DNA of 64,000 bases, taken from positions 2,046,001-2,110,000 of the forward strand of contig NZ_JAFFID010000001.1 in assembly GCF_017355955.1 (NCBI RefSeq), read 5' to 3'. Positions 1-64,000 of this stretch are shown here, piece after piece; the stretch's first letter is position 1, and each line of letters begins with the position of its first letter. The notes beneath the pieces were generated by a model that did not search any database, was not told the origin of the DNA, and was given only the letters and a program-made list of their open reading frames with translations. A program made the translations under genes and the position numbers. Source of the stretch: Sabulibacter ruber (lineage in GTDB: Bacteria > Bacteroidota > Bacteroidia > Cytophagales > Hymenobacteraceae).

Positions 1-1
1 G

Positions 2-451
2 GCTCAGTACTTAGCCAGTACCTACCCAGATAACCCCTACTTCCAACGCTTCTACGCTAGAATGGCGTTCACAGAAGGGAACTTCTTGGTGGCTGAGCAA
101 CTGTCTACCCAAATTTTAGATAAAATTCAGCATGGTATCTTTGGGTATGAAGCTATCAGCGGAAGGTACGCCAGCTTCTTTCTGGGCTATATTAACCAAT
201 ACCGAAACAGAGATTACGCCAAAGCTCGGGGATACTACCAGCAATGTATTAGATTTGCGGAACAGATTGGCGAAACAGAATCTGGATACTACATCTCCTC
301 CTTTGTAAACCTCGCCAGAATGAGCGACAAAGAAAAGGACATCCGCCAAGCGAAACAGTACTATGAGACGGTTGTGAAGCTAGCCAGCTCAAAGTCAGAC
401 GCAGAGAAGGAAGCGAAAGCTTACTTGAGGAAGAACCGGAAGGTGAAATAA
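2..451 (+). CDS. TPR-like protein, C-terminal part (5' truncated)
   Basis: The reading frame is open from base 2, so the gene starts outside the window and only its last 149 residues are visible. The fragment is helical with repeated aromatic/Ala patterns typical of tetratricopeptide repeats (FLGYINQYRNRDYAKARGYY, then a second unit around AKQYYETVVKLA). It ends in a basic tail. TPR proteins are scaffolds; no catalytic motif is visible. It is followed 16 bp later by a membrane protein on the same strand, so the two may be cotranscribed. Function unknown. Confidence 0.7.
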   Translation, partial: AQYLASTYPDNPYFQRFYARMAFTEGNFLVAEQLSTQILDKIQHGIFGYEAISGRYASFFLGYINQYRNRDYAKARGYYQQCIRFAEQIGETESGYYISSFVNLARMSDKEKDIRQAKQYYETVVKLASSKSDAEKEAKAYLRKNRKVK

Positions 452-467
452 GAATTAACATAACTGA

Positions 468-1811
468 ATGGAATTAAAAGACTTATTTCTTGCTCCTCTT
501 TTTTTGATTCTTATTTATGCACTAGCCTACTGGCTAAGGCCGAAACTCACGAATAAGTATACTAAGAAGCACTTTATCCCAGCCTTAACTGTCAAGATTA
601 TAGGGGCAATCTGCATTGGGCTTATTTATCAGTTCTATTATGGCAATGGTAATTCAGTAGGGGGAGACTCAGGTAACTATTTCAGACAGAGTAGAATCGT
701 AGTAGATGCCTTCTATACTGATCCAAACTTAGGCTTAAAGTTACTTTTCTCTAACGGAGAATATGACCCTAGCACCTTTCAGTATGCCAGCCGAATTCTT
801 TGGTATACGTCTTCTACAGAGTTCTTCATCATTAAACTCGCAACCTTTTTTGGCATTTTGAGTGGCAGTTCCTATTCAGTGATTGCCATCTTCTTTGCTT
901 TTATCAGCTTTACAGGTATGTGGGCAATGTACCTGACTTTTTTGAAAATGTATCCCAGACTTCACAAAGAGTTTGCAATTGCCTGCTTCTTTTTACCTTC
1001 CGTTTTCTTTTGGGGCTCTGGTTTATTAAAAGACTCCATTACCATTGGAGCTTTAGGCTGGCTTTTTTATGGGTTTTACTCAGGCCTGATAGAAAAGAAA
1101 AGGATATTTAAATCATTGACCTTGGCTTTTGTAGCAGCATATGTGCTCTACTCAGTAAAGGTATACATTTTGATGTCCTTCTTGCCTCCTGCTATTTTCT
1201 GGGTATTTCTTGAAAATAGCAATAGAATCAAGAATGTCTTGCTACGAAGCCTGGCTAAACCAGTATTTATTCTGGTGGGGCTTGGGATAGCTTATATTGG
1301 CGGAACTAAATTGACAGAGGGCGATGCAAGGTATGATGTTGACAACTTGGCAGAAAGAAGCAAAATCAACAGTGTCTATTTAAGTGAGCAAGTTGCGTCA
1401 GGTTCTGCTTATAGCATTGGCACCTTTGATGGTAGTATTGGTAGTATTATAAGAGTAGCTCCGCAAGCCATTGTGGTGGCATTGTATCGCCCGTTCTTAT
1501 GGGAGACCAGAAACCCAGTAATGCTCCTTTCGGCTATTGAGGCTTTTATTTTCTTGTATTTGACACTTCGTTTCTTTTACAGAACAGGATTCTTTAAAAC
1601 ATTGAGCCTAATTAAGTCTAAGTCTATTCTCACCTTTTGTATGGTATTTTCATTAGTCTTTGCGTTTGGGGTGGGTACCAACAGCGGGAACTTCGGAACG
1701 TTAGTTCGCTACAAGATTCCTTTAATGCCTTTTTACCTAAGCGCTATCTACATCATGCAGGCTCACGCAAAAAGACCTAAAAAATTATTTCGAATGGCAG
1801 TGACGGCATAA
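468..1811 (+). CDS. polytopic membrane protein, candidate O-antigen/capsule polymerase (Wzy-like)
   Basis: A 447-residue protein with roughly ten hydrophobic segments along its whole length and a basic C-terminus. A larger hydrophilic loop lies around residues 270-320, followed by a conserved-looking YRPFLWETRNP stretch. Its size, topology and position at the end of a glycosyltransferase cluster fit a Wzy-type polymerase or an EpsG-like protein. No motif proves this, because Wzy proteins are hardly conserved. The 3' end overlaps the convergent glycosyltransferase gene by 49 bp. Function is an inference from context; that it is an integral membrane protein is well supported. Confidence 0.6.
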   Translation: MELKDLFLAPLFLILIYALAYWLRPKLTNKYTKKHFIPALTVKIIGAICIGLIYQFYYGNGNSVGGDSGNYFRQSRIVVDAFYTDPNLGLKLLFSNGEYDPSTFQYASRILWYTSSTEFFIIKLATFFGILSGSSYSVIAIFFAFISFTGMWAMYLTFLKMYPRLHKEFAIACFFLPSVFFWGSGLLKDSITIGALGWLFYGFYSGLIEKKRIFKSLTLAFVAAYVLYSVKVYILMSFLPPAIFWVFLENSNRIKNVLLRSLAKPVFILVGLGIAYIGGTKLTEGDARYDVDNLAERSKINSVYLSEQVASGSAYSIGTFDGSIGSIIRVAPQAIVVALYRPFLWETRNPVMLLSAIEAFIFLYLTLRFFYRTGFFKTLSLIKSKSILTFCMVFSLVFAFGVGTNSGNFGTLVRYKIPLMPFYLSAIYIMQAHAKRPKKLFRMAVTA

Positions 1812-2833
1812 CAGCTTTCAATTTTATTTCTAGCGGCTTTCCCAAACTCGCTTCTTAGTCTGGAATCTAACAGCATAGTTTCCAAAGCAGAATACCATTC
1901 CTGTGGCGTTGCACACACATACCCATTCAGGCCATCATCTACTACTTCAGTATTCATGCCTACCGGAGAAACTACTGCAGGAATTCCCAGGGCCATATAC
2001 TGAAGGGCCTTAAAAGCACACTTACCATTGGACCAGGGATCATTCACCAAGGGCATAACACCTATGTTGAATTTTAAAAGATCCTCTATCTCTGTTTCCT
2101 TTTGCCAGGGAAGATACACTAATGATTTAAGTGATAACTCAGGGTTACTGTTGGAGATCACTAGAAATTTAAATGCATAGTGTTCTTCAAGCTGCTGCAG
2201 CACGGGCACCAATGGCTCCAGATACTTCATAGTGGAGTGCGTACCGGTCCAGCCAATTACAACCGGTTCTTCTCTTTGCTCTTTGATTTTATTGTGGTGT
2301 CCAACTGTATCTATAGTAGTTGGGATCACATAAGCGTTGTTATTAAATTCTTTTGCATAAGACTGTAAATAAACGTTTCCACAACTTACTTTATAAGCCC
2401 ATTTACATATTTGTCCCACCTTGTGGTGCCACTTGATACCCGCTACAATCTTATTTGCCTCTGAGGTATTAGGAATCCAAATGGCATCATCAAAATCATA
2501 GATAACTTTCTTTTTAAACACCTTGACCACTATCCATTCAAACCAAGGAGGACCTATTGGCGTGGCCTCTCTATGAATGAAAACAAAATCAAACCTACCT
2601 ATCTTAAATAAAAGAAGGACCCTAAGCAAAAAACCTTTGAGTATACCAAATGCTTTAAAAAGAGATTTACCTTTCTTATATAGAATAGCCCATGTAGAGT
2701 CATCCAGAAAAGGAGCAACTTGAAAAGTGAATCCAGCAGTAGATAAGATGTCAAAGTATTGTTCAAACCTAAAACGTTGAGAAGGTGCTTTACCTAAGGG
2801 ATATGGTACAACAAATAATACTCTAATACTCAT
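1763..2833 (-). CDS. glycosyltransferase, GT4-like
   Basis: A 356-residue GT-B fold glycosyltransferase. The N-terminal half has the VLFVVPYPLG start and an IYDFDDAIW segment. The C-terminal half has IGWTGTHSTMKYL and FKALQYMALGIPAVVSP, the donor-nucleotide site typical of group 1 transferases. I chose the ATG at 2833; a TTG at 2842 in the same frame would add three residues. It is the last gene of the leftward polysaccharide operon and overlaps the convergent membrane-protein gene by 49 bp. It probably adds one sugar of the repeat unit at the cytoplasmic membrane; donor and acceptor are unknown. Confidence 0.8.
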   Translation of the reverse strand: MSIRVLFVVPYPLGKAPSQRFRFEQYFDILSTAGFTFQVAPFLDDSTWAILYKKGKSLFKAFGILKGFLLRVLLLFKIGRFDFVFIHREATPIGPPWFEWIVVKVFKKKVIYDFDDAIWIPNTSEANKIVAGIKWHHKVGQICKWAYKVSCGNVYLQSYAKEFNNNAYVIPTTIDTVGHHNKIKEQREEPVVIGWTGTHSTMKYLEPLVPVLQQLEEHYAFKFLVISNSNPELSLKSLVYLPWQKETEIEDLLKFNIGVMPLVNDPWSNGKCAFKALQYMALGIPAVVSPVGMNTEVVDDGLNGYVCATPQEWYSALETMLLDSRLRSEFGKAARNKIESCYAVTAIRNNFLGLFA

Positions 2834-2875
2834 TAAGATCAAATAAAACTCAGAGAAGTGTTCTTAAGTCAAAAA

Positions 2876-4102
2876 CTAAAGTTTTAAAAATATTTCAGAA
2901 TAAAGGTTTTTATAAGGCTTGATATCGCGATCACTTATAGCAAAACTTCTACATCTATCAACAATAGAATTCTTTGGTTCATTTTTCAACCAAAAATCAA
3001 CCTCTTTTATTACTTTTATATAAGAACTTTCACAGGGTTCATCTAAAACAATTCCAATTTTCTTGTCTTTGGCAAAAAGGTAATCATCAGAGATTCCTCT
3101 AGGAATAATAATAGGTAAGCCACAAGCCCAATATTCACCATCCTTTATAGGGGAGCAAAACCTTTTACTTGGATTTTGTCGAACAGGAACGAGCCCAAAA
3201 TCAGAAGCTGACAAGTAAGCGCTTATTTCATTCCGTTTAAGTGTGAGTACAGTAACTTTGCTTTTTTCAATGCCGTTCAAATCTAAAGATTGATAAACAT
3301 GAGAATGGCTATCTGGGGTAATAACTAAAAATTTAATTTTATTCAAACTAAACTTTATACAGGAAGCCATGAATTCAAAAATTTCTTCATCCATATACAT
3401 CCCCCCAAATTTACCAAGGTAAGTAATCAAGCATTCATCATCTTTGACACCTAACAATTTTCTCACTTCATCTCTATGAAATTGAGAAAACTTAAAAACT
3501 TCAGTATCTACACAAGAGGGTACTCGAAAAATATTACCTGAAACCCCTAAGTGCCGCAACTTACTTATCATAGCATCTGTAGCAGTAAAAATATAACTAG
3601 CTCCTTTAGCAACAATAATCTCATACTTTTTTAAAAACTTTGCTTCCCAAGAACCAGAAGTCCAAACTCCTGCCTCAATCATATAATCAGCGTGAGGTTC
3701 AAACGTATGTACTAAGTGAGGGACTTTAAAAAATTTAGAGAGATAATGTGAAATAACAGCCCCAGGAAAACCCTCTGTATAAACAGCTTTGACCTTATAC
3801 CTATAACAAAGAAATCCTGCAAATACAAAGCCCCAAATAAAATCAAATACTTTTTTAAAAATTTTGAATCTACCAGATCTCCAATTAGTTTGGTACCATA
3901 TAATATTATCTTGTTTTAGCTCTTCTAAATATTTCAATGATTCACTTCTGTTTAATTTGTACTTGGATTGCTCAAATGTCAGCAGAACAAATTCAATATT
4001 GTTAGCAGGACCAACATTTTTGAAGTATGGTAATACAGCACTTTGAAAAATTGGATCTAACAGGCTATAATATGCAAAAATGAAGATTCTCCTCTTCTCC
4101 AT
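2876..4102 (-). CDS. glycosyltransferase, GT4-like
   Basis: A 408-residue cytoplasmic glycosyltransferase of GT-B type. The C-terminal domain carries YLGKFGG, a KVTVLTLKRNEISAYLSASD stretch and a donor-binding segment SPIKDGEYWACGLPIII. The acidic residue in GEYWACGLP matches the conserved Glu region of group 1 enzymes. The gene is AT-rich like its neighbours and separated from the next gene by 147 bp of AT-rich DNA without a recognisable terminator. Specificity cannot be read from sequence. Confidence 0.78.
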   Translation of the reverse strand: MEKRRIFIFAYYSLLDPIFQSAVLPYFKNVGPANNIEFVLLTFEQSKYKLNRSESLKYLEELKQDNIIWYQTNWRSGRFKIFKKVFDFIWGFVFAGFLCYRYKVKAVYTEGFPGAVISHYLSKFFKVPHLVHTFEPHADYMIEAGVWTSGSWEAKFLKKYEIIVAKGASYIFTATDAMISKLRHLGVSGNIFRVPSCVDTEVFKFSQFHRDEVRKLLGVKDDECLITYLGKFGGMYMDEEIFEFMASCIKFSLNKIKFLVITPDSHSHVYQSLDLNGIEKSKVTVLTLKRNEISAYLSASDFGLVPVRQNPSKRFCSPIKDGEYWACGLPIIIPRGISDDYLFAKDKKIGIVLDEPCESSYIKVIKEVDFWLKNEPKNSIVDRCRSFAISDRDIKPYKNLYSEIFLKL

Positions 4103-4249
4103 AAAAAATCACTTTAATTAAACAAGAGCAATTAATAACATCTAAGACTCAATCAACAAAGCAAAGTCGTATATAAAAAAACAATCAAGTTAGGACAATA
4201 ATTTTTTTACTAAAAAGGGAATCACAAATAGTATAACACCTTTTATTAA

Positions 4250-5089
4250 TTATTTTAATGAAAATAAAAGATAAATAAAAGATTTTAAAGCACGTAAAGG
4301 CCTCTTTCCATTTACAAGAAAACTTAGAAACATTATCTTCATTATCTTAACCTTCAACAAGAGTAATTGTATAAAATTACTTCCTTTAAACTCATCTTTC
4401 ACTAAATTATAAACAGCTACATAACTTTTTTCAAGCCCGTCCAAATTAGACATCGCTGAAACATGACCGCTTCTGTATAGTAAAATTTCCTCTTTGGTAT
4501 AATCATAAAAACCATGGTCAGAAATACTCATGAAGAAAATAAGATCTTCACTATGGGTCAAGTCACTTCTAAAACAGTAATTAAAATTTGGCACTCGCTT
4601 TATCATCCAAGATGGCCCCATAAAACACCTGCCACTAAGTTTAGCCAATTCAACTCTGGGATTACCTCTAAAACTTGGCTGATAAGTACCTTTGTTTTGC
4701 TTTAAGGTAGAATCCATAATTCGCACAACACCATCTACAAAGCTAACTTCAGAATTAGCTTTGAAAACTTGAAGCCTACAAAGCAAACTATTTTTAGGAT
4801 AGACATCATCAGCATCTAAAAAACAGAAGAAATCACCTGAAATAAGAGTTAAAGCCTTATTCCTTGCTGATGCCACACCTTGGTTGCTTTGCCGAAAGTA
4901 CTTTATACGAACATCATTAATTTGAGAAATAACTTCGGCCGTATTATCAGTGCTTCCATCATCTACAATAATTAATTCCCAATTTAGGTAAGTTTGATTG
5001 ACAACGGATTGAATTGATTGAAAAATATAAGATCCTGCATTGTATGCTGGCATTATAATTGAAACTAAAGGTTTATCAAACTCAGACAT
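4250..5089 (-). CDS. glycosyltransferase family 2
   Basis: A 279-residue GT-A enzyme. The N-terminus has the classic family 2 pattern VSIIMPAYNAGSYI, then WELIIVDDGSTDNT and FCFLDADDVYP, the acidic residues that bind the nucleotide sugar and metal. A short hydrophobic C-terminal stretch may touch the membrane. The ATG at 5089 is preferred over an upstream TTG at 5095. The start overlaps the end of the upstream gene by 8 bp, which suggests translational coupling. It probably transfers one sugar of the repeat unit from a nucleotide donor. Confidence 0.85.
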   Translation of the reverse strand: MSEFDKPLVSIIMPAYNAGSYIFQSIQSVVNQTYLNWELIIVDDGSTDNTAEVISQINDVRIKYFRQSNQGVASARNKALTLISGDFFCFLDADDVYPKNSLLCRLQVFKANSEVSFVDGVVRIMDSTLKQNKGTYQPSFRGNPRVELAKLSGRCFMGPSWMIKRVPNFNYCFRSDLTHSEDLIFFMSISDHGFYDYTKEEILLYRSGHVSAMSNLDGLEKSYVAVYNLVKDEFKGSNFIQLLLLKVKIMKIMFLSFLVNGKRPLRALKSFIYLLFSLK

Positions 5090-6206
5090 ATTCAATTACT
5101 AGTTGTTCAATCTTATTTAACTGGCAGATATATCTATTAGAATTAGCAAAATCAATTCTTGATCTTTGGTTTTCATTGCTATTATAAAAGTCCAAATTAT
5201 CCACTACATTTTTAAACAACAAAAGATAATTGTCATTTTCGTTATTCATTGCAAGTAAATGTCGTTTATCTTTATATTCGTCAGTATAAGTAGCTACAAT
5301 GACTTTACCGCTACCGAAATACTCCATTAGTTTATGTGGACTAGCTAATTGTTCTAAATGTTCTTTAACTTTATAAATAACAAGTAAAATATCCATATTC
5401 TTAAGAAACCCATGAATACTTGCAGAAGGAATAGGCCCTAATAATTTAAAATTTGGGCACACCTTGAGTCGGTCTAATATTAAAAACGAACTTTTTTCAA
5501 TGTTGTTATAATCTAGGGGACCAGCAAAATAGAAATCAACATTAGGATTAGTGGTTATAAGCTTATAAATAAGTTCATAATCAATATATTTAATATTTAA
5601 ATTTCCAACATAACCCGCTTTAACTCTATTGTTATCAAATTTAAAATATAACATATCATCGCTTTTAGTCAAAGAATTATAGCCATGATGTATTTTAAAA
5701 ACATTTTTATTATGTTTAATTAATTTAGTTTTAATAAAATCAGTTGTACAAATACATATATCTGCTGATTTAGCTGCTTCTTCAAAGTGAAAATCTTGAT
5801 TCAAATCAACAATATGTAAAATTTTAAGTACATTTTTATTGAAAGCATCAAAATCGTAGAATCTAGAAGTTTCAAAATTCCAGACAACGTCAAACTTACT
5901 ATTAACAACCATTTCAAAAATTTTTATTTGAATTTTTGTTAAAATCAATCGTAACTTTAATGAAAAGAAATTAACGCCTCTTATAATTGGTTTATAATCA
6001 ATAACAAATAAATTAGCCCCAACCATTAAAACTTTAGGTTTGAAAAACTTACCAGTTTTAGAGGGAGGGTTCAAAAAATAAACCTTATTAAACTTAGCAA
6101 GTTCTAATGCATAATGATGTTTCGAAACAAAAGAATGACTCCAAGCTTCTGGAGAAACAATTAAAATTCTCTTATCGAGAAGCTTTCTACTATTCAATAA
6201 TTTCAT
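5082..6206 (-). CDS. glycosyltransferase, group 1 / TuaH-like
   Basis: A 374-residue glycosyltransferase. Near the N-terminus IVSPEAWSHSFVSKHHYALE and VYFLNPPS resemble the TuaH/WfgS-type group. The C-terminal donor site is SPHKLMEYFGSGKVIVAT. GC content is very low, with many AAA, AAT and TTA codons. It overlaps the next gene by 8 bp and the upstream acyltransferase by 17 bp, so it sits in the middle of a tightly packed operon. Sugar specificity unknown. Confidence 0.75.
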   Translation of the reverse strand: MKLLNSRKLLDKRILIVSPEAWSHSFVSKHHYALELAKFNKVYFLNPPSKTGKFFKPKVLMVGANLFVIDYKPIIRGVNFFSLKLRLILTKIQIKIFEMVVNSKFDVVWNFETSRFYDFDAFNKNVLKILHIVDLNQDFHFEEAAKSADICICTTDFIKTKLIKHNKNVFKIHHGYNSLTKSDDMLYFKFDNNRVKAGYVGNLNIKYIDYELIYKLITTNPNVDFYFAGPLDYNNIEKSSFLILDRLKVCPNFKLLGPIPSASIHGFLKNMDILLVIYKVKEHLEQLASPHKLMEYFGSGKVIVATYTDEYKDKRHLLAMNNENDNYLLLFKNVVDNLDFYNSNENQRSRIDFANSNRYICQLNKIEQLVIEYV

Positions 6207-6882
6207 TTAACAACTCTAAAGTTAACTCGTTTTCAAATAGAAACTTGTTTCTTGTAATTTTAGCTAAATCCCAATCCCACCAATTCGTTCTAAGAAGTAC
6301 TTCTATAATTTCATTATTAAAACGAAAACCAACGATTTTTGCAGGACTACCCGCGCAAATAGCATAAGGAGGCACATCACTATTAACAACACTATTAGCA
6401 GCTATGACCGCTCCATGGCCAATATGTACTCCAGAAAGTATACAGCAATGCATACCGATCCATACATCGTTTCCAATTGTAATTCCACCTTTAGAAACAA
6501 TTGAATTTTCATTTTCGACTTTAAAAATATTCTTATGAATAAGATAAGTAGTTAAAAGTCGAGAATTATGATAAAATTCCTGGAAAGAGACATTGCGTGC
6601 TATGGAACAATACTTCCCAATAATTATCGGAAACTTAGCCGAGTACATGTTAATATTTGGGCCCCAAAGAGAAGTAAAGTTTCCAATAGAAATGACACCT
6701 TCTAAGTGGCAATTTAATATTTTGCATCCTGGCCCAACATTAACATCTCCAATAATAACTGAACCTTCAACTGATGCAGAGGGATGAATTTTAGAATGTT
6801 TAGAAATAAGAGAAATAAATTTTAATCTTCTAAGTAGGACAATTAAAATTTTATCAATTAAAAACTTAACCGAATCTTTCAT
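6190..6882 (-). CDS. hexapeptide-repeat acyltransferase (CatB/XAT-like O-acetyltransferase)
   Basis: A 230-residue protein of the left-handed parallel beta-helix family. Hexapeptide repeats run through VEGSVIIGDVNVGPG, then ITIGNDVWIGMHCCILSG and VHIGHGAVIAANSVV, ending with the family signature SPAKIVGFRF. Such enzymes move acetyl groups from acetyl-CoA to sugar hydroxyl or amino groups, so this gene probably decorates the polysaccharide. The ATG at 6882 is used; a TTG at 6906 would add eight residues and extend the overlap with the upstream glycosyltransferase. Substrate not determinable. Confidence 0.85.
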   Translation of the reverse strand: MKDSVKFLIDKILIVLLRRLKFISLISKHSKIHPSASVEGSVIIGDVNVGPGCKILNCHLEGVISIGNFTSLWGPNINMYSAKFPIIIGKYCSIARNVSFQEFYHNSRLLTTYLIHKNIFKVENENSIVSKGGITIGNDVWIGMHCCILSGVHIGHGAVIAANSVVNSDVPPYAICAGSPAKIVGFRFNNEIIEVLLRTNWWDWDLAKITRNKFLFENELTLELLNEIIE

Positions 6883-8044
6883 GAAATTTTTTAATTGTAT
6901 TCTCAATTACATCAAAATATTGCTTACCGACTGTTTGTTGAGAAAACTTACTCCTAGCATATTTGGCAATCTTATCACGGTTAAATCGGCTTTGATCAAT
7001 AATGATATTCCTCATTGCCTTCGCCCAAGATGTCACATCATCATTCAAAACTAAAATACCAACATCTTCATGCAAGTACTCTGCAATAGCAGGTATATTG
7101 TTTGAAATAACAGGCACCCCAAAACATAAAGCTTCAGCACAAACAACTGAGAAAGTCTCAAATTTAGAAGAATGCAGAAAAGCAGTTATGCCATTCATTT
7201 CTTGATTTATCTGTTGTTTAGTAAGCACCCCTAGAAATTGAATATTATTTTGCAAACCAATTTCTTCGGCATATTCACGCATCTTTGGTAGTAATGGCCC
7301 ATTACCACCTATCTTCAACAAAGCATTTGCATTTTCATCTACTATTTTTCTAAAAGCATCAAATAATAGAAAAGGATTCTTTACTTCTCGCCAATAAGCA
7401 AGACTAAAAAAAACAACTTGAGCACTTACATTAGAGCTCAAATTGGTTAAAATATTTTTTGATTCATAAATTTTAACTACATTAGGCACTACAGAATAAT
7501 CAATATTTTTATTTTTAGAAAATAAGATTATATCATCTGCTAAAGATTTCGAAACAGTAATAAGTTTTAAAGGATTATAGAAAATACGTTTAATCTTATT
7601 TAACTTAGGTGAGTTTGATTTTAATCCAAAATTAAAATGGTAAGCTGTCCAGTGCTCCGTCACAATTAAAGGTATTCTAATGAACCTTTTAAAAATATTG
7701 AGATATGTTAATAATGGATAAGAAACATGAACATTTATTATGTCATATTTTTTATTTATTTTAAATTTAAATATAAAATAAATAAAAAAAAGGGCAGAAA
7801 TAAGTTCTTTAATAAACCAAATGTCTAATTTAGAATAAATAAAATATGAAGTTTCAAAGCTAGAAATATTTGTTACTTTCAATTTGAATAAGTCATTTTT
7901 ACTTGATCTAAATTGAAAATGAACTAACTTATTAATGCAAAAAGTATTAAGAGCATCTATATGCTCTTTAACAAATACACCTTCAATTTGATTCTCCTGC
8001 GACGGATACCAATATGAAATATGGAAAACACTTATTTTACCCAT
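6866..8044 (-). CDS. glycosyltransferase family 4
   Basis: A 392-residue GT-B enzyme. The N-terminal domain has VFHISYWYPSQ and VTEHWTAYHF. The C-terminal domain has VVFFSLAYWREVKNP, LPKMREYAEEIGL and the E-x7-E motif in ETFSVVCAEALCFGVPVIS, diagnostic for GT4 retaining transferases. It overlaps the downstream acyltransferase by 17 bp. A cytoplasmic, membrane-associated role in repeat-unit assembly is inferred from the operon. Confidence 0.87.
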   Translation of the reverse strand: MGKISVFHISYWYPSQENQIEGVFVKEHIDALNTFCINKLVHFQFRSSKNDLFKLKVTNISSFETSYFIYSKLDIWFIKELISALFFIYFIFKFKINKKYDIINVHVSYPLLTYLNIFKRFIRIPLIVTEHWTAYHFNFGLKSNSPKLNKIKRIFYNPLKLITVSKSLADDIILFSKNKNIDYSVVPNVVKIYESKNILTNLSSNVSAQVVFFSLAYWREVKNPFLLFDAFRKIVDENANALLKIGGNGPLLPKMREYAEEIGLQNNIQFLGVLTKQQINQEMNGITAFLHSSKFETFSVVCAEALCFGVPVISNNIPAIAEYLHEDVGILVLNDDVTSWAKAMRNIIIDQSRFNRDKIAKYARSKFSQQTVGKQYFDVIENTIKKFHERFG

Positions 8045-8127
8045 TAACTATAACATAAATTTAAAACCAAAAAAACATCTTTTAACCAACACTGCACAAA
8101 CCTATAGAATATTAAATATTCAATACT

Positions 8128-9423
8128 CTACAAATGATTTCTTAGAATATCATTTAACAAATTTACTTGATATTTTCTAGAATATTTTTCAATCTCATCT
8201 TCAATTCCATTATACTTTAAATATTTATTTTTCTCCCACTCTGCATAACTGCTTGAAATAAATGAGTAAACCTCAGAAGACAAATTACAAATTTCCCCAG
8301 CTTTTGTTTTGATTATTATATCATCAACTATTCCATTATCCCCAGGTGAAACTAAAATAGGTCTCTTAGAAGCTAAATACTCATAAACTTTAACAGAACA
8401 CCACCCCGGAATACTTGAAAATGCAGGATAGTATAATATAGAACTAGAATTCATGATTTTATACGCTTCTTCCTTTTCAACATAGTCTATAATATTCAAA
8501 TATCTCCTATCTAATTTGTTCAAAATTTCCTGTTTAACACCAGGTCTATACTTATCTTTTAACCCAACAAAATTTATTTTTAAATTTACAGGGCTATGCT
8601 TATCAATAAAATCAGTTACACCATTAATAAATATGTCAATATTCTGTTCAGTGTACAAACTACCTACAAATGAAATAGTGAATAAATCATTCTTTTCGGT
8701 ATAATTAAAAAGCAATTGTTCACTTTCAAACCCATTTGTTAGAACATACCCTGTCTTTTGTGTTAACTTTTTAACTTCTCCAAGCCATTCATTACTTGTT
8801 ATTGAAAAAAATTTTGCATTTGACAACCACTTAGACCAATATTTTTTAATAAAAAAATTTTGAATCCTTTCAATATTTGACGGTTGATATTCTAAACTAG
8901 CCAGATTATTATTCCATAAATCCCTAAAATCTAATGCATAGGGTATTCCAAATTTTTTATTTGCTTCATAAGCTATCTTTAAAAGTATATGAGGAGAATA
9001 AATCGAATAAATCAAATCATACTTTTCTTTGCTTAAAAGTTTAAACAATTCATTTTTTATATTTTGATAACTATATATGATGGGTAAATCAAAATATCCA
9101 TTTGCCCAGATAAAGGGAATTGTCAGTTTTCTTAAAAACCTAAATTTGCTTATTTTATCAATTAATATTTGCAAAAAAGTCAGTACCCTTGGGACTCTTA
9201 TTACCTTTGAACTCTCAAAATTATCAATTATAGTAGTTGCAGTATGATCATGCAAAGCCCAAGTATATTTATCATTACCATTTGGTATTTTATCAAACCT
9301 TAATGTCAATACGTTTACTTCATACCCATGTTTAGGCAAATATTTAGCGTAACTTTCTGGCCTTCTTGCTGAAACTACATTATCAGGAAAAAAGTTGTAA
9401 GTAATTATTAAAACCCTTTTCAT
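8128..9423 (-). CDS. glycosyltransferase, GT4-like
   Basis: A 431-residue protein starting VLIITYNFFPDNVVSARRPE, a common start in Bacteroidota GT4-like enzymes whose first loop binds the acceptor. Later features are YALDFRDLWNN, FSISFVGSLYTEQN and a donor site in VKVYEYLASKRPILVSPG. The gene is the most AT-rich stretch of the cluster and has free-standing intergenic spacers on both sides (83 and 111 bp). Its exact sugar is unknown. Confidence 0.8.
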   Translation of the reverse strand: MKRVLIITYNFFPDNVVSARRPESYAKYLPKHGYEVNVLTLRFDKIPNGNDKYTWALHDHTATTIIDNFESSKVIRVPRVLTFLQILIDKISKFRFLRKLTIPFIWANGYFDLPIIYSYQNIKNELFKLLSKEKYDLIYSIYSPHILLKIAYEANKKFGIPYALDFRDLWNNNLASLEYQPSNIERIQNFFIKKYWSKWLSNAKFFSITSNEWLGEVKKLTQKTGYVLTNGFESEQLLFNYTEKNDLFTISFVGSLYTEQNIDIFINGVTDFIDKHSPVNLKINFVGLKDKYRPGVKQEILNKLDRRYLNIIDYVEKEEAYKIMNSSSILYYPAFSSIPGWCSVKVYEYLASKRPILVSPGDNGIVDDIIIKTKAGEICNLSSEVYSFISSSYAEWEKNKYLKYNGIEDEIEKYSRKYQVNLLNDILRNHL

Positions 9424-9534
9424 TATTGTAAATCTGTGTCTAAATTAAACCTACTCATAACTACAATAAAACAATAATAAAATTTATTTTAACAAAGTTC
9501 TAATTGAAACAACATTCTGCACCATTAAATTTCA

Positions 9535-10476
9535 TTATTTCTTTAATTGGTGTTTCACTATTCTCAAGATATCTGTTACTATTCTTTCTATTAAAAAATT
9601 CAACATGTCGGAACATTTATCCTTTATAGTGGGATTCTTCCTAATCAATAAATAACTTTTTTTCCTATATTGATACCAACTGTTTACAAACTCATCCCAA
9701 TCAGCGTGTTTATCCTTCAAGCGCAGCAATGACGCATTCTGCCTTTGTGCCTTTATTTGTAAATGCTCTTTACTCTTGACATAATCATGGTTTATAATTG
9801 CTTTAGGATAATAAATTTGTTTCCGAAAATCTGGATACTTTTTAAACAACCTTAATGCAAATTCAGGTCCACCATGGCCAAACTTAATCTCATCATCCCA
9901 ACCTCCAATCTCAAAAAAACAACTAGCCAACACTGACGCATTCCCTTCCAAATTAAAAAGCGCTGGAAAAGGATCTTCGCCTAAATAATAATGAGAAGCT
10001 AACTTATTGTATACACTATTAGATAAAGGTTTATAAACTCCTCTCAAACATAAAATATCAAACTTCTCGAAGGCTTCCAAATGACTTTTTATAAATGTTA
10101 TATTTGGAATACCATCATCTTCTAAAAACAGAAGCAAAGGTGATTCTGCAAAAACTGAGCCTATATTCCTTGCTTTATAGGCACCCGTATTTTTATTAAG
10201 TTTTATATATTTATCCACATAGGGCAATATAGCTTCAAACTCTTGATCACTACCTCCATTATTTACAAAGATCAATTCAAATTGCTCTTTTCTTTGTTTT
10301 TCAAGAGTCTCAAAGTTTAACTTGGTTTCTTTTACTAGCCTCCAGGAAATTACTATTACTGATATCTTCGCTTCCGACCTCCTCCTTATCAATTCATACC
10401 TTTCTATTACATCCTGATACGAATTGCACTTGCCTTCCCAACCTTTATTTTTTAGAGTTTGATATAATTCCTGCAT
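9535..10476 (-). CDS. glycosyltransferase family 2 (GT-A)
   Basis: A 313-residue protein with a GT-A domain after about 38 leading residues: ISVIVISWRLVKETKLNFET, then LIFVNNGGSDQEF and LLFLEDDGIP with the metal-binding acidic pair. FFEIGGWDDEIKFGHGGPEF resembles the acceptor/catalytic loop of GT2 and galactosyltransferase-like enzymes. The ATG at 10476 is preferred over a TTG at 10488. It lies in the leftward operon 58 bp after the upstream GT4. Specificity unknown. Confidence 0.82.
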   Translation of the reverse strand: MQELYQTLKNKGWEGKCNSYQDVIERYELIRRRSEAKISVIVISWRLVKETKLNFETLEKQRKEQFELIFVNNGGSDQEFEAILPYVDKYIKLNKNTGAYKARNIGSVFAESPLLLFLEDDGIPNITFIKSHLEAFEKFDILCLRGVYKPLSNSVYNKLASHYYLGEDPFPALFNLEGNASVLASCFFEIGGWDDEIKFGHGGPEFALRLFKKYPDFRKQIYYPKAIINHDYVKSKEHLQIKAQRQNASLLRLKDKHADWDEFVNSWYQYRKKSYLLIRKNPTIKDKCSDMLNFLIERIVTDILRIVKHQLKK

Positions 10477-10534
10477 TTTGGATAACAATAATATTCATTG
10501 AATTTACTTTACCTCTAAGTCTTAAAATTATTCT

Positions 10535-11680
10535 TCAATTTTGAGCACTTAATGCTACACTTTCAAGGATCGAACTTAGGCTTGAAATGCTTTTTTCAAT
10601 TGAAAAATTTTTCATTGCATGCACCTTAGCATTTTCGCCCATTGTTATGGCTAATCTTCTATCTTCTAATAAAAGATTTAAATATTCCGCCATCTTATCA
10701 ACTTCTCCTTCTTCAACAAGGAATCCTGTTTGATTATGTATTACAACATCTTTAATTCCCGCATGAAGAGTACTTATAATTGGCAATCCAGATGCCTGCG
10801 CTTCTAAAATTGTATTTGGAGTTCCTTCTGAATCACCATTCTCAGGCACTAATGAATGCTGAACGAATGCAATCGATTCCCTCATCAACTCTCCTACTTT
10901 TTCATGAGCAAGAGCATCTAAAAATTTTACGTTTTTATCTATTTTCAACGATTTAGCCAATTGTTTACAAATGCTAAGCAATTCTCCACTTCCAATCATC
11001 AATAAGGTTGAATTAGGATGGTTTACTATGCATTTTGAAAATGCCAATAAAGTTAAATACGGAGCCTTTTTTTCAACAAATCTACCTACGGAAATTAACT
11101 GCTTATTTTCTTTCTCTATGTTTTCACCCGAAAATTTATTTAGGTCAACCCCATACACATTATAGTAAAGTTTTTCTTGAGGCGCACCTAACCTTATCAA
11201 TTGGCTTTGCATGTCTTTAGAAACAACTATTATTGCAGATGCATAATCAAACATTCTCTTATAGTTGTCTCTAAACTTTTCTAATACATTGTTCTTATAT
11301 GCATCATAACCATGAAAATGCACAACTAAAGGAATGTTATTACTCTTACAGGCCTTCATAACTCTTACACCGGTCATGCCATATTCAGCCAGCAACACAT
11401 CTATTTTATTTGTTTTAAAAAATTTATTTATTTTTAATATTTTGATTTTATTATCAATTAAGATATAAATTCTTTTCAATATACTTAAGACAAGGGTTAA
11501 TCCTTTGTTATTTGCCCATAGGCTTTTAAATGAATGTATATTCTCCTGCTCTTCGTCAGGAAATAAGTTCACGGGTAATACTTTAGCACCTAGCCGCTCA
11601 ATATGAGCCTTAATAAATGTTTCAGAATAAGCCAAGTTCCCTTTATTTATTACTACACAAACCTTTGCTATTTTATTCAT
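10535..11680 (-). CDS. glycosyltransferase family 4
   Basis: A 381-residue GT4 enzyme. It shows VVHFHGYDAYK near the middle, ISVGRFVEKKAPYLTLLAFS at the domain junction, and EGTPNTILEAQASGLPIIST with the E-x7-E motif near the C-terminus. The start codon overlaps the wzx stop as TAATG, so translation of the two is coupled. It probably acts on the lipid-linked repeat unit before flipping by Wzx. Confidence 0.88.
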   Translation of the reverse strand: MNKIAKVCVVINKGNLAYSETFIKAHIERLGAKVLPVNLFPDEEQENIHSFKSLWANNKGLTLVLSILKRIYILIDNKIKILKINKFFKTNKIDVLLAEYGMTGVRVMKACKSNNIPLVVHFHGYDAYKNNVLEKFRDNYKRMFDYASAIIVVSKDMQSQLIRLGAPQEKLYYNVYGVDLNKFSGENIEKENKQLISVGRFVEKKAPYLTLLAFSKCIVNHPNSTLLMIGSGELLSICKQLAKSLKIDKNVKFLDALAHEKVGELMRESIAFVQHSLVPENGDSEGTPNTILEAQASGLPIISTLHAGIKDVVIHNQTGFLVEEGEVDKMAEYLNLLLEDRRLAITMGENAKVHAMKNFSIEKSISSLSSILESVALSAQN

Positions 11681-13119
11681 TACCTATTTCTTTTCATACT
11701 CAAAACACCATCACCTTTTACTATAGTTATAACCAACTTTTCAATCTCTCCGAATTGGTTAATAATTATATAAACCCCATACAAAACAACTGGGATGTAT
11801 AGATAACTAGACTCGTCAATCATCATCAAAAGCAGCATAAATAATGAAAGCAACACCTTTGGCAACCAAAATTTTAACACAAATTTATATTCAAATCCAA
11901 AAGTCTTTATAAATCCGTAATATACATTTATAGGTATATTAACTATTAAATAACTTAAGGCATAAATTTTCACCATCCATAAAACTGAAAATATAGATCC
12001 AATGGCAATAAAAATCACTAACAAAATGGCATTGACTGCTCCTACATAAAAATTTGTTTTTTCTTTTTCTAGCAAATAGTAAATATTTCCTATAGTAGTC
12101 ATCAATCCTTGTGTTAAAATTAATAGTCCAAAATACGGAAGGTATTCAGAAACTTTCAGCCAATTATCTCCCCATAGAATATAAACTAGTTGTCCCGGGA
12201 ACAAAATTAATATTACTGCTATGGGATAATCTATTATACTAATTATTCCTAGTATGTAAGAATATTCCTTCATCATGGCAGTTTTATCCTTCTTTAAATC
12301 TCTTAAACTCGGAATTAAAACGGAGCCTATTATACCTGATATCATGTTAAGTGGCAGGGTTAACAAAGTATAAGCTCTGTTATAAACCCCTAATTCGGAT
12401 GGCCCATATAGACGTCCAACCAATAAGTTATCCATATTTCTTGCCCAATAATTTATCAAATTAAATCCTAAAACATTTTTAATTAGAGTTTTATTCTTCC
12501 TAAATGCAATTATTGTATAATTCCATGGATATATTTTATATCCTAATTTTACCTTATTTTCTAACAAGACAAAATTTATAGCACCTACAACTATTTGGGG
12601 AATAATTAATGCCCAGTATCTAAATTGAAAATAAGCCAATATAAAAGTTAACACAACACTTATCAATGTTGACACCAAAGCTCTTTTACCTATAAAAGAA
12701 TATTCCATCTGTTTCCCCAAAATTGCGTTTGGAACAATCATTATAGGATTAAATATAAAAACAGCAGAATATACAATAACAGGAAAGACCAATGCATGAT
12801 TATTATAAAACCATGCTATTGGATACGATAAAAGAACCATCAGAAGAAAAATTCCCAGGCCCAACACTAAGGTTAAGTTTCTTACTGCTTTATAATAGGT
12901 TTTATTATAGTTGCTTCTTAAAATTGATGTTCCTAAACCAGCATTTGCCAACACATTTACAAACCCTGTAAATACCGTAATTAAAGCAAAAAAGCCGTAA
13001 TCTTTGGGAGCTAAAAACCTTGATGTTATTATTGATGACCCAAAACCAATTAATTGGGTTAAATAAGAATAACTACCTACTGTTAATACATTCTTAAAAA
13101 AACCTCTTCTAAAACTCAA
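11680..13119 (-). CDS. wzx: polysaccharide flippase (Wzx-type, MATE/PST family)
   Basis: A 479-residue protein with about twelve to fourteen membrane segments. It starts with the family pattern VLTVGSYSYLTQLIGFGSSI and SRFLAPKDYGFFAL, and carries GRLYGPSELGVYNRAYTL in the central loop, typical of the polysaccharide transport family. It should flip lipid-linked repeat units across the inner membrane. The only reasonable start is TTG at 13119, because the next in-frame ATG would remove the first membrane segments. The stop overlaps the next gene. Only one flippase is seen in the locus, which supports a Wzx/Wzy pathway. Confidence 0.9.
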   Translation of the reverse strand: MSFRRGFFKNVLTVGSYSYLTQLIGFGSSIITSRFLAPKDYGFFALITVFTGFVNVLANAGLGTSILRSNYNKTYYKAVRNLTLVLGLGIFLLMVLLSYPIAWFYNNHALVFPVIVYSAVFIFNPIMIVPNAILGKQMEYSFIGKRALVSTLISVVLTFILAYFQFRYWALIIPQIVVGAINFVLLENKVKLGYKIYPWNYTIIAFRKNKTLIKNVLGFNLINYWARNMDNLLVGRLYGPSELGVYNRAYTLLTLPLNMISGIIGSVLIPSLRDLKKDKTAMMKEYSYILGIISIIDYPIAVILILFPGQLVYILWGDNWLKVSEYLPYFGLLILTQGLMTTIGNIYYLLEKEKTNFYVGAVNAILLVIFIAIGSIFSVLWMVKIYALSYLIVNIPINVYYGFIKTFGFEYKFVLKFWLPKVLLSLFMLLLMMIDESSYLYIPVVLYGVYIIINQFGEIEKLVITIVKGDGVLSMKRNR

Positions 13120-13220
13120 TTTTTTTTATTTATTGTCTCAAAAAAAATTTACGCTTTAAAATGAATTTCTGATTATTCTCTTCTAAAGCTTTATCTTTTC
13201 ATTAAACTATTAGGTTTATG

Positions 13221-13250
13221 GGGCTATTTTCTGAAAAATGCCCTCAAAAC
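13221..13250. repeat. dispersed palindromic element, copy at uxs copy 1 stop
   Basis: GGGCTATTTTCTG then AAAAATGCCCTCAAAAC. The uxs stop codon lies inside the element, which also marks the border between the high-GC uxs gene and the AT-rich island. Confidence 0.65.
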
Positions 13251-14221
13251 GCCCGATGCTCGACCTCGGCGACCTCCACGTTCTCCCGGAAGTACTCCAG
13301 GGTCCTTTTGAGGCCCTCCTGTCGGGAGACCTTGGGTTCCCAACCCAGGATGGCCTTGGCCTTGGAGATGTCGGGCCGCCTTCTCTGCGGGTCGTTCTCG
13401 GGCAGGGGCTGGTAGCCCAGTTTGAGCTCCACCCCGGTCAATTTGCAGATCTCCTCGGCGAACTCCTTTATCGTCACCTCGGAGGGGTTGCCGATGTTCA
13501 CCGGCAGGGCGTAGTCGCTCAGCAGCAGCCGGTAGATGCCCTCGATGAGGTCATCCACGTAGCAGAAGGAGCGCGTCTGGGAGCCGTCCCCGAAGATAGA
13601 CAATTCCTCCCCCCTCAGCGCCTGGCCCATGAAGGCGGGCAGCACGCGGCCGTCGTTGAGGCGCATGCGGGGGCCGTAGGTGTTGAAGATCCGCACGATG
13701 CGGGTCTCCAGGCCGTGGTGATGGTGGTAGGCCATGGTGATGGCCTCCTGGAAGCGCTTGGCCTCGTCGTAGCAGCCCCGGGGGCCCACCGGGTTCACGT
13801 TCCCCCAGTACTCCTCGGTCTGCGGGTGCACCTCCGGGTCGCCGTACACCTCCGAGGTGGAGGCGATCAGGATCCTAGCGCCCTTAGCCTTGGCCAGCCC
13901 CAGCAGGTTGTGCGTGCCCAGGGACCCGACCTTGAGGGTCTGGATCGGGATCTTGAGGTAGTCGATGGGCGAGGCCGGCGAGGCGAAGTGCAGGATGTAG
14001 TCCAGCCCCCCCGGCACGTGCACGTACTTGGACACGTCGTGGTGGTAGAACTCGAACTGCCCCAGCTTGAACAGGTGCTCGATGTTCCTCAAATCACCCG
14101 TGATCAGGTTGTCCATCCCGATCACGTGGTAGCCCTCCTTGATGAAGCGGTCGCACAGGTGCGAGCCCAGAAACCCCGCGGCGCCGGTTATCAATACGCG
14201 CTTTCTATCCGTTTTTGCCAT
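13244..14221 (-). CDS. uxs: UDP-glucuronate decarboxylase (UDP-xylose synthase), copy 1
   Basis: A 325-residue short-chain dehydrogenase/reductase. NAD site GAAGFLGSH at residues 13-21, catalytic Tyr151 and Lys155 in GCYDEAKR, and [13 protein letters not shown]. The family turns UDP-glucuronate into UDP-xylose, the next step after the adjacent Ugd. It starts one base after the ugd stop. GC is very high compared with the ugd gene just upstream. Bases 13254-14170 are identical to the second copy at 17937-18853; only codons 7-17 (synonymous) and the last few codons differ. The stop codon lies inside a palindromic intergenic repeat. Confidence 0.92.
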
Positions 14222-14222
14222 T

Positions 14223-15575
14223 CTAATTTGTTATTTCAATTACTGGTTGCACTTCCTTCACACCAATGCCATAGTAAGCAAAACCTTGCTCTTGCAGTTC
14301 TTTGGCCTCGTAGATATTACGCCCATCAATAATTACCCTATTTTTAAGAAGTTTACCAATTACTTGGAAGTTAGGTGAGCGGAATTCAGGCCACTCAGTT
14401 ACGATCAGCAAAGCATCAGCATCAATCAAAGCGTCGTACTCGTCTTTAGCGTATTCCACTTTGTCGTTCTTGCCAATCATGTGTTTCGCCTCTTTTATAG
14501 CAACCGGGTCATATGCCTTCACACTGGCACCTTCTGCTAAGAGTTTCTCGATGATGACCAATGAAGGAGCCTCACGCATATCATCCGTCTTAGGTTTAAA
14601 GGAAAGGCCCCAAAGAGCGAAAGTTTTCCCGGCAAGATCCCCACCAAAGTGCTTCATCACTTTGTTAAAGAGAACCTCTTTCTGGTTTTCATTCACAGAT
14701 TCTACTGCTTGTAGAATTTGCATTTGGTATCCATTCTCCGCAGCAGTTTTGATTAGGGCTTTCACATCTTTAGGAAAGCAAGAGCCTCCATAACCTATGC
14801 CTGGGTAGATGAACTTGTTGCCGATGCGGGAATCAGAGCCGATGCCCCGGCGAACCATGTTTACATCTGCGCCCATGATTTCACACAGGTTAGCGATGTC
14901 GTTCATGAAGCTGATCTTGGTGGCTAGCATGGAGTTAGCCGCGTACTTGGTCATCTCCGCCGAAGGCACATCCATGAAAATAATAGGGTGGCCGTTCAAC
15001 AAGAAAGGCTTGTAGAGCCTGCGCATCACTTCCTCAGCCTGTTCGCTCTCAACACCAATAACAATTCTATCAGGCTTTAGGAAATCATCAATAGCTGCTC
15101 CTTCTTTCAGGAACTCAGGGTTGGAGGCCACGTCAAAAGAAAGGTCAGAGGCTCTCTTCTCTAATTCTTCGGCCACGGCCTGTTTTACTTTATTAGCTGT
15201 TCCTACCGGTACGGTGCTTTTGGTAACCACCACTAGGTAATCATTCATGTGTTGGCCAATCTCCCGGGCTACGCCCAACACATATTTTAGATCCGCAGAG
15301 CCATCTTCACCTGGAGGAGTACCCACAGCGATGAAAGCTGCATCACACCCTTGAATAGCAGTAGCCAAATCAGTGGAAAAATGTAGCCTGTCCTTCGCTA
15401 CATTTCGCATTACCATTTCTTCGAGACCTGGCTCGTAGATAGGCAAGATGCCCTGCTTAAGATCTTCAATCTTTTTTACATTGACGTCAATACAAGTTAC
15501 ATCAATACCTACTTCTGCGAAGCAAGTACCTGTCACCAGGCCCACGTAGCCTGTTCCTACTACTGCAATTTTCAT
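14223..15575 (-). CDS. ugd: UDP-glucose 6-dehydrogenase, copy 1
   Basis: A 450-residue enzyme that oxidises UDP-glucose to UDP-glucuronate with two NAD+. The Rossmann motif GTGYVG lies at residues 7-12, the catalytic Cys266 in [10 protein letters not shown], and the C-terminal UDP-binding domain has [17 protein letters not shown]. Codon use is like the genome average. It differs by about 40 residues, without gaps, from the high-GC copy at 18941-20293. Placed between asnB and uxs, it supplies UDP-GlcA for UDP-xylose or for direct use in the polymer. Confidence 0.95.
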
Positions 15576-15638
15576 GGGAGAATTCTAAATGTTAAGATTG
15601 TTCTAGTGCGATTCTAGTATTAAAAGATATTTATGCTC

Positions 15639-17546
15639 TTAGGCCATCCACTTTTTCCACCAGTGCTGGAAGACCACCAAGGCCCAAATGCGGGCATGAA
15701 TATCTCCTGGATTCTTGGAGAAAAGCTGGGCTTTCAAACGCTGAATCTCTTTCAGGTTGAAAATTCCCTGGGCCTCGATAAAGGAGTCTGAAAGGAGATC
15801 ATCCATAATCATGGGCCGAAGCTCGTTTTGGAACCATTTCAGCAAAGGAACCTCAAAACCATGCTTTGGCCGCTTGTATAATTCCGCTGGGAGCATTTCC
15901 CGGAAGGCATCCTGCACGATCTTCTTCTTCATATTACCATCAATTTTGGACGACTGCGGCAAGGAGAAGGCGAAGTTCACCACCTTATAATCTAGGAATG
16001 GGGTACGCACTTCCAGGCTATTGGCCATGGACATCAGATCCACTTTGGTGAGCATGTCATTTGGCAACACCAACTGCATGTCTGTATACAGCACCTCGTT
16101 TATGTCCCCTTTTTGGGAAAGGTGGCTTAAAATCTTCTGACGGCGTTTTTTGTAGATGTTTTTGGAAAGTATACGTCTTGCTTTACCGCTGAGCAAAGAC
16201 TTGGCGTCTTCTTCGGTGGCAAAGGAGGCCCAGCGCCAGTAACGGTCTTTGGCTGAAAGGTTCATTCCCTCGCCAAACCGTTGGAACTGCCGGATTCGGT
16301 TCCCTAAAGCAGAGTTACGCGACTTTGGCATCATTTCCCAAACGGGCAGCAAGGCTGCTACTGTTTCGGCCACAAAGCCTCCCTGGCGTACCTTATACTC
16401 GGCCATGTGCTTGTTGTAGCCGGCAAAAAGCTCATCGGCCCCGTCGCCGGACAGGGCTACCGTTACTTTTTGACGGGTATAATGGCTGAGGATGTTTACC
16501 GCCAAGGCAGAAGAATCGGCGAAAGGCTCATCTATATAGTCAAGCGCCCGGAACAGGTGCTCGTACAAATCATTATTAGTAAGCGAGAAAACGGTATGGT
16601 TGGTCTTGTAACGGTCGGCTACCAGTTTTGCATACCGAGTTTCGTCAAAGAAAGGCTCGTCTTTATAGCCAATAGAGAAAGTATTGAGGTGATCTGTATG
16701 GCGGGAAGCCAAGGCCACAATCACGGAAGAGTCGATTCCCCCGCTTAGGAAAGCCCCCAAAGGAACATCGGCGATCATGCGGCGCTGCACGGCACCATCC
16801 ATAAGGTCAACCAACTTTTTCTGTTGTGCCTCATACGAGAGGTCGTTTTTCTTAACTTTTTTCTCGTCGTATGGGATTTTGTACCAGCGGTTATTCTCAA
16901 CCTTGCCATTCTTGGAAATCATCAGGTAATGGCCAGGCATGAGTTTCTTAACTCCCTTGAAAATAGAGGCCGGGGCTGGAATGTAGTTTAACTGAAGGTA
17001 TTCATACAGAGAAACATAGTCTAGCTTACGGGGAATATCGAAAGCCAGCAAGGACTTCATCTCAGAAGCAAACACCAGTTTGTCTTCGTCCTGGTACATC
17101 AGGAGCGGTTTTACTCCGTAGCGGTCACGGGCCACGAACAATGATTCTTTCTCCTTGTCATAGATGGCGAAGGCAAAGAAGCCGTTCAGCTTTTTCAGGA
17201 AAGAGGGGCCTTCCTCAATGTAGTATTTAAGGAGAACCTCAGTATCAGACTGCGAGAAGAAGGTATAGCCTTTGTCCAGAAGCTGTTTTTTCAACTCTTG
17301 ATAATTGAAAATCTCACCATTGAACACGATGGTATAGCGTTCATTCTCGGTGTGCATAGGCTGACACGCCACATCGCTTACGTCAATGATGGATAAGCGC
17401 CGATGCCCTAACCCTACCACGCCATGAGTAAAATGCCCCCCGGAGTCGGGTCCTCGTAGCTGAAGCGCGTCAGTTGAGTCTGATAAACGTTGAATGGCCG
17501 ATTGGCCTTCCTGAGTAAAAGCGTAGATTCCTGATATACCGCACAT
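15639..17546 (-). CDS. asnB: glutamine-dependent asparagine synthase (AsnB family)
   Basis: A 635-residue two-domain amidotransferase. I start at the ATG giving MCGISGIY, because Cys2 must be N-terminal for glutaminase activity; the frame is open seven codons further upstream. N-terminal domain: RGPDSGG and FNGEIFNYQEL. C-terminal ATP-pyrophosphatase: SGGIDSS at 268-274. It makes asparagine from aspartate, but in polysaccharide loci such enzymes often amidate uronic acids, and the next genes make UDP-glucuronate. Whether it serves metabolism or polymer amidation is not decidable here. A TACCTTTG promoter box lies only about 8 bp upstream of this ATG. Confidence 0.9.
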   Translation of the reverse strand: MCGISGIYAFTQEGQSAIQRLSDSTDALQLRGPDSGGHFTHGVVGLGHRRLSIIDVSDVACQPMHTENERYTIVFNGEIFNYQELKKQLLDKGYTFFSQSDTEVLLKYYIEEGPSFLKKLNGFFAFAIYDKEKESLFVARDRYGVKPLLMYQDEDKLVFASEMKSLLAFDIPRKLDYVSLYEYLQLNYIPAPASIFKGVKKLMPGHYLMISKNGKVENNRWYKIPYDEKKVKKNDLSYEAQQKKLVDLMDGAVQRRMIADVPLGAFLSGGIDSSVIVALASRHTDHLNTFSIGYKDEPFFDETRYAKLVADRYKTNHTVFSLTNNDLYEHLFRALDYIDEPFADSSALAVNILSHYTRQKVTVALSGDGADELFAGYNKHMAEYKVRQGGFVAETVAALLPVWEMMPKSRNSALGNRIRQFQRFGEGMNLSAKDRYWRWASFATEEDAKSLLSGKARRILSKNIYKKRRQKILSHLSQKGDINEVLYTDMQLVLPNDMLTKVDLMSMANSLEVRTPFLDYKVVNFAFSLPQSSKIDGNMKKKIVQDAFREMLPAELYKRPKHGFEVPLLKWFQNELRPMIMDDLLSDSFIEAQGIFNLKEIQRLKAQLFSKNPGDIHARIWALVVFQHWWKKWMA

Positions 17547-17553
17547 ATTGCCG

Positions 17554-17561
17554 CAAAGGTA
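17554..17561 (-). promoter_or_regulatory. Bacteroidota -7 box (TACCTTTG) before asnB
   Basis: TACCTTTG reads leftward and matches the TAnnTTTG consensus exactly. The -33 element at the expected distance is poor (TTTC). The box ends about 8 bp before the preferred asnB ATG, which implies a very short or absent leader. Confidence 0.5.
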
Positions 17562-17785
17562 CGACATATCTGCGAAATGGTTTTTACCTAGTTCTTTTTA
17601 ATATGATTAAACTAAATACCAGCAGCCATTAACCAAGCCTACCACTGATATAAAATACTAAAAGTCAGCAACTTGACTACCACATCACTTCAGGTTAAAA
17701 TTATATTATTTAATATCTGTAAAATGACCCACTAACCTTTGACAACTCATCAGATAGCCTGAATAGCTTTCATGGAGTCTGATTT

Positions 17786-17815
17786 AGGCCTATTTTCTTA
17801 GAAAGAGGCCAGAAA
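17786..17815. repeat. dispersed palindromic element
   Basis: AGGCCTATTTTCTTAG then AAAGAGGCCAGAAAT. Arms pair imperfectly around TTTTCTTAGAAA. Located between asnB and uxs copy 2. Confidence 0.7.
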
Positions 17816-17872
17816 TGCTGTAAATACTCAGATTAGCAAGTATTTGGTAATACTGAGGCCACCGGAAACAGA

Positions 17873-17903
17873 AAAGGCTTGCTACAGTTTGCAGCAAGCC
17901 TTT
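17873..17903 (-). terminator. rho-independent terminator after uxs copy 2
   Basis: An 11-bp perfect stem (AAAGGCTTGCT pairing with AGCAAGCCTTT) with a 9-nt loop, about 24 bp after the uxs stop. T-rich tails on both strands allow use in either direction, but only the leftward gene needs it. Confidence 0.85.
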
Positions 17904-17926
17904 TTGATTTGTGTAAATCTTTCTGA

Positions 17927-18904
17927 CTAGAACACGCGATGCTCGACCTCGGCGACCTCCACGTTCTCCCGGAAGTACTCCAGGGTCCTTTTGAGGCCCT
18001 CCTGTCGGGAGACCTTGGGTTCCCAACCCAGGATGGCCTTGGCCTTGGAGATGTCGGGCCGCCTTCTCTGCGGGTCGTTCTCGGGCAGGGGCTGGTAGCC
18101 CAGTTTGAGCTCCACCCCGGTCAATTTGCAGATCTCCTCGGCGAACTCCTTTATCGTCACCTCGGAGGGGTTGCCGATGTTCACCGGCAGGGCGTAGTCG
18201 CTCAGCAGCAGCCGGTAGATGCCCTCGATGAGGTCATCCACGTAGCAGAAGGAGCGCGTCTGGGAGCCGTCCCCGAAGATAGACAATTCCTCCCCCCTCA
18301 GCGCCTGGCCCATGAAGGCGGGCAGCACGCGGCCGTCGTTGAGGCGCATGCGGGGGCCGTAGGTGTTGAAGATCCGCACGATGCGGGTCTCCAGGCCGTG
18401 GTGATGGTGGTAGGCCATGGTGATGGCCTCCTGGAAGCGCTTGGCCTCGTCGTAGCAGCCCCGGGGGCCCACCGGGTTCACGTTCCCCCAGTACTCCTCG
18501 GTCTGCGGGTGCACCTCCGGGTCGCCGTACACCTCCGAGGTGGAGGCGATCAGGATCCTAGCGCCCTTAGCCTTGGCCAGCCCCAGCAGGTTGTGCGTGC
18601 CCAGGGACCCGACCTTGAGGGTCTGGATCGGGATCTTGAGGTAGTCGATGGGCGAGGCCGGCGAGGCGAAGTGCAGGATGTAGTCCAGCCCCCCCGGCAC
18701 GTGCACGTACTTGGACACGTCGTGGTGGTAGAACTCGAACTGCCCCAGCTTGAACAGGTGCTCGATGTTCCTCAAATCACCCGTGATCAGGTTGTCCATC
18801 CCGATCACGTGGTAGCCCTCCTTGATGAAGCGGTCGCACAGGTGCGAGCCCAGGAAACCGGCCGCCCCGGTGATCAACACGCGTTTTCTATCCGTTTTTG
18901 CCAT
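17927..18904 (-). CDS. uxs: UDP-glucuronate decarboxylase (UDP-xylose synthase), copy 2
   Basis: A 325-residue protein differing from copy 1 only at the penultimate residue (RVF instead of RAF). The NAD site, Tyr151 and Lys155 are present, so it should be active in making UDP-xylose. Almost all codons end in G or C, which is unlike the surrounding genes and also creates long, meaningless antisense frames. It follows the high-GC ugd copy by 36 bp and ends in a good terminator, so ugd-uxs forms a two-gene unit. Confidence 0.92.
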
Positions 18905-18940
18905 TGCAATCCAAATGTAGCGTCTGGTGGTAAATCCTTT

Positions 18941-20293
18941 CTAGTTGGTGGTCTCGACGGCGGGCAGCACCTCCTGCACCCCGATGCCGTAGTAGCAGAA
19001 GCCCAGCTCCTGCAGCTCCTTGGCCTCGTAGATGTTGCGCCCGTCGATGATGACCCTGTTCTTGAGCAGCTTGCCGATGACCTGGAAGTTGGGCGAGCGG
19101 AACTCGGGCCACTCGGTCACCACCAGCAGCGCGTCGGCGTCGATCAGGGCTTCATATTCATCTTTGGCGTACTTCACCCGCTCGTTCTCCCCGATCATGT
19201 GGCGGGCCTCCTTGATGGCCACCGGGTCGTAGGCCACCACGGAGGCGCCCTCGGCCAGGAGCTTCTCGATGATCACCAGCGAGGGGGCCTCGCGCATGTC
19301 GTCCGTCTTGGGCTTGAACGAGAGGCCCCACAGGGCGAAGGTTTTGCCCGCCAGCTCCCCATTGAAGTGCTTCATCACCTTGTTGAAAAGAACTTCTTTT
19401 TGGTTCTCGTTCACGCTCTCCACCGCCTTGAGGATCTGCATGGAGTAGCCGTTCTCCTCGGCCGTCCTGATGAGCGCCTTCACGTCCTTGGGGAAGCAGG
19501 AGCCGCCGTAGCCGATGCCCGGGTAGATGAACTTGTTGCCGATGCGCGAGTCCGAGCCGATGCCGCGGCGCACCATGTTCACGTCCGCCCCCATCAGCTC
19601 GCACAGGTTGGCGATGTCGTTCATGAAGCTGATCTTGGTCGCCAGCATCGAGTTGGCCGCGTACTTGGTCATCTCCGCCGAGGGCACGTCCATGAAGATG
19701 ATCGGGTGCCCGTTCAACAGGAACGGCTTGTACAATTTGCGCATCACCTCCTCGGCCCGCTCGCTCTCCACCCCGATCACGATCCGGTCGGGCTTGAGGA
19801 AGTCGTCGATCGCGGCGCCCTCCTTCAGGAACTCGGGGTTCGAGGCAACATCAAATGTTAAGTCAGACCCTCTCTTCGCCAGCTCCCCGGCCACGGCGTT
19901 CTTCACCTTATTGGCGGTGCCCACCGGCACGGTGCTCTTGGTCACCACGACCAGGTAGTCGTCCATGTGCTGGCCGATCTCCCGGGCCACCCCCAAGACG
20001 TACTTCAGGTCCGCCGAGCCGTCCTCACCGGGGGGCGTGCCCACCGCGATGAAGGCTGCGTCGCAGCCCTTGATGGCCGCGGAAAGGTCCGTGGAGAAGC
20101 CCAGCCGGCCCTTCTCCACGTTGCGGAGCACCATCTCCTCCAGCCCCGGCTCGTAGATGGGCAGGATGCCCTGCTTGAGGTCCTCGATCTTCTTGACGTT
20201 CACGTCGATGCAGGTCACGTCGATGCCCACCTCGGCGAAGCACGTGCCCGTCACCAGGCCCACGTAACCAGTGCCTACTACTGCGATTCTCAT
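18941..20293 (-). CDS. ugd: UDP-glucose 6-dehydrogenase, copy 2 (high GC)
   Basis: A 450-residue enzyme with GTGYVG at 7-12 and [10 protein letters not shown] around Cys266. About 91% identical to copy 1 with no gaps, but written with extreme GC3. A few short stretches keep ordinary AT-containing codons (the first ten codons, and around 19150, 19385 and 19850), giving a patchy look. A TAGGTTTG promoter box lies 27 bp upstream. It catalyses the same UDP-glucose oxidation, so the locus has a redundant UDP-GlcA/UDP-Xyl supply. Confidence 0.95.
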   Translation of the reverse strand: MRIAVVGTGYVGLVTGTCFAEVGIDVTCIDVNVKKIEDLKQGILPIYEPGLEEMVLRNVEKGRLGFSTDLSAAIKGCDAAFIAVGTPPGEDGSADLKYVLGVAREIGQHMDDYLVVVTKSTVPVGTANKVKNAVAGELAKRGSDLTFDVASNPEFLKEGAAIDDFLKPDRIVIGVESERAEEVMRKLYKPFLLNGHPIIFMDVPSAEMTKYAANSMLATKISFMNDIANLCELMGADVNMVRRGIGSDSRIGNKFIYPGIGYGGSCFPKDVKALIRTAEENGYSMQILKAVESVNENQKEVLFNKVMKHFNGELAGKTFALWGLSFKPKTDDMREAPSLVIIEKLLAEGASVVAYDPVAIKEARHMIGENERVKYAKDEYEALIDADALLVVTEWPEFRSPNFQVIGKLLKNRVIIDGRNIYEAKELQELGFCYYGIGVQEVLPAVETTN

Positions 20294-20319
20294 AATCTTC
20301 TATTTAAGCTGTAAAATAT

Positions 20320-20327
20320 CAAACCTA
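20320..20327 (-). promoter_or_regulatory. Bacteroidota -7 box (TAGGTTTG) before ugd copy 2
   Basis: An exact match to TAnnTTTG, 27 bp upstream of the ATG. A TTG lies 17 nt further upstream, a shorter spacing than the usual 19-21. Confidence 0.5.
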
Positions 20328-20547
20328 CTTAGTACATTTTTAAACAACTTTCGTTTAAACATAAAGGTTTTGTTCTATAAAACAAAATTTAAATGCAAAA
20401 CATCTACAACATACGCTATCAATAGAGTAGATGTATATCCAAAACATTAACACATTCTCAATCAATCAGATTAATTCATACAAATAATTAGATATTACAT
20501 ATTACCTCATGCAATATTTTAGTATTATTGAATAAACTAAATATTAT

Positions 20548-20578
20548 CTTGTATATTACAAAGAATTACTTAATTTTG
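20548..20578 (+). promoter_or_regulatory. manC promoter
   Basis: CTTG at 20548-20551, a 19-nt spacer, then TAATTTTG at 20571-20578: a good fit to the Bacteroidota sigma-A consensus. The predicted transcript would have a leader of about 48 nt. Confidence 0.65.
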
Positions 20579-20630
20579 CTTTATACCTTTTTAATATATA
20601 AACCTGAACTTACCTTAAAGTATATTTAAT

Positions 20631-21716
20631 ATGAGTAGCTTATCAGAGAATACGTATGTAGTTGTGATGGCAGGTGGAGTTGGAAGCAGGTTTTGGCCGT
20701 TTAGCAGGAATAACTACCCCAAACAATTCCATGACGTACTTGGTATTGGGGAAAGCATGATTCAATCCACCGTTAAGCGCTTTTCCACCGTTTGCCCTAA
20801 AGAGAACATATACATAGTAACGAACAGGGAGTACAAATTTCTGGTACAGGAACACCTTCCAGAACTTGGGGAAGACCAAATCCTTCAGGAACCAGTAGGT
20901 CGCAACACTGCTCCTTGTATTGCTTACGCTTGCTATAAGATAGCTCAAAAGAACCCCAGAGCCAATGTGATTGTTGCCCCCGCTGATCATGTGATCCTGA
21001 GAGAACAAGCTTTCCTGGAGTGTATACATCAGGCTCTTGAAGTTACCGATAAAGAAAATCTGCTGGTCACTTTAGGTATTAAACCAACCCGACCTGACAC
21101 CGGATACGGCTATATACAATATGTACCAGACGAAGCGTGCTCTTTGAAGAAAGTCAAAACTTTTACAGAGAAACCATCCTTAGAAGTGGCTCAGAAGTTT
21201 CTGGAGAATGGCCACTTTGTATGGAACGCAGGCATCTTCGTCTGGAATGTTCAGTCTATTTTAGCAGCTTTCAGAGAGCATTTGAAAGAAGTTGCTGAGC
21301 TTTTTGAAGCAGGAAGTGCTGCCTATTATACTTCAGAAGAAAGTTCTTTCATAGACACCATCTACTCCACCTGCCGGAACGTCTCCATTGATTATGGCAT
21401 TATGGAAAAAGCGGACAATGTTCATGTCATCTTGGGAGATTTGGGCTGGTCTGATGTGGGTACCTGGAATTCTCTTTACAGCATAGCCGATAAAACTCCG
21501 GAAGGCAATGTGATAGATGGCGACACCTTGTTATATGACACACAGAACTGCATCATCAAAACGCCACAGGACAAACTGGTTGTGATACAAGGACTACAAG
21601 ACTATATAGTAGCCGAACATCACAACATTCTCATGATCTGTCCGCGCAATAATGAGCAAAAAGTAAAAGATTTTGTCTCTGACGTGAAGGCAAGCAAGGG
21701 GTTGGAGTATGTGTAA
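20631..21716 (+). CDS. manC: mannose-1-phosphate guanylyltransferase
   Basis: A 361-residue nucleotidyltransferase making GDP-mannose from Man-1-P and GTP. The signature GGVGSRFWPFSRNNYPKQF lies near residue 16-34, with FTEKPSLEVAQKF and GHFVWNAGIFVW in the sugar-phosphate site. It has only the pyrophosphorylase part and lacks the C-terminal isomerase domain of bifunctional ManC/AlgA. It has its own promoter and terminator and is divergent from the ugd-uxs pair, so it is a single-gene unit supplying GDP-mannose (or GDP-fucose precursors) to surface glycans. Confidence 0.93.
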   Translation: MSSLSENTYVVVMAGGVGSRFWPFSRNNYPKQFHDVLGIGESMIQSTVKRFSTVCPKENIYIVTNREYKFLVQEHLPELGEDQILQEPVGRNTAPCIAYACYKIAQKNPRANVIVAPADHVILREQAFLECIHQALEVTDKENLLVTLGIKPTRPDTGYGYIQYVPDEACSLKKVKTFTEKPSLEVAQKFLENGHFVWNAGIFVWNVQSILAAFREHLKEVAELFEAGSAAYYTSEESSFIDTIYSTCRNVSIDYGIMEKADNVHVILGDLGWSDVGTWNSLYSIADKTPEGNVIDGDTLLYDTQNCIIKTPQDKLVVIQGLQDYIVAEHHNILMICPRNNEQKVKDFVSDVKASKGLEYV

Positions 21717-21737
21717 CAAGGATTTTCTAGTTAAGAG

Positions 21738-21780
21738 AAGAGCAGATTCAGGCTATGTGCTGGATCTGCTCTTTTTATTT
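21738..21780 (+). terminator. terminator after manC
   Basis: A 10-bp stem (AAGAGCAGAT with ATCTGCTCTT) followed by TTTTATTTT, 22 bp after the stop codon. Confidence 0.88.
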
Positions 21781-22013
21781 TGAGTTAAACACCTGGGATA
21801 TCCTGTTCATTTTCAGGACAAACAATTCCTTAGACAAGTCAGAAAGCAAGTCTGTTTATAGCTTGATATTAGAAGTTCTGCCTTAAACTATTAGTTTATT
21901 TTCTACCGCATCCTAGGTTCGGATGTCTAATTCAATTTTTAAAAAATCTTCATCAATCCTGCGTCTTTTCAGGTCTTTCCCCGTCATCGGGGCATACATC
22001 AAAATAGAGAGCC

Positions 22014-22460
22014 ATGAAAAGACTACATGTAAACCTTACCGTACACAATCTGGAAGAGTCCGTGAACTTCTACGCGGCTTTGTTCGCGGCAGGGCCAACG
22101 GTACTCAAAGCTGATTACGCCAAATGGATGCTGGAAGACCCCAGAGTGAACTTCGCCATCTCTACGCACGGGGAAGTAGCGGGAGTTGAGCATCTAGGGA
22201 TTCAGGTGGAAACACCCGAAGAACTACAAGTGGTATTCGCCCGTTTGGAGAAAGCGAAAGGCACCGTTCGGGTAGAAGGAAATACTACTTGTTGCTATGC
22301 CAGGTCTGAGAAATCCTGGATACAAGATCCACAGGGCATTGAGTGGGAAACGTTCTATACCTTTGGGGAGTCCACCACCTATGGTGGGGACATAGAAACA
22401 ACTACTTGTTGTGCCTCCACCTGTTGCGCACCGGCTCCTGCTGAAACTACTACCCTCTAA
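22014..22460 (+). CDS. arsI: ArsI/CadI-family C-As lyase (extradiol dioxygenase fold)
   Basis: A 148-residue vicinal-oxygen-chelate enzyme. The predicted Fe(II) ligands His5, His60 and Glu110 match the spacing known for ArsI (His5, His62, Glu115), and the substrate thiol pair is Cys93-Cys94 in NTTCCYA. A further Cys-rich tail (CCASTCC) lies at 132-138. ArsI cleaves the carbon-arsenic bond of trivalent methyl- and aryl-arsenicals. It is the first gene of a three-gene set with an ArsN-type acetyltransferase and a SigZ-type sigma factor. The cadmium-induced CadI is the alternative family name. Confidence 0.88.
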   Translation: MKRLHVNLTVHNLEESVNFYAALFAAGPTVLKADYAKWMLEDPRVNFAISTHGEVAGVEHLGIQVETPEELQVVFARLEKAKGTVRVEGNTTCCYARSEKSWIQDPQGIEWETFYTFGESTTYGGDIETTTCCASTCCAPAPAETTTL

Positions 22461-22988
22461 ATGCCCTTTGCAACTTCCATGGAAACGATCACCACCATCT
22501 CGGTAGAGCCTTTACAGGCTAAGTTTTACCCTACAGTAAGGGAGATTTATGAACAAGGAATAGAGAGCCAGAATGCCACCCTGGAAACCAATGCCCCTGA
22601 CTGGGAAAAATGGGATGCCGGCCACCTTTCTCACAGCAGGTTGGTAGCCCTTTCGCCCCAAGGACAAGTGGCGGGGTGGGCTGCCTTGAGTCCGGTCTCG
22701 GGCAGATGCGTGTACGGCGGAGTAGCCGAGGTGAGCATCTATCTGGATGAAACCTTCCGGGGAAAAGGCATCGGGCAGATGCTGCTCCAACACCTCATCA
22801 CGGCATCAGAAGAGAATGGCATCTGGACACTGCAAGCGAGCATCATGAAGGAGAATGAGGCAAGCATTGCGCTACATGTAAAGTGCGGATTCAGGGTAGT
22901 TGGTTTGCGGGAAAAGCTGGGAAAACTAAACGGCCACTGGCGGGACATTTACCTGTTAGAACGCAGAAGCCAAGTAGTAGGAAATTAA
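22461..22988 (+). CDS. arsN: GNAT acetyltransferase, ArsN1/phosphinothricin-acetyltransferase type
   Basis: A 175-residue acetyl-CoA transferase. The acetyl-CoA site reads FRGKGIGQMLLQHLI, and the family-specific GIWTLQASIMKENEASIALH is followed by GFRVVGLREKLGKLNGHWRD. These are hallmarks of the phosphinothricin/arsinothricin acetyltransferase group. The ATG directly follows the arsI stop; an internal ATG at 22479 is also possible. In arsenic operons ArsN1 acetylates the antibiotic arsinothricin. Substrate here is inferred from similarity and context. Confidence 0.82.
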   Translation: MPFATSMETITTISVEPLQAKFYPTVREIYEQGIESQNATLETNAPDWEKWDAGHLSHSRLVALSPQGQVAGWAALSPVSGRCVYGGVAEVSIYLDETFRGKGIGQMLLQHLITASEENGIWTLQASIMKENEASIALHVKCGFRVVGLREKLGKLNGHWRDIYLLERRSQVVGN

Positions 22989-23007
22989 TGTAAATTAGTC
23001 AGACGTT

Positions 23008-23042
23008 TGGGAGGTAATTTCCTAAAACAAAGTCCAAAACGG
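23008..23042. repeat. degenerate palindromic element between arsN and sigZ
   Basis: TTGGGAGGTAATTTCC then TAAAACAAAGTCCAAAACG; the pattern is weak but the position 20 bp after a stop codon fits the family. Confidence 0.35.
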
Positions 23043-23057
23043 CAAACCTTTACTATC

Positions 23058-23091
23058 CTTATGCAATTCAAAACCTTATGCAATTCAAAAC
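23058..23091 (+). repeat. 17-bp tandem duplication over the sigZ start
   Basis: CTTATGCAATTCAAAAC occurs twice in direct succession (23058-23074 and 23075-23091). Each unit carries an ATG, but since 17 is not a multiple of three the two ATGs are in different frames; only the second opens the sigma-factor frame. Confidence 0.95.
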
Positions 23092-23707
23092 ACCCTCCTG
23101 TACTCATACCTCTAACTCCTACAACGCTGGACCGGTGCCTGATCCCTGCGCGGCAGTAGGTCCGGTGTTCCTTACCTACCAGGAGGCTTTGCAGGGCTTC
23201 ATCAGGAAGCGGGTGCCAAACCAAGCCGATGCCGAGGATCTGGCCCATCTAGTCTTGCTGAAGGTACATCGGCACTGCGAAACGTTACCGCAAGTCAGGA
23301 ACGTGCGGGCCTGGCTGTATGAAATTACCCGGCATGTAGTGCATGATTTCAACAGGGCCCGGCAGCGCGAAACTTTTTTACCCGATGACACAGATATACC
23401 AGCTGCCGCAACAGAAGAGAGCCCGGTACAGGAACTGGCCGATTGTGTGCTTCCGCTGCTGAAACTGATTCCCGAGGCCTACGCAGAGCCCCTTCGGTTG
23501 AGCGATCTGGAAGGTGTGCCGCAGCAGGAAATCGCACGCAGATTAGGGCTTTCGCTCTCCGGGGCAAAATCCCGCATCCAACGAGGCCGGGAAAAGCTGA
23601 AAGCCGTCTTTGCGGAATGTTGTCACCTGGAACTTGACCGACAAGGTCGCCTCATAAGTGCCGAGATCAGGCCAGATTGCGGGGCTCTCCAGGAGTGCTT
23701 ACCCTAG
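23078..23707 (+). CDS. sigZ: ECF sigma factor, SigZ-like, with Cys-rich ends
   Basis: A 209-residue sigma-70 family protein. Region 2 is around residues 30-85 (FIRKRVPNQADAEDLAHLVL, then NVRAWLYEITRHVVHDF). Region 4 is around 128-175 (LEGVPQQEIARRLGLSLSGA, KSRIQRGREKLK). It ends with a Cys-containing extension: CCHLELDRQGRLIS and a later DCG and C. SigZ proteins carry this CCHxELD type of tail. No anti-sigma gene is next to it, so the Cys tail may sense metal or metalloid directly; that is an inference. It lies 89 bp after arsN. Confidence 0.85.
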   Translation: MQFKTPSCTHTSNSYNAGPVPDPCAAVGPVFLTYQEALQGFIRKRVPNQADAEDLAHLVLLKVHRHCETLPQVRNVRAWLYEITRHVVHDFNRARQRETFLPDDTDIPAAATEESPVQELADCVLPLLKLIPEAYAEPLRLSDLEGVPQQEIARRLGLSLSGAKSRIQRGREKLKAVFAECCHLELDRQGRLISAEIRPDCGALQECLP

Positions 23708-23719
23708 ACTTCTTGTTTT

Positions 23720-23770
23720 GCCGTTTCGGGGCTGTTTTGGTAAAAACAGCCCCGAAACGGCTCTTTTTAT
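23720..23770 (+). terminator. long perfect terminator after sigZ
   Basis: A 19-bp perfect stem (23720-23738 with 23743-23761), loop GGTA, then a T-rich run. The inner part (GGGGCTGTTTT with AAAACAGCCCC, then GAAAC) equals the dispersed palindromic repeat of this window. Confidence 0.9.
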
Positions 23771-23852
23771 TGTGCAAAGTCTAATTCGTCGTTTCGTATA
23801 GCTTATCGGCACAACACTAAAAACGAGGCCCTCTGCCCTTGAAATCGTTATT

Positions 23853-23883
23853 CGCCTCTTTTTAGAAATAGGGGCTAAATTCC
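23853..23883. repeat. dispersed palindromic element upstream of the flavin reductase gene
   Basis: CGCCTCTTTTTAGAAAT then AGGGGCTAAATTCC. A second element lies in the sigZ terminator about 100 bp before it. Confidence 0.5.
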
Positions 23884-23980
23884 TCAAGAAAACGAGTAAG
23901 ATTAGGTGCTGTTCTGATTTCTTTTTATCTTACTATCCCTTTAGAGGGCGTTGTTGTCTCCATGCTAATCCCCTTCTCCC

Positions 23981-24631
23981 ATGACAGACACCCAATTTTC
24001 AACCGCCGATATCATCCAGATGGAGCAGCCCTTTCGGGCTAATTTCATCACTTCCCTTTCCGGCTTCAAAAGCATCTGTCTGGTTGGCACCACAGATCCC
24101 AAAGGCCGAACCAATCTGGGGCTATACTCTCAGGTATTCCATGTGGGTGCCAATCCGCCGCTGATTGGGATATTGGTGCGACCAGATACAGTGGTGCGGG
24201 ATACGTTGAACAACATCATCAAAACCGGTCATTTTACCCTTAACCACGTTCGGCCGGAGTTCTACCAGGCAGCGCATCACGCCAGCGCCCACCATACCCA
24301 GTCAGAGTTTGAGCTCTGCGGATTTACGCCTCAGTTCTCAGACTTGCACCCGGCGCCTTATGTGCAGGAGGCCTCCATTAAGCTGGGTTTGAAACTGGTA
24401 CAGCGCACCTATATTAAATTGAACGGGACCATTCTGGTGATTGGGGAGATAGTGGAAGCACTGGTACCGGAAGAATGCCTGCAGGAAGACGGGTATGTAG
24501 ACCTTGAAAAAGCCCAAAGCATGACCGTTTCAGGGTTAGACAGTTACCATGTGACCCATCGGCTCAACCGGTTACCAACCCCCGAGGCAGACTCTTCCTT
24601 TATCGTTTCCACTGAGTCAATGCTTTCTTAA
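23981..24631 (+). CDS. flavin reductase-like FMN-binding protein
   Basis: A 216-residue protein of the flavin reductase-like split-barrel family. KSICLVGTTDPKGRTNLGLY and NPPLIGILVRPDTVVRDTLN, followed by KTGHFTLNHV, match the FMN-binding strands of this group. It probably reduces or binds FMN for an unknown partner enzyme in the cytoplasm. It stands alone, 273 bp after sigZ, with no oxygenase beside it. Confidence 0.8.
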   Translation: MTDTQFSTADIIQMEQPFRANFITSLSGFKSICLVGTTDPKGRTNLGLYSQVFHVGANPPLIGILVRPDTVVRDTLNNIIKTGHFTLNHVRPEFYQAAHHASAHHTQSEFELCGFTPQFSDLHPAPYVQEASIKLGLKLVQRTYIKLNGTILVIGEIVEALVPEECLQEDGYVDLEKAQSMTVSGLDSYHVTHRLNRLPTPEADSSFIVSTESMLS

Positions 24632-24735
24632 AAGCGTTAGAACTATTCAAATCGCATAACCAGCCTTCCCCTTGTAAGATAGCCTTCGGAGAACCGCTTT
24701 CTCCTGTTATCTTTGAATAGTTTATTTGTTTGTGT

Positions 24736-26310
24736 ATGTCCTCTCCCTCCACCGCTCTGATTATTGGAGCTGGTCCGGCCGGTTTAACGGCCGCTTATGA
24801 ATTGCTGCAACAGACCCAAATACATCCGTACGTGGTAGAAGCCACAGATCGGATTGGGGGCATTTCGGCCACCATCAATTACAAGGGCAACCGCATGGAT
24901 ATTGGAGGGCATCGCTTCTTCTCCAAGTCTGACCGGGTGATGGATTGGTGGCTTTCTATTCTGCCGCTGCAACTGGAACCGGGACAAACCATAGGCGAAC
25001 TTAACTACCAAGGGAAAAGCCGCTCCATCCCCACTGTTTCGGCTTCTGATAAATCCTTAGGCGACAATGTGATGTTGCTCCGCCAGCGGAAGTCCCGCAT
25101 TTTTTTCCGGAGAAAGTTCTTTGATTACCCCCTGTCCTTTTCTCTGGGAACGTTTTCTCAGTTAGGGATTGGTTGGTCCGTAAAAGCGGTGATGAGCTAC
25201 CTGAAACAGGTGGTGCAGCCTATCAAAGAGGAGAAAAATCTGGAGGAGTTTTTCATCAACAGATTTGGCGAACACTTGTATTTAACCTTTTTCAAAGCGT
25301 ACACTGAGAAAGTATGGGGCGTGCCCTGCAAGGAAATTAGTGCTGAATGGGGTGCCCAGCGCATCAAGACTCTTTCCATTACCCAAGCCATCAAGCACTT
25401 TCTGCGGCAACAGTTTTCATCCTCTTCTACTGATTTTACCCAGAAAACAACCCAAACCTCACTCATTGAGCAGTTTCTATACCCCAAATTAGGTCCGGGG
25501 CACTTGTGGGAAGTAGTAACCCGCAAAGTACAGGACCAAGGCGCTGAGGTTCATATGCAGCAGAAGGTGGTAAAGCTGGAGTTGAGCAATAACCGCATTG
25601 TATCTGCCACTGTCCAGAATGATATAACCGGTACTACTTACCAGTTGAACCCGGAGTACGTGATTTCCACCATGCCCATCCGGAATCTGATCTGTGCCTT
25701 GGGCGAAGTGGTGCCAGCTGATATTCGTGCAATTGCGGAGAAGCTTCCCTACCGCAACTTCATTTCCGTGGGATTGCTGCTGCACAAACTGGCCATCCAA
25801 ACCGATGACAATCCTCTTATACAGGACAACTGGATTTATATCCAGGAACCTGATGTCCTGGCGGGAAGACTCCAACTGTTCAATAATTGGAGCCCTTACC
25901 TGGTCACAGATCCTGATAAAGTGTGGCTTGGTGTAGAATACTTCTGCCAGGAAGAAGATGAATTATGGCAAATGTCTGAAGCGGAGTTACAGCAATTAGC
26001 TGTCAAAGAACTGCAAAAGCTGGGCATTATCTCTGCTGACCAAGTCATTGACGGTACCGTAGTGAAGATGCCTAAGGCATATCCGGCTTACTTCGGTTCC
26101 TATGACGAGTTCCCTAAGGTTCAAGCCTTTTTAGACGGGATAGAGAACCTGTTCCTGATAGGCCGGAACGGCATGCACAAATACAACAACCAGGACCACT
26201 CCATGCTGACCGCCATGCTGGCTGTTGAAAACATAGCCCAAGGGCGTACAGATAAATCAACTATTTGGGAAGTGAACACCGAGCAAGAGTATCATGAACA
26301 GTCTGAATAA
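24736..26310 (+). CDS. NAD(P)/FAD-dependent oxidoreductase (UGM/protoporphyrinogen-oxidase-like)
   Basis: A 524-residue flavoprotein. The dinucleotide-binding site is [17 protein letters not shown], then [12 protein letters not shown] and [11 protein letters not shown] near the flavin. The C-terminus has the second FAD contact [14 protein letters not shown]. It resembles the amine oxidase/UDP-galactopyranose mutase-like group. The ATG at 24736 is used; a TTG two codons upstream is less likely. It overlaps by 17 bp a downstream GT-C-like gene and heads a three-gene unit with two membrane sugar transferases, so a role in glycan precursor chemistry is plausible but unproven. Confidence 0.8.
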
Positions 26311-27862
26311 GCCCAATAAGTTCATGATACTTTTTCAACGCGATAGTTCCTTCGCACTCTTTTTCACATTGCTTTATGCCCTGTTGCTTGCCTGGGCAAT
26401 GGGGTTTCATGAGCTATGGTTTGACGAAACCGAACCTTGGCTTCTGGGACTCTATAGTAATTCGTACGCTGATCTTCTACAAAATAAACGATTTGAGGGG
26501 CACCCTAACCTGTGGTACAGCATCCTGTTTGTCATCACAAAGTTTACTCACAACCTAAAGGCACTTCAAATTACCCAGGCTGTTTTCGCGATAACATTTG
26601 TTTACCTTTTCCTTCGGTTTGCTCCATTCTCCAAGGCTCTTCGGTTAATGTTCTGTTTCGGGTACTATGGCCTTTTTGAATACGGAATCATTAGCAGGCT
26701 TTACGCAATTGAACTGGCCACCGTGTTTTTGGTTTGTGCCTTATACCCCAAGCGCTTCTCCCATTGGTATCTATATATCCTATTGTTGGGGATACTTGCT
26801 CAGACGAACTTGTTTGGTTTCTTTATGGCCGGTGTATTGGGATTGTTGCTATTTTCAGAAGCCTTCAGAATCTGGAGACAATCTCCGCACTGGGTACCGG
26901 TCTCCGCGGTTCACAAAACCATCGGATTGCTTATTTGGGCGGCATGTTGCCTTTACTCATTTTTGAGTATGGTGCGCCCTAATGAAACCCAAGGATCACT
27001 GTTCTCCTTTTTCCATCCCTATTACTTCTACCAGGCTATAGCCCGTATTTGGCAGGCTTTTGCTCCTGTCCCCAATTTCATTACTGAGTTTTGGAACACT
27101 TCCTTTCTAAGAATCAGTGTTGAGATACCTCTCTCCGCTCTACTGGTTATTCTTCTTTACGCGGTGTTTCACAGAATCTCGCGGCTATTGATTGCTCTGC
27201 TTCTCTTATTCAGTGCTATGCTCTTTCTATTTTTCCTCAAGATGGAAGGCAGTATGCGGCACCACGGCCATTTCTTTACTTTCACCATAGTGCTGCTTTG
27301 GCTTAGAACTTTCTATGAACAAAGCCCCAAACAAAAGAGGAACCCGGGCTGGATCAATATCACACTTTTTGCCTCTCTTTACATCTTTGGCTTTTTACAA
27401 ATTGTTGCTGGAATGTACGCGTTGTATACAGATTGGGAATCCCCCTTCTATACAGGAAAAGAAGTAGCTCAATACCTGAAATCATTGCCTACCAGTTACA
27501 AATTTGCGACGGATGAAGGGGTAATTTCTTCTAACGTGATTGCCTATTTAGGATATCCATTAGTTAATCTCACCACTGGAAATCTAAAAAGCTTTTATAC
27601 TCTTGACTCAAGCGAAAATCACTACCTGCATCCAAACCTTCTATTTGACAGGGCTAGTAAACTGGCGCATGAAAAAAATAGTCCTGTTGTATTAATCAGT
27701 AGATCTGATTTACCTTATCAGCTGTCACCTATCCCTGTTGAGTTCCTGAGATGTTTCGGCAGAAACTCTATCACCGGTTTTACAATTTTTACTTACAAGA
27801 TCAACCCACTCCCTATTTCAAAAAAGTACATGGTAGCCGAACACCCGGCAATCGGCAAGTAG
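26294..27862 (+). CDS. polytopic membrane protein, GT-C glycosyltransferase-like, paralog A
   Basis: A 522-residue protein with about ten membrane segments. The first periplasmic loop carries [17 protein letters not shown] and [12 protein letters not shown]. The WFDE acidic pair is the typical catalytic loop of GT-C enzymes (ArnT/PMT-like), which use lipid-phosphate sugars. Residues 380-500 form a soluble C-terminal part. The 27891-29417 protein is a clear paralog. The start overlaps the upstream oxidoreductase gene by 17 bp. Substrate unknown. Confidence 0.75.
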
Positions 27863-27890
27863 CAGGTTTCTTTCTATTTTGAGCATCCAG

Positions 27891-29417
27891 ATGAAGCAAT
27901 ATCAAAAGTCCCTGCTCCTAGCCAACTTCTTTGCTCCGCTTTTCACACTGGTATATGCCCTTCTACTGGCAAGGCTCATGCCCTATCATGAGCTTTGGTT
28001 TGATGAAACGGAGCCGTGGCTTCTGGCTCTCTACAGCGACTCCTATAGTGAGTTGCTGTACAACAAACGGTTTGAAGGGCATCCCAACCTGTGGTACAGC
28101 TTACTCTTTGCTGTTACCAGGTTTACCCAAAATCTACAGGCGCTACAGATCTGTCAGTTTAGCTTTGCCGTGGGGTTTGTTTTTGTTTTCCTGCGGTACG
28201 CACCGTTTCACTGGCTTCTGCGGTTACTTTTCTGTTTCGGGTACTACGGGCTGTTTGAATACGGGCTAATCAGCCGATTGTACGCCCTGGAACTACTCAC
28301 CACCTTTCTAATCTGCGCCTTTTATCCTAAGCGGTGTTCCAATTGGTTCTTGTATATCCTGCTGTTGGTGCTGAATGCTCAGACCCATCTCTTTGGTTTA
28401 TTCTTCTCCGGAGTGCTAGGCCTGTTGCTCTTCTCAGAGGCTTTTGGTGTATGGAAAGGCGCTTCGTCACAATCAGAAATTGCTCCTATGAAGAAATGGT
28501 TGGGATTTTTCTTTTGGACCGCCGGTTGCTTATTTTCAATTTGGAGTATCGCCCGGCCGGCCGAGATGGGGCAGGTAATGGTCAACCTCAGGGCAGTGAC
28601 CAGACCCTGGCAGGCTTTCTTTCCCATCCCTCATTTCTTCGTGGATTTCTGGAACTCTTATATCCTTACTCCCACCATAGCAGGCCATGCACTGGAGGCA
28701 CTTTTTTCTGGGGTCATAATCCTGTTTACCCTGCATTGCTTCAAAGCCGAAAAACGCCTCTTTTTCCCATTTCTGGCCTTAATCGTTCTGCTGTCTCTGT
28801 TTTTTGCTTTTAAGTACATGGGCAGCCTGCGCCACTTTGGGCATTATTTCACCTTTACAGTTGCTTTTACCTGGCTCCTGTCTTATTACCAGGGGTACTC
28901 ACAAAGAATACAACAGTCTTATCAACGTTTGCAAAAGCTCCTGTTTCTGGCGGTGCTCATCCAGTTTGGGGTGGGAATCTACGCCGTTGCTATGGAGGTG
29001 AACTACTCTTTCCATCCTGCCAAGAAAACTGCGGCCTACTTAAAAGAGAAAGTACCAGCTTCAGATCTGATCGTCGTGGAAGACGATATACTTCTCTCTG
29101 CGGTGGTGGCCTATTACGGGAAGCCGATTATTTACTTGCCCAGATTATCGCCCAGCACGTTCTTTCAGCCCGATAGTCCCGAAGAAAACGAACTGACACC
29201 TTTTCAGACGTTGAAATGGGCGAAGGCACTGGCGCAAAAAGAGCAAAGGCGAATTATGTTATTGTCTTCGCAGAAAATTGATTTAGGCTGGTACCCGTAC
29301 CCAGTAAAGCTTGTCGCCCGGTTTGACGAAGCCAGTATCACGCCTAATTACTTCTACCTGTACCAAGTTGATCCCGCCTCTTTTCCGCAGCTGGACTTTG
29401 TAGCGGGCTCCCCCTGA
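27891..29417 (+). CDS. polytopic membrane protein, GT-C glycosyltransferase-like, paralog B
   Basis: A 508-residue protein built like its upstream neighbour: [20 protein letters not shown] and [15 protein letters not shown] in the first loop, then many membrane segments and a soluble tail from about 380. The shared motif and gene order show a tandem duplication. The ATG at 27891 is preferred over a TTG at 27879. It is probably an inner-membrane sugar transferase acting on the periplasmic side. It converges with the leftward gene at 29446. Confidence 0.75.
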   Translation: MKQYQKSLLLANFFAPLFTLVYALLLARLMPYHELWFDETEPWLLALYSDSYSELLYNKRFEGHPNLWYSLLFAVTRFTQNLQALQICQFSFAVGFVFVFLRYAPFHWLLRLLFCFGYYGLFEYGLISRLYALELLTTFLICAFYPKRCSNWFLYILLLVLNAQTHLFGLFFSGVLGLLLFSEAFGVWKGASSQSEIAPMKKWLGFFFWTAGCLFSIWSIARPAEMGQVMVNLRAVTRPWQAFFPIPHFFVDFWNSYILTPTIAGHALEALFSGVIILFTLHCFKAEKRLFFPFLALIVLLSLFFAFKYMGSLRHFGHYFTFTVAFTWLLSYYQGYSQRIQQSYQRLQKLLFLAVLIQFGVGIYAVAMEVNYSFHPAKKTAAYLKEKVPASDLIVVEDDILLSAVVAYYGKPIIYLPRLSPSTFFQPDSPEENELTPFQTLKWAKALAQKEQRRIMLLSSQKIDLGWYPYPVKLVARFDEASITPNYFYLYQVDPASFPQLDFVAGSP

Positions 29418-29441
29418 AACGATTTCTCATGAGCCTGTTCT

Positions 29442-29470
29442 AAGCCTACTTTCCAGAAAACACCTTAAAA
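29442..29470. repeat. dispersed palindromic element between convergent genes
   Basis: AGCCTACTTTCCAG then AAAACACCTTAAAAC; covers the stop codon of the HhH-barrel gene. The centre is CAG, the reverse of most copies. Confidence 0.5.
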
Positions 29471-31545
29471 CGATATCGCGCCTGCACACGCACATCGGTT
29501 CTTTGGGTGCCTTGAATCTGCTCCAGCCCCGAGCTGACCGTGTCTTGCCCCCGGTAGTGGGTGAGGCTCAGTTTAAACCAAATATCCAGGTGCCGACCCA
29601 ATTGTTGCTGAAGCAGCAGGTACACATGGGTGCCGCGCCCCGTGAACACCGGTATGGAGAACGCATACAGCACATCCTGCTCGGGCACATAGAGGCGCGT
29701 CTCGTAATCATCGGTGTCAAAGAGTGCGTAGCGGGCGCTGATGCGGGTTCCCTTATGTTCCCAACTGATATCCTGCGCCGCGAAGAACCCGGTACGGGCG
29801 GGACCATTCTGCCGGAAGCGGCTGGCCTGCACTCTGGACCGCAGCCTGAGTGAGGGCAGCGGACTTACATCCAACAGCAGTAAATACCGGTGCGCATGGG
29901 TGTCGGTTACCTGCCGAAGCGCCTCTCCTTCTACGGTTTCGTTCCGGGACTTGCGCTCGTATTGGTATTGGCCGTAGAGCAGCGTGGTTTTGGAGGGCAT
30001 GAACTGAAGGCGCAACATATACCCTTCTCCATCTGACGGAGCATCAACCCGGTACCGGAGCCACGGAAACGAAAACCGATCATAGTACCCCGTGAGTTGC
30101 CACCGGTTGCTCAGCTTCAGTTTAACGCCGGTGTACAAACCACTCTCGTTCTGGTTTCGGCTGCCCTCGCCAAAGGCCGCCCCGTACAGCGTCTGGAAAT
30201 CGCGGGCGTAGTATCGGTACAGCAACGCCACCTCCACCTTCTCCGACAAACTCGCCAGTACTCCGTTCACCGTTCCCAGACCTCCATTTCCTGAGCGGGC
30301 AGTCTCCCCAAAAAAGTTGAAGTTCTGCCACAGGTAACTGTACTGCAGCCCTACAGCCGTGTTCTGCCTTCCGCTGAACGTAAAACGGTTATATGGCTCG
30401 GGCTTTTGCTGCAATGCCGTACTGTAGGAAGTGTGCAAAGCCGTGAGGCCAAGACTAAAGGTTTGCATTGGGTTTCGGTACGTGACATTGCCGCCCAGCA
30501 CCTGCTCCCGCGCCCGTTGTCGGTTGGCCAGCTCAGTAGGCGTCCGGTGAAGGCCTGAGGTTTGCAAGCCACCTAAAGTAAAAACCGTGCTGTCTTCGGG
30601 TAGGGCATCTCCCGCAGAAGCATCCACCCTCCTGCTGGAAAGGAAGAGCGTTGTCTCCAGTTGCCTCCAGCGGTGGGTAGCCGCTATGCCCCGAAAGAAA
30701 TTGGTTTCCAAGGTAGACGTGTGCGGCCTGATGCCCAACTGACTCCGCCGAACAGTGGTGATGGTTTCGCTTCCTTTGCCCACACTCAAGCCGCTGGAGA
30801 GCAACAAGCCTTGCCCGAATTGCAACTGGTAATCACCCAGGGCAATGGTCTTGAAGGCTCCCCGATCATAGAGTTGGGCATGCGCCGAAAGAAAATCAAA
30901 GCCGTAAAGCCGCTGGCCAGGGTTCCACGTGAAGGACTCACCGGCGTCCTTCTCGGCGGTAATCCCGAAACTGAAATCGCGGGGATGGCTTAGCCGGTAG
31001 CGGAGCAGGTATTTATCCGGGGAGCCCCGGTAGCGCGTAGTAGATCTTCCCTCCGGCGGCGTGTAGCCGCGGCGTTCCTGCAGCGTACGGTCATATCTGA
31101 ATAACAACGTGTGAGTATCGGCGGCTTTCAGGCGTTCTTTCCAGGTGCGCTGGCCCATCTGCCCTAGCGCCTGCACGGTCACAAAGGGCAATAATCTTCG
31201 GATGGTCAGCAAATCAAAACCGGGGATAGCTTGCAGTTCATATAGGCTGAGTAACCGGCCGTTGTCCTGGATGTGCTGCAACAGTGCCGAGATCTGCCCT
31301 TCTGAGAGTAACCAAAGCCCTCGGAGTTCCTCACGGGAGGCGCGGTTCAAATCCAAGGGCTGGCGATAGTACTGGAGCAGCGTTTCGTAGAGGTCTTCGT
31401 AAGCCACGGGGTTCTCATCGTCTTGCTGGGCGAAGAGTTCCTGCACCAACAGTTCCACATCCACGGCCGGGCGCGGCAGGTCCTGGGCGCACGTCACCTG
31501 TTTCAGGCCTAAAATCAGGAAAAGAAGCCCGAAACAGATTCTCAT
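29446..31545 (-). CDS. secreted helix-hairpin-helix domain protein with C-terminal beta-barrel
   Basis: A 699-residue exported protein. A signal peptide ends near residue 20 (LKQVTCAQ). Residues 55-125 hold helix-hairpin-helix segments (PLDLNRASREELRGLW, then LYELQAIPGFDLLTIRRLLP) of the ComEA kind, which bind DNA or form assemblies. The remaining 550 residues alternate aromatic and polar residues like an outer-membrane beta-barrel (many GLQYSYLW, VALLYRYYA strands). The start overlaps the stop of the upstream PorV-like gene (ATGA). Similar HhH-barrel proteins are widespread in Bacteroidota with unknown function. Confidence 0.72.
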   Translation of the reverse strand: MRICFGLLFLILGLKQVTCAQDLPRPAVDVELLVQELFAQQDDENPVAYEDLYETLLQYYRQPLDLNRASREELRGLWLLSEGQISALLQHIQDNGRLLSLYELQAIPGFDLLTIRRLLPFVTVQALGQMGQRTWKERLKAADTHTLLFRYDRTLQERRGYTPPEGRSTTRYRGSPDKYLLRYRLSHPRDFSFGITAEKDAGESFTWNPGQRLYGFDFLSAHAQLYDRGAFKTIALGDYQLQFGQGLLLSSGLSVGKGSETITTVRRSQLGIRPHTSTLETNFFRGIAATHRWRQLETTLFLSSRRVDASAGDALPEDSTVFTLGGLQTSGLHRTPTELANRQRAREQVLGGNVTYRNPMQTFSLGLTALHTSYSTALQQKPEPYNRFTFSGRQNTAVGLQYSYLWQNFNFFGETARSGNGGLGTVNGVLASLSEKVEVALLYRYYARDFQTLYGAAFGEGSRNQNESGLYTGVKLKLSNRWQLTGYYDRFSFPWLRYRVDAPSDGEGYMLRLQFMPSKTTLLYGQYQYERKSRNETVEGEALRQVTDTHAHRYLLLLDVSPLPSLRLRSRVQASRFRQNGPARTGFFAAQDISWEHKGTRISARYALFDTDDYETRLYVPEQDVLYAFSIPVFTGRGTHVYLLLQQQLGRHLDIWFKLSLTHYRGQDTVSSGLEQIQGTQRTDVRVQARYRFKVFSGK

Positions 31546-32387
31546 GGCTGCGGCTCCTTCTTCAGTTGGTACCCCACCGATAAGTAATTGCTGATGCCTA
31601 ATTGATGTTGCGCTCCCAAGGCATAGGCCACCTGGAACTGCTTGAATTTGACGTCTACCCCGGCCGTACCGGCTCGGGTACCGGTATTGAACCCGGTCCG
31701 GAGCCCAAGCGCCGGAAGCAAGCGATATTCAAGGCCGCCTTTCACCGCCACGGGGTACTCCAGCTCCTTCTCGGCTTCCAGCACCAATAGCACCTTGGTA
31801 GCGGCCTGATAACTCAACCCAAGCTTCATGACGGTGGGCACGCGTTCGTCCTCAAACTCGGCGAGTTTGGCTTGGTTCAGGTTGTAAATGTGCGCCCCGA
31901 AGGAAAGCTTGGGCAAGAGATCGGACTGGATGCCCATGCTCACCGCCACGGCCTTGCGGCTGCCCCACTCCTGCACCCGCACTTGCAGAAGATCGGCCTT
32001 CAGGCCTAACCTGACTACGCCCAATTGATGCGCAAATCCAATCCCGAGCCGCTGTTCATTATACAACTCACCTCCGAAACGCTGTACGTCTATGCCTATG
32101 GTCCCAAACCGTTGAGTGGGGTATACCGCCAGCAGCCCTACGGTGGTAAGTTCTTTCAGGGAGAAGCGGTTGTGCGCGTAGGCACCCAATTCCAGTGGCT
32201 TTGAAGCGGCCATGCCCGCCGGATTGTTGCTCAACGCCCACACATCTGACAAGGTCACAGCAGAGCCGCCCAAGCTGACGGCCCGCGCACCTACCTCGGC
32301 ATTGTTGATTTGCCCCTGTGCGCAGAGAGGGACACCTAAATACAAGAAAAGCAGAACAATACACCGTAGAAAATGCTGCATAGGCAT
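31542..32387 (-). CDS. outer-membrane beta-barrel protein, PorV/FadL-like
   Basis: A 281-residue exported protein. A signal peptide ends around PLCAQGQ. The mature N-terminus reads AEVGARAVSLGGSAVTLSDV followed by NNPAGMA, the typical start of PorV/PorQ and FadL-like barrels. The rest has alternating strands and ends LSVGYQLKKE. It overlaps the downstream HhH-barrel gene by 4 bp, so the two are translationally coupled and may act together in the outer membrane. A link to type IX secretion is possible but not shown. Confidence 0.7.
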   Translation of the reverse strand: MPMQHFLRCIVLLFLYLGVPLCAQGQINNAEVGARAVSLGGSAVTLSDVWALSNNPAGMAASKPLELGAYAHNRFSLKELTTVGLLAVYPTQRFGTIGIDVQRFGGELYNEQRLGIGFAHQLGVVRLGLKADLLQVRVQEWGSRKAVAVSMGIQSDLLPKLSFGAHIYNLNQAKLAEFEDERVPTVMKLGLSYQAATKVLLVLEAEKELEYPVAVKGGLEYRLLPALGLRTGFNTGTRAGTAGVDVKFKQFQVAYALGAQHQLGISNYLSVGYQLKKEPQP

Positions 32388-32477
32388 GAAGGATTAGGGG
32401 TTTTCCCTCTACGCACAATCACTCAAAATGCTACACCATCTTTCTTTAGGAATATACCTTAAAATCTAAGGCACAAA

Positions 32478-32506
32478 AAAACGCCCGGAGATTTTCCGGG
32501 CGTTTT
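32478..32506 (-). terminator. terminator after the S46 peptidase gene
   Basis: A 12-bp perfect stem (AAAACGCCCGGA with TCCGGGCGTTTT), loop of 5, with a T run in the leftward direction, 35 bp after the stop. Confidence 0.9.
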
Positions 32507-32537
32507 GGGTCAATTTTTCAGAAAAGAGGCTTGAAAC
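32507..32537. repeat. dispersed palindromic element after the S46 peptidase gene
   Basis: GGGTCAATTTTTCAG then AAAAGAGGCTTGAAAC, adjacent to the terminator and 4 bp from the stop codon. Confidence 0.55.
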
Positions 32538-32540
32538 AGC

Positions 32541-34847
32541 TTAGCTTTTTTGTTTCTTGGTTTCTTTCTTGATTTTGGTTTCGTTGCCTTTCTTCTTGAT
32601 TTTGATCTCTGAATCGGCGGTCTCAATTTCCATTTTGCCGTCCATCTTCACATCGTTCAAAGACGGGTTGAAAGTCGTGTTCGGGTTACCGTTGTCTACC
32701 AGGGTCATCTCGTTCACCAGGTGACCGGCACCGGCCAGTTTATCAATCACGAAGAGCACGTACTTGATGTCTACGTTGATGCAGCGCTTGTACTCGGGGT
32801 CAAACACCAGGTCGCCGGTCATCGCTTCCCAGTTGCCGTCAAAGGCCAACCCGATCAACTCACCACGGCCGTTGATCACCGGCGAACCAGAGTTACCACC
32901 CGTGATGTCGTTGTTGGTGATGAAGGCCACGCGCAACTCACCGTTCTGGCCATAGCGGCCGTAGTCTTTCTTGTTGTACAGCTCGATCAGTTTAGCCGGC
33001 ACGATGAACTCTGGGTTGGTTGGGTCTTCTTTCTCGGCTATGCCTTGCAGCGTGGTGTAGTACTTGTACTCTACGCCGTCTCTTGGCTCATAGTCCTTCA
33101 CGGTTCCGTAGGTCAGGCGCAGGGTAGAGTTCGCGTCTGGGTAGAATACTTTGTTCGGGTGCATTTCGCGCAGACCGGCTACGTACAGACGGTTGGCACG
33201 GCCTAAAGCAGCGTTGTACTCGTTCAGTTTGGGCAGGATATTGTCCTGGTAGTTAGTTTGTACGGCACGCATGAACTTGAACGCTGGGTCTGTTTCCAGG
33301 GCCTTTAACGTAGGATTGGCCAAAAACGCATTAGCCTTCGCTTCAGAAGAAAGCAGGGATTTGCTGTACACATCAGCGGCCCACTTCTTGAAGTCACCTT
33401 TGTAGGTAGACGTCAGGTCTTTGAAGATGTCAGCGTGCTGGGCTTTGGGCACATCGTTGAAGTACATCTGCATCAGCTCAGCGAAGATCTTTTGGTCAGA
33501 GGACGGCACGTAGCTGGCGTAGAACTCCTTGTTCATGTCTTTGTAAGCCGTTACCAATTCTTGCAGCTTGGCTTTGTCTGCGTTGCCGGCCTTGAGCAGG
33601 TTGTACAGCGGCGTGTACTGGTAGGCGTGCGCGATCAGCTGCGGCGCCAAAGCGGCCTCGGTGCGGTAGATAGCCGACAGGTTGTAGGTGCGCTGTCCGG
33701 CGTAAGAGGCATTGATGTCTGCTAAGGCAGAGCCGTACAGGGCTTTGCGGTTGGCATCGGCAGTGGCCCAGGCCTGGAAGGCTTTCTCCTCGGCGGCTTT
33801 CTTGTCCAGCGTTTTCATGCGCTTGATGCCTGCGTTCTGCCCGATGTAGTATTTGTAGTAGTTGCTGATGCTGGCGTAGTTGGAAGCCAGTTTCAGACGA
33901 TCGGCGGGAGAAGCATCCATGGCTTCTTTCATCAAAGCAAGGCGGCGCTCACGCAGTTTGATACGGGCCGGGTTAGACTGCTCCACGGCCATGCTCAAAC
34001 CAGAACCGGCCATGAAACGCGTGGTACGGCCCGGGAACCCGAACACCATGGAGAAATCACCTTCTTTCACGGGGCTCATAGACACCGGCAGGTGGTGCTT
34101 AGGACGGTACGGCACGTTTTTCTCAGAGTAAGCGGCGGGCTTTCCGTCTGGGCTCATGTATACCCGGAACATAGAGAAGTCACCGGTGTGGCGCGGCCAC
34201 ATCCAGTTATCAGTATCGCCCCCGAATTTCCCGATGCTTTCCGGCGGGGTTCCCACCAGACGCACATCAGAGAAGCGCTCGTACACGAACATATAGAACT
34301 CGTTGCCATTGAAGAAATCGCGCACGTAGGCCACGTACTGGCCGTTGTTCTTGGCGGCATCGGCCAACGCTTTGGAACGCTCGGCTACCAATTTGGTACG
34401 CTCCTGCTCCGGCGTCTGCGGGGTGATGCCCTGCAATACCTGGCCGGTCACGTCTTCCATGCGCACCAGAATGTCTACGAACAGGCCTTCGTTTTTCTTT
34501 TCCTGCTCGCGGGTCATGGCCCACCAGCCGTTCTTCAGGATGTCGTCCTGCGGCGTGGAGTTGTTGGCGATGGCATCGTAACCGCAGTGGTGGTTGGTGA
34601 GCAACAGACCTTCTTTGGAGATGAACTCGCCGGTACAGAAGCCGCCAAACTGCACAATGGCGTCTTTCAGGCTGGCGTTGTTCACGTTGTAAATTTCCTC
34701 AGCGGTAAGCTGCAGGCCCTGTTTCTGCATATCTACGTGGTTGAGGCGCTTCACCAGCAGCGGCAACCACATCCCCTCATCGGCGCGGGCGTTGAGCGAC
34801 AAGCCCAGGCAGCCGGCAAGGAGTATACTATAAACTTTTTTAAGCAT
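32541..34847 (-). CDS. S46 family serine dipeptidyl-peptidase (DPP7/DPP11 type)
   Basis: A 768-residue exported enzyme. The signal peptide ends near residue 22. Catalytic His87 sits in TNHHCGY, and the nucleophile is in GGNSGSPV near residue 650. FDGNWEAMTGD near the S1 pocket has Gly where DPP11 is reported to have Arg, favouring a DPP7-like preference for hydrophobic residues. The family removes dipeptides from peptide N-termini in the periplasm of Bacteroidota. A Lys/Glu-rich tail follows the peptidase domain. Its promoter has a TACCTTTG box, and it forms a single-gene unit. Confidence 0.93.
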   Translation of the reverse strand: MLKKVYSILLAGCLGLSLNARADEGMWLPLLVKRLNHVDMQKQGLQLTAEEIYNVNNASLKDAIVQFGGFCTGEFISKEGLLLTNHHCGYDAIANNSTPQDDILKNGWWAMTREQEKKNEGLFVDILVRMEDVTGQVLQGITPQTPEQERTKLVAERSKALADAAKNNGQYVAYVRDFFNGNEFYMFVYERFSDVRLVGTPPESIGKFGGDTDNWMWPRHTGDFSMFRVYMSPDGKPAAYSEKNVPYRPKHHLPVSMSPVKEGDFSMVFGFPGRTTRFMAGSGLSMAVEQSNPARIKLRERRLALMKEAMDASPADRLKLASNYASISNYYKYYIGQNAGIKRMKTLDKKAAEEKAFQAWATADANRKALYGSALADINASYAGQRTYNLSAIYRTEAALAPQLIAHAYQYTPLYNLLKAGNADKAKLQELVTAYKDMNKEFYASYVPSSDQKIFAELMQMYFNDVPKAQHADIFKDLTSTYKGDFKKWAADVYSKSLLSSEAKANAFLANPTLKALETDPAFKFMRAVQTNYQDNILPKLNEYNAALGRANRLYVAGLREMHPNKVFYPDANSTLRLTYGTVKDYEPRDGVEYKYYTTLQGIAEKEDPTNPEFIVPAKLIELYNKKDYGRYGQNGELRVAFITNNDITGGNSGSPVINGRGELIGLAFDGNWEAMTGDLVFDPEYKRCINVDIKYVLFVIDKLAGAGHLVNEMTLVDNGNPNTTFNPSLNDVKMDGKMEIETADSEIKIKKKGNETKIKKETKKQKS

Positions 34848-34869
34848 AACGTGTGTTAGTTAGAAACCG

Positions 34870-34877
34870 CAAAGGTA
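34870..34877 (-). promoter_or_regulatory. Bacteroidota -7 box (TACCTTTG) before the S46 peptidase gene
   Basis: An exact TAnnTTTG match, 22 bp upstream of the ATG. A TTCG about 21 nt further upstream is a weak -33 element. Confidence 0.5.
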
Positions 34878-34912
34878 AGGATTTGTGGCTTTTTTTCCCG
34901 AACTAGCACGAA

Positions 34913-35143
34913 ATGCAGGCAATCAATTGGCTTTTCAGGCACCTTTTCTTAGGCATTGTGTGGGTGTACCGCTACATGATCTCGCCGCTTACGCCCGGCA
35001 GTTGCCGCTATACGCCCACCTGCTCGGCCTACGCGCACCAGGCCATTATGAAGTACGGTCCGTTCAAAGGCGGCTGGATGGCTTTAAAGCGGATTGGGCG
35101 GTGCCATCCCTGGGGCGGACACGGGTATGATCCGGTGCCGTAG
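34913..35143 (+). CDS. yidD: membrane protein insertion efficiency factor YidD
   Basis: A 76-residue protein with the full YidD pattern: [19 protein letters not shown]-like sequence (here [19 protein letters not shown]) and [19 protein letters not shown]. The conserved Cys residues and one amphipathic N-terminal helix are present. It assists YidC in inserting inner-membrane proteins. It stands alone rather than next to rnpA/yidC. Its start codon lies in a degenerate copy of the window's palindromic repeat. Confidence 0.95.
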
Positions 35144-35182
35144 ATGTTTCGTAGGAACGTGGGAAGAAGGATTAAAGATTTT

Positions 35183-35211
35183 GCCCTGTTTTCCTGAAAT
35201 CAGGCCGAAAT
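35183..35211. repeat. dispersed palindromic element after yidD
   Basis: GCCCTGTTTTCCTG then AAATCAGGCCGAAAT, 40 bp after the yidD stop. A good family member. Confidence 0.75.
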
Positions 35212-35325
35212 CGTAAATAAACTTTCAGTTCCTTCCCAATCCTACATCAAAACCGCCGGACAGTTGAAAACCTGGTGTACCATTTTGCGCCGCTTTCCCG
35301 TTAAGAGGACTTAAGCCACATCCCC

Positions 35326-36069
35326 ATGCCGTTCACCTTTTCGCATCCGGCCATCATTCTGCCCCTGATCAAAATTCCCCAGCGCTGGCGCTCGGCCACC
35401 GGGCTCATTGTGGGCAGCATGGCCCCCGATTTTGAGAAGTTCATCCGGATGAGTTTGCATGACCCGCACAGCCATACCTGGCAGGGCATTTTCTACTTCA
35501 ACCTGCCCATGGGCATTCTGCTGTGCTTCGTCTTCCATTTGATTGTGCGCGATGCCCTCATAGACCACCTGCCCGCTTTCCTGCGACAGCGGTTCAACCG
35601 GTACAAGCGGTTCAACTGGAAAGCGTATTTCAAGCGGCACTACGGCGTGATCCTGCTGTCTTTGCTGGTGGGCATTGTCTCGCACCTGGGCTGGGACTCT
35701 TTCACGCACAGCGATGGTTTGGGCGTGCGGCTGTTCCCGTTTCTGCTGCAAGACGTACTGCCCGAGCCGTTTACCCGGCCATTGTACTCCCTGCTGCAAC
35801 AGGTCTTGTCTGCGTTGGGCGGTTACATTATGGTGCTTTTCATTTTCATGCTGCCCAAAGAGAAGAAAGAGCCGGAACCCAGGAGTATTCTGGGCTACTG
35901 GGTGCTATGGACGGTGCTGGTGGTGATAGTGGTGGCGCTGTGGTTTGTGGCCGGCGGCAAACACAACCGATACTACATTTTCATAGCGGCTATCTCAGCG
36001 GGGTTGCTAAGTTTGATTATTCTTCCGTATTTGTTCAGGATCAAGGAAACCATCAGACTTAAAACATGA
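35326..36069 (+). CDS. DUF4184 family membrane protein
   Basis: A 247-residue inner-membrane protein starting MPFTFSHPAIILPL and GLIVGSMAPDFEKF, the family signature, and LVGIVSHLGWDSFTHSDG later. His and Asp residues in these motifs are conserved and recall the metal-dependent YdjM-like group. About five to six membrane segments. Function unknown in the family. It overlaps the following deaminase gene by 4 bp (ATGA), giving translational coupling. Confidence 0.85.
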   Translation: MPFTFSHPAIILPLIKIPQRWRSATGLIVGSMAPDFEKFIRMSLHDPHSHTWQGIFYFNLPMGILLCFVFHLIVRDALIDHLPAFLRQRFNRYKRFNWKAYFKRHYGVILLSLLVGIVSHLGWDSFTHSDGLGVRLFPFLLQDVLPEPFTRPLYSLLQQVLSALGGYIMVLFIFMLPKEKKEPEPRSILGYWVLWTVLVVIVVALWFVAGGKHNRYYIFIAAISAGLLSLIILPYLFRIKETIRLKT

Positions 36070-36503
36070 ACGAATTTCTGCAAGCTGCGCTGGAGGAAGC
36101 CCGCAAAGGCTACGAAGAAGGAGGCATTCCCATCGGCTCAGTGCTGGTACACAACGGCAAGATCATCGGCCGCGGCCACAACAAACGCGTACAGGACGGT
36201 AGCGCCATTCTGCACGGCGAGATGGATGCCCTGGAGAACGCCGGTCGGTTGCCCGCCTCGGTGTACCGCGAGTGCACCATCTACACTACCCTATCGCCTT
36301 GCTCTATGTGCTCCGGCACCATTCTGCTGTACGGCATCCCCAAAGTGGTGGTGGGCGAAAACAAATCCTTCATGGGCGAAGAGGAGCTGCTGCGCTCCCG
36401 CGGCGTAGACGTGACCGTGGAAGACAGCCAAGAGTGCTACGAGCTCATGCAGCAGTTCATCCGGGAGAAACCCGAGGTTTGGAACGAAGACATAGGCGTG
36501 TAA
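36066..36503 (+). CDS. cytosine/nucleoside deaminase (yeast Fcy1-like)
   Basis: A 145-residue zinc deaminase. Zinc ligands are in LHGEMDALENAGRLP (His and catalytic Glu) and SPCSMCSG (two Cys). The sequence runs closely parallel to yeast cytosine deaminase along its length, including IYTTLSPC, YGIPKVVVGEN and the C-terminal EVWNEDIG. It should deaminate cytosine to uracil for pyrimidine salvage, although some relatives use other bases or nucleosides. It is coupled to the DUF4184 gene upstream and followed by a terminator. Confidence 0.82.
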   Translation: MNEFLQAALEEARKGYEEGGIPIGSVLVHNGKIIGRGHNKRVQDGSAILHGEMDALENAGRLPASVYRECTIYTTLSPCSMCSGTILLYGIPKVVVGENKSFMGEEELLRSRGVDVTVEDSQECYELMQQFIREKPEVWNEDIGV

Positions 36504-36520
36504 TCCCTCAGCTACATTTC

Positions 36521-36552
36521 AGGCCTGATTTTCTGATTTCAAGCCGAAAACC
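36521..36552. repeat. dispersed palindromic element after the deaminase gene
   Basis: AGGCCTGATTTTCTG then ATTTCAAGCCGAAAACC, 18 bp after the stop and just before the terminator. Confidence 0.75.
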
Positions 36553-36565
36553 AATAGATTCCTTC

Positions 36566-36601
36566 AGGCAGCTTATAGTGTTATAGGCTGCCTTTCTTTC
36601 T
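36566..36601 (+). terminator. terminator after the deaminase gene
   Basis: A 12-bp stem with one wobble (AGGCAGCTTATA with TATAGGCTGCCT) followed by TTCTTTCT, about 63 bp after the stop. Confidence 0.7.
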
Positions 36602-36626
36602 GCCCATTTATTCAAGAAACTGAGAC

Positions 36627-37181
36627 ATGGCATCTGCCTTTGCCCATGCCCTGATGGCGGTGGCCATCGGGAAACGATACACCCAACCGGAAAACAAAAC
36701 AAAGCTGTTTCTGCTGGGCGCGTTCTGCTCCATCTTCCCGGATGCCGATGTGGTCATGTTCAAATTCGGGATTCCGTACCAGCACTTTCTGGGGCACCGG
36801 GGCTTTTCCCACTCGCTGGTGTTCGCGCTGCTGCTGGGCATTGTGATGACCATTCTCTTTTACCGCCGCACTCCGTTGTTCAGTTCCCGAGGCTTGATAC
36901 TGGTGAGTTTCTTCTTTCTGTGCACCGCCTCCCACATTCTGCTGGATGCCCTCACCAACGGCGGCCTGGGCGTAGGCGTCTTCTCCCCCTTTGACAACAC
37001 CCGCTACTTCCTGCCCTGGCGACCTATCCAGGTATCACCCATCGGGGCGGGGCGGTTCTTCAGCGAGAAAGGTTTGGCGGTGATCAAAAGCGAATTGGTG
37101 TGGGTGGGGCTGCCGTGTTTGGTTTGGTTTCTGGCGTTGAAGATTTTCGGAAAATCAAATAGAAAACAGACTTCTGTTTAG
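36627..37181 (+). CDS. YdjM/DUF457-like membrane metal-dependent hydrolase
   Basis: A 184-residue inner-membrane protein: MASAFAHALMAVAIG, FCSIFPDADVVMF, FLGHRGFSHSLVFALLLG and SHILLDALTNGG. These His/Asp motifs define the YdjM-like family of membrane-bound putative metal-dependent hydrolases. About four membrane segments. It follows the deaminase terminator, so it is its own unit. The reaction is unknown for most members. Confidence 0.85.
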   Translation: MASAFAHALMAVAIGKRYTQPENKTKLFLLGAFCSIFPDADVVMFKFGIPYQHFLGHRGFSHSLVFALLLGIVMTILFYRRTPLFSSRGLILVSFFFLCTASHILLDALTNGGLGVGVFSPFDNTRYFLPWRPIQVSPIGAGRFFSEKGLAVIKSELVWVGLPCLVWFLALKIFGKSNRKQTSV

Positions 37182-37213
37182 CTCCCTATGTAAGCTAATG
37201 TAAAAGCAAACCT

Positions 37214-37819
37214 ATGAAAGTCAGAGACCTATTCTCAAATGCAGACACAAAAGTATTTGTCGTGTTGGATTCAGAAAAGGAAGATGAATTAGAATGGATT
37301 ATTGAACCCACCACTTACGAACTTCTACCAGAAGAAGAGAATATCTACTTTGTAAAAGCCAAACAAGTCTTTTCAAACAGGACAGCAGACTGCTTCATTG
37401 GTATTATGACACCTGAGCGATTAGCCGAAACGGTTATCAAAAAAGACATAGACGGAAAGGTAGTTGCTGAAAGTATTGATGAGCAGGAAAACTCGGTCAT
37501 TCCGGCCGTTGCCTCAGACTGTTTTGGCGTTTATACTTTATTCTATGCAAAGGAAAACCCTCAAATAGGAGTTGATATCCTTAAGGAAGGCCTTGATAAA
37601 GCGACAAACAGAAATGTAGTTGCGGAAGACCTTGGATATATTTTAAGGGATGAGAACAGAGAAGAAGAGGCAATTGAAGCATTCAAGAAAAGTGAAGAAT
37701 TTGGGCCTTCTTCTGAATACGTTTACCTGGAATTGTCAAGGCTGTACAAAAGGATAGGACAGAGAGGGAAACAAGTAGAGTATGAACTAAAGTTTAAAGA
37801 CAGCGGCGGAATATATTGA
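37214..37819 (+). CDS. hypothetical protein with C-terminal TPR-like helices
   Basis: A 201-residue soluble protein with no signal peptide. The N-terminal 100 residues are acidic and unknown (VRDLFSNADTKVFVVLDSEK). The C-terminal part (GYILRDENREEEAIEAFKKS, then YLELSRLYKRIGQ) looks like two TPR helices pairs. Base composition is more AT-rich than the genes on either side, hinting at later acquisition. It lies 32 bp after the YdjM-like gene. I do not recognise it. Confidence 0.75.
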   Translation: MKVRDLFSNADTKVFVVLDSEKEDELEWIIEPTTYELLPEEENIYFVKAKQVFSNRTADCFIGIMTPERLAETVIKKDIDGKVVAESIDEQENSVIPAVASDCFGVYTLFYAKENPQIGVDILKEGLDKATNRNVVAEDLGYILRDENREEEAIEAFKKSEEFGPSSEYVYLELSRLYKRIGQRGKQVEYELKFKDSGGIY

Positions 37820-37907
37820 AAGAAAAAAGCTTCATTTATATATACCTCCTTCACGTCTAACAGCATTTAACCATTAAAAGGTATCCATAAAATTCCGGTT
37901 GCTTTTT

Positions 37908-37937
37908 GCTCGTTTAAAAGAAAACAGCCCTGAAACC
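37908..37937. repeat. degenerate palindromic element before msrB
   Basis: GCTCGTTTAAAAGAAAA then CAGCCCTGAAACC. Only the right half fits well. Confidence 0.45.
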
Positions 37938-38034
37938 TAAATCCGGTTATCCGCCAATAGACGTACGTTTTGACCTAAACTTTCCTGTGATCCGCCTTGT
38001 TTCAAAGCAGCACCTATCTCTTAAAACTAACCCC

Positions 38035-38616
38035 ATGAAACGCCTTTTCTACCTATATGTCTTGGTTCTGTTCCCTCTCCTTAGCTGCCAAAGCGGTCCG
38101 GAGCAAAAGCAGAGACCGCAACACGCTGCTACAGCAGTAGCAGCACACCAGCCAGTCTCTTCAGATCCGCAGCATTCCAACAACCCGTACTATTCCCGCA
38201 GCGATACCACCAGACTCAACGTCTCAGACGCGGAATGGAAAAAGGTGCTGTCGCCGGAGTTGTACCAGGTGGCCCGCAAGAAAGCCACGGAACGGGCCTT
38301 CACCGGCAAACTCTGGAACTACACGGGCCGGGGCACCTATTACTGCGCCGCCTGCGGGAATAAGCTGTTCGCCTCAGATGCCAAGTTCGCGAGCGACTGT
38401 GGCTGGCCCAGCTTTTTTGAGACCTTCCGGAAAACGGCCGTGAAATATGAGGAAGACCACTCGTACGGCATGGAGCGCATTGAAGTGCTATGCGGCCGCT
38501 GCGATGCCCACTTGGGCCACTTGTTCGATGACGGCCCCGCCCCCACCTACAAGCGCTACTGCATGAACTCCGTCTCACTGGACTTTGTGCCCAACGCCGG
38601 TTTACAGGTCAACTAA
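38035..38616 (+). CDS. msrB: peptide-methionine (R)-S-oxide reductase MsrB, lipoprotein form
   Basis: A 193-residue protein with a lipoprotein signal (LFPLLSC, Cys at 19) and an MsrB domain from about residue 68. Two CxxC zinc pairs (CAAC, CGRC), the CGWPSF motif and the catalytic Cys in RYCMNS are present. It repairs methionine-R-sulfoxide, here in the periplasm. The ATG at 38035 is preferred over an upstream GTG at 37987 because the signal peptide begins there. It has its own terminator. Confidence 0.93.
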   Translation: MKRLFYLYVLVLFPLLSCQSGPEQKQRPQHAATAVAAHQPVSSDPQHSNNPYYSRSDTTRLNVSDAEWKKVLSPELYQVARKKATERAFTGKLWNYTGRGTYYCAACGNKLFASDAKFASDCGWPSFFETFRKTAVKYEEDHSYGMERIEVLCGRCDAHLGHLFDDGPAPTYKRYCMNSVSLDFVPNAGLQVN

Positions 38617-38636
38617 GTTTTCACAGACAATTTTTG

Positions 38637-38678
38637 GAAAGGCTTTGCCACGGAAAACGGGCAGAGCCTTTCTGTTTT
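38637..38678 (+). terminator. terminator after msrB
   Basis: A 13-bp stem with one wobble (GAAAGGCTTTGCC with GGCAGAGCCTTTC) followed by TGTTTT, 20 bp after the stop. Confidence 0.82.
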
Positions 38679-38679
38679 C

Positions 38680-38710
38680 GGGCCTGTTACCGGAAAGCAG
38701 CCCCAAAACG
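38680..38710. repeat. dispersed palindromic element after msrB
   Basis: GGGCCTGTTACCGG then AAAGCAGCCCCAAAACG, immediately after the msrB terminator; the left flank GTTTTC mirrors the right AAAAC. Confidence 0.75.
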
Positions 38711-38818
38711 AATCGGGTTACTTCTTCTTAAAAAGTTTAACCCGCGCGGAAGTGCTTCGTTATAAGGGATCGATTTTGCCGCTTTTCAAGGCTTTGTTTC
38801 ACGTAATCCCCCATTTAA

Positions 38819-39649
38819 ATGAAGCGAATCAGTGCTTTTGCTTTTCTTACGCTCCCTTTAACCTTTCTGCTCAGCGGCTTCCAACCGGTGTACGCGCCGG
38901 CCGGCGAGCTGATCCACCTGGCCAAACTGCCCGATGCTATCAACGAAAGCTCGGGCCTGGAACTGGCCGATACCCCCAACACCTACTGGACCCACAATGA
39001 TGCCGGCAACGCCCCGGTGCTCTACCAGATAAACGAGAAAGGCAAACTGCTGAAGCAGGTCACCATCAGCGGCGCCACCAACACCGATTGGGAAGACCTG
39101 GCCAAAGACAACGCGGGCAACCTGTACATCGGTGACACGGGCAACAACAGCAACAAACGCAAAGACCTCAAAATCTACAAAGTGGCCCTGAACAAAGGGC
39201 TGAAGGCGCAGGAAATCAAATTCACCTACGAAGACCTGCCCGCCGGCAAAATAGCCAAGGAAGGACGGAACTTCGATTGCGAGGCGTTCTTCTGGCACAG
39301 CGGTAAACTGTACCTGATCTCCAAAGACCGCGGCGCCTCCCGCACCGCCAAGCTGTATTCCTTACCAGACGATGCCGGCACGCACACCGCCCGCCTGGTC
39401 TCCAAAAAGGAACTGCCCGGCATGGTCACCTCTGCCGACCTGAGCCCCGACGGGCGCCATATGGCGGTTTTGACGTACGGCAAAGTGCACCTTTACCCGG
39501 TAGCCAAAGGCTCTACTCAGTTCTTCGCGCAGAAACCCCGGATTCTGGATCTGCCCCGCAGCGGTCAGGCCGAGGCCGTTCTGTTCAAAGACAACCGTAC
39601 TTTGATTCTCTCCAACGAGGAAGGCAACCTGTTTAAATACACCTTGTAA
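38819..39649 (+). CDS. secreted beta-propeller-like protein
   Basis: A 276-residue exported protein with a signal peptide ending near residue 26. Repeated blade-like units follow: TYWTHNDAGNAPVLYQIN, DNAGNLYIGDTGNNSNKRKD, KLYLISKDRG and GHMAVLTYG-type strands. This resembles the SdiA-regulated/NHL-like propellers of unknown role. It could bind a carbohydrate or act in calcium binding, but no catalytic site is visible. A strong bidirectional terminator follows. Confidence 0.7.
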   Translation: MKRISAFAFLTLPLTFLLSGFQPVYAPAGELIHLAKLPDAINESSGLELADTPNTYWTHNDAGNAPVLYQINEKGKLLKQVTISGATNTDWEDLAKDNAGNLYIGDTGNNSNKRKDLKIYKVALNKGLKAQEIKFTYEDLPAGKIAKEGRNFDCEAFFWHSGKLYLISKDRGASRTAKLYSLPDDAGTHTARLVSKKELPGMVTSADLSPDGRHMAVLTYGKVHLYPVAKGSTQFFAQKPRILDLPRSGQAEAVLFKDNRTLILSNEEGNLFKYTL

Positions 39650-39679
39650 GAACTTCCTCCCGGATATTCATCTACATAA

Positions 39680-39725
39680 AAAACGGAGAGGGCCAGCAGG
39701 TATGTCTGCTGGCCCTCTCCGTTTT
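39680..39725. terminator. bidirectional terminator between the propeller gene and lgt
   Basis: A 20-bp perfect stem (39680-39699 with 39706-39725), core GGAGAGGGCCAGCAG, loop of 6, with T-rich tails in both directions. It can serve the two convergent genes. Confidence 0.92.
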
Positions 39726-39758
39726 AAGGCTATTTTCTGGAAAAGAAGCGTAAAACCG
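39726..39758. repeat. dispersed palindromic element at the lgt 3' end
   Basis: AAGGCTATTTTCTGG then AAAAGAAGCGTAAAACC, filling the space between the bidirectional terminator and the lgt stop. Confidence 0.7.
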
Positions 39759-40589
39759 CTATACTTTCACCGGTCGGCTGGGTTGCTTGGGTTGTTTCAT
39801 GGCGTAGAAAAGCACGGCAATGCCCACCAGCACCAATGGAATGCTCAGCCACTGCCCCATGTTCAGCGGAAGGGCATTCTCAAACTCTTCCTGGTTTTCT
39901 TTCAGGAACTCCACCAGGAAACGGAACGAGAACAGCAGTGTCACAAACAGCCCGAACAGCAGTCCGCGTACTTGCCCGGCGCCGCGCTTCCAGAGAAAGT
40001 ACAGCAGCACGAACAGGAAAATACAGAAAAGGCTTTCGTAGAGCTGCGTGGGGTGGCGCGGAAGTTCATAAGCCGGCACTCCGTTGAACAACTCGCCGTT
40101 CCGCACAAACTTAAACGCCCACGGCACATCGGTAGGGCGGCCAATAATTTCTGAGTTCATCAAATTCCCTAACCGGATACAGGCCCCGCCCAGGGCGGTC
40201 ACAATCACAATGCGGTCCAGCACCCATAGGTAATCGAACTTGTATTTGCGGCAGAACATGTAAAGCGCCAGCAGAATACCAATGGTACCGCCGTGGCTGG
40301 CCAGCCCGCCTTCCCAGATCTTGAAAATCTCAATGGGGTTAGACAGGTAATGCACCGGGTCATAGAACAGGCAGTGGCCCAAGCGGGCACCAATCACCGT
40401 TCCAATGATCATGTACATGGTGAGGATGTCTACGTCTTCATCGGTGCGGCCGTCTTTGCGGTAGATGTACTTCTCAATGGGCTGGGTGAGCACAAAGGCA
40501 AGGGCAAACAGCAGGCCGTACCAACGCACGGTCACCGGACCCAGGGAAAAAATATCGGGAGAAACATCCCAGGTGATGAAGTTCAGCAT
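39759..40589 (-). CDS. lgt: prolipoprotein diacylglyceryl transferase
   Basis: A 276-residue inner-membrane enzyme with about seven membrane segments that moves diacylglycerol from phosphatidylglycerol to the lipobox Cys of prelipoproteins. Seen: VRWYGLLFALAF, IGARLGHCLFYDP, GGLASHGGTIGILL with the essential HGG, and CIRLGNLMNSEIIG. Several lipobox proteins in this window are its likely substrates. Single leftward gene converging on the propeller gene. Confidence 0.96.
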   Translation of the reverse strand: MLNFITWDVSPDIFSLGPVTVRWYGLLFALAFVLTQPIEKYIYRKDGRTDEDVDILTMYMIIGTVIGARLGHCLFYDPVHYLSNPIEIFKIWEGGLASHGGTIGILLALYMFCRKYKFDYLWVLDRIVIVTALGGACIRLGNLMNSEIIGRPTDVPWAFKFVRNGELFNGVPAYELPRHPTQLYESLFCIFLFVLLYFLWKRGAGQVRGLLFGLFVTLLFSFRFLVEFLKENQEEFENALPLNMGQWLSIPLVLVGIAVLFYAMKQPKQPSRPVKV

Positions 40590-40694
40590 GTAAAATCTGG
40601 TTAGTGGGGCTAAAATTACAATTTAATCTATGAGCAGCAAGAATCAGTTCTGCTTCTGAGGAAACACTTTACCCGAAAATGATGTTACTTTGTG

Positions 40695-40725
40695 GGCGCA
40701 AACCCAAAAGTGAAACGTTTGCGCC
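40695..40725 (+). promoter_or_regulatory. inverted repeat in the leader of the ferredoxin-reductase gene
   Basis: GGCGCAAAC and GTTTGCGCC form a 9-bp perfect inverted repeat with a 13-nt spacer, 61 bp before the ATG. A TTACTTTG promoter-like box precedes it at 40685-40692. There is no T run, so it is more likely an operator or a leader hairpin than a terminator. Confidence 0.45.
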
Positions 40726-40786
40726 AGACCAATATTGGCAGTAGCAGGAACCGCCTCTTATTGCCGCTTTAGACACAATACCTTAT

Positions 40787-41800
40787 ATGTCAACTGTAAC
40801 TACTGATATCTGTATCATCGGCGCCGGTCCGGTGGGGCTCTTCGCGGTATTTGAAGCGGGCCTTCTTAAAATGAAGTGCCACGTGGTAGATGCCCTGCCT
40901 CAGGTTGGCGGCCAGCTTTCCGAGATTTACCCAAAAAAACCCATCTATGACATTCCGGGTTTCCCTTCCATTCTGGCTGGTGACCTGATCAAGAATCAGA
41001 TGGAGCAAATTGCCCCTTTCCACCCTACCTTTACCTTAGGTGAGCGTGTGGAGGATCTGGAGAAACTGGAGGATGGCTCTTTCCGTCTGGTGACGTCAGA
41101 AAACACCGAGATCTTCTGCAAAGTGGTAGTGATTGCCGGTGGTCTGGGTTCCTTTGAGCCCCGTAAACCCGCCATTGAGAACCTGGCCAACTTTGAAGGC
41201 GGCAAAGGTGTAAACTACATGATTCTGGACCCCGAGCACTTCCGCGACAAGCGCGTGGTGCTGGCCGGCGGCGGGGACTCTGCCCTGGACTGGGCCATTT
41301 ACTTAGCCGATGTGGCCAAAGAACTGACCCTGGTGCACCGCGGTACTACCTTCAGAGGCGCGCCTGAATCTGCCGCTAAAGTGACCAGCCTGGCCGAGGA
41401 AGGCCACATGCGTCTGCTTCTGAAATCTAACGTAACCGAAGTACACGGTAACGGCAAACTAGACGCGGTAACCATCTTGCCAGACGGTTCAGAGTCTTAC
41501 CAGATTGAAACCGATTACTTCATTCCGCTTTTCGGGTTGGTGCCTAAGTTGGGTCCATTGGAGAACTGGGGACTTGAGCTGGAGAAATCTGCCATTGTGG
41601 TGAACACCGTAGACTACAGCACCAACATCCCGGGCATCTACGCCATTGGCGACATCAACACGTACCCAGGCAAACTGAAGCTGATCCTGTGCGGTTACCA
41701 TGAAGCGGCCCTGATGGCGCAGAGTGCGTACTCCATCATCAACCCAGACAAGAAATTCGTTTTGAAATACACTACCGTAAACGGAGTGCCAACCCTTTAA
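40787..41800 (+). CDS. ferredoxin/flavodoxin-NADP+ reductase (thioredoxin-reductase-like)
   Basis: A 337-residue FAD enzyme. FAD motif IIGAGPVGLFAVFEAG, NADPH motif VLAGGGDSALDWA, and the C-terminal YAIGDINTYPGKLKLILCGY. It lacks the CxxC of thioredoxin reductase, which marks the YumC-type FNR. It transfers electrons between NADPH and ferredoxin. A [2Fe-2S] ferredoxin gene follows 3 bp later, an obvious redox partner. Confidence 0.92.
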   Translation: MSTVTTDICIIGAGPVGLFAVFEAGLLKMKCHVVDALPQVGGQLSEIYPKKPIYDIPGFPSILAGDLIKNQMEQIAPFHPTFTLGERVEDLEKLEDGSFRLVTSENTEIFCKVVVIAGGLGSFEPRKPAIENLANFEGGKGVNYMILDPEHFRDKRVVLAGGGDSALDWAIYLADVAKELTLVHRGTTFRGAPESAAKVTSLAEEGHMRLLLKSNVTEVHGNGKLDAVTILPDGSESYQIETDYFIPLFGLVPKLGPLENWGLELEKSAIVVNTVDYSTNIPGIYAIGDINTYPGKLKLILCGYHEAALMAQSAYSIINPDKKFVLKYTTVNGVPTL

Positions 41801-41803
41801 GCC

Positions 41804-42130
41804 ATGCAAGAAGACATCACCGTTTACGTAGAAACTCCCTCGGGAGAGCGTATTTCCGTACCCGCTCCTACTGACATGGGCCTGAGTTTGATGGAAGTGC
41901 TGAAGGCCAGTGAATTCAACGTTCAGGCTACCTGCGGCGGCATGGCGCTTTGTGCCACCTGCCACATCCAGTTGGTGGAAGCCCCTGAGCTGCCCGAGCC
42001 CTCTGATGACGAGTTGTACACGCTGGAGAACTTACCTAACCCTACCAGCACCAGCCGTCTTTCCTGCCAAATAAAAGTCACCCCTGAGCTGGACGGCACC
42101 GTACTGCGCGTGATGGCCGATTTTGAATAG
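41804..42130 (+). CDS. [2Fe-2S] ferredoxin (adrenodoxin/plant-like)
   Basis: A 108-residue soluble ferredoxin. Cluster ligands Cys44, Cys50, Cys53 (TCGGMALCATC) and Cys88 (LSCQI) show the C-x5-C-x2-C spacing of the adrenodoxin/Isc group. Acidic residues around ELPEPSDDELYTLEN likely form the partner-docking surface. It sits 3 bp after the FNR gene, so both are made together. A terminator follows. Confidence 0.93.
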   Translation: MQEDITVYVETPSGERISVPAPTDMGLSLMEVLKASEFNVQATCGGMALCATCHIQLVEAPELPEPSDDELYTLENLPNPTSTSRLSCQIKVTPELDGTVLRVMADFE

Positions 42131-42154
42131 ACCTTCTTGCTCTAGCATAGTATT

Positions 42155-42198
42155 AAATCCCGGTAATTACTTCTTTCAGTAGCTACCGGGATTTTTGT
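42155..42198 (+). terminator. terminator after the ferredoxin gene
   Basis: An 11-bp perfect stem (AAATCCCGGTA with TACCGGGATTT) and a T run, 25 bp after the stop. Confidence 0.85.
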
Positions 42199-42201
42199 TT
42201 T

Positions 42202-42233
42202 CCGGCCTGTTTCCTGAAAACAAGCCGGAAACC
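42202..42233. repeat. dispersed palindromic element after the ferredoxin gene
   Basis: CCGGCCTGTTTCCTG then AAAACAAGCCGGAAACC. Arms CCGGC and GCCGG and flanks GTTTT and GGAAAC give one of the most complete palindromes. Confidence 0.8.
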
Positions 42234-42460
42234 TCTACCCTCTGTCTGGTTGTGTAAAAATTTTTTCTTTTCCCCGTAGGGGTGAAAGGATGTATGCTTG
42301 TCTTAGAGACAGCCCTAGTTATTCTCTTTTCAGAACCCTTTCAATTCCAGGCTCAACCGCAGGGCGTACGTGCCTCAGATTATGTTTTCGTTAATTCCCT
42401 GAGGCACTTCTCTTTTTCTTTATATTACCCAGAATACCAACGCTTTCTGATTGGCTGCTT

Positions 42461-42967
42461 ATGAAGAAAAACCTATACCTGTGCTTCCTTCTGTTTGTAT
42501 TGGCAGGTTTAACATCTTGCCCCGGCCCAGAGCCCGATGAGTTCTCCTCCTACCAACCGGTACTTATGAGCCGGCAGCAATTGGAAACGTCGGTGAAGCA
42601 CCAGGCCGCCCGGCCCATTTCTAACCCCGGTAAGTTGTACCAGTATGGCTCCTACATTTTCATCAATGAGCGGTACAAGGGTATCCACATCATCCAGAAC
42701 CAGGATCCTGCCTCACCCCAGAATATCGGTTTCATACAAGTACCCGGCAACGTTGATTTTGCGGTGAGGGGCGATGTTTTGTACGTGGACAATGCCGTTG
42801 ACTTGGTGGCAATTGATATCCATGACCTGCCGCAAATCACCGTTACCAAGCGGATCCCTAACACTTTCCCGGCTTTACCAGCTCCGGATAATTGGGGAAG
42901 CGAGATAAACCTGAAGGGTATTCCCAAAGATGCGGTCATTGTAGGGTGGGAGATCAAAAGAAAGTAA
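42461..42967 (+). CDS. lipoprotein with LVIVD-like repeat
   Basis: A 168-residue lipoprotein (signal with AGLTSC). The body holds YQYGSYIFINERYKGIHIIQ, then DVLYVDNAVDLVAIDI, typical of LVIVD/propeller-type strands of Bacteroidota surface proteins. It begins a small cluster with two other exported proteins, with only 4 bp to the next gene. Function unknown. Confidence 0.72.
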   Translation: MKKNLYLCFLLFVLAGLTSCPGPEPDEFSSYQPVLMSRQQLETSVKHQAARPISNPGKLYQYGSYIFINERYKGIHIIQNQDPASPQNIGFIQVPGNVDFAVRGDVLYVDNAVDLVAIDIHDLPQITVTKRIPNTFPALPAPDNWGSEINLKGIPKDAVIVGWEIKRK

Positions 42968-42971
42968 GGCT

Positions 42972-43727
42972 ATGAGAAAAGGACTTCAACAATTATGCTT
43001 TGCGGCAGCTCTGGTCTGGCTTTTGGTTTCCTGCAGCGATGACGCCAGCCTGTCTGCCGTCAATCAGCCCACTACCGGGAAAGGGGGCTCCATGGCCAGA
43101 TTTACCGTAAGCGGTGATTTTCTGTACACGGTAGATGATGCCAATCTGCACCTCTTTGACATCAGCTCGCCCGCCAATCCCATAAAGACTAAGGATGTAA
43201 GCCTGGGGGTGGGCGTGGAAACCATCTTCCCGTTTCAGGATAAACTTTTCATAGGCACCCAAACCGGCATGCACATTCTCAGCATTCAGAATCCGCAGGC
43301 GCCGCAGCAGATTTCTACTTATGAACACGTGGCCAGCTGTGATCCCGTGGTCACCGATGGCCGCTATGCCTACGTGACCGTCAGTTCTGGTACCAATTGC
43401 CAGCGGGGTGTCAATGAATTGCATATCCTGGACCTTCAGAACTTAACGGCTCCTACCCTGCTGAAACGGTACCAGATGACCAACCCCAAAGGGCTGGGAA
43501 TAGACGGTAATCTTCTTTTTGTCTGTGACAACGGCCTTAAAGTATTTGATGCCTCTAACGTGACAGCACTGGCGCAGAAACATCATTTCCCTATCAATGC
43601 CTATGACGTGATCCCCGGCAATGGTCATCTGCTGGTCATCGGGACGGATGGTTTCTACCAGTACAGGTACAACGGGCAAGACGTCAGCCTGTTGAGTAAA
43701 ATTGAGGTGCAACCTGCCAAAGAATAG
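42972..43727 (+). CDS. lipoprotein with LVIVD-like propeller repeats
   Basis: A 251-residue lipoprotein (WLLVSC lipobox). Repeats such as DFLYTVDDANLHLFDISSPA, KLFIGTQTGMHILSIQNPQA, and ELHILDLQNLTAP give a partial beta-propeller like the LVIVD family. Encoded between a shorter relative and an exported barrel-like protein, so the three may form a surface complex. No catalytic residues seen. Confidence 0.75.
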   Translation: MRKGLQQLCFAAALVWLLVSCSDDASLSAVNQPTTGKGGSMARFTVSGDFLYTVDDANLHLFDISSPANPIKTKDVSLGVGVETIFPFQDKLFIGTQTGMHILSIQNPQAPQQISTYEHVASCDPVVTDGRYAYVTVSSGTNCQRGVNELHILDLQNLTAPTLLKRYQMTNPKGLGIDGNLLFVCDNGLKVFDASNVTALAQKHHFPINAYDVIPGNGHLLVIGTDGFYQYRYNGQDVSLLSKIEVQPAKE

Positions 43728-43734
43728 CCTGTTG

Positions 43735-44436
43735 ATGCCTCTCCTAATGCCTTCCAGAACGTTGCCGATGGTACTATGGGCCGCGCTGTTGCTGGTGTCC
43801 TTTCCGGCTCTGGCGCAATTCAATAAGTATCAGAATGGTTGGTTTGTGCTCAGGGTGAGCCCGCAGCACCTCTTGCTGAGTGGCCTGCACCTGGACGTTG
43901 AAAAGCAGCTGAAGCAAGCCGGTACGCAAAGCCTGCTGTTCTCCCCAAGGGTGTATTGGGGCACCACCCGGTTTGTGGACAATTTCACCGTCCGCCAGGA
44001 ACAACCCGAAGACAAATCAAGGGTGAAAGGCTTCGGGGCTGAACTACAGCACCGCCTCTACTCCACCGACCTGATAGACCTGTATGACCACAACTTTTAC
44101 TTTGGGTACGGCGTGAACTTCCACCGCTTCGGCATCCGGTTCAGGAAAGAAGGCTGGGGCGAAGAACTGGGAGAAGACGGCCTTTATTACTATCGGTTAG
44201 GACCTGACCGCCCGTTCAAGGAAGTGGTGAACCGATTGGGGGCCGTCTTATACCTGGGCCTTCAGGAACGGTTCCTCTCAGACCGCCTGTTGGTTGACTT
44301 ACACCTGGCAATGGGTTATACCCATAGTTCTGGTTCATCCAGCTACCCCAGTCTCCGGTATAACAGAAACATGCTGGACTATGGGTACACCGGCTTCTAC
44401 CTGTACCCCGGCGTCAAATTGGGAGTAGTGCTTTGA
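43735..44436 (+). CDS. exported protein, probable outer-membrane beta-barrel
   Basis: A 233-residue protein with a signal peptide ending at FPALAQ. The mature part alternates polar and aromatic residues (FYFGYGVNFHRFGIRF, LYLGLQERFLSDRLLVDLH) and ends GFYLYPGVKLGVVL, like a small outer-membrane barrel. The ATG at 43735 is 7 bp after the previous stop; a TTG at 43702 would overlap it and is less likely. It belongs to the LVIVD lipoprotein cluster. Confidence 0.65.
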   Translation: MPLLMPSRTLPMVLWAALLLVSFPALAQFNKYQNGWFVLRVSPQHLLLSGLHLDVEKQLKQAGTQSLLFSPRVYWGTTRFVDNFTVRQEQPEDKSRVKGFGAELQHRLYSTDLIDLYDHNFYFGYGVNFHRFGIRFRKEGWGEELGEDGLYYYRLGPDRPFKEVVNRLGAVLYLGLQERFLSDRLLVDLHLAMGYTHSSGSSSYPSLRYNRNMLDYGYTGFYLYPGVKLGVVL

Positions 44437-44453
44437 GGCCATCCTTTCGTTTT

Positions 44454-44485
44454 CCCTCTGTTTTCTTAAAACGGGCTAAAAATGG
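44454..44485. repeat. dispersed palindromic element after the 43735 gene
   Basis: CCCTCTGTTTTCTT then AAAACGGGCTAAAAATGG, 18 bp after the stop codon. Confidence 0.6.
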
Positions 44486-44762
44486 AATGTGGATAGCGTA
44501 AGCGCCTATCTCGGAAATCACTTCTCAGCCACTCTGCCGTTTGAGCTAAATTTGGCAAAACTAGGCTCAAAATGCCCTTCTTTGCTCCTGAACCAGGCAC
44601 TTGCCCTTCAATCTCGGTTAAAAAGCACAGCCCACTTTGTTAAAGTTTTGTTAAAAGCCGCCTTTTTCTGGATTAGCCTGTAATAAACCATCCCCTAGGT
44701 GTACTAATGCCACAACTGATGAGAAAAGGAATACCACGGGTGAGCCTTTTGCCGGCCTAGCT

Positions 44763-44770
44763 TACCTTTG
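44763..44770 (+). promoter_or_regulatory. Bacteroidota -7 box (TACCTTTG) before the first receptor gene
   Basis: An exact TAnnTTTG match, 50 bp upstream of the ATG. No clear TTTG at the -33 distance. Confidence 0.5.
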
Positions 44771-44820
44771 CCCCTTTTCTGCAATCAGCAAAACACTGCA
44801 CTTACTCTTTATAAACCCTT

Positions 44821-47361
44821 ATGAGAAAACTTCTGCTCTTAACCTTGTTAAGCTGCGCCACCTCTGCCCCACTTTGGGCACAGAACCCAGTTAATCCTCC
44901 ACGTCCGCAAGCGGGTCCTGCCGGGGCCGCTCCTGCCGCCCAGGTTCCGCAGGGAGCCGGCAGAATTACCGGTACTGTGGTAGACTCTGAAACTTCTAAG
45001 CCGGTAGAGTACGCCACTATTGCTTTGATCAATGCTGCCAACGGCAAAACCGTAGACGGAACCGTAACCGATGACAAAGGCCGTTTCACCCTGGCTCGCG
45101 TGTCAAACGGTACCTACACCCTCAACATCAGCTTCATTGGTTACGAAACCAAGGAACTGAAACAAATCACCATCTCGGCCGCTGACCAAAGCGCCAACCT
45201 GAACAGAATAGGCCTGAGCCCGGCCCAGACCAAACTGCAGGAAGTGACTGTGGTGGGCGAAAAACCTCTGATTGAAGACAAGGTAGACCGCCTGGTGTAC
45301 AACGCTGAGAAAGACATCACCAACACCGGGGGTACCGCCGCCGATGTGATGCAGAAAGTACCTTCCGTGGCCCTGGACCAGGACGGCAACATCCAGCTGC
45401 GCGGTTCTTCCAACGTACGGGTTCTCATCAACGGAAAACCATCCACAGTGATGGCCGGCAGCGTAGCCGATGCCTTGAAGCAAATTCCCGCCGATGTGAT
45501 CAAAAACGTGGAGGTGATCACCAGCCCCTCGGCCAAGTATGACGCCGAAGGAACCGCCGGTATTGTGAACATCGTCACGAAGAAAAATGCCCTGCAAGGT
45601 GTAACTGGTTCTGTGAGCTTGACCGGAGGTACACGCGCCAGCAACGGCAACGCCAACGTAAGCATGAAGCAAGGCAAATTGGGCGTGAACCTGAATGCGG
45701 GCGTGAACCGCTTCTACAGCAAAGGCGGCATGAACCTGGCCCAGATGAACCAATCAGAAGTCTCTATTGGAGATCCGGCAGTAGTTAAGAGATATGAGAA
45801 CAATACGTATCAGGTAGGTACCAGCACCGTAGACGGTATGTTTGGTTTTGGTCAGTTAGGCCTAGACTATGACATCAATGAGAAAAATACCCTTTCTGCC
45901 GGAATTAGGGTAAACACCGGAGAATTCAAGATGCGTTCTCACCAATCTGCCACCGTTTACCAGGCAGACCAGAATGAGGCTAAAACTGGTTTCCTCGCTC
46001 CCAGGTTAACAGATGAATACAACCTGTCCATGAAGAACAACAACAATCGGTTGAGCATGGACCTGAACCTGGATTTTACGCATCAGTTCAAAAAACCACA
46101 GCAGGAACTCACATTGTTGGCCCTCTACAGCCAAACCGATCAGGACAACGAAGTAAACCAAAGCCGGTACGAAATTGAGGGGCCGTTACGGTCTACCACC
46201 ATCAATGAGAACGAAGGCCTAAACAAAGAGCTTACCTTCCAGGCCGATTATGCGCACCCACTGCCTAAAAATACCCTGCTGGAAGTTGGGGCCAAAGGCA
46301 TTCTGCGCGATGTTTCCAGCTCTTCTTTGTATGATGGCAGAGACCTGAACGGCGACTTCTCCTATGACCAGAACGTGATTGCGTCTTATCTGTCTTACGG
46401 TTTCAACCTGAACAAAAAGACGGCCCTGAAATTTGGCGGACGCTATGAGTACACCGATGTAGCCGGTGACTTCGCCAACCCGGCGCAAGACTTCACCACC
46501 AACTATGACAACTTCATCCCGAACATCACCCTGGCCTATGACCTAACGCAGAACAGCAAACTGCGCACTACGTTCACCCAGCGTATCCAAAGACCGCAGT
46601 TGTTCTTCCTGAACCCATACCGTCAGCAGCAGGGACCAAACCTGGTAGTGTATGGTAACCCCAGATTGGATGCTGAGTTAACTGATTCCTATGAACTGAA
46701 CTACAGCACCTTTTTCAAGACTACTTCCATCAACGTGTCTGCCTACATGCGCGTGACAGATAATGCGATTGAGTCAGTTTCTGAAGTGCTGCGCGATACC
46801 ACTTTTGTGACGTTCAACAACATCGCCAAAAACAAGACGTACGGTATGACTTTGTCAGGCTCTACTAAACCCATCCCGGCCTGGAACATCAACGGAAACG
46901 TGAACCTGTACTACGTGACCCTGAACTCCCCGACCGCCTCAAACGAGGGCCTGATGTACAACATTAACGTTAGTTCAGGATACAACTTCGGGAAAGGCGT
47001 GAGTGCCCAGTTCTCTGGCGGGTTCAACTCCTCAAGAGTACAGTTACAAGGTACGGCGTCTTCTTTCTCTTACCACAATCTGGCCATCCGGAAAGAATTG
47101 TTTGAGAAAAAGGGCGCGCTTAGCTTAGGGATGGATAACCCGTTCAGACGAGCGCTGCGATTTGAAAACGAACTGGCTGGCGAAAACCAAACCAACCGTC
47201 TGCCTTTCCGCACCCATACCCTGGTTACCCAGTACAACCGTGGTTTCCGGTTAACGTTTGAGTACCGCTTCGGGAAGATGCAGCAGCAAGGCCCGCCTAA
47301 GCGCAAGAAATCTATCCGCAACGATGACGCCAAACAAGGCGACGGCGGCGGAGTTCAATAA
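44821..47361 (+). CDS. outer-membrane beta-barrel receptor (CarboxypepD_reg - plug - barrel), paralog 1
   Basis: An 846-residue TonB-dependent-receptor-like protein. The signal peptide ends near residue 20. A CarboxypepD_reg domain (GTVVDSETSKPVEYATIALI, SFIGYETKEL) is followed by the plug (VVGEKPLIEDKVDRLVYNAE, then VEVITSPSAKYDAEGTAGIV) and a barrel with LNPYRQQQGPNLVVYGNP. After the last strand (FEYRFGKM) comes a basic tail with KKSIRNDDA. No SusD gene is adjacent, so it is not a classic polysaccharide-utilisation locus. Substrate unknown. Confidence 0.88.
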   Translation: MRKLLLLTLLSCATSAPLWAQNPVNPPRPQAGPAGAAPAAQVPQGAGRITGTVVDSETSKPVEYATIALINAANGKTVDGTVTDDKGRFTLARVSNGTYTLNISFIGYETKELKQITISAADQSANLNRIGLSPAQTKLQEVTVVGEKPLIEDKVDRLVYNAEKDITNTGGTAADVMQKVPSVALDQDGNIQLRGSSNVRVLINGKPSTVMAGSVADALKQIPADVIKNVEVITSPSAKYDAEGTAGIVNIVTKKNALQGVTGSVSLTGGTRASNGNANVSMKQGKLGVNLNAGVNRFYSKGGMNLAQMNQSEVSIGDPAVVKRYENNTYQVGTSTVDGMFGFGQLGLDYDINEKNTLSAGIRVNTGEFKMRSHQSATVYQADQNEAKTGFLAPRLTDEYNLSMKNNNNRLSMDLNLDFTHQFKKPQQELTLLALYSQTDQDNEVNQSRYEIEGPLRSTTINENEGLNKELTFQADYAHPLPKNTLLEVGAKGILRDVSSSSLYDGRDLNGDFSYDQNVIASYLSYGFNLNKKTALKFGGRYEYTDVAGDFANPAQDFTTNYDNFIPNITLAYDLTQNSKLRTTFTQRIQRPQLFFLNPYRQQQGPNLVVYGNPRLDAELTDSYELNYSTFFKTTSINVSAYMRVTDNAIESVSEVLRDTTFVTFNNIAKNKTYGMTLSGSTKPIPAWNINGNVNLYYVTLNSPTASNEGLMYNINVSSGYNFGKGVSAQFSGGFNSSRVQLQGTASSFSYHNLAIRKELFEKKGALSLGMDNPFRRALRFENELAGENQTNRLPFRTHTLVTQYNRGFRLTFEYRFGKMQQQGPPKRKKSIRNDDAKQGDGGGVQ

Positions 47362-47377
47362 CCAAACCCCACCTTAT

Positions 47378-47416
47378 AAAAAAGAGCGATGTCAGCAATG
47401 GCATCGCTCTTTTTTA
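47378..47416 (+). terminator. terminator after receptor 1
   Basis: A 14-bp stem (AAAAAAGAGCGATG with CATCGCTCTTTTTT), 16 bp after the stop. Confidence 0.9.
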
Positions 47417-47441
47417 TACCCTCTCATTTTTATACTGTTTC

Positions 47442-47472
47442 AGGGGCGTTTTTCTGAAAGCAGGGTAAATCC
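47442..47472. repeat. dispersed palindromic element after receptor 1
   Basis: AGGGGCGTTTTTCTG then AAAGCAGGGTAAATCC, 26 bp after the terminator. Confidence 0.6.
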
Positions 47473-47683
47473 AAAATTCCATTTACCTCCGCGTCAAAAA
47501 TATCATTCAGCTATATATAATAATCCTATATACAACCCGTTCATAATGCAAAAGCTGCTATCAGGCGGTGCCGTTTGGGTGAAGGGGTGAGTTCTTTCTT
47601 GTTCAGCGCTTTCAGGTATTGTTTATCGCTCACTCCTCATCCGTTGCTCACCCTTTGCATTGGCTGAGAATATCCCCCACTTC

Positions 47684-48601
47684 ATGAAACAGCTTATTCA
47701 CTCGCTGCTGCTGGCGAGCGCCCTTGCAGGTCCGTGTCTTCCGGCGTATTCCGGGACCATCATCCACCGGAGCCAACACAATGTTCAAACCACTGCTATC
47801 ACCGGAATTGTCCTGGACAGCGGCACCCAGAAGCCCATTGCCTACGCCAGTGTAGGCGTGCTGGATGAATCTACCGGAACCATTTCCAACGAAGAAGGTG
47901 CTTTCTCCCTGAGCATACCCGCTGCCCAGAGAAGTAAGAAAATCAGGATTTCGGCCATAGGGTATGAGCCCCAGGACTTGGAGATAGAGCAATTGCTAGC
48001 CACGGTTGCCGAAAGGAAAAAGCTGAAGATTTCCCTTGTTTCCAAGCCGGTGCAACTGGCCGAGGTGAAAGTGGATGGCAAACACTGGAAAAAGAAGGAA
48101 TTAGGAGGCAACGCTGGGCCCTTTACCCTCTTGCATAATACCTTCACCATTATGCCTAAACCCATTCAGGAAAATCTAGGCCGTGAACACGGCATCCTCA
48201 TCCCAAATGGTCCGAAGCAGTCTTTTCTAAGTAAACTGAATTTCTGCCTCACCTCCAATCAGTTTGAGGAAGTGAAATTCAGGGTGAACATATATACTTT
48301 GCACGATGGCAAGCCTTCCCAAAACATAGCCTCTCAAGACATTATTATCTCTGTGAAAGATAAGAAAAGAGGTTGGATTCAGGCAGATTTGGAGCCTTAT
48401 AATCTCTACATGAAACAGGATTTCGTCATCTCCTTGGAATGGATTGCAGGTAGCCCTTTGGACTCATCAAAGTCCTTGACTTTAGCAGCGGCTTTGCCTG
48501 GTTTTCACACCATTTATCATAAAGACGCCAGCCAAGCTAAGTGGGATAAAATGTCAGCAGCAGGCATGGGCATGAACGTGGTTCTGCAACAAGAAAATTG
48601 A
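47684..48601 (+). CDS. exported CarboxypepD_reg-like domain protein
   Basis: A 305-residue exported protein. The signal peptide ends near residue 23. Residues 35-115 form a carboxypeptidase-regulatory-like beta sandwich (TGIVLDSGTQKPIAYASVGV, EEGAFSLSIP, ISAIGYEPQ). The rest has no family I recognise. The ATG at 47684 is preferred over a TTG at 47660. It sits between two receptor paralogs and shares their first domain but lacks a barrel. Possible surface or periplasmic scaffold. Confidence 0.75.
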   Translation: MKQLIHSLLLASALAGPCLPAYSGTIIHRSQHNVQTTAITGIVLDSGTQKPIAYASVGVLDESTGTISNEEGAFSLSIPAAQRSKKIRISAIGYEPQDLEIEQLLATVAERKKLKISLVSKPVQLAEVKVDGKHWKKKELGGNAGPFTLLHNTFTIMPKPIQENLGREHGILIPNGPKQSFLSKLNFCLTSNQFEEVKFRVNIYTLHDGKPSQNIASQDIIISVKDKKRGWIQADLEPYNLYMKQDFVISLEWIAGSPLDSSKSLTLAAALPGFHTIYHKDASQAKWDKMSAAGMGMNVVLQQEN

Positions 48602-48933
48602 ACAAACTACAAGACTATCCAAATTGCGGTGTACTGATTTGTGCTTACTTTTATAGAAATAAGCCTAAAACAGGAATCATCATTTACCCATAGTAATCTT
48701 AGTGTGGCTTCTTGTCCTGTAAAGCACAGCAGAGCCAGTTTTTTTATTCCTTCAGATTTTATAAAAACAAATAGAAAACAGGCTTGCGGCCATTTTGAAT
48801 CAGCTAGCTAGTTCAACTATAACTATTTACCAATAAACCACTTACAGCTTACCAATATTACTTATAGCAAAATCAAGAACTTACCTATTTATACCTTATA
48901 ACTATTCCTAAAACAACCTTCTAACTTCTCTTC
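48602..48933. other. AT-rich intergenic region before receptor 2 (332 bp)
   Basis: No gene seen. A degenerate palindromic repeat lies at 48641-48671 and a half-copy (GAAAACAGGC) near 48774. The final 120 bp are AT-rich and probably hold the promoter, but no box fits the consensus cleanly. Confidence 0.6.
48641..48671. repeat. degenerate palindromic element before receptor 2
   Basis: GTGCTTACTTTTATAG then AAATAAGCCTAAAAC, 40 bp after the previous stop. Confidence 0.5.
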
Positions 48934-51456
48934 ATGCGTCATTTTTTATGGCTTGCCCTGTTAGGGTTGGCAACTGTCCCCCATGCCTGGGCGCAGACGC
49001 CCGCACCTGTGCCTACTCCGTCCCAAACCACTGCCTCCGGCGGAGGTCTCAAATTCGCCACGGGTAAAATAAGCGGTGTGGTCACAGATTCAACTACTTC
49101 CAAACCCGTTGAGTTTGCCACTGTTTCATTGGTGAGCACCGCCACCGGCAAACCCGTAGACGGCACCGTGACCGATGACCGGGGCCGCTTCACTCTCTCC
49201 CGCGTGGCCTACGGAAGCTACTCGGTGACCGTAAGTTTCATTGGGTATGAACCGCACACCCGGCCGACTTTTACGGTTTCTGAAAAAGACCCGGAAGTGG
49301 AACTGGGCCGAATTGTGCTCAAACCCATCCAGAACAAGCTCAAAGAAGTGACCGTGGTGGGCGAAAAGCCGCTGATTGAGGATAAAGTGGATCGCATGGT
49401 GTACAACGCCGAGCAGGACATCACCAACATTGGCGGGAACGCTTCTGATGTACTCAAGAAAGTGCCTTCGCTCTCGGTGGATCTGGACGGGAACGTGCAG
49501 TTGCGGGGTTCCTCTAACGTGCGGGTGCTTATCAACAACAAGCCTTCCAGCATCATGGCCAACAGCGTGGCCGAGGCCTTGCGCCAGATCCCATCAGACA
49601 TGATCAAGAGCGTGGAAGTGATTACCAGCCCCTCTGCCAAGTACGATGCCGAAGGTACCGCCGGTATCATCAACATCATCACCAAGAAAAACACGCTGTA
49701 CGGCGTAAACGGCAGCGTGGGAGGCTCGGTAGGAAACCGCAGCTCCAACGGAAACGGGAACGTGAACATCCGCCGGGGCAAAGTAGGCTTCAACGCCAGT
49801 TTGGGTACGCACCAGTCGTACAACAACAAGAGCGATAACGAGCTGGAGCGATTCATTACAGAAATTCCGGGGGCCGAAGCTTATTCCAGTACGCTGAACC
49901 AGAACGGGGATTTTAAGCGGAACGGTGGGGGCATCTTCGGGCAGGTTGGCTTTGATGCCGATCTGGATTCCAGCAACACCATTTCGGCGGGCATGAACCT
50001 GTACCAGGGCACTTTCCGGAGCCGGGGTAATCAGTTTTCCCGCACAGTAAACAAGGACGGAACCCAGATCATTGACTCTGACCTCACCAGCCGGAACAAG
50101 AACAACTCCCTGGATCTGAACCTGGGCTACACGCACATCTTTAAGCCGCAGCAGGAGTTATCTGTGTTGGGGCAATGGACCAACGGCAGGATGAACAACC
50201 TCTCCAACCAGGATAATTACCTGGACCAAAACGAGTTTGTTGACAACCTGCTGCGCAACACCAATGAAGGCGCCAACCGTGAGATGACCTTTCAGGCTGA
50301 CTACACGCATCCGTTCAAAAACAAGACTTCGCTGGAAATAGGCAGCAAGGCCATCCTTCGGCACGCGGAGAGTGATGCGATGTACCGCCGCGAGTTTCTT
50401 TCTACCGGTGTGCAGACCGAAACGCCCAACGCCTTCACCTATGACCAGGATGTGTACTCTGCCTACGCGTCTTACGGCTTTAAACTGCTCAAGAACTACA
50501 ACGTGAAAAGCGGTGCCCGCTTTGAGTACACAGATCTGCAGGGGAATTACATTGCCCCGGCACGCCCCGCGTTCACCGACAGCTACAGCAATTTCATTCC
50601 CAACGTCATGGTTTCGCGCAGTTTCAAAAGCCAAACGGTGCGGGCTGGTTATACCCAGCGCATCCAGCGGCCGCAGATCTGGTACCTGAACCCGTACGTG
50701 AATGAGCAGGACCCCAAGAACGTATCCTTCGGGAATCCGGAATTGGAGCCGGAACTGACGCACTCCTACGAACTGGGCTACAGTAATTATTTCAAGACCA
50801 GTTCCATCAACCTCTCGGTGTACTGGCGGCAGACAAACAACGCCATTGAATCGGTGCGGCGGATTGTGGGCCAGGAAGATGCATTGCCCATAGACGAAAC
50901 CACCTGGCAGAAAGAAAACGTGGCCTACACTACCTACTATAACATCGGGAAGAATGCGACCTATGGCCTGAGCCTTTCGGGGAACACCAAACCCATTCCT
51001 AAGTGGAACATAGGCGGTAGCCTGAACCTAAATTACATTAACCTGAGAAGCTCTTTCCAGAACAACGCCGCCTGGCAGTACAACGTGAACGTGAACTCGG
51101 GGTACGATTTCGGGAAAGGTTTGGCGGCTCAGTTCTTTGGCTCCTACAGCTCGCCCCGGCCCACCATTCAGGGAAGATTCTCGGGTTTCTATTACACCAG
51201 TTTCAGCGTGCGCAAAGAGCTGTGGCAGAAGAAAGGCAGCCTGAGTTTTGGGGTAGACAATCCGTTTGCCAAAGCCATCCGGTTCAAGTCTGAGCTTTCC
51301 AACGAGACCTTTGTGCAGAACAGTTTAAGCCAGAACTACAACCGGGGCGTGCGGGTGAGTTTCTCGTACCGTTTCGGGAAAATGGAGATGAACCAACAGC
51401 CGCGGCGTAAGAAATCCATCCGGAACGATGACGCCAAAGCCGGCGAAAGTAACTAA
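48934..51456 (+). CDS. outer-membrane beta-barrel receptor (CarboxypepD_reg - plug - barrel), paralog 2
   Basis: An 840-residue paralog of the 44821 protein with the same order: signal peptide to about residue 21, CarboxypepD_reg (SGVVTDSTTSKPVEFATVSL), plug (VVGEKPLIEDKVDRMVYNAE, VEVITSPSAKYDAEGTAGII) and barrel (IQRPQIWYLNPYVNEQDPKN). It ends FSYRFGKM plus the tail KKSIRNDDA. It has its own terminator. TonB-dependent uptake or signalling is inferred from the fold; the ligand is unknown. Confidence 0.88.
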   Translation: MRHFLWLALLGLATVPHAWAQTPAPVPTPSQTTASGGGLKFATGKISGVVTDSTTSKPVEFATVSLVSTATGKPVDGTVTDDRGRFTLSRVAYGSYSVTVSFIGYEPHTRPTFTVSEKDPEVELGRIVLKPIQNKLKEVTVVGEKPLIEDKVDRMVYNAEQDITNIGGNASDVLKKVPSLSVDLDGNVQLRGSSNVRVLINNKPSSIMANSVAEALRQIPSDMIKSVEVITSPSAKYDAEGTAGIINIITKKNTLYGVNGSVGGSVGNRSSNGNGNVNIRRGKVGFNASLGTHQSYNNKSDNELERFITEIPGAEAYSSTLNQNGDFKRNGGGIFGQVGFDADLDSSNTISAGMNLYQGTFRSRGNQFSRTVNKDGTQIIDSDLTSRNKNNSLDLNLGYTHIFKPQQELSVLGQWTNGRMNNLSNQDNYLDQNEFVDNLLRNTNEGANREMTFQADYTHPFKNKTSLEIGSKAILRHAESDAMYRREFLSTGVQTETPNAFTYDQDVYSAYASYGFKLLKNYNVKSGARFEYTDLQGNYIAPARPAFTDSYSNFIPNVMVSRSFKSQTVRAGYTQRIQRPQIWYLNPYVNEQDPKNVSFGNPELEPELTHSYELGYSNYFKTSSINLSVYWRQTNNAIESVRRIVGQEDALPIDETTWQKENVAYTTYYNIGKNATYGLSLSGNTKPIPKWNIGGSLNLNYINLRSSFQNNAAWQYNVNVNSGYDFGKGLAAQFFGSYSSPRPTIQGRFSGFYYTSFSVRKELWQKKGSLSFGVDNPFAKAIRFKSELSNETFVQNSLSQNYNRGVRVSFSYRFGKMEMNQQPRRKKSIRNDDAKAGESN

Positions 51457-51477
51457 CCTACAATAAATCTATCTGTT

Positions 51478-51508
51478 AGAAGCACCCCAACCGGGTGCTT
51501 CTTTTTTT
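51478..51508 (+). terminator. terminator after receptor 2
   Basis: A 10-bp perfect stem (AGAAGCACCC with GGGTGCTTCT), loop of 5, followed by a run of T. Confidence 0.92.
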
Positions 51509-51538
51509 GCCCTACTTTCTGGAAAACTTCTCAAAACC
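51509..51538. repeat. dispersed palindromic element after receptor 2
   Basis: GCCCTACTTTCTGG then AAAACTTCTCAAAACC, directly after the terminator T run. Confidence 0.65.
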
Positions 51539-51590
51539 ATCTAACTATCAAGCATCTGAAATCCTAAAAAACCTTCAAGCCTCGCATTTC

Positions 51591-51621
51591 AGGCCTGTTT
51601 TCAGGAAAGTAGCACAAAAAC
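51591..51621. repeat. second palindromic element between receptors 2 and 3
   Basis: AGGCCTGTTTTCAGG then AAAGTAGCACAAAAAC, about 50 bp after the previous copy; left flank ATTTC. Confidence 0.7.
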
Positions 51622-51813
51622 AAAAAAAGTTTGAATAGGGAGGCAACCGATCTTCCTTGTCTTTCATCTAATAGATAGTTGCGCGACACACCGTTCTTAC
51701 CCGCTTCTGCTACCATTGCCCTTACCAGTACTGTGACGCCACAGCACCAGTTTTCAGCGGCATGCCTAACCCTATGAACTTACTAAACCACCGTAACCCT
51801 CATCAGAAATCCT

Positions 51814-54231
51814 ATGCGGCTCTCTATCATATTCGCGCTACTTTCCTTTTGTCTTTTCTCTTTCACTGCCTTAGAGGCTCAGGCGCAAACCGGAAAAGTC
51901 ACCGGTGCCGTGGCTGACTCCGCCACCACCAAACCTGTGGAATTTGCTACGGTAACCCTTACCAATACCGCCACCGGCAAACCCGTAGACGGCACCATCA
52001 CCGATGACAAAGGCCAGTTCACCTTCTCCAAAGTGCCGTACGGCTCTTACGCCGTTAGCGTGAGCTACTTAGGCTACGTAACTTCTACCCTACCCGCCTT
52101 TACCCTGTCTGCCGCCAAGCAGGAAATCTCATTCCCTAAGATCGGCCTTCGGAGCAGCGCCACCAAACTGCAGGAAGTAACCGTGGTAGGGCAGAAACCC
52201 TTGATTGAAGACAAAGGCGACCGGTTGGTGTACAACGCCGAGCAGGATATCAGCAACATAGGAACCACCGCCTCAGACGTGCTCCGGAAAGTGCCTTCCA
52301 TCACGGTAGACGCCGACGGCAACGTGCAACTGCGCGGCAGCGGCAACTTCAAGGTACTCATGGACGGCAAAGCCTCCGGTATCATGGCCAACAACCTGGC
52401 CGATGCCCTCAAACAGATACCAGCCGATGTGATCAAGAGCGTGGAAGTAATCACCAGCCCATCGGCTAAGTACGATGCCGAGGGTACCGCCGGGATCATC
52501 AACATCATCACCAAAAAGAACAGCATGCAAGGCGTAAGCGGTAAACTGGGGGCTACGTTGGGTAACCGCAACCGCAACCTGAACGCCAGCCTGAATGCCC
52601 GCAAAGGAAAATTCGGGTTCAACTCCCGGGTGAGCGGCTATGACAACAATAACCGCCGGATTTCTTCAGTGACCCGCACCGTAGAGGGGCAAAGCATCTT
52701 CTCCCAGGAAATGAAGCACCTGGCACTAAACCACGGCTTCTACGGCCAGGCCGAGGTAACCTTTGACCCCGATACCCTCAATGCCTTCAACCTCAGCATC
52801 GCCGGTCGGCAAAACAACTTCACCGGCCGCGGCGACCAATTCACCCGTGATGCCAACGGCCTCCAGTACTCAGACCTGGAGAACATCTGGAAAGGCGCAG
52901 GCGTTGACATGAACTTTGGGTACACCCACACCTTCAAACCGCAGCATGAGCTCTCAGTGCTGGCCCAGTGGAACCACAACGAGTCTGATGACGTGTATGA
53001 CAACAAACTGTTCAACTCAGAGAATGCCCTGCTCCAAAGCCAGGTGAACAACAACGATGCCCCCAGCGATGAAAAGACATTTCAGGTAGACTACAGCCGA
53101 GGGTTCAAGAACGAGGGCAAACTGGAACTGGGCGCCAAAACCATCCTGCGCGATGCCACCAGTAACACCTCCTATAACTTCTCTTTCCCGGCCAAGGCAG
53201 ATTCTGTGGTGATCAACAACTTTGATTATGACCAGGATGTAGTGGCCGCCTATTTCACCTACGCTTTCCAGCTCAAGAAGAAATACAGCTTCCACCTGGG
53301 TACTCGCTATGAGCACACCGCCACCAAAGGCGTTTTCCATAACACCAACAAAGGCACTTTGGAACGCAGCACCTTCGCCAACGACTATGACAACGTGATT
53401 CCCAGCTTGTCTGTCTCCCGCACTCTGGACTCCATCCACACCGTGCGCGTGAGCTATACCCAGCGCATCCAGCGTCCGCAGATCTGGTCACTGAACCCGT
53501 TCCTGCAGCTAGAGGACTTCAACAACGGGTTCAGAGGAAACCCCACACTGGACGCCGAACTCACCCACTCGTATGAGATCAGCTATAACACGTTCTTCAA
53601 AACCACTTCCATCAACGCCTCTGTGTTCATGCGCCAAACCGACAACGCCATCCAGCATGTGGTAAAATCTGAGCCCATGACCATTGACGGCACCACCCGC
53701 GACGTTTTGATGATCACTTTTGATAATCTGGCTAAAAACCGCGCCTATGGCTTGAGCTTGTCTGGCTCTACCAAACCAATATCCGCCTTGAGCATCAGCC
53801 CCAGCTTTAACCTGAATTATGTAGACATCAAAAGCAACGGGCTCTCCAACAAAGGTTTTCAGTATAATTTCAACCTGAACACCAGCTATGACATAAACAA
53901 AACGCTTACGGCTCAGGTGTCTGGGGGCTATTACTCCGGCGGCCAGATCCTGCAGGGCGAGTGGGGCTCCAGCTACTACACCAGCTTCTCGGTGCGTAAG
54001 AAGATTCTGGATGACAAAGGCAGCATCAGCTTTGGGGTGAACAATCCGTTTGCCAAAACCATTGATTACAACCATAGGGTGAGCACGCCTGCCTATACGC
54101 AAGAGGTTCACAATTACACCTACAACCGGACCCTGCGCCTCAGCTTTGACTGGAACTTCGGGAAGATGCAGGCCAGCAACCGCCAGAAGAAAACCATCCA
54201 GAACGATGACGCGGCCAGCGGCGGCAAATAA
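51814..54231 (+). CDS. outer-membrane beta-barrel receptor (CarboxypepD_reg - plug - barrel), paralog 3
   Basis: An 805-residue third paralog. The signal peptide ends near EAQAQ. CarboxypepD_reg: TGAVADSATTKPVEFATVTL. Plug: VVGQKPLIEDKGDRLVYNAE and VEVITSPSAKYDAEGTAGII. Barrel: IQRPQIWSLNPFLQLEDFNN and a final FDWNFGKM. The tail KKTIQNDDA again follows the last strand. It is shorter than its relatives because the Pro-rich linker after the signal peptide is missing. It has its own terminator. Confidence 0.88.
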   Translation: MRLSIIFALLSFCLFSFTALEAQAQTGKVTGAVADSATTKPVEFATVTLTNTATGKPVDGTITDDKGQFTFSKVPYGSYAVSVSYLGYVTSTLPAFTLSAAKQEISFPKIGLRSSATKLQEVTVVGQKPLIEDKGDRLVYNAEQDISNIGTTASDVLRKVPSITVDADGNVQLRGSGNFKVLMDGKASGIMANNLADALKQIPADVIKSVEVITSPSAKYDAEGTAGIINIITKKNSMQGVSGKLGATLGNRNRNLNASLNARKGKFGFNSRVSGYDNNNRRISSVTRTVEGQSIFSQEMKHLALNHGFYGQAEVTFDPDTLNAFNLSIAGRQNNFTGRGDQFTRDANGLQYSDLENIWKGAGVDMNFGYTHTFKPQHELSVLAQWNHNESDDVYDNKLFNSENALLQSQVNNNDAPSDEKTFQVDYSRGFKNEGKLELGAKTILRDATSNTSYNFSFPAKADSVVINNFDYDQDVVAAYFTYAFQLKKKYSFHLGTRYEHTATKGVFHNTNKGTLERSTFANDYDNVIPSLSVSRTLDSIHTVRVSYTQRIQRPQIWSLNPFLQLEDFNNGFRGNPTLDAELTHSYEISYNTFFKTTSINASVFMRQTDNAIQHVVKSEPMTIDGTTRDVLMITFDNLAKNRAYGLSLSGSTKPISALSISPSFNLNYVDIKSNGLSNKGFQYNFNLNTSYDINKTLTAQVSGGYYSGGQILQGEWGSSYYTSFSVRKKILDDKGSISFGVNNPFAKTIDYNHRVSTPAYTQEVHNYTYNRTLRLSFDWNFGKMQASNRQKKTIQNDDAASGGK

Positions 54232-54253
54232 GAAAAGAATTGAGTGACTCCTG

Positions 54254-54296
54254 AATCGGGGCTGATTTCTGAAAATCAGCCCCGATTTGCTTTTAT
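54254..54296 (+). terminator. terminator-like palindrome after receptor 3
   Basis: A 15-bp perfect stem (AATCGGGGCTGATTT with AAATCAGCCCCGATT), 4-nt loop, then TGCTTTTATC. Its core is a copy of the dispersed palindromic repeat. Confidence 0.78.
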
Positions 54297-54303
54297 CCGG
54301 AAG

Positions 54304-54930
54304 CTAGGCCGTCCAGTATTCCAGGTTTCGGTCTTCCTCTAATTTGAGCAACGCTTTCTGTACTTCATAGCAGGCCAGCATGTACAGGCGGAACGGCTCG
54401 GCCCTTTTCAGCACCTCCAGCACCGCCACAATTTCCGGTAGGTACACTTTCGCGAAGCTGAAATCATTCCGGATGATGTCGCGGGTGTTGTCAATGATGT
54501 CGGCTAGTTTGATGGTCTGGGCCCGGGGCAGTGTGGTGGCAATGCGCGCCCGCTCCATTTCCTTACGTCGTTTGCGGTTGTGCCCGGGAGCCTGTTCTTT
54601 GGTGAACTGGTCAGTGAGGTCTACCACCATCTGCAGCACCTCAGCGGACTTTACAATGGAGCCCTGGCATACCTCTTCCAGGAAGGCCTGCAATTCGGCC
54701 TCGGTGACGGGGGTATCTTCCAGCACATCGTGCAGGAGCGCGGCCATGACCATTCCGGTGGTGCCGCCGTAGGTCATCACCATGTGGGCCACCCGCTCCA
54801 GATGCCGCACGTACGGCTCGTTGTTGTATTTCCGGCGCTGCTCCCCGTGTGCCTTTACGGCAAAATGCCACGTGGCCCGCTCCTGTTCATTAAAGAATAA
54901 TGGACAAACTAACTGTTCCATGAGAAACAT
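54304..54930 (-). CDS. HD-domain hydrolase, small alarmone-hydrolase-like
   Basis: A 208-residue cytoplasmic protein with a full set of HD motifs: VRHLERVAHMV, AALLHDVLEDT (the His-Asp pair), VVDLTDQFTK and IKLADIIDNTRDI. The order and spacing resemble the hydrolase half of SpoT and stand-alone MESH1-like (p)ppGpp hydrolases, without synthetase, TGS or ACT domains. Degradation of (p)ppGpp or a related nucleotide is likely but not proven. A second ATG at 54921 is equally possible. Single leftward gene. Confidence 0.78.
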   Translation of the reverse strand: MFLMEQLVCPLFFNEQERATWHFAVKAHGEQRRKYNNEPYVRHLERVAHMVMTYGGTTGMVMAALLHDVLEDTPVTEAELQAFLEEVCQGSIVKSAEVLQMVVDLTDQFTKEQAPGHNRKRRKEMERARIATTLPRAQTIKLADIIDNTRDIIRNDFSFAKVYLPEIVAVLEVLKRAEPFRLYMLACYEVQKALLKLEEDRNLEYWTA

Positions 54931-54984
54931 ACTCTCTGATGCTTGTTAGAGGATACGGAATCATGCGGCCTACACCTAAAATAA

Positions 54985-55030
54985 AACCGGATTTTGGCTT
55001 ATTTTTTACAAAACAGGCCAAAATCCGGTT
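54985..55030 (-). terminator. terminator after nadE
   Basis: A 14-bp perfect stem (AACCGGATTTTGGC with GCCAAAATCCGGTT) with an 18-nt loop and TTTTATTTT in the leftward direction. It contains a repeat-like core. Confidence 0.78.
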
Positions 55031-55080
55031 GGGTAGCTGAAAATACGAATGCAAGTTCCTTCACCCCGAAGGGCACACGG

Positions 55081-56943
55081 CTAAGAAGGTAACTGGTTAA
55101 GCTCTTGCCGGAACCCGCCGCTCAGGATTGGGAACCGGAGCCAGCTTCTGGGGTCCACGTTGTAATCGTCCAGGTGGAAAGCCGGGGCATAGCGTTCACG
55201 TTTCCATTGGTTACGGCTCCAGAGCGAGTAAAACCGCTGGATGAACTGCCGCAACTTGTCATCTGGGTACGTGCCTTTCAGTTCCTGAAATACCTGCTGC
55301 GGCGAAAGACGGTTGTAAAAGGCCAACCGCTCAATCTGGTTCAGGAGCGGATAAGGCATGAGGTCCTCTTCATCGGTTTGGGTTTTCTCCAGGGGCCGCA
55401 ACTCCGCCGAGGGCTGCAGGTTGTTCACGTACTGCAATCCTTCGTAACCTAATTGCAACTGGGCCCACACCAGCCACTGCCGGATGAACGCTTTGTCTAC
55501 CCCGGCAATGGGTGAGATACTACCGGCGGTGTCTCCGTCCATGGTAGCGTACCCTACCGATGCCTCTGAGCGGTTAGAGGTAGCCAAGAGCAGCGAGTTT
55601 CTGAGGTTGGCCAGCATCCAGATGCCGGGGGCACGCACCCGGGCCTGAATGTTCTGCAGGGTCAAATCATCATGCTCCCAGGTGAGTTCACGGCCAATGG
55701 CATGTTCAATCTTGCCCCGGTAACTTTTCACTTCCTCGTCAATGGTCCAGTTGTAGAAAACCGCCCCAATGGATCTGGCCAGTTCTTCCGCGGAGCGATA
55801 GGTATCATCTGAGGAGTTGATGGTGCCTTGATAGGCCGTTACCAGTAGTTTGCTTACTAAGACGTTTCTGAGCTCATCTGCGGAAAGTTGCCTGAAAACA
55901 GGAAACTCTTCGGGGGTGAGGCAGTTGGTTTTCTGCACAAATTCTTCTAACCCAATCTCGGCTACGGCCCGGCGCACCATTTCGGCTACGGCTACGGCGC
56001 ACAAAGATGAATCGGCCCCACCGCTGAGCGACAGAACAAAACCCCGGCTCCGGCTTTTGCGCAGGTAGTCAAACAAAGCCAGCGTAATTGCCGAGATGAA
56101 TTCTATGTTCTCGTCTACCGGCGGTAAGGGCAATACATCTACCGGCGGCAGTGGATTTTCAAAGGAGACCTCGGCGCATTCAAAGTCCACGCTTTTAAAG
56201 GAAAGCAGTTGGTTGCGCAGAATCACATTCCCGTTCTGGGCAATGATGGTTTCACCGTCATAGATCATTCTGCCAGCCTCGTTGCCCAGCATGTTCACGT
56301 ACAGGTAGGTGCATTCAAACTCCCGGGAGGCATCTACCACCAGATGGTAACGCACATCGGTCTTGCTCATGGCAAAGTGGCTGGCACTTGGATTGATGAT
56401 GAGCTGCACTCCCTTGGGCTTGTGCCGATAGGCCGGGCGGTTAGCATTGCGCCAGGCGTCCTCGCAGATCTCAAAGGCAAACTTCACGCCCTGGTGTTCA
56501 TAGATAATGTCCCCAATCTGGTAGGTCTGGCCCAGCATCTCAAACTTCTCTACCGTATTGGGCACCCAGGAACTGAACCAGCGCGGCTCGTAATGAACGC
56601 CATCATTGGCCAGGAACTGCTTGGCGGTGAAGCCTAATATCTGCTTGTTTGAAATGACGCAGGCTGTGTTGTACGTGGTATTGTTCAACCGAATGGGAAG
56701 GCCCACGCACACAATCACGCCCTCGCACCATTCCTTTATTTCCAGCAATCGCTCAAAACACTCCAGAGACACCCACTCACTCAGGAAAAGGTCTTCGCAG
56801 CCGTACCCGGGAATGCTCATCTCGGGGAGGCAGAGGATATCTACGTTCTGCTCTTTCGCCTGCTCAATGGCTGATTTGATGTTACGAAGATTGTTGTCCC
56901 AATCCAGTGGAGTCTGGTTGAGGGCCGCGCCAGCAAGTTTCAT
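55081..56943 (-). CDS. nadE: glutamine-dependent NAD+ synthetase
   Basis: A 620-residue two-domain enzyme that amidates deamido-NAD to NAD+. The N-terminal nitrilase-like glutaminase shows LCLPEMSIPGYGCEDLF (catalytic Glu) and FEICEDAW (catalytic Cys). The C-terminal synthetase shows VLSLSGGADSSLCAV (ATP P-loop), TSNRSEASVGYATMDGD and SISPIAGVDK. Length fits the fused bacterial type. Single leftward gene with its own terminator. Confidence 0.96.
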   Translation of the reverse strand: MKLAGAALNQTPLDWDNNLRNIKSAIEQAKEQNVDILCLPEMSIPGYGCEDLFLSEWVSLECFERLLEIKEWCEGVIVCVGLPIRLNNTTYNTACVISNKQILGFTAKQFLANDGVHYEPRWFSSWVPNTVEKFEMLGQTYQIGDIIYEHQGVKFAFEICEDAWRNANRPAYRHKPKGVQLIINPSASHFAMSKTDVRYHLVVDASREFECTYLYVNMLGNEAGRMIYDGETIIAQNGNVILRNQLLSFKSVDFECAEVSFENPLPPVDVLPLPPVDENIEFISAITLALFDYLRKSRSRGFVLSLSGGADSSLCAVAVAEMVRRAVAEIGLEEFVQKTNCLTPEEFPVFRQLSADELRNVLVSKLLVTAYQGTINSSDDTYRSAEELARSIGAVFYNWTIDEEVKSYRGKIEHAIGRELTWEHDDLTLQNIQARVRAPGIWMLANLRNSLLLATSNRSEASVGYATMDGDTAGSISPIAGVDKAFIRQWLVWAQLQLGYEGLQYVNNLQPSAELRPLEKTQTDEEDLMPYPLLNQIERLAFYNRLSPQQVFQELKGTYPDDKLRQFIQRFYSLWSRNQWKRERYAPAFHLDDYNVDPRSWLRFPILSGGFRQELNQLPS

Positions 56944-57117
56944 AGTTTAATCTTGGTGTTTAAGGCTTTTCTAACGCAAGAAATACCTTACGTGTTAGAA
57001 ATACGTGTTTGGATAAGGCATATCCCCGTCACCGTACCTTACAAAACTAAGAACCTTCTCATTAGAACCAAGAAAGAAACATGCCTCTTCCGCACCTTAA
57101 GACAGGATAGGTGTTTT

Positions 57118-57149
57118 GGCTGTGTTTCTGGAAAAAGAGGAGAAAAACG
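57118..57149. repeat. dispersed palindromic element after rnc
   Basis: GGCTGTGTTTCTGG then AAAAAGAGGAGAAAAACG, 4 bp from the rnc stop; flanked on the left by GTTTT. Confidence 0.65.
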
Positions 57150-57152
57150 AAA

Positions 57153-57908
57153 TTACGGCAGGATAACGCCCGTGGACCTGAGCACTTCCATGCTTTTTTC
57201 GGCGGCGGCTTGCTCGGCTTTCTTCTTGGAAAGACCGCTTCCGCTGGCAATAATGTCATTGTCTACCACCACGGCGGCGGTGAATTCTGTGGTGCTGCCA
57301 GACTGCTTCTGGCCCACAATCTCGAACCGGATGCTGCGGTTCTGGCCCTGCGCCCACTCAATCAGTTTGCTCTTGAAATTGCTGGTGGTGGTAGTGAGCT
57401 GGTGCAGGTCAAAGTGCGGTTTCACCAGCTTCTTCAGGATAAACTCTTTGGTATCGGTGTAGCCTTTGTCCAGGTACACGGCGCCCACCAAAGCCTCCAG
57501 GGCATTCCCATTGATGAACTTATGGCGGGTAACACCAGAAATGTTATCAACCTTGATCAGGGAGTGCAAGCCTACTTTAACGGCAAGGTTGTTCAGAGAC
57601 TCGCGGTTCACCATGCGCGACCGGATCTCGGTTAAGAAACCTTCGTCTTTGTAAGGATACTTTTTGAAAAGATACTCCGCAATGACCGCCCCCAGAATGG
57701 CATCGCCCAAAAACTCCAGACGCTCATTGGTTTCCTGGTTCCCTTTCAGGTTCTGGCGCACATACGAGGTATGCGTAAACGCCAGTTGGTAAAGGTGAAG
57801 GTTGTCTGGTGCCATGCCCGTAATGTGGGTAATGGCATTTACAAATACTTTGTCTTTGTAAAAGAATCTGTTTATTGCGCGAAAGACCGGTCTGATCGGG
57901 CTAAACAC
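57153..57908 (-). CDS. rnc: ribonuclease III
   Basis: A 251-residue dsRNA endonuclease. The RNase III domain has NERLEFLGDAILGAVIAEYL (catalytic acidic cluster), and the C-terminal dsRNA-binding domain ends GLSKKKAEQAAAEKSMEVL. It starts with GTG, whose G is also the last base of the fabF stop (TAGTG). The first ATG, 31 codons later, would cut into the domain. Acts in rRNA and mRNA processing. Third gene of acpP-fabF-rnc. Confidence 0.95.
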   Translation of the reverse strand: MFSPIRPVFRAINRFFYKDKVFVNAITHITGMAPDNLHLYQLAFTHTSYVRQNLKGNQETNERLEFLGDAILGAVIAEYLFKKYPYKDEGFLTEIRSRMVNRESLNNLAVKVGLHSLIKVDNISGVTRHKFINGNALEALVGAVYLDKGYTDTKEFILKKLVKPHFDLHQLTTTTSNFKSKLIEWAQGQNRSIRFEIVGQKQSGSTTEFTAAVVVDNDIIASGSGLSKKKAEQAAAEKSMEVLRSTGVILP

Positions 57909-59161
57909 TACTCACTGAATTTTTTGAAAATCACAGAGGTGTTATGGCCGCCAAAACCGAAGGTATTGCTCATGGCTACCTTCACATCCCGCTGCTGCGC
58001 TTTGTTAAACGTAAAGTTCAGCTGCGGATTAAACTGGTCATCACTGGTAGTGTGGTTGATAGTGGGCGGTACCACTCCGTTCTGGATAGAAAGGATAGAT
58101 GCTACGGCCTCTATAGCCCCGGCAGCTCCCAGAAGGTGGCCGGTCATAGATTTAGTGGAGCTGATGTTGAGGTTGTACGCGTGCTCGCCAAACACATACT
58201 CAATGGCTTTGGCTTCGCTCACGTCTCCCAGCGGAGTAGACGTACCGTGTACGTTGATGTAGTCTACCTCTTCTGGTCTGATGCCAGCGTCTTTCAGCGC
58301 GTTGGCCATCACGTTGCGGGCTCCCAATCCTTCTGGGTGGGGCGCAGTGATGTGGTACGCATCGGCAGACATACCGCCGCCAATCAGCTCAGCATATATT
58401 TTAGCACCGCGGGCTTTCGCGTGCTCGTATTCTTCCAGTACAATGGCCGCCGCGCCTTCGCCTAACACAAAACCATCGCGGTCTTTGTCAAACGGACGGG
58501 AAGCAGTCTCTGGAGAATCGTTGCGCTCAGAAAGGGCTTTCAGAGCATTGAAACCACCAATACCGGCCTCGGTCACCGCTGCTTCAGAACCACCGCTCAC
58601 TACCACGTCAACCATACCCAACCGGATGTAGTTGAAGGAGTCAATCAAGGCGTTGGTAGCAGAGGCACAGGCAGAAACGGTCACAAAGTTAGGACCTCTG
58701 AACCCGTATTTGATGGAGATATGACCGGCGCTGATGTCGGCGATCATTTTAGGAATGAAGAAAGGATTGAACCGTGGGTTTCCGCCACCATTCGCAAAGT
58801 TCACGCATTCTTCCTGGAAGGTACGCAAGCCGCCAATACCAGAGCCCCAGATTACCCCAATGCGCTCTTTGTCAAGAGACTCATCCTCCAGGCGGGCGTC
58901 TTTTACGGCTTCATCGGCTACTATGACAGCAAATTGCGTAAAGAGGTCCATTTTACGGGCCTCTTTACGGTCAAAGTATTGCTCAGGGTCATACCCTTTT
59001 ACTTCACAGGCAAATTGGGTCTTAAATTTTGAGGCATCAAAGCGAGTGATGGGCGCTGCCCCACTCACCCCGTTTACGAGGCCGTTCCAGTATTCAGAGA
59101 CGGTATTCCCCAGAGGGGTAAGCGCACCAAGGCCAGTTACTACAACTCTCTTAAGCTCCAT
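57908..59161 (-). CDS. fabF: beta-ketoacyl-ACP synthase II
   Basis: A 417-residue condensing enzyme of fatty acid elongation. Active-site Cys in VSACASATNAL, the two His residues in INVHGTSTPLGD and KSMTGHLLGAAG, and the final FGFGGHN loop are present. It condenses malonyl-ACP with acyl-ACP. Encoded 77 bp after acpP, its carrier, and translationally coupled to rnc, a gene order common across Bacteroidota. Confidence 0.97.
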   Translation of the reverse strand: MELKRVVVTGLGALTPLGNTVSEYWNGLVNGVSGAAPITRFDASKFKTQFACEVKGYDPEQYFDRKEARKMDLFTQFAVIVADEAVKDARLEDESLDKERIGVIWGSGIGGLRTFQEECVNFANGGGNPRFNPFFIPKMIADISAGHISIKYGFRGPNFVTVSACASATNALIDSFNYIRLGMVDVVVSGGSEAAVTEAGIGGFNALKALSERNDSPETASRPFDKDRDGFVLGEGAAAIVLEEYEHAKARGAKIYAELIGGGMSADAYHITAPHPEGLGARNVMANALKDAGIRPEEVDYINVHGTSTPLGDVSEAKAIEYVFGEHAYNLNISSTKSMTGHLLGAAGAIEAVASILSIQNGVVPPTINHTTSDDQFNPQLNFTFNKAQQRDVKVAMSNTFGFGGHNTSVIFKKFSE

Positions 59162-59238
59162 ACGCTGCTAGTAGAGGGAAAGAACCTGTATTGATTAGGT
59201 AAAAATTGGATCGATAGAAGAAAAAAGGAAGGAAGGGA

Positions 59239-59475
59239 TTACTTTGCGTGCTCTTCCAGATAGCTGATCGCTTGGCCTACCGTTGCAATATTCTCAGCTT
59301 GATCGTCTGGAATAGACACGTTGAATTCTTTCTCAAATTCCATGATTAATTCAACTGTATCAAGAGAGTCGGCACCCAGGTCGTTTGTAAAGCTAGCCTC
59401 AGGCGTTACCTCAGATTCCTCAACGCCCAATTTATCGATGATGATAGCTCTTACTTTTTCTGCGATTTCTGACAT
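59239..59475 (-). CDS. acpP: acyl carrier protein
   Basis: A 78-residue acidic four-helix protein. The phosphopantetheine site is Ser37 in [10 protein letters not shown]. It carries growing acyl chains for fatty acid synthesis in the cytoplasm. First gene of acpP-fabF-rnc, with a good promoter just upstream. Confidence 0.98.
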
Positions 59476-59503
59476 TTTTTTAGAAGTTTTTTAAAACACA
59501 GTG

Positions 59504-59535
59504 CAAAGAAATAGATTTGGGAACACAATGTCAAA
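59504..59535 (-). promoter_or_regulatory. acpP promoter
   Basis: TTTG at 59532-59535, a 20-nt spacer and a TTTCTTTG box at 59504-59511, reading leftward. Spacing fits the Bacteroidota consensus; the -7 box has TT instead of TA. The ATG follows 28 bp later. Confidence 0.5.
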
Positions 59536-59653
59536 CAAAATACGAGCAATAGTTTTATTGGCACACTTTTCTGCAAAGGTTTGCGGTGTTTCCAATAACC
59601 TTCTTTAAATTGCCACCCAACTTTAGATTTACCCTGGCAGAGCAATACAACTC

Positions 59654-60079
59654 ATGAAATCTTTCCGTCTGGACATAGAACATGATTTTGATTTCGACTT
59701 ATACGGAGTTGTCTCTTCTAGTAAGGAACACACTCTTGCCTGGGCATTGAATAAGTACTTTCGTATTAGGTTAGTGAAGCAGGCAGATCTGTGCATTGAG
59801 TTTTTGAACAAAGGCAGGTTGGTTATTTCCAACTACCTGCATTTGGCAGAACATGGCTCTTTGCGTTTGTTCAGGAACAGATCTGTGGGAACCAGCACCC
59901 TTGCCTCGCCTTTTCTCGTACCAGATATCAAAGAATACGATTATGTAATACAAGTGTCTGGCGGGCTCAGCCATTTACAGCAGGAGCTGCTGCAGGCACT
60001 TAACGCCGTACCGCTGGTACAGTACGTGCGTTCCTTTGACCCGCATTGTTTACGTTACAAAGAAAACCTGCTATTCTAG
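59654..60079 (+). CDS. IPExxxVDY family protein
   Basis: A 141-residue cytoplasmic protein. LVPDIKEYDYVIQVSG near residue 90 matches the family's IPExxxVDY signature in relaxed form. Known only from Bacteroidota, nearly always directly before pyruvate kinase, as here (3 bp apart). Function unknown; the constant linkage suggests a role tied to Pyk or its regulation. It is divergent from acpP. Confidence 0.85.
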   Translation: MKSFRLDIEHDFDFDLYGVVSSSKEHTLAWALNKYFRIRLVKQADLCIEFLNKGRLVISNYLHLAEHGSLRLFRNRSVGTSTLASPFLVPDIKEYDYVIQVSGGLSHLQQELLQALNAVPLVQYVRSFDPHCLRYKENLLF

Positions 60080-60082
60080 CGC

Positions 60083-61513
60083 ATGGCTATTAACTTCAAC
60101 AAAACCAAGATTATTGCAACGGTTGGCCCGGCCAGCAACACCCCTGAGCGCCTACGCGCCCTTATCCAGGAAGGGGTAGATGTTTTTCGCCTGAATTTCT
60201 CACACGGCGCCCACCAGGAACACCTGAAGGTGATTGAACACGTACGCGCCATCAATGCTGCCGAAGGCTTCAATATATGCTTACTGCAAGACTTGCAGGG
60301 CCCCAAAATCCGGATCAACGATGTACAGGACGGCGCCATTGAGATAGTGGAAGGCCAGCAGCTGACTTTTGTCTATGACAAGTCAATTGGTACCCCTCAG
60401 AAACTTTCCCACAGCTACGCCCGCCTGGCCCAGGATGTGCGCCCCGGCGATGCTATCCTGATTGACGATGGTAAACTGGAAGTGCGTGTTCTAAGCACCG
60501 ATGGCGTGAACGAGGTGTTAACCGAGGTAGTGTACGGCGGCGTGGTGAAACCCCGCAAAGGCATGAACCTGCCAGACACCGTGGTAACTGCTCCTTCCCT
60601 TACTGAGAAAGACATTCAGGACCTGCACTTTGGCCTGGACAACAATGTGGAATGGATAGCCCTTTCTTTCGTGAGAAAAGTGGAGGACATCTATGAGATC
60701 AAGCGCATCATTGCTGAGCGTGGCAAAGACACAAAAGTGGTGGCCAAGATTGAAAAGCCAGAGGCCATCCGCAACATTGACTCTATCATTGAAGCCACCG
60801 ATGCCGTAATGGTAGCCCGTGGTGACCTTGGGGTGGAAGTGGGTATGGAAGAAGTACCTATGCTGCAGAAAATGATTGTGGAGAAATGCAACGCACTGGG
60901 CAAGCCGGTAATTGTGGCCACCCAGATGATGGAAAGCATGATCACCAACCCACGCCCAACCCGTGCGGAGACCAATGACGTGGCCAACGCGGTAATGGAC
61001 GGCGCCGACACCCTGATGCTGAGCGCTGAAACTGCCGCCGGTGCCTACCCAGTAGAGACCATCCGCAGCATGACCCGCACTATTCAGTCAGTAGAATCGC
61101 AGGCGCCGGTATTCCACCGCAACTTCGTGCACAACACCCAGTCCCCTACATTCTACAATGATACCGTTGTAGCAAGCGCTGTGACCCTGGCCCGTGACAC
61201 CGATGCCCGTGCGTTGATCTGCCTTACCAAGTCTGGCTACACCGCCTTCCAACTAGCGAAACACCGTCCAAAAGCCGATATCTTCGTGTTCACGGATAAC
61301 CGGGTTCTTCTGAACACCTTGAACTTGGTTTGGGGAATCAGAGGCTACTACTATGACCGTTTCGTTTCCACGGATGAGACCATTTCTGACCTGAAAGAAA
61401 TTCTGGTAAGAGAAGGACACCTGCAAACCGGCGACATCTTCATCAACATAGGCTCTATGCCGGTAATGGAGAAAAAACGCGCCAACATGATCAAACTAAG
61501 CGTGGTGCACTAA
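60083..61513 (+). CDS. pyk: pyruvate kinase
   Basis: A 476-residue glycolytic enzyme turning PEP and ADP into pyruvate and ATP. Seen: TKIIATVGPAS at the start (here NKTKIIATVGPAS), KIEKPEAIRNID, the metal/substrate loop VARGDLGVEVG, and MDGADTLMLSAETAAGAYPV. The A, B and C domains are all present. It is cotranscribed with the IPExxxVDY gene and ends in a strong terminator. Confidence 0.98.
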   Translation: MAINFNKTKIIATVGPASNTPERLRALIQEGVDVFRLNFSHGAHQEHLKVIEHVRAINAAEGFNICLLQDLQGPKIRINDVQDGAIEIVEGQQLTFVYDKSIGTPQKLSHSYARLAQDVRPGDAILIDDGKLEVRVLSTDGVNEVLTEVVYGGVVKPRKGMNLPDTVVTAPSLTEKDIQDLHFGLDNNVEWIALSFVRKVEDIYEIKRIIAERGKDTKVVAKIEKPEAIRNIDSIIEATDAVMVARGDLGVEVGMEEVPMLQKMIVEKCNALGKPVIVATQMMESMITNPRPTRAETNDVANAVMDGADTLMLSAETAAGAYPVETIRSMTRTIQSVESQAPVFHRNFVHNTQSPTFYNDTVVASAVTLARDTDARALICLTKSGYTAFQLAKHRPKADIFVFTDNRVLLNTLNLVWGIRGYYYDRFVSTDETISDLKEILVREGHLQTGDIFINIGSMPVMEKKRANMIKLSVVH

Positions 61514-61531
61514 TCTAAACCACTCCTGAAT

Positions 61532-61575
61532 AAAACAGAAAGGCCTGCTATGTGAGTAGCAGGCCTTTCTGTTTT
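61532..61575 (+). terminator. terminator after pyk
   Basis: A 19-bp perfect stem (61532-61550 with 61557-61575), loop of 6, ending in TTTT. Confidence 0.92.
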
Positions 61576-61597
61576 AGATCTGTTTATCTCCGCGTTT

Positions 61598-61630
61598 CAG
61601 CACTGGTTTCTGGTTTCAAGGCTAAAAACA
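61598..61630. repeat. dispersed palindromic element between pyk and rpsT
   Basis: CAGCACTGGTTTCTGG then TTTCAAGGCTAAAAACA, between the two terminators. Confidence 0.55.
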
Positions 61631-61693
61631 CACAACGGTGAAGCCTAACTACCACTAACGGGTAATCCCTAATCCAGAAGTGGGCACAAACAC

Positions 61694-61720
61694 AAAAGCC
61701 TTGCTTACAGCAAGGCTTTT
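61694..61720 (-). terminator. terminator after rpsT
   Basis: An 11-bp perfect stem (AAAAGCCTTGC with GCAAGGCTTTT), loop of 5, with a T-rich leftward tail, 35 bp after the rpsT stop. Confidence 0.85.
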
Positions 61721-61754
61721 AAATAACCCAAGAAATGTAAATACTGCTGTAAAA

Positions 61755-62012
61755 CTAGGCAGCTAAGGTATTCACGAAACGAGCCAATTTAGATTTGTTG
61801 TTGGCCGCTTTGTTTTTGTGAATCACATTCTTCTTCGCCAATTTGTCAAGCATACCAGATACCGTCTTGAACAGTTCTTGCGCCTCGGCTTTGTCAGTTG
61901 TATTTCTCAAACGCTTTACAAAGGTACGGGTGGTTTTCGCCTGATAGCGGTTCAGCAAGCGTTTCGCGTTGTTGGATCTGATTCTCTTTAATGCTGACTT
62001 ATGGTTAGCCAT
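61755..62012 (-). CDS. rpsT: 30S ribosomal protein S20
   Basis: An 85-residue basic, helical protein starting [20 protein letters not shown], the S20 signature. It binds the 5' domain of 16S rRNA in the small subunit. Single leftward gene with one or two promoters upstream and its own terminator. Confidence 0.97.
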
Positions 62013-62061
62013 GGTTGTGATTATAGATAAATGCTTTTGACTCTGATTCTAAATGAGTTTG

Positions 62062-62093
62062 CAAAACTACAAGGTTGCAGATTAATTTCCAAG
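62062..62093 (-). promoter_or_regulatory. rpsT proximal promoter
   Basis: CTTG at 62090-62093, a 20-nt spacer and TAGTTTTG at 62062-62069, reading leftward; a good consensus match, 49 bp before the ATG. Confidence 0.62.
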
Positions 62094-62189
62094 AAATCTT
62101 TCTCAAAAATAATTCAACTTTTTGCTTTTCTTCCTCTCTTACAGACAAATACAAGCCAGAAGAGTTCCCTGCGTTTCCGTTTTGCAATG

Positions 62190-62197
62190 CAAAGGTA
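62190..62197 (-). promoter_or_regulatory. possible distal rpsT promoter (TACCTTTG box)
   Basis: An exact TAnnTTTG match in the leftward direction about 180 bp before rpsT. No good -33 element. If used, it gives a long leader. Confidence 0.4.
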
Positions 62198-62313
62198 ACA
62201 TTTACAACAATCTAAAAACACCTTTATGCAAAAGAATTAAGCGGTTGCCTTACTGGCATGTACCTCACCAATAGGCAAAACGGATATTTCTTCGGTTCTT
62301 AGATGTACGGTTT

Positions 62314-62346
62314 GGGCCTTCTTTCCTGAAATTTGCCCTGAAACAG
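62314..62346. repeat. dispersed palindromic element upstream of the diheme peroxidase
   Basis: GGGCCTTCTTTCCTG then AAATTTGCCCTGAAACAGG; one of the few copies on the 5' side of a gene. Confidence 0.65.
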
Positions 62347-62400
62347 GCGAATACGGAAAACAATCTCTTCGCCGTTATCCTTAAAATCAGATACGATCTC

Positions 62401-63513
62401 ATGCGTATTGACCATAAGCTATTGCTCTGGGGCTGGGTGGCCATTACTTTCTTCCTGGGAAGCTGCAGCGAGGCTTCTCCCGGGGAAGAGCCCCCTGCTG
62501 CCCTTCCGACTCCTACTCCCTACCAACTGGATCTTCCTCAGCGCTTCGGGGGCATTCAGGCGATTCCCGCCGATAATCCGCTTACCCAGGAGGGCGTGGC
62601 TTTGGGCCAAACCCTTTTTTATGAGAAAGCGCTTTCTGCCAACAACACCATGTCCTGCGGAAGCTGTCACCAACAGCAATTCGCCTTTACCGATGGGCAG
62701 GCCGTAAGCAAAGGAATTGACGGTATTGCCGGCACGCGCAGCGCCATGTCATTGGCCAATCTGCTGTGGGTCTCCCAGTTCAACTGGGACGGCGGACCAA
62801 AGTCACTGGAAGAACAAGCGAAGATTCCGCTAGAGAGCCCTATTGAACTGCACCAGAACCTGGATGTTGCCGTAGCCAAATTGCAGGCCACAGAGAAATA
62901 CCCAGCGCTATTTGAAAAGGCTTTTGGCAGAGGGCCCATCACCAAAGAGAACCTGCTTAAAGCCCTAGCCCAGTTTACCCGCACGCTCATCTCCTCCAAC
63001 TCCAGGTTTGACCGCTACCAGGAGGGCAAGGAAAACCTAACCGTAGACGAGTTATTGGGCATGCGCCTCTTCCTCACACACCCAGACCCCAACATCAGCC
63101 TGCGCGGCGGCAACTGCGGCGACTGCCACGGCGGCACCCTGCAAACCTTTAACACGTTCCATAACAACGGGCTGGATGCCGAACCCAAAGACGCGGGCCG
63201 GTGGCTGATTACGGGCAAGGAAAGTGACCGAGGCAAGTTCAGGGCACCTTCGCTCCGCAACATCGCGCTTACCGCACCCTACATGCACGATGGTCGGTTC
63301 AAGACCCTGGAAGACGTGTTAAACCATTACAATGAGCACGTAAACATGCAGGACCCTAACCTGGACCCACTCATTGAAGAAGCCCGTAATGATTTCGGGG
63401 GCGCCACGCTAGGGCTAACGGCCGAGGAGAAGCGGCAAATCATTGCCTTTCTGCACACCCTCACAGATGAAACCTTCGTCAAAGACCCTCGCTTCTCTGA
63501 CCCTAATAAGTAA
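62401..63513 (+). CDS. diheme cytochrome c peroxidase (MauG/CcpA/MbnH-like), lipoprotein
   Basis: A 370-residue periplasmic lipoprotein (lipobox FLGSC). Two heme motifs: CGSCH near residue 84 and CGDCH near residue 238. LRNIALTAPYMHDGRFKTLE is the conserved peroxidase/MauG segment. The family reduces peroxide or performs MauG-type oxidation of a partner protein. The next gene encodes an MbnP-like lipoprotein, which points to an MbnH-type role, modifying a Trp of the partner for metal binding; that is an inference from the pair. Confidence 0.9.
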   Translation: MRIDHKLLLWGWVAITFFLGSCSEASPGEEPPAALPTPTPYQLDLPQRFGGIQAIPADNPLTQEGVALGQTLFYEKALSANNTMSCGSCHQQQFAFTDGQAVSKGIDGIAGTRSAMSLANLLWVSQFNWDGGPKSLEEQAKIPLESPIELHQNLDVAVAKLQATEKYPALFEKAFGRGPITKENLLKALAQFTRTLISSNSRFDRYQEGKENLTVDELLGMRLFLTHPDPNISLRGGNCGDCHGGTLQTFNTFHNNGLDAEPKDAGRWLITGKESDRGKFRAPSLRNIALTAPYMHDGRFKTLEDVLNHYNEHVNMQDPNLDPLIEEARNDFGGATLGLTAEEKRQIIAFLHTLTDETFVKDPRFSDPNK

Positions 63514-63531
63514 GCCAAGAAACACGTTTCC

Positions 63532-63562
63532 GCCCTGTTTTCTTTAAACCACACCTGAAATG
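63532..63562. repeat. dispersed palindromic element between the peroxidase and MbnP-like genes
   Basis: GCCCTGTTTTCTTT then AAACCACACCTGAAATG, 19 bp after the peroxidase stop. Confidence 0.6.
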
Positions 63563-63616
63563 GCGAACAGCCTACGTTCGCACCATACAGAATCCCCCAC
63601 TTTCTATCCTACAATT

Positions 63617-64000
63617 ATGAAGTCACGTTTTACTTTTGGTAAAAACCTTTCCGCTGCTTTCCTCCTGGTGCTTGCCCTCTTTTCCTGGAGCTGCTCAGAC
63701 GATGACGAATCTACTGTCGCGGAGCCTAGTCAGGTCACGCTGGCTTTTCAGCACACCTTTAACACGCAGCCTTTCGCGCTAGAACAGGAATACACCAACG
63801 CGCACGGGCACCGAGTGAAGTTCCACGCCTTCCGGTACTACATCAGTAACGTGAAGCTTACCCGCCCAGACGGCACCACCTACGAGGAACCCAACAGCTA
63901 CCATCTCATCGAACGCACCGCCGATCACACCCAGGAGAGTTTCACCCTTCCGGATGTGCCGGCGGGAACGTATACCACGCTTACTTTCAGCGTAGGCGTA
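63617..64000 (+). CDS. MbnP-like lipoprotein, 3' truncated by window edge
   Basis: The first 128 residues are visible. A lipoprotein signal (LFSWSC) is followed by VTLAFQHTFNTQPFALEQEY, then VKFHAFRYYISNVKLTRPDG, which matches the start of the MbnP (copper-binding) domain. Members pair with MauG/MbnH-type diheme enzymes; here the peroxidase gene lies 103 bp upstream on the same strand. The residues that would prove metal binding lie beyond the window. Confidence 0.8.
   Translation, partial: MKSRFTFGKNLSAAFLLVLALFSWSCSDDDESTVAEPSQVTLAFQHTFNTQPFALEQEYTNAHGHRVKFHAFRYYISNVKLTRPDGTTYEEPNSYHLIERTADHTQESFTLPDVPAGTYTTLTFSVGV

Follow-up and report, generated by a model that had tools for sequence, protein, structure and literature searches.

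A candidate copper-site operon of the MbnH/MbnP type with two diheme enzymes in Sabulibacter ruber

The window, a stretch of 64,000 nucleotides from a Sabulibacter ruber contig, ends inside a cluster of three genes on the plus strand, and the part of the cluster beyond position 64000 was taken from the same contig. H1 (62401-63513) encodes a diheme c-type lipoprotein of the MbnH/MauG type of 370 aa with an ATG start. P (63617-64375, of which 63617-64000 lies inside the window) encodes an MbnP lipoprotein of 252 aa, assigned by the Pfam family PF20243, and H2 (64380-65486, beyond the window) another diheme lipoprotein, 368 aa long and with two CXXCH motifs. Both diheme proteins were assigned by PF03150, TIGR04039, the structure 6e1c and their position in a tree. 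H2 starts 4 bases past the stop codon of P. A sequence-only reading of the window had proposed a diheme lipoprotein followed by an MbnP-domain lipoprotein, and this was borne out by the lipobox and the two CXXCH motifs of H1 and by the match of full-length P to PF20243 at 170.9 bits (gathering cut-off 27). It had also described the locus as a single MbnH/MbnP-type pair. The type is supported, but the count of diheme enzymes was incomplete, as H2 lies directly after P.

In H1 the lipobox cysteine C22 (LGSC) was located at 62464-62466 and the heme motifs CGSCH and CGDCH at 62656-62670 and 63115-63129, respectively. Alignment placed Trp129 (62785-62787) on the inter-heme Trp, Glu149 (62845-62847) on the distal catalytic Glu and Tyr310 (63328-63330) on the axial Tyr of the second heme of MauG and MbnH. 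The translation start of P is likely the ATG at 63617 and not the in-frame ATG upstream at 63560, because the former begins a lipoprotein signal that ends at Cys26 (63692-63694, CSDDDE). The window end splits P, and the residues that decide its nature fall outside the window since all of them are at 64016 or beyond: H134 at 64016, M148, W150 and W152 at 64058-64072 and H179 at 64151, on the plus strand. Downstream of H2 a gene of the disulphide isomerase family (PF06491) was found. Upstream of H1 lie, judging by their sequences, an rpsT-like and a pyruvate-kinase-like gene. Three CCP_MauG proteins are encoded in the S. ruber genome, i.e. H1, H2 and one on another contig. This third protein (C145:937315-937767, in a frame of ~600 aa) has Tyr at the second-heme column, and a Tyr replaces its inter-heme Trp.

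H1 matched the PF03150 (CCP_MauG) profile with 196 bits (E 6e-58) and H2 with 189 bits. For both proteins TIGR04039, which describes the MbnH family, was the top-scoring NCBIfam model. The scores of 283.6 bits for H1 and 230.4 bits for H2 are below its cut-off of 362.85 bits, and for this reason neither is filed as an MbnH equivalog. The best PDB match was 6e1c in both cases (E 1.3e-55 over residues 33-368 of H1; E 1.2e-44 for H2). One study (PMC6405878) ascribes a Tyr-His second heme to MauG and to BthA, whose deposited structure is 6NX0, and a Met-His second heme to canonical peroxidases. Taken as the column of MauG Tyr294 and BthA Tyr463, the second-heme ligand column of H1, H2 and their relatives contained Tyr in 191 of the 192 rows and Phe in one. 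Among the references, Met was found in the peroxidases of Lawsonia and Parabacteroides distasonis and Tyr in P. yeei MauG. The distal Glu was present in 191/192 rows, the remaining row having a gap. As H1 and H2 each carry two CXXCH motifs, the Glu and the aligned Tyr, both are predicted to be Tyr-His enzymes of the MbnH type.

In a careful tree of 44 rows the enzymes were resolved into three clades, MbnH (support 99/98), H1 (99/96) and H2 (99/98), which together with the Deinococcus enzymes formed one branch (96/96). MauG, the CcpA-type enzymes and a Hymenobacter plasmid peroxidase fell outside this branch. The order of the clades differed between trees: a quick tree joined H1 with MbnH (84) and the careful one H1 with H2 (86/84). 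Because H1 and H2 form separate clades, they are by this phylogeny not the outcome of a recent duplication. A CcpA-type identity was ruled out by the Tyr, instead of Met, at the second heme and by the placement in the tree, in agreement with the expectation that the peroxidase would group apart from classic CcpA. Orthology with MauG was likewise rejected, as the MauG model TIGR03791 gave 178.8 bits for H1 and 205.1 bits for H2 against a cut-off of 443.85, and MauG lies outside the branch of H1, H2 and MbnH. By eye, no mau genes were recognised among the ORFs neighbouring the trio.

P is the only PF20243 match in the S. ruber genome, and the part inside the window alone gave an E-value of 8.5e-25. 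Against TIGR04052, the MbnP equivalog model, P scored 62 bits with a curated cut-off of 140, and it is therefore filed under the wider Pfam family, outside the equivalog. Searched as a single sequence against the PDB, P found no relative (one unrelated match, E 0.45), and a first profile reached 7l6g at an E-value of only 0.15. Stronger results came later from a profile-profile alignment of 42 Bacteroidota relatives with four canonical MbnPs (M. parvus, Ideonella, Trichormus and Pseudoalteromonas), which gave 98.9% probability (E 2.4e-17, 202 columns) and placed WxW on WxW and HIG on HLG. The title of 7l6g in the fold library is 'MbnP from Methylosinus trichosporium'. The MbnP of M. parvus, which is encoded inside an mbn operon, matches 7l6g very closely (537 bits), and the diheme protein encoded beside it likewise matches 6e1c (673 bits); these similarities tie the two structures to the methanotroph pair. 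The fold was compared with a homologue standing in for P, the Hymenobacter pini protein, which is 38% identical to P (tblastn). Its AlphaFold model (255 aa, pLDDT 91.1) superimposed on 7l6g with a Z-score of 18.0 (2.8 A, 211 residues), and the next entry had a Z-score of only 5.4. On the strength of the profile-profile match and the model of this relative, P is assigned to the MbnP fold family.

P carries the WxW motif of MbnP as W150 and W152, and the first Trp of this motif we take to be the kynurenine site. Residues were counted in 90 rows from Hymenobacteraceae and 78 from the phylum, all obtained by a profile search that did not require WxW. W150 was Trp in 90/90 family and 74/78 phylum rows and W152 in 84/90 and 71/78; H179 was His in 79/90 and 76/78, and M148 was Met in 82/90 and 63/78. 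H134, within an NH motif, and H179, within HxG, correspond to His residues that are invariant in the four canonical MbnPs. The NH motif is kept in P and its near relatives, and occurs in 18/90 family and 12/78 phylum rows. Past the lipobox Cys26 no Cys is present in P, and the four-Cys motif with the CM methionine, found in 4/4 canonical rows, is absent. This absence puts the Met ligand of P in doubt. If the CM Met is a copper ligand, the copper site that P is predicted to have must differ from that of canonical MbnP. The Trp and ligand residues sought past 64000 on the suggestion of the sequence-only reading were thus encountered in the form of WxW and both His, and the absence that would have spoken against it was not seen; among the ligands, doubt attaches to the Met alone.

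Of the MbnP rows that have a diheme gene in the vicinity, 142/156 kept the set of W150, W152 and H179 (14/156 were incomplete), as opposed to 2/13 rows without such a gene. The latter are family rows with no diheme gene within ~6 kb, and 11/13 had lost W152 or H179. They amount to three independent enzyme losses, in two of which the motif is lost as well, and the link is not significant. The NH His at position 134 and a C-terminal HxH tail of MbnP mostly occurred one or the other and seldom together. In raw counts, which ignore kinship, the 90 family rows comprised 2 with NH and HxH, 16 with NH alone, 46 with the HxH tail alone and 26 with neither, and the 78 phylum rows 1, 11, 25 and 41, respectively. 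This pattern may reflect one metal ligand replacing the other. P itself is rich in His (9 residues), and an HGH segment (H63 and H65) is common to three relatives in the genus; extra metal binding by this segment is possible. In Bacteroidota, acidic residues after the lipoprotein Cys direct surface display. The acidic residues that follow C26 in P (CSDDDE) accordingly suggest surface export, and acidic residues after the Cys were found in 64/80 family MbnP rows with a lipobox versus 26/201 lipobox-like neighbouring ORFs.

PF20243 was found in 77 of the 296 Bacteroidota genomes sampled and in 71 of 120 Hymenobacteraceae genomes. For the phylum, one place per genome was considered in 75 of the 77 genomes (S. 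ruber and one other were already in the family sample, and extra copies were left out). A diheme gene directly followed MbnP on the same strand in 75/75 places; 66 were plain P-H, and in 6 a further diheme gene lay beside one MbnP. The pair of MbnP and a diheme enzyme is a known and widespread kind that is ordinary in Bacteroidota. About 80 further loci were found with a pattern, and they were excluded from the motif counts because this pattern itself contained WxW; among them, unlike in the phylum sample, 13 MbnPs had no diheme gene in the stretch read.

The family sample consisted of 86 Hymenobacteraceae regions, covering all places listed apart from one fragment and S. ruber itself. With the types assigned by a score difference of >60 bits, checked in the tree for the rows of the quick tree, H1-type and H2-type enzymes occurred together in 52/86 regions. 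Their orders were P-H2-H1 (29), H1-P-H2 (17), H1-P-P-H2 (4), H1-H1-P-H2 (1) and H2-H1-P (1). The remaining regions had only an H1-type enzyme (14; directly after P in 12 and as H1-P in 2), only an H2-type enzyme (7) or no diheme gene (13). In the genus of the window MbnP was present in 6 of 16 sampled genomes, in all 6 in the order H1-P-H2, and within the genus the trio exists in two diverged versions, both of which contain H1 and H2. Two enzyme types per MbnP are a speciality of the Hymenobacteraceae, and this is the unusual part of the locus. What is new here is that two enzyme lineages accompany one MbnP, in two gene orders across the family, and that this MbnP lacks the four-Cys segment. 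Among the matches listed in a literature search, none described an MbnP locus with two enzymes. In four family regions (L131, L133, L163 and L177) two MbnP genes in tandem are flanked by H1 and H2. In the H1-H1-P-H2 region, from genome G003, the H1 is in two overlapping pieces (L132:4145-5244, oriented), which indicates that it is broken or affected by a sequencing error.

No copper gene lies beside the trio in the S. ruber genome, and the TonB-receptor neighbours that the earlier reading advised to look for past 64000 were not there. The methanobactin synthesis model MbnB gave a best match of 23 bits across the whole genome with a cut-off of 325, on which a methanobactin operon was rejected; as far as MbnB goes, the observation that no methanobactin genes were visible extends beyond the window. 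In relatives copper-linked neighbours were encountered. The row in D. radiodurans reads MbnP, diheme enzyme, hypothetical gene, CopC and CopD, and in D. grandis a gene annotated for copper resistance lies between MbnP and the diheme enzyme. A TonB-receptor cluster was near 12/75 phylum places, and a representative was best matched by a copper-receptor model, at 76 bits against a cut-off of 472. SCO1 was near 10/161 MbnP regions and a YtkA-like lipoprotein near 11/75 phylum places. The wider use in copper handling that had been suggested for the pair thus agrees with the neighbours in relatives, but nothing at the S. ruber trio itself points to copper.

On these grounds the trio is probably an MbnH/MbnP-type copper-site operon with two MbnH-type enzymes, in which peroxide-driven conversion of W150 to kynurenine would create a copper site on P. 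After export, P would reside in the outer membrane as a lipoprotein. H1, H2 or both, as Tyr-His diheme enzymes, would react with peroxide to a high-valent state and, through electron transfer over a long range, oxidise the first Trp of WxW (W150) to kynurenine. The kynurenine and nearby His, possibly Met, residues would then form a Cu(I) site. What was observed in the trio and its relatives is the gene order, the sequences, the family and (on a relative) fold of P, the aligned heme ligands, the conserved residues and the linkage. The kynurenine, the Cu(I) and the role of peroxide are inferred from the M. trichosporium pair, in which MbnP reportedly carries kynurenine at the first Trp and binds Cu(I) with a His/Met ligand set. 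Several findings argue against this reading: the lack of an adjoining copper gene in S. ruber, the missing four-Cys/CM segment, the scores of P, H1 and H2 under the NCBIfam equivalog cut-offs, the association of a lost enzyme with a lost motif, which comes from three independent losses and is not significant, and the fold comparison on a relative 38% identical to P.

The trio resembles the M. trichosporium pair in the MbnP fold (via the relative), WxW, NH and HxG of P, in the top PDB match and second-heme Tyr of H1 and H2 and in the tight linkage of the genes. It differs in having two enzymes, in being made up of lipoproteins, in the lack of a detectable methanobactin operon and in a P without four-Cys/CM, with all three proteins below the equivalog cut-offs. 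MopE/SACCP and CorA/CorB of methanotrophs are similar in that the gene of a copper protein on the cell surface, with a kynurenine made from Trp, adjoins one for a diheme peroxidase (for CorA, PMC3912023). Unlike the WxW of P, the CorA ligands given there are Kyn62, H64 and H114, with W-x-H spacing, and according to PMC3621798 the sequence of MbnP shows no marked similarity to MopE or CorA. MauG shares the Tyr-His second heme and the use of partner-protein Trp residues as substrate (PMC6405878); its partner is methylamine dehydrogenase, unlike that of H1 and H2, and it is no member of their branch. The Deinococcus loci also combine MbnP with a diheme enzyme and have CopC/CopD-type neighbours. 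They differ from the trio in having one enzyme and in belonging to another phylum, and neither of the two MbnP signals read has a lipobox.

The most serious alternative, to which we give somewhat less than an even chance, is that only one of H1 and H2 modifies P and that the other has a different substrate or is an idle copy. It competes with the idea that both act on P, not with the kynurenine mechanism as such. As the H1-only regions (12 P-H1 and 2 H1-P) and the 7 H2-only regions among the 86 indicate, either type can be the sole partner, and outside the Hymenobacteraceae one enzyme suffices in the 66/75 plain P-H places. It is at odds with the retention of the heme motifs, Glu and Tyr in both enzymes, with their co-occurrence in 52/86 regions in two different orders and with the presence of both in each of the two diverged trio versions of the genus.

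That the enzymes oxidise P to another product, such as the hydroxylated or cross-linked Trp of MauG substrates, or serve a metal other than copper, appears unlikely. P shares the fold and the motif frame of the kynurenine-forming MbnP, and the neighbours in relatives are linked to copper. In its favour, both Trp residues of WxW are kept almost everywhere, H2 received a fairly high score from the MauG model (205 bits, under the cut-off), and P may lack the copper Met that canonical MbnP has. Very improbable, finally, is the view of H1 and H2 as ordinary peroxidases that clear H2O2 from the periplasm, with P as an unrelated lipoprotein. The PF03150 membership and the distal Glu agree with it, and the Tyr-His enzyme BthA also turns over peroxide, according to PMC6405878. 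The Tyr instead of Met at the second heme, the grouping of H1 and H2 with MbnH and not CcpA and the diheme-MbnP linkage in 75/75 places all contradict it.

MbnP-diheme pairs have been described by way of methanotrophs, and here they appear as a standard operon of Bacteroidota. The copper-site reading of the trio predicts a testable conversion of Trp to kynurenine outside methane metabolism, and the two-lineage form of the Hymenobacteraceae raises the question of whether two diheme oxidases can work on one protein. A more speculative extension, which we rather doubt, is that of a two-step cofactor machine in which H1 and H2, as separate lineages, act on one MbnP, e.g. H1 converting W150 to kynurenine and H2 acting on W152 or a second site, with a leader ORF that elsewhere places P-H operons under copper control. 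If true, the copper centre would be unlike the single-kynurenine site of methanotrophs and suited to a P without four-Cys/CM, and the leader ORF, with its CxGxC and proline-proline end, would exert copper control through a nascent peptide. To our knowledge copper control in Bacteroidota has been little studied, and the leader-like family offers a handle on it.

The leader-like ORFs are exported-looking, ~125 aa long, have CxGxC and a C-terminal [HR]PP and precede MbnP or TonB receptors; examples are L249:5392-5763 and L172:5420-5797, with 70 others of the same family. These 72 proteins occurred in 65/161 MbnP regions and lay directly upstream of MbnP in 57/72 cases, with a median gap of 113 bases. 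C-x(8-12)-C-x(2-3)-C was found in 72/72 and Pro-Pro within ten residues of the end in 71/72, and a terminal [HRKQ]PP was present in 65/72 versus 10/440 other ORFs of similar length. An alignment of 28 rows showed no variation at C, C, G, C or the terminal PP. The family is present in 119/292 Bacteroidota genomes. It is absent from the trio itself, and the single S. ruber copy (C111:672351-672716) lies 1.4 Mb away, upstream of a TonB receptor. Two members scanned gave no Pfam or NCBIfam match above cut-off. In selected plus-strand cases with suitable gaps, 9/15 of the leader-to-MbnP gaps folded at a z-score of -2.2 or lower. In plan, with a Cys motif and C-terminal prolines, the family resembles CruR, which has CXXC and a C-terminal RAPP, precedes a TonB receptor and occurs in operons with MbnPH-like genes (PMC9426467), and CutF, with CxxxC and a proline-rich end (PMC9973294). 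No sequence similarity was found to the single DUF2946 protein compared. By this analogy it is possible that the family represents a copper-sensing leader ORF of Bacteroidota.

An unclassified barrel-like protein with an N-terminal CDICGCFMG motif (L178:7763-8767, L150:3863-4858 and others) was found near 63/161 MbnP regions, mostly downstream of the diheme gene; two members scanned had no Pfam or NCBIfam match. Several MbnH-type diheme proteins are publicly annotated as 'methanobactin export MATE transporter MbnM' (NZ_CP092970.1, NC_007410.1, NZ_CP088082.1 and other plasmid records), which is apparently a misnomer.
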